DNA of 22,313 nucleotides from a virus: positions 1 to 22,313 of the IMG/VR virus record IMGVR_UViG_3300042465_001636. One strand, 5' to 3'. The notes below the pieces were generated by a model. It was not told the origin of the DNA. It saw nothing but the letters and a program-made list of their open reading frames with translations, and did not search any database. Below, piece after piece: positions 1 through 22,313 of this stretch (position 1 is the first letter of the stretch; each line of letters opens with the position of its first letter). The position numbers and the translations under genes are program-made.

Positions 1-2419
1 TATTAACAACACCATCAGATACTATCTTAGTATAGACTGCACCATCTGTTGTACTAAAAGTTGGGATATTTAAATCATATGGACCTGAATCAAATCCATC
101 AAGACCATTAGTAGTTATAACAGTATCATTTTGTGGATTAGGATAGAATTGTAAAGAACCTGAAGCTGTGTATGCACTTAAATTAAAATTAAAAGTAAAG
201 AAATCATCTCCAAGTGCTAAGTAGTTTACACCTGTAGAAGCTCTAGGCCAATTCTTTCTATAATCTCCTAAATCTAATAAGTTTATAGTTGAATTTTGAT
301 TTGCAACTAAACACGCTCTTGTTGAATGTAATTCAACGTGAGTATGATTATTACCTGCGCTTAAGTTAAACCCACTAACATCTAAGCCATAACGATCTTT
401 TGTTTTTGGAGGTTCTATATTTAGAACTGAATTATTTTCAACAAGAACATCAACACCATATTGTCCTATTACAGTAGGACCATGAATATTGATTGTTGAA
501 TTATTACCTCCATAAATACCAGCAGTCCTCTTTTGATAATTCAAATCGTCATTACCGATTACATAAGTACAACCTGTTTTACTTCCAAATAAAGAAGCGT
601 TAGAAGAATTTACAGCTTTTATAAATCTTCCATAATTAATTCCATATTGGTCTGATATAAATGTGTATGCTTTAGGGTGTAGTAATTCTAATGTAGAATT
701 ATTTTCTACCATTATAGCAGGATACTTATGATCAGTAATAAATCCGTGATCTTGAGCAAAATAAGTATTCCCATAATTATCTGGAATCTGGTCTTTTCTT
801 TCAAATCCGAAGAAGCTACCGTTTTTTAGATTTATATGTTGTCCATTAGAAGACATATCTAATTGCCAACGTCCACTCTGACCAGCGGATCCTGGATTGT
901 ATGAGGAATTCCAAATGAATATAGAATTCCTACTTGTGATACCTTCTTTTTGTTGAGAATCTATTGTTAGTTCTTGGAATTTAAACTCAGATGATTCTGC
1001 ATCTATTCCTACTCTATTTCCATAAATATCAACTAATCCTAAAGTATTAACAATAGAGTTATTTAACTGAATTCCAAATCCTGTATTAAGCTCTGATACT
1101 AAAATGCTTTGTGAAGATGTATTCGTAGGGAGTATACGCTGTTGACCACCAGTCAATTTGGAGTTATGTAAAACAAATCCTGCGTAATTTCTAGATGCTA
1201 CTATGCAGAAATCCCCTCCAGAAGCTCCAACATCTCCTACACTAGTTGAAGTTACATCATACTGATTAGAGCTTAATATTACTTCACTGTTAATTATATT
1301 AAATCCAGTACCCTTTTCAGCTATTCTAGCTGTGCTGCTTATATCATAATTTCTGTAAGAATATGCTGATCTAGATAAGATAACTTTTGAGTTATTAAAT
1401 CTAAATCCAGATTCTTTATTTCTAACGCTTGTACAATTTTCTAATACTACATTAGAATTTTTAATATCAATTCCAACCTCTTGAGTGTTACTACTATTAA
1501 CAAAGAAGTTTCTTATGAAGATAGGCCCGTCACAGTTTTCTACAACTAATTTTGTTAATTTATTAAGATAAATATTTCCAGTAGCATTTTCTGATGTAGC
1601 TACCGCAGATCTTTTTATAAAAGATCCATCAAATTCTGAAATAGCACTAATATCATAAGGATAGATAGTTGGATCCGTTGATAAGCTTTCAAATACAAAA
1701 CCAGCAGCAACTCCAAAACTATTAGCAGTACCTGCTGTAATAAATCTATCTAAAACTACAGAAAGGGGCGCTTTTCTATATCCATGATTTGCATAATAAA
1801 TTAAATTAGAATTTAATTGACTTGATAATCTTTGGTCTGAGCTACCACTAACCAGGTTACTGCTTATGCTTATACATGAAGTATTTGCTATAGTAGAACT
1901 AACATCTTGAGATGTAATAGCGCGAATTATTGAGTGAGTATTATTATAAGAGGGTGTTCCTGCTACAGCCTGTGTAGTTGCAGAAGGAGATAATACTCTA
2001 CTAAACCCCCTATTGATAATTTCAATAGAACCATTTTCTTCTATTCTAAAATTCTTTAGTTCTAATGCTCCCATATCACCAAAGTTAGCGACTTCAACTA
2101 ACACAGGGAATCTTACAACTTTAGGAATAGCAGCAATACAAGCACTAACAGAAGTAAATATATTTCTGTTAGCGGCCAAAGTAGCAGCGGGTGCATCGGC
2201 AGAAACTACTAAAGCCAATCCAGGAACACCTGCCGAGGTAGCGAAACCCGCTTGTTCCCATAGCTCGTATGTTCGCTCCTCTAGATCGTAAAGTGGAAGG
2301 TTATCTTGCTCCCAGTTATAGAAAGAACTAGTATCATACTTGGACACATAAGGAGTCCAAGAATTGTAAAGTTTTACGCTACCACTACTGGTATAAATAT
2401 CGTTTCTATTAAAAGGCAT
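1..2419 (-). CDS. Beta-helix tail fibre / adhesin, C-terminus beyond window
   Basis: My translation from the ATG at 2419 stays open for about 806 codons to the left edge, so the C-terminus is missing. Residues 1-60 contain the segment NWEQDNLPLYDLEERTYELW, which I associate with N-terminal attachment segments of large structural proteins in marine T4-like phages (from memory, not checked). From about residue 300 onward, short rungs of the type N-[NS]-S followed by alternating hydrophobics recur every 20-60 residues (for example DIKNSNVVLEN, FNNSKVILS, LNNSIVNTL, NNSTINIHG). This is the look of a right-handed parallel beta-helix, as in tailspikes and adhesins. The start lies 1 nt after the stop of the preceding gene and has no clear Shine-Dalgarno sequence, so translation is probably coupled. 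As last gene of the tail operon it most likely encodes a receptor-binding fibre. Catalytic (depolymerase) residues cannot be assigned. Confidence 0.72.
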   Translation of the reverse strand, partial: MPFNRNDIYTSSGSVKLYNSWTPYVSKYDTSSFYNWEQDNLPLYDLEERTYELWEQAGFATSAGVPGLALVVSADAPAATLAANRNIFTSVSACIAAIPKVVRFPVLVEVANFGDMGALELKNFRIEENGSIEIINRGFSRVLSPSATTQAVAGTPSYNNTHSIIRAITSQDVSSTIANTSCISISSNLVSGSSDQRLSSQLNSNLIYYANHGYRKAPLSVVLDRFITAGTANSFGVAAGFVFESLSTDPTIYPYDISAISEFDGSFIKRSAVATSENATGNIYLNKLTKLVVENCDGPIFIRNFFVNSSNTQEVGIDIKNSNVVLENCTSVRNKESGFRFNNSKVILSRSAYSYRNYDISSTARIAEKGTGFNIINSEVILSSNQYDVTSTSVGDVGASGGDFCIVASRNYAGFVLHNSKLTGGQQRILPTNTSSQSILVSELNTGFGIQLNNSIVNTLGLVDIYGNRVGIDAESSEFKFQELTIDSQQKEGITSRNSIFIWNSSYNPGSAGQSGRWQLDMSSNGQHINLKNGSFFGFERKDQIPDNYGNTYFAQDHGFITDHKYPAIMVENNSTLELLHPKAYTFISDQYGINYGRFIKAVNSSNASLFGSKTGCTYVIGNDDLNYQKRTAGIYGGNNSTINIHGPTVIGQYGVDVLVENNSVLNIEPPKTKDRYGLDVSGFNLSAGNNHTHVELHSTRACLVANQNSTINLLDLGDYRKNWPRASTGVNYLALGDDFFTFNFNLSAYTASGSLQFYPNPQNDTVITTNGLDGFDSGPYDLNIPTFSTTDGAVYTKIVSDGVVN

Positions 2420-2420
2420 T

Positions 2421-3023
2421 TTAGAAGTTCAATGTCCATCTGAAGATTAGACTAAAATCACTAGTCTTTCGTATATTACTAAAAGTTCTATAGCATACTA
2501 AAATAGGTCTTGGATTAGCATTACCTGTAGGATTTCTCATGAACATTCCTACTTCATTTAAACTTAAATTAGATCCAGATCTACTTATATTGTTACAAGC
2601 ATCCTCGTCTAATACTAAAGTATATCTGACAGAGGAATTACCTATTCTTGTTATTTTGCCTTTAGGGATTAAAGCAAATATTCTATTTGTGGATATAGTT
2701 GTATTAGTTATTTGATCTCTAGTGTCTATGTAAAGATTACTATTTGATCCGTACTCTGTTCCAGTTAAAGCTCCAGAGAGTTGAAATATTGAGCTAGTTA
2801 CTCCTCCAGCAGGAGGACCAGATACACCTACTTGGAATCTATCAATTTGATAATCTAAAATACTATTGGAGCCAGATCCTGTGAATAGGTATGAAAGCCC
2901 TACACCCATACCCGATACAATCATATTAGGATCATCTAATAACACTTCCTCAGAACCATCCTTATTTAATTTAATGATGGTTAGGTGTCCGTTGATTCCT
3001 AAATCGTCTATAAAATTTTTCAT
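2421..3023 (-). CDS. Small tail/baseplate-periphery protein, NMIV family (copy 2)
   Basis: About 200 aa. Function is not recognised. The N-terminal third has a beta-rich segment followed by DDPNMIVSGMGVGLSYLF, and the C-terminus ends in FSLIFRWTLNF. Both ends resemble the protein encoded just upstream, which suggests paralogy. The frame also opens with GTG at 3041, but I prefer the ATG at 3023. It gives the 4-nt ATGA overlap with the previous gene seen elsewhere in this operon, with a GGAG 12 nt upstream. The protein lies between the gp7/gpI-like wedge and the beta-helix fibre, where other contractile phages encode fibre-attachment or peripheral baseplate proteins (such as T4 gp8-gp11 or P2 H). 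A fibre connector or adaptor role is therefore plausible, but this is inference from position. Confidence 0.7.
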   Translation of the reverse strand: MKNFIDDLGINGHLTIIKLNKDGSEEVLLDDPNMIVSGMGVGLSYLFTGSGSNSILDYQIDRFQVGVSGPPAGGVTSSIFQLSGALTGTEYGSNSNLYIDTRDQITNTTISTNRIFALIPKGKITRIGNSSVRYTLVLDEDACNNISRSGSNLSLNEVGMFMRNPTGNANPRPILVCYRTFSNIRKTSDFSLIFRWTLNF

Positions 3024-4138
3024 AAGAATCTTAATCTCCACTTAATAGTTAGATCTCTATTCAAATAATCTGCATTATTGCCTTCTATAAATCCTAAATT
3101 TTTACTTAAACCCTTCCTACAAAAAAGTTTATACTTCCTTGGATTATTTAGTTGTCTGAATGCAAACGGTGGACTATTTCCAGCTTGTAGAGTTTTTTGC
3201 ATATCAATAGTCCATAAACCTAGGTGATAAATACCACCATACATATTTGCAAATCCTACATCTCCTGAAGCTAAACCCACTGAGTATTCTACTATACCAT
3301 TTGAAGAAAAGTTAGCATTAGCAGAAACACATAATCCACTAGCCACACTACTCATAGAATAACCTGCTCTAGGAACGCTAGACATAACCATATTAACAAA
3401 TCCAGATACATCCATAGAACTAGCAGCATTAAAAAATCCACCAATCACAGGAATTATAGCGGCTCCAATGAATGGATTAATATCTGTGCTGCCTCTCCGA
3501 ATATATTGTTTATGATAAGAACTTCCTACAGGAAGCTTTCCACTTCCATCAGGAAAACATCCTAATAAACTTGCTACAGTTACTGCTGATAGTGTTGAAC
3601 TAAACACAGTATTTTGCATCATGCTACTAAAAATAGCTGAAGGCATGAAATTAGTTAATTGTCCATTTGAGGGAAATACAGAGCTAACTGGAACACCTCC
3701 CACAATAGCATTCATTTGTATATTAGGTTCAAGAACCGTTAGAATTGGATCTGGAGGCACAGGTAATCCAGCTTTGGGAGGAATAACTAAAGTAGTATCA
3801 GTATTAGAATAATTTTCTATAGAAGATATAAAAGTTACAGTAGCAACAACTCCGCTAATATTAAGTTCTCCTGCACGGGTTGCAGCTAAAAATTGTTTTG
3901 TAGCATCAAAAGAATGAGCATTTGCATTATATGCATCCTTACCAGTTCCAAAAGATATTGCCTGAATTCTATAGTTAGATGCATCTAGTATAGCTGAAGT
4001 TGCTGTATTATTAATACCTGACAATGATCTAGAGACAGTCATAATATCAGCCAATAGTTCACCAGCACCGTCAACGATCATGTTGGGTTCTCTAAGAACT
4101 AACTCATCTCCAGACCAAATTTCTACTTCGCCTCTCAT
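3020..4138 (-). CDS. Tail/baseplate-periphery protein, NMIV family (copy 1)
   Basis: 372 aa, starting at an ATG that overlaps the previous stop as TAATG, with a GGAG 11 nt upstream. Residues 1-40 carry the segment REPNMIVDGAGELLADIM, followed near residue 55-65 by YRIQAISFGTG. The C-terminus reads NPRKYKLFCRKG and ends LTIKWRLRFL. These blocks match in order the NMIV block, YQIDRFQVGVSG, the NPR...CYR segment and the FRWTLNF end of the 206-aa neighbour, so the two look like diverged paralogs. This copy has about 170 extra central residues rich in Ser, Gly, Ala and Val. No enzyme motif is visible. Probably a structural protein of the baseplate rim or fibre attachment, because it lies between the giant wedge protein and the fibre gene. 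Confidence that it is a real gene is high; its function is unknown. Confidence 0.7.
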   Translation of the reverse strand: MRGEVEIWSGDELVLREPNMIVDGAGELLADIMTVSRSLSGINNTATSAILDASNYRIQAISFGTGKDAYNANAHSFDATKQFLAATRAGELNISGVVATVTFISSIENYSNTDTTLVIPPKAGLPVPPDPILTVLEPNIQMNAIVGGVPVSSVFPSNGQLTNFMPSAIFSSMMQNTVFSSTLSAVTVASLLGCFPDGSGKLPVGSSYHKQYIRRGSTDINPFIGAAIIPVIGGFFNAASSMDVSGFVNMVMSSVPRAGYSMSSVASGLCVSANANFSSNGIVEYSVGLASGDVGFANMYGGIYHLGLWTIDMQKTLQAGNSPPFAFRQLNNPRKYKLFCRKGLSKNLGFIEGNNADYLNRDLTIKWRLRFL

Positions 4139-7100
4139 TAGTTATCAAACTCCACACTTGTATAGTTATTATAGGTGGCTGCTTTAACATTAGGCACCCA
4201 ATCAGGATTAGTTCTATAATTTAATCTACTTCCACCACTAACTTCCAAGATTCCAGAAGTTGTTGATGCTACTCTAGAAGCGAGAGATGTTGAATATAAT
4301 CCAGTCTCAAATCCAGCTAATCCGTTAAAGAATTTTAAAACATCTCTTAACTCTTCTTTTTCAAGATACATTAAATCTTCCTTAACAAAGGGAACTAATG
4401 GGATACCTTCTGTCTCTATACCATAACCTAAAGGTATAGCAGCCCAATCTCTTAAAGTAAGATCTTGTAATTGAATAGAATCAATTAATAAATAAACTTT
4501 AGGGTTTGGTATTAAGAATATTTCTACAATATAGTTAGTATCATCTCTATGTACTTGTTCTGTAATTTTGTACTCAGGATCTTTAATAGGAATAATTTCT
4601 AAATACTCTGAGTTATTTTGTACAGTATAATTTCTAGTATCAAAATCTAAAGAATAAGTTTCAAAATACTCTTCTTTTAAATTTTGTATTGAGAGATTAT
4701 TAACTTCTGATGTTGGGGTAGAGAAGTTACCTAAACAGGCTAATCCTGTTGGAGGTTTAATTTCAAAGTTATAAATATTTGACGATTGTAAAACTTTTGA
4801 TATTGACAACTCAGAAGTTCTCATGGGATTCCAGCCTTGAGAGGTCCACGACCAAATCAATCCGCTAACAGGTTGAGTGTGAATCCAAACACCCATTTGA
4901 GCACCACCTAAAGTAGGTTCATACTCATTTGCTACAACAGCCTTAATTTTTAAATTAAATCTGTGATCCTTTATAAAGTAATTTCTTCTATCTCCGTAAG
5001 ATGATAAATCAAATCTTATTCTTGGTAATCCTCCAACAGATTTACACTTTATTACTGTGTTTTCTATTAGATAATCGTCCATACCTTTTACAGCACCTGA
5101 GGAATTTAATTTAAATATTGAGAAATTATTTAGTCTTGGAGCGCCAGAAATATCGCAGAATTCAATACCACTTAAAATGTGAGGATTTCTAAATTCTGCA
5201 TTGTAAGCTCTTCCTTCTATAAATGTTCCACTAAGAGGTATAACCGCTTGAGCACTGGTAGTGACTACAGTAGTTCCATCAGCACCAGCCTTCCAAATAC
5301 TGTTAACATCAATAGCACTTGAAGTATAAGCATCTGTTGCTATTAGGTTACTAACAGCAGAACCAGCAAGTTCAAAATTACAGTTGTACAATCCTTGCCC
5401 GTAAACATGAGCAAAAATATTTCCACCAGTGTTATCCATTTCTTTAGGATTCAAACTATGCTTTGTAAAATACTTAGCGTACTCTCTGTATAGTTCGTGT
5501 AATCCTTTTCCAAAGCTAAAGTTTTCATAATCAGCAAAAGAATTAATTACCATACCACTTGCTACAGCTTCATTAGCTAAACTTACAATATTGTTCTTCC
5601 AATAAGTATTTTTAGAATAAGTAGTTGTAGTGGTTTTTGTAATTATATCATTAGATAACGACTTAGCTTTTTCATATAGAGCCTTGTTCATCGTTATGTA
5701 AATTTGAGGAACTTGTCCTCTATCAACATATCGAGAGGGTCTTGATCCTTCCTCTGGAGCTTTTGCGTTAGAACCTAATGAGGAAAGACCTCTATAAGGG
5801 AATGTGCTACTTGTGTATATACCAGAGAATGCTCTTGGTGAATCGTACTTTTCACAGGCGTGCCAAACTCCAGAAGGGTTAACTGGATCTACTACAGGAT
5901 GGAATTTTCCTGCTGAAGCAACATAACCTAAAGTTAGTTCACCTAAGGATGAAGGGAATGAAGATTCATAAACAGAGGGATCATAAGTTATTGGGCCATT
6001 AAAACCTGTTCGATCATAATAGCCTTCATGAGGTAATAAATATTTTAAGTTACGTCTTCTTGTTGCTCTTCTTGCTACATTCTGTACAGGAGTTATAGTG
6101 GTTACAGAAGATAGTAAATTATCTAAAATGTTATCAGCAGAGGCACGCTTAAATGTGCTTAATCCTCCTCTACCAGAATCTGAACCTAATCCTGTTGTGT
6201 CACCACCTCCTGTGGCAAAACTCATAGCAGCACCGCTATATTCAAAGTTACCTAAAACTGAAGCTGATGTATAAGAAGTAAAATAAGTATCTCTATCTAT
6301 TCCAACATAATCATACTTTGTGGCAGACATAGTAAAATCATCTACCGAACTTCCAGTAAGATTTACTTTTGGAACTGCGTGACCAGGTGAGAATTCTTTA
6401 ACTACTCTTGAAGCTTCGTACAGAGCATATTTACCATCACCCTCTAATGTAGTTTTACTAAAATCAAAATCCGTATCTTCAAAATTTACAAATAGGTGAG
6501 ATGATTTACCACACCAAAGACTTAATAAATTTCTATCAAAGTTAGAAATGTTAAGTATGAATTCATCAAAGTTTGGTGGATTTTGAATTGAGCTAAAGAA
6601 CATTAACCAGTCGCTTAAAGCTCCTAAATCATTATCGGCACTAACCACACTACTTAATAGGAATTGACCAACTTCTTCAGAGAAATCACTGTTAACTCTG
6701 AAACACTTTAGTCTCTCAACTAAGAAATCAACCATCTCAGCAGTTATGCTGCAATCTTTGTAATACTTTATTTCTTCAAAAGGTGGGAGTGGATAATTTA
6801 TTTTTTCTCTATAGTTAAATAAGAAATTAAAATCACCAACAGGCTTTAGATAAATAGCAGTGTCGCCTCTTTGAAGCTCCTCTTCTCCAGCTAAGTAAAC
6901 TCCTGAACCTAGTACACCATAATTTGTAGCAGCTTGGAAAGCATTTGAGTCTCCTGCTAACTTAGCATTAAATTTATACGCTTGGAATCCTACACTACTA
7001 CTTTCCATAATATGGAAAGGTTTCATGTCGGGTTCGCCTATTAATGTGTATAGACCAACCTCTTCACCCGTCTTATTATCTAAGACCATTAGTCTAGGAG

Positions 7101-8541
7101 GATCAAAAACTTTTCCGTTGAATATGAAATTATTAGGAAATGCTTTGTATAAATCTAGTATGATTGAATCCGTTACAATCTTTAGATTTTCTTCTAGACT
7201 ACTTGTGTTATATTGATGAACATTTGCTCTATTAGCAATTCCAAATGTCCAAGTATTTAAATCTTTAAATAAGGGTGATTCAGTTCCAAGTGAGTACCAA
7301 ATGATGTGAGGTAGATAAGATTCCCAAAGCTCTTGTACTTTTCCTGATACATCAAACACAGAATCTACGATCAACAAGTTTATAGCAGCTTGAATTGCTG
7401 CTAATGTACCGCTTGATTTATAAAGACTAATAGCTGTGAGAAGCTGCTGTCTCCATTTTGCAGCAGAGTTACCTCTTAGTTTAAATCCAATTAGATCTGC
7501 AATATATTGAAGATGCTCATCTCGTACATTCTCAATATCGTATATTAATCCAATGTTCTCTACTTGATCGCTAATATCTGCAAATTGATATCCTAACGTA
7601 TTTAAGAACTTTCTATATGGTCCTTTAGATGTTAGATCGTCTAGGTACATTCCTGAATCTAAAAACTCATCAAGTGCATTCTTTACAGAGTAATCAGTCT
7701 GATCAATATAAATAGGAGAATAAACTACATCAACTAAAGTCTTAAGTGCTTCAAGCTTTTGTATGCCACTTGTATAAGTAGCAACTGGAGAAGATGAAGA
7801 AGTATTCAATACTGCGTCTGCTGTTCCAGAAATGTATGAAGTTGGAATGTAAGCATCGAACGAGCAGACAGAATTGTTTCTCCACAGGTGTTCTACTAAA
7901 CCCTTCATTCCATCAACTGTTTCAAGTTTATTACCCATGTATAGAGTATTTAAAGACTCTAACACATAGCTTGAAGGAGAGTAAGTAAGATTACCTCTAC
8001 CTGAAGTATTTAGGAAATAAAACCAACCTAAAGAATCTACAAGATAGTTATGGACACTACTAGCATTACTATCTCCTGTTAATGCAGATAATGTGGAAAT
8101 ATTAGCTTGTATTTGTCCTGGAGATGTTGAAGTGGCTGGTATTATTTTTGGTAATAAAACACTTGATAAATAAGAATTAAATTCTGCGCTTGTATCAAAA
8201 TTAGCTAAAGATGTTCCTAATGGTAGAAGTATTTTGGATTCAAAATCGTAAGGAGAAATATTTGTAAGTTTATTTTGTTTTACAAAGTATTGAGAAATAC
8301 CACTTACGTTATTTAAATTTTTAGTTTGAGTTCCAGTTACTGATGATAATGAAATTACTTTAGAAAAATTATTTGCTAAGTTAACGTGACAGTTTATAAG
8401 TTGTGATACTGGATTTAAACCTTCTCCACTAAGATTTATATCTTCTTCTATATAAACATCTGGAGTAATTAACTCCAGTAGATCCACAAAGTTTGTTTTG
8501 TGGTATCTTCTAGAATTAGGTGTAAACTTATTAACTCCCAT
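4138..8541 (-). CDS. Giant baseplate wedge protein with tail-protein-I (gp7/gpI-like) domain
   Basis: 1467 aa, overlapping gp6 as TAATG. Residues about 310-400 resemble the P2 tail protein I family: an IENVRDEHLQYIADLIGFKL stretch, then KWRQQLLTAISLYKSSGT and an Ala-rich helix. That family corresponds to the T4 gp7 core that bundles with gp6 and gp25. The order gp25-gp6-this gene repeats the P2/Mu W-J-I order and supports the call. The remainder is far longer than P2 gpI (roughly 200 aa) and longer than T4 gp7 (about 1030 aa). A basic patch, RRATRRR, lies near residue 824, followed by LLPHEGYYDRTGFNGP and a SFPSSLGELTLGY segment. Residues about 1110-1360 look beta-rich, with RIRFDLSSYGDRRNYF, MGVWIHTQP and a LLIDSIQLQD end, as in jelly-roll carbohydrate-binding modules. 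The CBM reading is a guess from pattern. Confidence 0.72.
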   Translation of the reverse strand: MGVNKFTPNSRRYHKTNFVDLLELITPDVYIEEDINLSGEGLNPVSQLINCHVNLANNFSKVISLSSVTGTQTKNLNNVSGISQYFVKQNKLTNISPYDFESKILLPLGTSLANFDTSAEFNSYLSSVLLPKIIPATSTSPGQIQANISTLSALTGDSNASSVHNYLVDSLGWFYFLNTSGRGNLTYSPSSYVLESLNTLYMGNKLETVDGMKGLVEHLWRNNSVCSFDAYIPTSYISGTADAVLNTSSSSPVATYTSGIQKLEALKTLVDVVYSPIYIDQTDYSVKNALDEFLDSGMYLDDLTSKGPYRKFLNTLGYQFADISDQVENIGLIYDIENVRDEHLQYIADLIGFKLRGNSAAKWRQQLLTAISLYKSSGTLAAIQAAINLLIVDSVFDVSGKVQELWESYLPHIIWYSLGTESPLFKDLNTWTFGIANRANVHQYNTSSLEENLKIVTDSIILDLYKAFPNNFIFNGKVFDPPRLMVLDNKTGEEVGLYTLIGEPDMKPFHIMESSSVGFQAYKFNAKLAGDSNAFQAATNYGVLGSGVYLAGEEELQRGDTAIYLKPVGDFNFLFNYREKINYPLPPFEEIKYYKDCSITAEMVDFLVERLKCFRVNSDFSEEVGQFLLSSVVSADNDLGALSDWLMFFSSIQNPPNFDEFILNISNFDRNLLSLWCGKSSHLFVNFEDTDFDFSKTTLEGDGKYALYEASRVVKEFSPGHAVPKVNLTGSSVDDFTMSATKYDYVGIDRDTYFTSYTSASVLGNFEYSGAAMSFATGGGDTTGLGSDSGRGGLSTFKRASADNILDNLLSSVTTITPVQNVARRATRRRNLKYLLPHEGYYDRTGFNGPITYDPSVYESSFPSSLGELTLGYVASAGKFHPVVDPVNPSGVWHACEKYDSPRAFSGIYTSSTFPYRGLSSLGSNAKAPEEGSRPSRYVDRGQVPQIYITMNKALYEKAKSLSNDIITKTTTTTYSKNTYWKNNIVSLANEAVASGMVINSFADYENFSFGKGLHELYREYAKYFTKHSLNPKEMDNTGGNIFAHVYGQGLYNCNFELAGSAVSNLIATDAYTSSAIDVNSIWKAGADGTTVVTTSAQAVIPLSGTFIEGRAYNAEFRNPHILSGIEFCDISGAPRLNNFSIFKLNSSGAVKGMDDYLIENTVIKCKSVGGLPRIRFDLSSYGDRRNYFIKDHRFNLKIKAVVANEYEPTLGGAQMGVWIHTQPVSGLIWSWTSQGWNPMRTSELSISKVLQSSNIYNFEIKPPTGLACLGNFSTPTSEVNNLSIQNLKEEYFETYSLDFDTRNYTVQNNSEYLEIIPIKDPEYKITEQVHRDDTNYIVEIFLIPNPKVYLLIDSIQLQDLTLRDWAAIPLGYGIETEGIPLVPFVKEDLMYLEKEELRDVLKFFNGLAGFETGLYSTSLASRVASTTSGILEVSGGSRLNYRTNPDWVPNVKAATYNNYTSVEFDN

Positions 8542-10133
8542 TAGTCTAGTAGCTCTATATTAATTGTTAGATTGTTTAGTTGAATTATTTCATTAAATTC
8601 AATAGGAACATCTTGACTCAAGTTATCAATTGATGAGAATCTTACTTCATCAATTTCAAAAATCTTTCTATTTAGTTCTGCAATTATAAGATCTTGACCA
8701 AACTCTCTATTGTCAACATTCATGTATTGTAGAATACTATCTCTTACTTTAGCTTTTATTTGATCTTGATTCTTTTCAAGTTCTTTATCTACTCTAACAG
8801 TAACTACTAAATCTATAGTTCTAATTAAACCATCCACAATAACTAAATCATCTGTAGCCATCTTCTTCAAATTCATAGCATCTAAAAGTTGAGTTTTGAA
8901 GTTAGTTGTAGCTCTTTGTAATTGAAGATCTGAAGCCTTTTCAAGCACATACATATCAATTACGTTAGCAGATGAATAAGCTTTTCTTAATGCTGCTGTA
9001 GCTTTTCCTACAGTTCCGTAGTTACTAATAAACGTGTTTGCAAATACAGAATAATCTTCTAAAGTAACTAATCTATCTTGTCTCCTGAAAGTTAGAGGAG
9101 CATATCGTTTAGCGTGTTCTATAGTTTCTGCGTTTGATCCACCTGTACCTTTAGAGATATTTGTTAATGTTGCTGTTCTACTTCCTAAAATAGTTACAAG
9201 TGTATTTATATAGTTATTAGGGATATTGCCTCTAGTACCTCCACCTATTCTATATTGAACTCTATAGGTAGCATTTTCCGATGGACTTACCCCAGTGCTA
9301 TTATCACCAAACAATACAGTAGCATTATAATCATCATCATATATTACTTGGAAAATTTTATCATTTACTCCTGACGCAAAGTAAATGTTTTCTACTTCTT
9401 TATAAGCTCCATTAGCAACTGTTTTAGTAGTATCTGTTATAAATACTTGAACACTTCCATCAATTACTGGACCTTGTAATAATTTTATTGATTTTACACC
9501 TTCGGTTGCTGCAAAATCACCAGACTCTTCTACTAAAGCACCTTCTTGAAAAACTAGGTTATCAAAAACATTCTTTAATGCACCTTTACCTTCTTGAGTT
9601 GCTCTTAAAGTTATATTTCCATTATTAGTTATATTGTCAACTAATCCATTAGTAACTTTGTATAAAGTAAAAGTTAAAGATCCTCCATCTTCAGGGGATG
9701 TAGTAGTAATAACTCTTTGCGAGGGTGTTAATGTAATTACTTGTCCTCCTAAAGATGTAGTAGTTTGAACAGTTAATTTACCTTGAGACGCTGCACTCAA
9801 TGGACCCTTCATTCTAACACCAATCAAATTTAGTAACTTTTTAACACTAGCTCTTTGCTTTGCAGTTACTAAAAAGTTTTCATTAGCTAACATATCTGCT
9901 TTCATTGATAGAACTGAGCCCATGTAGGCTGCTAGTTCTATAAACATCATACCTAAATCTGATTCTACAAAATATTGATAATCATTTGGGTATACAGCTT
10001 TAGCGTAATTAATCAATGAATCTCTTAAAGTAAGAAAATCAGTTGCTGCGAAATTTATTAAAGTTGGCCTTTTCTGTAAAGGAATCTCAGCCAACTTCAT
10101 AAAATCAGATGTAATTGTTCCAGATACGTTCAT
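8541..10133 (-). CDS. gp6: Baseplate wedge protein, gp6/gpJ family
   Basis: 530 aa. Role in the family: it dimerises around gp25 and gp7/gpI to form the inner baseplate ring that triggers sheath contraction. Residues 30-105 have the gp6 N-terminal pattern: DFLTLRDSLINYAKAVYPND, an ESDLGMMFIELAAYMG helix, then NENFLVTAKQRASVKKLL and IGVRMKG. Residues 296-305 (IGGGTRGNIP) and about 330-360 (GGSNAETIEHAKRYAP, VTLEDYSVFA) are the classic baseplate J signature. The C-terminus (about 440-500) alternates strands and a helix (KVRDSILQYMN, FGQDLIIAELNRKI), as in J proteins. It is somewhat shorter than T4 gp6 (about 660 aa). The start overlaps gp25 as ATGA, with a GAGGTAG sequence a little upstream. 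The stop overlaps the next start as TAATG. Confidence 0.92.
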   Translation of the reverse strand: MNVSGTITSDFMKLAEIPLQKRPTLINFAATDFLTLRDSLINYAKAVYPNDYQYFVESDLGMMFIELAAYMGSVLSMKADMLANENFLVTAKQRASVKKLLNLIGVRMKGPLSAASQGKLTVQTTTSLGGQVITLTPSQRVITTTSPEDGGSLTFTLYKVTNGLVDNITNNGNITLRATQEGKGALKNVFDNLVFQEGALVEESGDFAATEGVKSIKLLQGPVIDGSVQVFITDTTKTVANGAYKEVENIYFASGVNDKIFQVIYDDDYNATVLFGDNSTGVSPSENATYRVQYRIGGGTRGNIPNNYINTLVTILGSRTATLTNISKGTGGSNAETIEHAKRYAPLTFRRQDRLVTLEDYSVFANTFISNYGTVGKATAALRKAYSSANVIDMYVLEKASDLQLQRATTNFKTQLLDAMNLKKMATDDLVIVDGLIRTIDLVVTVRVDKELEKNQDQIKAKVRDSILQYMNVDNREFGQDLIIAELNRKIFEIDEVRFSSIDNLSQDVPIEFNEIIQLNNLTINIELLD

Positions 10134-10594
10134 GTTATAACTACCTCAACATCAAATATTTCTAATTCGTTTGTATTTAGTTGTATACTTAAAATAACCT
10201 CTAATGAGTTACCTCCAGAAGGTCCAGAATCTCCAGTGGGGATAACAGCAAGTTTAGTTAGTGTAGCTCCTTTGATATAATTATTAAAGGAGAATTCAAC
10301 CTCTCTTCTTATAGACTCAAAGGTTATTTCATCTAGAGGCTCAAATAAATACTTTTTTAAATTGCAACCAAAGTTTGGAAGCATTACTCGTTCTCCAGGT
10401 TCCGTAAGTAGGAGTTGTTTTACAGCATCCTTAATCATATCGACACCTGAGCGTCTAGCAAAATAACCTCCTCCTATATTAGATCCTAAAGGATACGCTA
10501 GTCCTAAAACCTGCTGTCTTTGAGACTTAGGAGCTTTTATTTTATATTCAGGAGGCACTCTCCCGTATATGGTAGATGTTTGATTAGCTGCCAT
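10130..10594 (-). CDS. gp25: Baseplate wedge / sheath initiator, gp25/gpW family
   Basis: 154 aa. Role in the family: it nucleates the contractile sheath and forms the core of each wedge with gp6 and gp7/gpI. Residues 50-105 carry the family signature: a helix (DMIKDAVKQLLLT), the diagnostic EPGER at 65-69, then LPNFGCNLKKYLFEPLD and a second helix (TFESIRREVEFSFNNYI). The C-terminal part is beta-strand-like. An N-terminal extension of about 45 residues (rich in Gln, Lys and Pro) precedes the domain; T4 gp25 is about 132 aa. The start overlaps the stop of the LamG gene as TAATG and shows no Shine-Dalgarno sequence, so it is presumably made by translational coupling. The 3' end overlaps gp6 as ATGA. 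Confidence 0.93.
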   Translation of the reverse strand: MAANQTSTIYGRVPPEYKIKAPKSQRQQVLGLAYPLGSNIGGGYFARRSGVDMIKDAVKQLLLTEPGERVMLPNFGCNLKKYLFEPLDEITFESIRREVEFSFNNYIKGATLTKLAVIPTGDSGPSGGNSLEVILSIQLNTNELEIFDVEVVIT

Positions 10595-13275
10595 TATAAT
10601 TTAATGGTTTTAAAGAAACCTTGTTGAGCTTTATAATTAGTTAAAACTTCTGAATTATTTAGGGGTCTAGAGTAGAATTTTAAACTTCCTATATGTCCTC
10701 TTAGACCGCTAACTATACCCCCTCTATTTCCACCCATAAAGTTACCATACTGATACATTCCATCAGTATATCCCCCACCAACAATCCAAGGTGTATAGAA
10801 TGGATTTAGTTTTGGACCCTGTTTTAATACTGTGGGACCATCAACTGAACTCGTAGAATACTCAAAACTGTTACCCTTCTTAAAGGTAGGAACTCCTATT
10901 GGATCTTTTTCGTTAACTCCAAATACAGTTGAAATAGATGATGTGGCAACTAAAGAACCATCAGCATACATTTTAATCGTATCAGTTAATGGATCACAAG
11001 TAATATCTACGAGAACAAATTGAGAAGACACATTTCCGAATGCAGTGGAGGATAAGTCTACTTTCATTTTATAGAAAGTTGTGTAATCTTGACAGTCATC
11101 ATTATTTATAAATGACGTTGAAGAAAAATCTCTAGATTGTGTTGGGGCTATAAAGAAGCTAAGAGATGATGCTGGATCATTTAAAGCATTCAAATTACTA
11201 AACCCAGAAGATACCTGAGTTATTCTTCTATCTCTAGTAAATCCACACAAAAGCCCTTTAACAATTTCACTGCCTCTATTATTTCTCAAATAGTCTAGAT
11301 CCATTAATTGACCTGTGTGATCTAAAGCACTATAGTTTGCAGCAACTCCTACGTTCTCGCACCCAAGCAATACTTTGGTAAGAGATGATGTTGTTGAACT
11401 TAACCATCCAACTTCAGCATCCATTATGTTAGGAACATAAACCCAACATTCAAAAGTAAATCCATTTGGCGAATAAGTTAGATCTTTGAATTCAGTTGTA
11501 TCAGGGAGTCTAACATATGATCCTAAAGCAGATGCTGTTGCTGGGCTTGTGCTTCTATTCTTTACTATACCTTCGATATAAGGAATTCCTAATCCTGAGA
11601 AGAATACAGATCTCTTAGACGCTCCTACTAATTGAGCATTGTTATAATTACCTACTCCTGCATTATTTTCACTCTTGTATAATAACGAAGAAGGTAGAGA
11701 TATTTCAGTTTCTAAGAAATTATAAACTGCGAATAGTCCATCTGTAACTATTTCATCTGTTAAAGATAGGACTGATGCTCCATTTGTTCCCGAAGGTGAA
11801 TATAGAATACTTCCTTTACCAACTGTAGGAACTCTTAAGTGATCTAATCGTAATGGAGATGTTGACGCAGGTTGCACAAATCTTGCATTTATTGGTAATA
11901 TTATTCCATCAACATCTCCCTGCTTGAATGTTAATGCTTTTTGTCTTTCTAGATCTACTGAAACATCACTATCAGCTAAATAAGAGAAATCGTTTATAGG
12001 GACTTCTCCTGGAGCAAACAATGGAGTCGTTTGTCCTCCATATATTTGAGGAGCCTTGATTGCAACTTCTATTTGTTTTTTACGTTTATTTATTTTTGCG
12101 TTGTGTGCAGTTAATTGAGAAATCATTAACTGTCTTTGATTTGTTATCACAGAAGTAGCTTCACCAGCATCAATAAATCTTACAAGTTCAGATGATAAAT
12201 CCAACATCTGCTTATCACGCTGTCTCTTCAAAAGTAATAAGAAATCATCTTGATCGTAGTAAGCTTGTAAAGCTCTGCTATCGTCTATTATTTCGGGATC
12301 AAATAAATTGTCTTTGTATTTATTTAAAGCATTTAAAGATACAGCTTGACCTTTACCACCTAAATTAGGATCGTAATTATACTTCCATTCATCTCCAACA
12401 GCTACGATTCCTGATATAGCTGCGTAGGCTGGATCGAGTCCTCCTGTTCGTGAGTCATAGTAAAGACCATCAGTGGTTAACACATATTGTCCATTAACAG
12501 AAATTGGTGGACCGTATGTTAATCTAAATACGCCTTCTCTAGATTCGGCCTCTACCTCTGGATCCTCTATTGTGGCTCTACAGAAAGATGTTCCTGATAA
12601 GAACTCATTAAATTCTGAACAATCTGAAATCTTAGGCTCAAGTTCTGGATTAGCTTCTCTCTCAGCTAAGATAGTATCAATGTTACTAATTAATGCATCA
12701 GCTTGAGTAAGGAATGTGGCTGTCTTTTCTAATCTTGCTTTATCTCCAGCATATGTAGTTGCTATTCTAGCAGGACTTCTAGATGCTCCAGATGTACCTG
12801 ATTTAAACTTATTAACAGTGCTAAGTTTATCAAAACATTCTTTTATAGCATTTATCTCATTTACTATATTGGTATAGTTTTGGTATAATTGAGCACCAAC
12901 GGAAGCTGCGTATTGAAAGGCTGCTAACAACCCCGCAAGATCATTATTTGATTGAGAGCTATTCTCATCAATACCCATCCAAGATGTATCAGACCCAAAT
13001 TTAAAAGTACCAGTTTCAGTATCAAATTCAATGATGCCAGTATCTAACATTATCTTCTTAAATACTTCTCTAGTAATCTCATTAGCCTTAGCCTTTCCAG
13101 CTAATACTTGAGATCTAAGATCTGTTAAAATAGAACTTGGTAATAGTCTAAGTAAGTTTGCAGTTAAATTAAGTAAGCAACTAGGTAAACCAAAAGACAT
13201 ACCTAGAGCTTGTATAGCCCCTGTGCCTGTTTGTCCTTGTACTCTTAAAAATGTGTTTAGATCAAAAGATGCCAT
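10594..13275 (-). CDS. Large structural protein with C-terminal LamG-like lectin domain
   Basis: 893 aa. Residues 1-240 look largely helical, with pairs of cysteines (C147, C219, C232). Residues 255-285 contain NGQYVLTTDGLYYDSRTGG, which I recall from large marine T4-like structural proteins. Residues about 335-405 form a charged, probably coiled-coil helix. From about residue 510 a concanavalin A/LamG-like beta-sandwich follows: GLFAVYNF, GSYVRLPDTTEF, GFTFECWVYVP, and a terminal IGSLKFYSRPLNNSEVL typical of the last LamG strand and loop. The start is well supported: AGAGG at 13281-13285 lies 5 nt upstream and overlaps the spike-gene stop. Located between the spike and gp25, it is probably a virion baseplate component that binds glycans or anchors other proteins. 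The specific ligand is unknown. Confidence 0.75.
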   Translation of the reverse strand: MASFDLNTFLRVQGQTGTGAIQALGMSFGLPSCLLNLTANLLRLLPSSILTDLRSQVLAGKAKANEITREVFKKIMLDTGIIEFDTETGTFKFGSDTSWMGIDENSSQSNNDLAGLLAAFQYAASVGAQLYQNYTNIVNEINAIKECFDKLSTVNKFKSGTSGASRSPARIATTYAGDKARLEKTATFLTQADALISNIDTILAEREANPELEPKISDCSEFNEFLSGTSFCRATIEDPEVEAESREGVFRLTYGPPISVNGQYVLTTDGLYYDSRTGGLDPAYAAISGIVAVGDEWKYNYDPNLGGKGQAVSLNALNKYKDNLFDPEIIDDSRALQAYYDQDDFLLLLKRQRDKQMLDLSSELVRFIDAGEATSVITNQRQLMISQLTAHNAKINKRKKQIEVAIKAPQIYGGQTTPLFAPGEVPINDFSYLADSDVSVDLERQKALTFKQGDVDGIILPINARFVQPASTSPLRLDHLRVPTVGKGSILYSPSGTNGASVLSLTDEIVTDGLFAVYNFLETEISLPSSLLYKSENNAGVGNYNNAQLVGASKRSVFFSGLGIPYIEGIVKNRSTSPATASALGSYVRLPDTTEFKDLTYSPNGFTFECWVYVPNIMDAEVGWLSSTTSSLTKVLLGCENVGVAANYSALDHTGQLMDLDYLRNNRGSEIVKGLLCGFTRDRRITQVSSGFSNLNALNDPASSLSFFIAPTQSRDFSSTSFINNDDCQDYTTFYKMKVDLSSTAFGNVSSQFVLVDITCDPLTDTIKMYADGSLVATSSISTVFGVNEKDPIGVPTFKKGNSFEYSTSSVDGPTVLKQGPKLNPFYTPWIVGGGYTDGMYQYGNFMGGNRGGIVSGLRGHIGSLKFYSRPLNNSEVLTNYKAQQGFFKTIKL

Positions 13276-13280
13276 TTAAA

Positions 13281-13285
13281 CCTCT
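13281..13285 (-). promoter_or_regulatory. Ribosome binding site of the LamG gene
   Basis: On the minus strand the sequence reads TAGAGGTTTAAATG. AGAGG sits 5 nt before the ATG at 13275 and overlaps the TAG stop of the spike gene (13284-13286). This fixes the start and suits termination-reinitiation by the same ribosome. Confidence 0.7.
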
Positions 13286-14399
13286 ATCCTAACTTATCAT
13301 ATGTAGTTATTCCAGTATTTTCATATGTACTTACCTGACCAGTTGTTACAGGTGCTGTTGGGCTTGCACCCATAGCTAGATTAATTTTAGATCCATCTAT
13401 GTTAACATTACCAGATCCTTTTATTTCTACAGTATTAGAGTCTACGCTAAACTTAGAACATTTAATATTTACTCCCTGAGCGGCGTTTAGGTTAATACTT
13501 TGACCAGCGTCAACTATGACATTACCATTAGTTTTTATAACTATGCTACCCCCAGCCCCGTTAGTTTCTATAACTATGTGCTGATTACTACCAGACTCAT
13601 TTAAACATTCTATGAATATTCTACCTTGTTCAGCCTGAGTAAAAATATTTACATCTTTCCACTTACTTTGAATATTAACATTACCACAAATAGCTCCATC
13701 ACCCCATTCGGTGCCATTAGCGTTATTTAGTAATTGAAGCTCTCTACCTCCATCCAAAACAACCATATCGGTTTGGGATTCATAATTAATATATTTCTGA
13801 GGTCCAACAGTCTCCACCTGAATAGCTCTGGAAGGCACAGCCTGTCCTTTAGGATCATCCGATAAAGTAATCTTACTTCCATTACCTGAATCAATTATAA
13901 TTGAATCAATTTCGGGACTGTCGTTAAGTGTTACGGTCTTATTAACTGTAGATTTTAACTGAGTGTACTTGTTTATAAACTCTGGGTTATACTCCTCAGA
14001 AATGGTTAAACCTGCTTGGCTAGGGCTTCGGAATAAGTACCTCATGGGTATTCCTCTAGCTCTATACATAAATGGATCAACTCTAGAGACTTGGGATATT
14101 CCAGAGTCAGGAACTATGCCACCCCCTATAACATTCTCTTGTTCTGCTTCTTTAAAAGTAGTTCCAAGATAGTACCATGTCCCAGTCCCATGTGGCTTAC
14201 AAACTAAAATTTGAGTTCCTACTTCTGGAATAGCTATGAAAGCTCCTTCGGTATTAGATCCGTAAGGACTTATATAATAAACTCTTTCTTCAATATTACC
14301 TAAGTAATCTATACTGGCTAGGAAAGATCCATTTCTATAAGGATCGACTCTATCTCTAACTTCTGCTAAAGATATTACTTGATCTATTTTATTGTTCAT
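13284..14399 (-). CDS. gp5: Baseplate central spike, gp5-like, without lysozyme domain
   Basis: 371 aa. Residues about 14-82 look like the OB-fold that docks the spike onto the hub: RVDPYRNGSFLASI, ERVYYISPYG, AIPEVGTQILVCKPHGTGTWYYLGTTF. From about residue 160 to 342 alternating strand motifs with Asn/Gly turns (HIVIETNGAGGSIVIKTNG, NVIVDAGQSINLNA, VNIDGSKINLAMG) form a triple-stranded beta-helix of the gp5C/VgrG type. T4 gp5 has a lysozyme domain between these parts. Here the linker (about 85-155) is too short and has no Glu-Asp-Thr lysozyme triad that I can see, so the spike is probably mechanical only. An AGGTG at 14404-14408 lies 4 nt before the ATG, and the start overlaps the hub gene as ATGA. 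Hub followed by spike mirrors the gp27-gp5 partnership. Confidence 0.82.
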   Translation of the reverse strand: MNNKIDQVISLAEVRDRVDPYRNGSFLASIDYLGNIEERVYYISPYGSNTEGAFIAIPEVGTQILVCKPHGTGTWYYLGTTFKEAEQENVIGGGIVPDSGISQVSRVDPFMYRARGIPMRYLFRSPSQAGLTISEEYNPEFINKYTQLKSTVNKTVTLNDSPEIDSIIIDSGNGSKITLSDDPKGQAVPSRAIQVETVGPQKYINYESQTDMVVLDGGRELQLLNNANGTEWGDGAICGNVNIQSKWKDVNIFTQAEQGRIFIECLNESGSNQHIVIETNGAGGSIVIKTNGNVIVDAGQSINLNAAQGVNIKCSKFSVDSNTVEIKGSGNVNIDGSKINLAMGASPTAPVTTGQVSTYENTGITTYDKLG

Positions 14400-17041
14400 A
14401 CGACACCTAAACCTGCAACAGGTTTTACTAAATTAAATTCTGAGTATAATCCTTGAGTCGAATCAATAATATGTCTAAATCCTACAATTTTATACTGACC
14501 AGTCATAAAGGTGTTCAAAGGACTTCTTTCTGGTTTATTAGTAGTTAATATTGGAACATCTTGTGCTAACAATAAACAGTGAGTTGATACTATGTCCGAT
14601 GTTCTTGATATGTGAAATGTTGGTAAAGTTTTTATTGTAACATCTGTGCATTTTTGATATAAATCAAAAAATAATTCTGATAATACTGACACTGGATTAG
14701 ATGGTTCCTGCTGACCAATTTCTATAAATTGTTTATAATCTACTTTTTCTAAAACATCTAATAAAGCCACAATTACTTGAGCAGCTTTGTTAGGATCATT
14801 ATTTGAAAATGTTTTTACAAAATCAGGATCAAACTTTTTTATTAAATCTTGAACAACTTTGTTTCTTTCTTCATTACCCATAGAAGTAGAAAACTGTTTT
14901 TTTCTTAGAAATAATATAGCTTCTTCTTTTGTTTGTATTGGAAAAGATCCAATGCCTTCTGGTAATAATCCTTCAATAGTAGCTGATGCTTTTCTAGCTA
15001 TAACTTTACTATATCCAAGTTTTAACATAGAGGTATAAGAATCAGATATCTTTATGTTAAGATCTAAAACATTTGGATTTTCTAGATTGTATCTGAATAC
15101 TGGGATACCACTTTGTCTTATTTCATTTTTTTGTTTTTCACTAAAGTTAGCATCAGAATATGCGAATTCATCTGGAATAAATGAAATGTCCCCAAATGAA
15201 CCTGTTCCAGTTATTGGGATATATAAAACATTTTTAATTCCACCTTGATATCTCTTATCTAAAAGAATTATTTTATCCAAAGGATGTAAAGGAACAACAT
15301 CTAATGTTGAAGCTTTTAGGCTTCTTGATTCTTTATCTAGTTGACTCGCATCTTCCAAATCTTGAAGAGTTACATTAGATTGAAAAGGACTACGACTAAT
15401 AGTATTTTGAAATTTATTTCCTTGAAGAAGATCATCAGCTTTGAGTTCTGTTAAAACTGATTCTAGCATTAAAGAATCTATACTCTCTTGTTTTTGATCA
15501 AAATTAACATTACCATAGAGATATTCAGCAATTAAGCCTTTATCTCCAACAATTATGGCTTCAGTTTTCTCATTAAATTTATCGTAACCACCAAAAGTAG
15601 GATAATCAGAAGGATTTATTTTTCCGTTACCTTTAGACCAAAAATCTAAAACTTGTAATTGAGTTTCATTTATTATTTCTAATTCAAGACTGTAATTACC
15701 TTTAGAAGCTTCCTGAATTAAATCAAAAACTTTTTTTATTTTACCATAATGGTCAGGTAATCCTTCATTGGACACTTCAGATAAAATTGCTGTAAATTGT
15801 CTATTATAATAATTTTTAAATCTCTGATAAGAATTAGGATATTCTGAATATAACTTATGTACCCCGTATTGACCATGAGGTATAGTTACTACATTTGATA
15901 TACTAGTGGTTTCTTTATTAATACAATCTAATTCAATTCCTAATTCTAATAGGCAAGATCTTATAAATCCTTCTAAATTTCCTAGTGTTTCAAATTCTTT
16001 ATCATAAATAGAATTATTCATACTAGCTTGACAAGATCCTGTTAAAGTTCCTTTAGCTTTGTTGGCTGCAACCTCTGAATTTGACTGGTGCCTAAATGTC
16101 GTTGCCAAGTAAAGAAGAAACTCTCTACATCCTGTATTAATATTTGGAATTAATACTATTACATTTTTATTTCTAGTTGCAGATTGGATATAGTTCCTTA
16201 TAGCATCTACCACTATGCTATGAATATCCACGCTTTTTATAGTATTAACTAAAGTTTCAAATCCAGATTCAGAAAGAATCTGCTCTTCTTCCGTTTTATA
16301 AGATTCAACTTGATCAATTATTTTTTGTGCTTTTTTAAAATTTAAGGAAGTATCATATACTGAATTAGGAAAATTCTTTATAACAATAGGTTGAGAAGCT
16401 CCATTACATCTTATACTCAATCCAGCTAAGTTAAGATCTACTTTTTCATTAAATGCACCTTGTCTATCAAATAATGGAGTTTGAACTGCTTGTAATGATA
16501 AAGTTATTTTTCTCGCCCCTGCTCCTACTGGGGAAATATCTACGTTAGTGAAGTATGTTTTATGAGGACCAGACCATAGTTTTAAATTATTTCCAGTTCC
16601 ATAAATAACATAAATTTCTTTTAATGTATTATTTTGTTCTAGCTTAGTAGCTAATTCTGAATAAAAAGATCTATCAAATTTTGATAAAGTTTGTGATACT
16701 TCTTTAGATCTTTTTTTTCCATAGGTATCTGTTATACTTTTTACGTCTTTGTTATAAACAGAACCAGCGATCCTATTAAACATTCCACCTTGTATAAATC
16801 TATTTTCAAATTCTTGATTAGGATCAATGAAAGTTATTTTAAATCCAGGTTCTCCATCAACGGCTAAAGAATGTTCAAATGATATAAAGTTTGGATTAGC
16901 TTCATTATTAAATAATAATAAATCTGAATCTCCTTTAGTTAAATCCTTAACAAGGCTTTCATAAGAATAAGCCTCATTTAAAAATCTCGTCATTGATGCA
17001 TAATCAAATCCGAGTATAACATTTCCTGTTGGGACCATCAT
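14396..17041 (-). CDS. Baseplate hub protein, gp27-like
   Basis: 881 aa. The N-terminus (about 45-85) has a beta-rich segment, ISFEHSLAVDGEPGFKITFIDP, typical of hub domains that mimic tube subunits. The C-terminus has HISRTSDIVSTHCLLLAQDV and ends TGQYKIVGFRHIIDSTQGLY then SEFNLVKP. A 'G.Y.I.G..H.i....G..S.f.L' ending is characteristic of gp27/gpD-type hubs. It is about twice the length of T4 gp27 (391 aa), with a long charged central region (about 230-660) of unknown role. This may be an inserted domain. The start is ATG at 17041 (overlapping gp53 as ATGA), and a second in-frame ATG follows immediately. The spike gene downstream also overlaps by ATGA. The hub family is likely but not certain; the middle region could hide another domain. 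Confidence 0.75.
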   Translation of the reverse strand: MMVPTGNVILGFDYASMTRFLNEAYSYESLVKDLTKGDSDLLLFNNEANPNFISFEHSLAVDGEPGFKITFIDPNQEFENRFIQGGMFNRIAGSVYNKDVKSITDTYGKKRSKEVSQTLSKFDRSFYSELATKLEQNNTLKEIYVIYGTGNNLKLWSGPHKTYFTNVDISPVGAGARKITLSLQAVQTPLFDRQGAFNEKVDLNLAGLSIRCNGASQPIVIKNFPNSVYDTSLNFKKAQKIIDQVESYKTEEEQILSESGFETLVNTIKSVDIHSIVVDAIRNYIQSATRNKNVIVLIPNINTGCREFLLYLATTFRHQSNSEVAANKAKGTLTGSCQASMNNSIYDKEFETLGNLEGFIRSCLLELGIELDCINKETTSISNVVTIPHGQYGVHKLYSEYPNSYQRFKNYYNRQFTAILSEVSNEGLPDHYGKIKKVFDLIQEASKGNYSLELEIINETQLQVLDFWSKGNGKINPSDYPTFGGYDKFNEKTEAIIVGDKGLIAEYLYGNVNFDQKQESIDSLMLESVLTELKADDLLQGNKFQNTISRSPFQSNVTLQDLEDASQLDKESRSLKASTLDVVPLHPLDKIILLDKRYQGGIKNVLYIPITGTGSFGDISFIPDEFAYSDANFSEKQKNEIRQSGIPVFRYNLENPNVLDLNIKISDSYTSMLKLGYSKVIARKASATIEGLLPEGIGSFPIQTKEEAILFLRKKQFSTSMGNEERNKVVQDLIKKFDPDFVKTFSNNDPNKAAQVIVALLDVLEKVDYKQFIEIGQQEPSNPVSVLSELFFDLYQKCTDVTIKTLPTFHISRTSDIVSTHCLLLAQDVPILTTNKPERSPLNTFMTGQYKIVGFRHIIDSTQGLYSEFNLVKPVAGLGVV

Positions 17042-17343
17042 AGCTTAGGAATCTTTATTTGTTGATTAAGATAAAAACCTTCAAAAGGATCAGAGATGTT
17101 ATTAACTAACATTAGTAGCCACCAGTTTTTAGGACTACCATAGAATACATTAGATATTAGATCAGGTCTGTGTTGATATCCATCTGGAACATACCCTACA
17201 TCATAATCATAGACAGTTTCTATATTTTGTAGGAGTTGATCATATACGGGAGAATTTAATATAGTAGTTACTTTAGCACTCCTATGAGTTACAGTTGTTG
17301 CATCTAAACTGTACGGTCCTTTATCTTTCCCTAGTGTTGCCAT
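17038..17343 (-). CDS. gp53: Baseplate wedge protein, gp53 family
   Basis: 101 aa. The C-terminal half carries the gp53 signature: YVPDGYQHRPDLISNVFYGS followed by PKNWWLLMLVNNISDPFEGF and an IKIPKL end (a LysM-like strand-helix-strand). In T4 gp53 clamps adjacent wedges together when six assemble around the hub. The protein is about half the T4 length (196 aa), so only the conserved core is present. The start is well defined: AAGGTG at 17348-17353 is 4 nt upstream of the ATG and overlaps the TAA stop of the preceding gene. The gene sits between the tube-cap candidate and the hub, and its stop overlaps the hub start as ATGA. Confidence 0.88.
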   Translation of the reverse strand: MATLGKDKGPYSLDATTVTHRSAKVTTILNSPVYDQLLQNIETVYDYDVGYVPDGYQHRPDLISNVFYGSPKNWWLLMLVNNISDPFEGFYLNQQIKIPKL

Positions 17344-17347
17344 AAAT

Positions 17348-17353
17348 CACCTT
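17348..17353 (-). promoter_or_regulatory. Ribosome binding site of gp53
   Basis: The minus strand reads TAAGGTGATTTATG. AAGGTG is 4 nt upstream of the gp53 ATG and shares its first AA with the TAA stop of the upstream gene (17352-17354). It is the same stop-embedded arrangement as before the LamG gene. Confidence 0.7.
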
Positions 17354-18344
17354 ATCTAATATCGGAGTATCCAGGATCCATCGAGTGAGTTTCTTTTAAC
17401 AAGACAGCTTCCCATCCTGCTAAGTTATCTCTCTTAATAGAATTTGCTTGAATTCTTGGATTAAATTCTGTAAAATCACCCGTTCTAAATTCTTCTAGCT
17501 TTAAGCTTATTTTTATAGATCTAGGAAGAAGAGTATCAATATCATACCCTGCTCCTTCATCAAAATCAATACTGTAGCTAGTGCATATACAAGGAATATC
17601 TTGATACATTATCCCATGTCTTAGTCTTATTACTGGGGGACCATATATCGGATTCATAGCATTATTTACAACGCTAGATCTTATTATATTAGTCCAGTAT
17701 ATAATCGTATCTATTATTTTATACTTTGGATCTAATGATAAGGGATCAGGATTTGATTTTGTTTGAACATCAGTAGTTTTTATATAACTTATTTCAGGAA
17801 AATTACTAGCAACTCTTAGTTTATTAACTTCTGCTTCTACTCCATATTTATTACTAAAATATTCTCTTTCTTGTGAATTTAATCTATACAAAGCATTCTG
17901 TAAAACAAACCTAGCAGATTCTTTTGCTAAAGACTTTGTATAAGTTGTACCTAATCTATATGCTATACCTTCAGGAGTTTTTTTAGGTTTTAGAGGATTT
18001 AAAAACTTATCCCGCTCTCTTTGAGTATTTGTATTATCTAGATCATAATAATTTAGATATCTATCAAGTGTTATATTAGAATAAGTTTCTAATATATGAG
18101 GTAAGGTCATATTAAAATCAAGAGAAAGCTCTCTGGAATCTGCTCCTAAATAAGAATATAAATTACTAGATCTTGAGATAAGCGAGTATTTCTGATAGCG
18201 TGCTTTTTTATCTTCTTTGATTTTTATGTTTTCATAGAAAGGAAGTTCTACGACGTAATATTTATTGCCTTTTGCGGCAACAGGGAAAAAGAATTGAAGC
18301 TTACTTCTTTCAGGTAATTTTCTATCAATTATAAATCTAGACAT
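17352..18344 (-). CDS. Baseplate tail-tube cap/initiator, gp48/gp54-like (probable)
   Basis: 330 aa. Near residue 30-85 it has ELPFYENIKIKEDK, then SLISRSSNLYSYLGADSREL and LDFNMTLPHI. The C-terminal third has IYGPPVIRLRHGIMYQDIPC, then ICTSYSIDFDEGAGYD, and LPRSIKISLKLEEFRTGDF. This last block resembles, from memory, the end of T4 gp48/gp54 (FGPCQIQSIRFDK..., LPSTFTLEITMRE), the two-layer adaptor on which the tail tube polymerises. Position agrees: directly after the tape measure gene, as T4 gene 48 follows gene 29. A GTAGGAAAA sequence lies upstream, and the start overlaps the tape measure stop as TAATG. Alternative: another hub or tube-completion protein. Confidence in a tail structural role is high, in the exact family moderate. 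Confidence 0.62.
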   Translation of the reverse strand: MSRFIIDRKLPERSKLQFFFPVAAKGNKYYVVELPFYENIKIKEDKKARYQKYSLISRSSNLYSYLGADSRELSLDFNMTLPHILETYSNITLDRYLNYYDLDNTNTQRERDKFLNPLKPKKTPEGIAYRLGTTYTKSLAKESARFVLQNALYRLNSQEREYFSNKYGVEAEVNKLRVASNFPEISYIKTTDVQTKSNPDPLSLDPKYKIIDTIIYWTNIIRSSVVNNAMNPIYGPPVIRLRHGIMYQDIPCICTSYSIDFDEGAGYDIDTLLPRSIKISLKLEEFRTGDFTEFNPRIQANSIKRDNLAGWEAVLLKETHSMDPGYSDIR

Positions 18345-20209
18345 TAGTTTTTCCTACCCCCAGACTGATTCTTAATACCTACTGTCTGTGTACCTTGTAC
18401 AGCTATTAATCTATTATTAATATCTGCATATTCAGTAGCTTTCTTTTGATTTTCTAAAGTTTCAGTTTGTATTTCAATTTGTTTTTGTAAGGTTTTTATT
18501 AGTTCCTCAGAAGTATCACCAGATCTAACACCCACTATTCTTTCCAAAGTTGATGCTATAGACATTGTAGAGTCTTTTAAAAATGATGATTGTGTTGCAT
18601 TCATGTCTGCTGTTTTACCATCAATATTAGCTAATCTTTTTTTAGCTTCTTCTAAAGAATCGTTTCCTTCTCTAGCTAATGGTTGACCAGCTACTACGCT
18701 CTCTCTTAATTTTTCTAATCTATTAAGCATCTTTTCTTGTTCTTTTCCATTTGCCTTCACTGCGTCGGCTGCCTCTTTCATTACTAACCCAAGTGGGCTG
18801 GTTGTATCTTTTGATCCTACAAGCCCCTTCTTCATATTTTCATAAGTATTTAATTTATTAGCTTCTACCTCTGCATCAAGTTGCTGCACTCTTAAGTCAT
18901 ACTCTGCTTCTGCTTTCATAAGTGCATCATCAGCAGCACCTGTAGCAAAAAATTGTAGTGCATCGGACATAACGGCTAAAAATGAATAAAATCCTGATTT
19001 TAGTTGAGTTAACACTCCTCCAGGTCTAATAAATTCATAAAAGCCTTCTTCTATTTTATCTAATATTAATGGAATACCTTTTTCAATAAATATAGCACCA
19101 AAAGTAAAAGCATTTTCTAACTTGGGTAATGCCCACCGTGCAAAATCAATAATCTTTAACTGCCAATTTTTTATAGTTTCTCCACTACCTCCTAAAGTAT
19201 CTGTCCACTCTCTAAACCTTGTTCCAACTACATTAACAACAGCAGAAAAAACATCAGCTAGTTTAACTAAAAATGGATAAGCATTTGCTAAACCTTCTTG
19301 GAATGGAGTGAATATTTCATTTTTTAAGTTCTCAAGAGTTTGTCCAAAATCTCTAGCAGCTTTTTGTTCATCACCAATCCGTTTACCAAAGTTCTTAGCT
19401 ACTGTTGTAAAATCTAAAGAAGCCGCACCCATAACTCTTTGAGCGACTCCTATTTGACCAAAGAATTTATCAGCTCCTCCAGCAAGAACTTGAACATTAT
19501 TTGCTGCTCTTTGTATACCTTCTTTTAAAATCTTTAGTGCTTCTTCTTGATTCTTTGCAGCCGATAGTCTTTCTCTAATATCTCCAATACCCATTCTAAC
19601 TAAAGAAGCATATCCTTCTTGAGAAGTATCCATCACTGCTTTCATAACTGCATTTAATGGACCAGCTAACTGTGGACCTAATTCTGCTTGAAGACTGGCT
19701 ACAGCCCCAACAACCTTATCACCCATTCCTGCTAAATCTTGTGCTGGGAATGTTGCTGCAAGTGCATCAATTGCGTCAACAAGTTTATCTGTGCTTATAT
19801 TCCATGTCTGGCTGGTAGCTATTAAACTATTAGCCAATACGTTTGTTTGATCTCTGGATAATCCCAAAGACGATTCTAATTTAGCCATAGACTTTGCTGT
19901 ATTGGCAAAGCTAGTACCCGTCATTTGTTGCTGATTTATTAGTCTAGCTACTCCTGCGGTATTTCCTTGTAAACCTTCTTCTAGTCCAGCTAATCCTGCT
20001 TGGAATTTTTGAGTTATATCACCTCTAAGACCTTGCATTGTTCCGCCAAGATCTTTTCTAGTCTGCTCATAAGTTTTTCCTAAAGCTAAAGAACTTTTCT
20101 GAGCCTTATCAGCAAAATCCATAGCAGCCTTAAACTGGTCTTTAATACCAGTTAAAGTTTTGGTTAACCCTTCAAGAGCTAATATTAGTGGTAGTGCTGG
20201 TACTGCCAT
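18344..20209 (-). CDS. Tail tape measure protein
   Basis: 621 aa, mostly helical and rich in Ala, Leu, Gln and Lys. The N-terminal 150 residues resemble phage tape-measure proteins (MTGTSFANTAKSMAKLESSL, GLSRDQTNVLANSLIATSQ). Hydrophobic stretches at about 311-330, 368-384 and 407-428 are typical of the segments tape measures may insert into host membrane. Charged coiled-coil stretches follow at about 430-510 and 560-600, and the C-terminus is short and basic (SGGRKN). The protein sets tail length and is ejected ahead of the DNA. The length is close to T4 gp29 (590 aa), predicting a tail of roughly 90 nm at about 1.5 angstrom per residue. The first 38 nt lie inside the end of the upstream gene in another frame. 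The start has only weak A/G-rich upstream bases (AGAAAG). Confidence 0.85.
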   Translation of the reverse strand: MAVPALPLILALEGLTKTLTGIKDQFKAAMDFADKAQKSSLALGKTYEQTRKDLGGTMQGLRGDITQKFQAGLAGLEEGLQGNTAGVARLINQQQMTGTSFANTAKSMAKLESSLGLSRDQTNVLANSLIATSQTWNISTDKLVDAIDALAATFPAQDLAGMGDKVVGAVASLQAELGPQLAGPLNAVMKAVMDTSQEGYASLVRMGIGDIRERLSAAKNQEEALKILKEGIQRAANNVQVLAGGADKFFGQIGVAQRVMGAASLDFTTVAKNFGKRIGDEQKAARDFGQTLENLKNEIFTPFQEGLANAYPFLVKLADVFSAVVNVVGTRFREWTDTLGGSGETIKNWQLKIIDFARWALPKLENAFTFGAIFIEKGIPLILDKIEEGFYEFIRPGGVLTQLKSGFYSFLAVMSDALQFFATGAADDALMKAEAEYDLRVQQLDAEVEANKLNTYENMKKGLVGSKDTTSPLGLVMKEAADAVKANGKEQEKMLNRLEKLRESVVAGQPLAREGNDSLEEAKKRLANIDGKTADMNATQSSFLKDSTMSIASTLERIVGVRSGDTSEELIKTLQKQIEIQTETLENQKKATEYADINNRLIAVQGTQTVGIKNQSGGRKN

Positions 20210-20618
20210 TGTTTACTTTCTTTTCTAGTATCTCATCATTCTTTGTCTTTTTCTTAGACTTAATAACGTGCAGGGATCCATAAATTTTATTTAAAATATA
20301 AGTTCTATAGTTTTCTTTAGGTATTCCTTTATTTTTATATAGATCATCTAATGAGTCTGGGGTAAAAGTACCGTTATCAGGTAACTTAAAGCCTGTTAAT
20401 AATAAGTTACCTGTTTTAGCCTCCTTAACTATGGGCTGGACAACTAACACCATCCTCATAGATCGGCTACCCTTGCCTGTTCCTAAAGAATATCTAAAAA
20501 AAGTAACATCCCCTGGATTGGCACAGGATATAGACTTCTGGACAATAGATACCTCCTTTTCAGGATCAGCCTGTATGCTTTTTAAAAAATTCTGGATTTG
20601 CTTTGTAAAAATTGCCAT
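20172..20618 (-). CDS. Unknown protein, first gene of the tail operon
   Basis: 148 aa; family not recognised. Residues about 35-80 form a beta-rich core, GDVTFFRYSLGTGKGSRSMR then MVLVVQPIVKEAKTGNLLLT, reminiscent of small SH3-like barrels. A helical part follows (LDDLYKNKGIPKENYRTYIL). The last 30 residues are a Lys-rich then Ser/Thr/Asn-rich, probably disordered tail. It lies immediately before the tape measure gene, where many phages encode tail assembly chaperones or tube-related proteins. The 38-nt overlap with the tape measure would need a +1, not -1, shift to fuse the frames, so the usual chaperone frameshift is not supported. No Shine-Dalgarno sequence precedes its ATG; a TATAAT-like element sits about 10-15 nt upstream, which could give a leaderless mRNA. 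Confidence 0.7.
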   Translation of the reverse strand: MAIFTKQIQNFLKSIQADPEKEVSIVQKSISCANPGDVTFFRYSLGTGKGSRSMRMVLVVQPIVKEAKTGNLLLTGFKLPDNGTFTPDSLDDLYKNKGIPKENYRTYILNKIYGSLHVIKSKKKTKNDEILEKKVNNGSTSTTTNISS

Positions 20619-20652
20619 ATTGTATATATTATATACTAAAAGATAAATAATA
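20619..20652. promoter_or_regulatory. Divergent promoter region with 15-bp palindrome
   Basis: This 34-bp AT-only-looking gap separates two divergent starts. GTATATA-T-TATATAC at 20622-20636 is a perfect inverted repeat with 7-bp arms. On the minus strand TATAAT occurs at 20633-20628, which would start transcription about 3 nt before the ATG at 20618. On the plus strand TATACT at 20632-20637 or TATATT at 20625-20630 could serve as -10. TTGCCA at 20612-20617 resembles a -35 but is poorly spaced (14 or 7 nt). No good -35 is seen for the minus direction. A phage-encoded sigma factor or repressor recognising the palindrome is equally possible. Confidence 0.45.
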
Positions 20653-20949
20653 ATGAGTAATATAGATACAGACTTAATAGACTTTCTAGATTTAATAAAT
20701 GAAACACTTAGCTATTCTTTTGTAGAAAGATGGAGACATAAGTATTCAGAAAAATTCATAAAGCATTTCCAATTTAAAATATTGGATTCTATGAATAGAC
20801 AAAAACCAATAAAACTAGAAATGCTATATAATTTTCTAACAAAAAAGTGTAAGTATTCACACGATCAAGTACAAAACTTTTTTGAGTCTGTAGACATACA
20901 AATATACTACCCATTTATTTATGGGTCTTATCCGAAGAAGCCTTTTTAG
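20653..20949 (+). CDS. Small helical protein of unknown function, opposite strand to tail operon
   Basis: 98 aa, acidic start (MSNIDTDLIDFLDLINETL), then a basic-aromatic middle (FVERWRHKYSEKFIKHFQF) and a C-terminal half rich in Phe, Tyr and Lys. Predicted mostly helical; no membrane segment or signal peptide. No homologous family is recognised. It fills the gap between the tail operon and the nuclease completely, and it has a promoter-like region 5' but no Shine-Dalgarno sequence. The 3' end overlaps the convergent nuclease gene by 35 bp. A remote resemblance to the helix-turn region of T4 gp33 (late transcription co-activator) crossed my mind (LYNFLTKKCKYSHDQVQNFF), but it is too weak to name. 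Coding is likely because the frame fills the space and starts right at the divergent promoter. Confidence 0.6.
   Translation: MSNIDTDLIDFLDLINETLSYSFVERWRHKYSEKFIKHFQFKILDSMNRQKPIKLEMLYNFLTKKCKYSHDQVQNFFESVDIQIYYPFIYGSYPKKPF
20909..20926. terminator. Small hairpin between convergent genes, possible bidirectional terminator
   Basis: ACCCAT (20909-20914) and ATGGGT (20921-20926) form a perfect 6-bp stem with loop TTATTT. The TAA stop of the nuclease lies in the loop, and the 98-aa gene ends 23 bp further on. Neither side has a convincing T-run, so it would be a weak intrinsic terminator at best. Confidence 0.3.
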
Positions 20950-21703
20950 CCTTTAGCTCTTCTACCTTCTTTGTAACCTCGTTTATTGGATTAAATTCTG
21001 GGCACGCCGACTTGTAAGCGCACCAGTTACAGAAATCGTTACGGTTAGGCTTCATATCCTCCATCTTGCACTTACGAATCTTCCAGACCTCATCTACTAC
21101 AGCCTTAAGATGGGATCCAATCTGAGGCACAGAGTATTGGACATGGACAAAAGATCCAGTAAGAGGATAGTAGTGTGCTGCAATAATATTTGAATAAGGC
21201 ACATTGTATAGCTTGCTTACAGCATATACATAACCCTTAAGCTGAGAATCTTGATATAGTTCAACCTTAGACTTCTCTTTCTTGGAAGTCTTGTAGTCGA
21301 TGATTAAATAGCCGCCATCCTTACCTTTGACGATTCTATCAATTACGCCATTCAAGGTAATGTCATCTTTAACCTCAACTTCAAACGTAAGCTCTGTGGC
21401 AACTGTTTCATTAAGTTGTTGATTGAACTTAACAAAATTCTCTATACACTTTAAATCTTTGCCATCGTACTTCTCTGATACGCTGTATGAACCCCTTACC
21501 TCTTCAGCTATCCGAACTAACTCCTCTTGAGACTTTGCGTTCACTCCGTTCTCAAAGATCTTGTGGACATAAGATCCAAAGTGCAGCGCGTCTGTGTTTG
21601 AGTCTTCAGGTTCAGGAAGCCTATCGACGTAGCGGTAACGATACTTCAATTTACACTGTTTAAAGGTTTGATACTTAGATTCGGAAATAGTTTGTATGTA
21701 CAA
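20915..21703 (-). CDS. PD-(D/E)XK nuclease with Fe-S cluster cysteines (AddB/Cas4/RecB-like)
   Basis: 262 aa. Catalytic motifs are visible in order: GSYVHKIFE (H47), LNGVIDRI (D122), YLIIDYKTSK (D136 and K138, the D-x-K core) and QLKGYVYAV (Q154, Y158). Cysteines C17 (FKQCKLKYRYRY), C225, C228 and C234 (FCNWCAYKSACPEF, C-x2-C-x5-C) match the four-cysteine 4Fe-4S staple that pins the C-terminus to the N-terminus in AddB and Cas4 nucleases. The expected role is DNA end processing in phage replication and recombination; there is no CRISPR array or cas1/cas2 here. The start is TTG: an in-frame TGA lies just upstream, no ATG lies near, the conserved N-terminal motif begins at once, and GAGGTG is 5 nt upstream. 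It overlaps the divergent primase start by 8 bp and the convergent 98-aa gene by 35 bp. GC and codon use look higher than in the tail genes. Confidence 0.85.
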   Translation of the reverse strand: MYIQTISESKYQTFKQCKLKYRYRYVDRLPEPEDSNTDALHFGSYVHKIFENGVNAKSQEELVRIAEEVRGSYSVSEKYDGKDLKCIENFVKFNQQLNETVATELTFEVEVKDDITLNGVIDRIVKGKDGGYLIIDYKTSKKEKSKVELYQDSQLKGYVYAVSKLYNVPYSNIIAAHYYPLTGSFVHVQYSVPQIGSHLKAVVDEVWKIRKCKMEDMKPNRNDFCNWCAYKSACPEFNPINEVTKKVEELKAKKASSDKTHK

Positions 21704-22313
21704 TATAGCACCTCAGTTTATTAGAGACTACATTACCAAGAATTTTTCCAATATTGGTAAACTATCTGCTAATGGCCGAGAGTTTATAATGGAGTCGCTT
21801 TTTATCGAAAACGATTATAAGCGACACATGAGCATTAATATAGATAGTGGTCTATGGCAGTGCTTCAAGACTGGACGTACAGGAAACTTCGTCAGATTCT
21901 ACGCGGAAGCCGAAAATCTTCCTTACTTTAAGGCTTACAAGGATCTCTTAGTTAAGAACTTCTGTTTCCTTGGTGACGATACAATTCCTGATATCGTCAA
22001 GGAAGAGCGCCAGCTAGAACTTGATACCGACAGCCTAATCCCCCTTAATATTGCATCTGGATTCTCCGAAGATCCTAAGATATTGAACGCATGGAATATT
22101 CTCTTTAGTAGAAAGCTTTTCAATGAATCAAATGATACAAGACCAGAATACTACTTGTGTTTGGATGGAAAATTCAGAGATAGAATTATCATTCCGTTTA
22201 GTAAGGATGGTGTCGTGTTCTATTTCCAAGCCCGTGCTACTGGAGATCAGCGACCCAAGTATCTTAATCCTTCAACTGAGATAGCTCCTAATCCTTCTGA
22301 AATTCTATATCCT
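21696..22313 (+). CDS. DnaG-type DNA primase, N-terminal part (runs off right edge)
   Basis: My translation from the ATG at 21696 gives 206 residues open to the window end. An in-frame TGA at 21669 and the absence of another ATG support this start, with GGAAA at 21683-21687. Residues 34-68 align with the CHC2 zinc ribbon of primases: SLFIENDYKRHMSINIDSGL then WQCFKTGRTGNFVRFY. However, of the four ligand positions only one (C56) seems kept; L35, E38 and T59 replace the others. Residues about 165-206 match the start of the DnaG catalytic core: FRDRIIIPFSKDGVVFYFQA, then RPKYLNPS and ILYP. The TOPRIM domain would lie beyond the edge. It should lay down RNA primers at the phage fork (T4 gp61 equivalent), though a primase-helicase fusion cannot be excluded. 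TTTACA at 21650-21655, inside the nuclease gene, is a possible -35. Confidence 0.78.
   Translation, partial: MYNIAPQFIRDYITKNFSNIGKLSANGREFIMESLFIENDYKRHMSINIDSGLWQCFKTGRTGNFVRFYAEAENLPYFKAYKDLLVKNFCFLGDDTIPDIVKEERQLELDTDSLIPLNIASGFSEDPKILNAWNILFSRKLFNESNDTRPEYYLCLDGKFRDRIIIPFSKDGVVFYFQARATGDQRPKYLNPSTEIAPNPSEILYP
21709..21714 (-). promoter_or_regulatory. Ribosome binding site supporting the nuclease TTG start
   Basis: The minus strand reads CTGAGGTGCTATATTG. GAGGTG lies 5 nt upstream of the TTG at 21703, and an in-frame TGA overlaps its left part. This site decides the non-ATG start. It is located inside the primase reading frame. Confidence 0.7.
21733..21760. repeat. Inverted repeat inside the 5' end of primase, upstream of nuclease
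   Basis: TTACCAA (21733-21739) and TTGGTAA (21754-21760) are perfect 7-bp inverted arms around 14 nt. Nested within is the perfect 10-bp palindrome CCAATATTGG (21748-21757). The element lies 30-57 bp upstream of the nuclease start, where an operator for that gene would sit, and at codons 13-22 of primase. It could be an operator, an mRNA hairpin, or chance in AT-rich coding DNA. Confidence 0.3.

Follow-up and report, generated by a model that had tools for sequence, protein, structure and literature searches.

Pairs of prokaryotic genes whose 5' ends overlap on opposite strands are rare. In the available portions of two surveys, 331 of 14,958 overlaps from 58 species are divergent, a strong under-representation (PMC2174442, PMC2478687), and the divergent overlaps of more than 60 bp that were examined, 75 in number, are all judged there to be start misannotations (PMC2478687, available text). 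The nuclease and primase genes described here overlap in the same manner, in the phase (123:213, as read in this analysis) that the available portions of these surveys give as the commonest divergent one. The difference from the overlaps treated in that text is that the present one is conserved over a phage group and that there is support for both starts.

The second comparison is with noncontiguous operons, in which a gene on the opposite strand lies between the genes of an operon, and the opposite transcripts would overlap along it. The available parts of the literature describe them for menE-menC-MW1733-ytkD-MW1731 of S. aureus and, in phages, for tha/ith of phage 80alpha (PMC11087260; review PMC7154746). 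Our locus has this layout, with a 98-aa gene and the primase gene on one strand and the nuclease gene between them on the other, the outer two presumably forming a single operon. Compared with these cases, as far as the accessible text describes them, the inverted nuclease here overlaps the start codon of the downstream primase and has its signals in primase codons; moreover, relatives exist with the nuclease flipped into line, and co-transcription is suggested by position. By analogy, the interleaved arrangement would be a noncontiguous operon with the addition of shared start DNA.

The third comparison is with the interfering promoters pR and pL of phage 186 (PMC7708051, available part), with which the locus shares opposed transcription and possible transcriptional interference. 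The pair pR-pL belongs to a phage switch; no repressor or lysogeny switch was noticed here.

Genes and start codons of the locus

The window, that is, the whole stretch of DNA analyzed, is a 22.3-kb IMG/VR fragment whose minus strand carries tail and baseplate genes. At its right end there are the 98-aa gene (plus strand), the nuclease gene (minus strand), and the 5' part of the primase gene (plus strand), as listed in Table 1. In the near-identical relative L002 the primase is 331 aa long.

Table 1. Positions of genes and candidate signals in the window
Feature	Position	Strand	Details
Nuclease gene	20915..21703	-	262 aa, TTG start; PD-(D/E)XK family; Cys17 and C-terminal CxxCx5C
DnaG/TOPRIM-type primase gene, 5' part	21696..22313	+	frame cut at 206 aa by the window end
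Head-to-head overlap of nuclease and primase coding sequences	21696..21703	both	8 bp
GAGGTG Shine-Dalgarno (SD) sequence of the nuclease	21709..21714	-	5 nt before TTG; primase codons 5-7
CTCTAATAA, -10-like, matching the promoter motif of the phages themselves	21718..21726	-	primase codons 8-11
98-aa conserved gene, primase strand	20653..20949	+	3' end overlaps nuclease 3' end by 35 bp
Divergent gap with TATATTATAT	20619..20652	.	34 bp; between the 98-aa gene and the opposite tail gene
148-aa gene, head of tail/baseplate genes, nuclease strand	20172..20618	-	

The nuclease matches the PDDEXK profile PF12705 (E 1.1e-35) and Cas_Cas4 (1e-5). An N-terminal Cys, within residues 13-22, is present in all 108 non-redundant relatives, and in 104 of them it is combined with CxxCx(4-6)C near the C-terminus; we take one such Cys together with such a motif to be a predicted iron-sulfur site of the Cas4/AddB type. 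The window primase matches phrog_47 (E 2.7e-13), and the profile of its family matches the DnaG catalytic core (2au3, 9.6e-17). Residues E219, G220, D223, D262 and D264 (L046 numbering) are invariant in the primases. The match to the CHC2 zinc site (PF01807, E 0.0019) is below the cut-off of that profile, and only part of the ligands are present in the alignment. The 98-aa protein is mostly helical by prediction (pLDDT 89.5); it has no family match at a meaningful E-value in Pfam, PHROGs or PDB sequences, and no convincing fold was found for its model (best Foldseek E 2.1).

The original prediction that the primase ATG at 21696 and the nuclease TTG at 21703 lie within each other's genes, with 8 bp in common, is borne out by the sequence. 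The ATG occupies 21696-21698 on the plus strand, TTG is the minus-strand reading of CAA at 21701-21703, and 21696-21703 are common to both genes. The primase frame has a stop (TGA) at 21669-21671 and no ATG, GTG or TTG from there to 21696. As the nuclease frame has a stop three codons before TTG, there is no earlier ATG, GTG or TTG for this gene either. A nuclease start well downstream, the alternative named in the prediction, would lose a conserved residue: the next start (TTG, codon 19) removes Cys17; misannotation of this start was rejected. Both start codons are supported independently of the annotation, by the conservation of their position, the nuclease SD, and the need for Cys17.

The nuclease start codon at the junction is ATG in 103, TTG in four and GTG in one of the 108 relatives, TTG of the window being the odd one; most relatives with the 8-bp overlap have ATG for both genes (ATGTACAT or similar). 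The base that gives TTG instead of ATG at 21703 also turns primase codon 3 into Asn, one mutation changing two proteins; this codon is Ile or Met in 26 of the 29 relatives compared.

The starts given for relatives are homology projections in which ATG took precedence. In L049-L063 and L069-L071, among others, the primase frame is open 40-140 bp into the nuclease gene and contains earlier in-frame starts, and nucleases of some relatives have ATG 3 or 18 nt earlier. Hence, in several relatives the primase start is less certain and the true overlap could be longer.

Conservation of the junction among relatives

Scans for relatives yielded 77 loci with the nuclease, 14 with the window primase and, with the primase family alignment, 80 among the matches listed out of 190 confirmed relatives. 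In total, 171 loci (L002-L092 and L134-L213, some of them one contig found twice) were compared, 164 of them with both starts readable; the window itself is absent from this set, while the near-identical L002 and L007 are included. Merging loci whose nuclease genes share 21-mers, which corresponds to about 95% identity, left the 108 non-redundant relatives. The related loci all come from environmental contigs and not from cultured phages, their host and promoter motif being deduced. Many of the statistics given below ignore shared ancestry; the exception is the column comparisons, in which the sequences compared serve as their own control.

The two genes are divergent in 161 of the 164 readable loci. 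In the non-redundant set, the start-to-start distance is -8 bp in 54, -2 in 35, 0 in seven and +1 in five relatives, that is, 101 of 108 have one of these four values, including relatives whose primase is as little as 37% identical to the closest query. Since the 0 class sits in a register other than that of the -8, -2 and +1 classes, the closeness of the starts has survived insertions and deletions. Four relatives have gaps (27, 45, 46 and 48 bp, one each), and in three (L175, L183, L213) the nuclease is on the primase strand.

A tree of the nuclease and primase was built for 102 of the 108 relatives and one outgroup; several of its inner nodes have low support, and the deepest nodes are poor. 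The four gapped loci are found in four separate places of the tree, with overlapped relatives as neighbours each time. The three same-strand loci group in a single clade (0.999), which joins overlapped or abutting relatives (0.987). As gapped and same-strand loci nest among overlapped or abutting ones, the overlap is likely ancestral in this phage group. Homologs with a conserved gap between the starts, regarded in the original prediction as evidence against the arrangement, were sought, and what was found are the four gaps on four branches, which do not amount to a conserved gap. Judging by these comparisons, the overlap is real and deeply conserved.

The nuclease/primase block is also present on two bacterial-genome contigs, one from a single-cell genome of Prochlorococcus and one from a MAG of Maricaulis, which hint at possible hosts. 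A search for cultured relatives gave 63 phage records with a match to the nuclease, in every case below 60% identity, and in the three annotated records examined (Campylobacter Los1, Arthrobacter KellEzio, Microcystis MaeS) the nuclease is codirectional with its neighbours. In the 595-kb uncultured phage LR756511.1 (L093), which is also the top baseplate match in the phage collection among the matches listed, the nuclease and primase also diverge, and a 204-aa ORF on the primase strand separates them. One part of a further contig, L099 (G001:40001-60000), differs from the remainder in containing many short ORFs, some of which have repeated upstream sequences, and is possibly repeat-rich or misassembled. 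A literature search returned no account of this nuclease/primase gene pair among the matches listed.

Candidate signals on the two sides of the junction

The original prediction placed the ribosome binding site and promoter of the nuclease inside the primase gene. The former is indeed there, in the form of GAGGTG, and a candidate promoter element of the nuclease is probably there as well, the two occupying primase codons 5-11. An SD energy of -5 kcal/mol or lower is found for 81% of the 108 nucleases, compared with 6% of the 108 primases and 44% of 507 called genes. The nuclease SD is barely stronger than in shuffled sequences (-6.07 vs -4.99), because the encoded amino acids already favour an SD.

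Four primase codons are nearly frozen among sequences with the same amino acid: CCT in codon 6 (57/58), ATT for Ile9 (91/95), AGA for Arg10 (63/65) and GAC for Asp11 (53/56). The corresponding columns have values 0.98 (P), 0.96 (I), 0.97 (R) and 0.95 (D), while the next-best columns have 0.52, 0.57, 0.55 and 0.81, respectively. On the nuclease strand these codons read GTC TCT AAT, two free codons, AGG, where AGG is a part of the SD; CTCTAATAA is located 14 nt before the nuclease start. Moreover, codons 5-11 form the peak of synonymous conservation in the primase gene (top of 325 windows, O/E 1.92). Synonymous conservation at the 5' end is also observed in tail148 (1.54), tail322 (1.83; in L002 it overlaps the gene upstream of it) and tail80 (1.47, seven sequences), and a generic 5' constraint is partly possible as a contributing cause. 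As the whole cause it was rejected, since tail247 and the 98-aa gene have no such conservation and codons 6, 9, 10 and 11 stand out by column.

The phages' own promoter-like motif, and the one that is enriched before their genes, is the near-palindromic CTAT[AT]ATAG, which EM identified in roughly 36% of 240 upstream regions. It is present in many divergent gaps of 30-46 bp (e.g. L098:15014-15048, L105:16351-16393, L118:12655-12697), where it may serve both directions. Its distance to the ATG is often 3-6 nt, a spacing like that of leaderless mRNAs, and otherwise scatters over about 15-32 nt. The T4-type late promoter was rejected: TATAAATA occurs five times before 665 called genes, and TATAAA was seen 10 times with 9.9 expected. 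A sigma-70 scan of 3.3 kb around the junction gave nine matches with 9.9 expected, and none of them was at either start.

The promoter score upstream of the nuclease exceeds the background q95 in 81 of 108 relatives, against 7 of 92 for the same-strand tail-gene control. With amino acids fixed and spacers of 10-26, it is 5.38 vs 0.26 for shuffles, being higher in 101 of 101 loci; the per-locus shuffle tests (p<=0.1 in 49 of 101, median p 0.105) are only suggestive, and the relatives are not independent. CTCTAATAA has no A at the second hexamer position, where the phages' own motif keeps A in 93%. Elsewhere TCTAAT is mildly enriched (15 seen vs 7.8 expected, at least three of the 15 being nuclease genes). 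In the four gapped relatives the primase Ile codon is ATA, ATC, ATC and ATT, compared with ATT in 94/98 (Fisher p 0.0008, uncorrected for relatedness). CTATTATAG is present in two of the four gaps and its one-base variant CTATCATAG in a third; the fourth (L208) has a weaker motif match only.

The primase was expected to have its own ribosome binding site and promoter inside the nuclease gene, and this part of the original prediction is not supported. The median antiSD energy of the primase in the 108 relatives is -0.2 kcal/mol, and there is no selection for an SD over all relatives (-1.24 vs -1.65 for shuffles); only the -8 class is slightly better than shuffles (-2.60 vs -2.04), and an embedded primase SD was rejected as unsupported overall. 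In the window the primase promoter score is -1.0 bits (p 0.47), which is not a convincing promoter. The claim that each promoter must lie inside the other gene was too strong, because both genes have same-strand neighbours beyond the other gene that permit read-through. Nor does it follow, as was predicted, that transcription of the two genes has to be exclusive or alternating.

These data bear on the possibility that two promoters face each other, each inside the other gene, with complementary 5' leaders and mutual exclusion. Besides the plausible embedded element on the nuclease side, it is favoured by a primase promoter score above background in 30 of 108 relatives (5.4 expected), by CTATAATAT located 26-32 nt upstream of the primase in L064, L065, L069-L071 and L076, and by the bias of nuclease codon 3 (ATA in 77 of 92). 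Still, this score is weak and its position varies by clade, and with no primase SD selected overall we consider face-to-face promoters unlikely.

The interleaved block and its possible reading

On the nuclease strand, the genes follow in the order tail gene, (primase), nuclease, (98-aa gene), tail gene, where parentheses denote the other strand. In counts of loci that were not de-duplicated, the 3' ends of tail322 and the primase overlap in 130 of 147 loci. Of 149 loci, the nuclease and the 98-aa gene have overlapping 3' ends in at least 100 and separated ones in at least 36. The 98-aa gene diverges from the next tail gene, at distances of 21-191 bp among the 120 values listed out of 121. The promoter score exceeds the background q95 in 74 of 99 relatives upstream of the 98-aa gene, and promoter-like scores are found in 57 of 76 upstream of the tail gene opposite. 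The 34-bp gap of the window is likely to be the promoter region of the 98-aa gene, by read-through of the primase, and of the opposite tail gene. In L175, L183 and L213, where the nuclease is turned, the 98-aa gene, nuclease and primase are codirectional, with overlapping or abutting ends (in L183 the contig end cuts the 98-aa gene). This codirectional cluster supports the suggestion that the three genes form a functional unit read in the primase direction.

The explanation that we propose, and to which we give about even chances, is an old, selected head-to-head overlap in two interleaved antiparallel operons, with embedded nuclease signals and the primase read from the promoter of the 98-aa gene. 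The frozen element would be the nuclease's own -10-like promoter and SD, firing across the primase start; alternatively, the nuclease might be read through from the tail genes. The primase would be read from a promoter before the 98-aa gene, through the nuclease in antisense, since neither its SD nor its promoter at the junction is convincing. Such read-through is made likelier by the interleaving of the primase/98-aa strand with the nuclease/tail strand, and co-transcription of the 98-aa gene with the primase is suggested by position only. The nuclease and primase transcripts would overlap in antisense and would be used at different times or levels (replication vs tail strand), the replication vs late timing being suggested by gene content alone. 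Mutual exclusion of nuclease and primase transcription is possible. More speculatively, the junction could be a built-in timing device in which primase codons double as the promoter and the ribosome-binding site of the nuclease and each operon is transcribed across the other; phages would have retuned it by a nuclease flip or by an inserted standard bidirectional promoter of ~45 bp. We regard this as rather doubtful.

A nuclease having no promoter at the junction would be read only from the upstream tail genes, through the primase in antisense, the frozen codons reflecting the SD and the needs of primase translation. The strong SD and the tail genes abutting the primase 3' end in most loci agree with this, but frozen codons 9-11, at 17-25 nt before the nuclease start, are not part of an SD, and three of the four gapped relatives have another Ile codon though primase translation is still needed there. 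We regard such a nuclease as decidedly unlikely.

Junctions of other genes were surveyed in 11 records (the window and ten relatives) using a simple ORF caller, with divergent pairs restricted to genes of at least 90 aa. Of the 48 divergent pairs called, nine are nuclease/primase pairs (eight overlapping ones and the gapped L046). Among the other 39, five overlap, gaps of 0-16 bp separate another five, 19 are 30-46 bp apart, and the gap is longer in 10; at least 30 bp is kept in 29 of them, and the overlap is, as predicted, unusual for divergent phage genes. Plain genome compaction, with the overlap as a by-product of tight packing and no regulatory role, is consistent with the overlaps at 143 of 354 codirectional and 28 of 36 convergent junctions and at the five divergent ones, but it is highly improbable given the spacing kept in most other divergent pairs of the same records and a nuclease/primase distance that stays near zero despite deep divergence, at four values and in two registers.

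In the available portions of the surveys (PMC2174442, PMC2478687), no class of overlap is rarer than the divergent one, and this short example has independent support and deep conservation. Its natural variants (overlapping, abutting, gapped and flipped) constitute a ready-made mutant series. The junction lets one ask how two genes share DNA for start codons, an SD and a promoter, and whether antiparallel interleaving sets replication vs late timing in phages.
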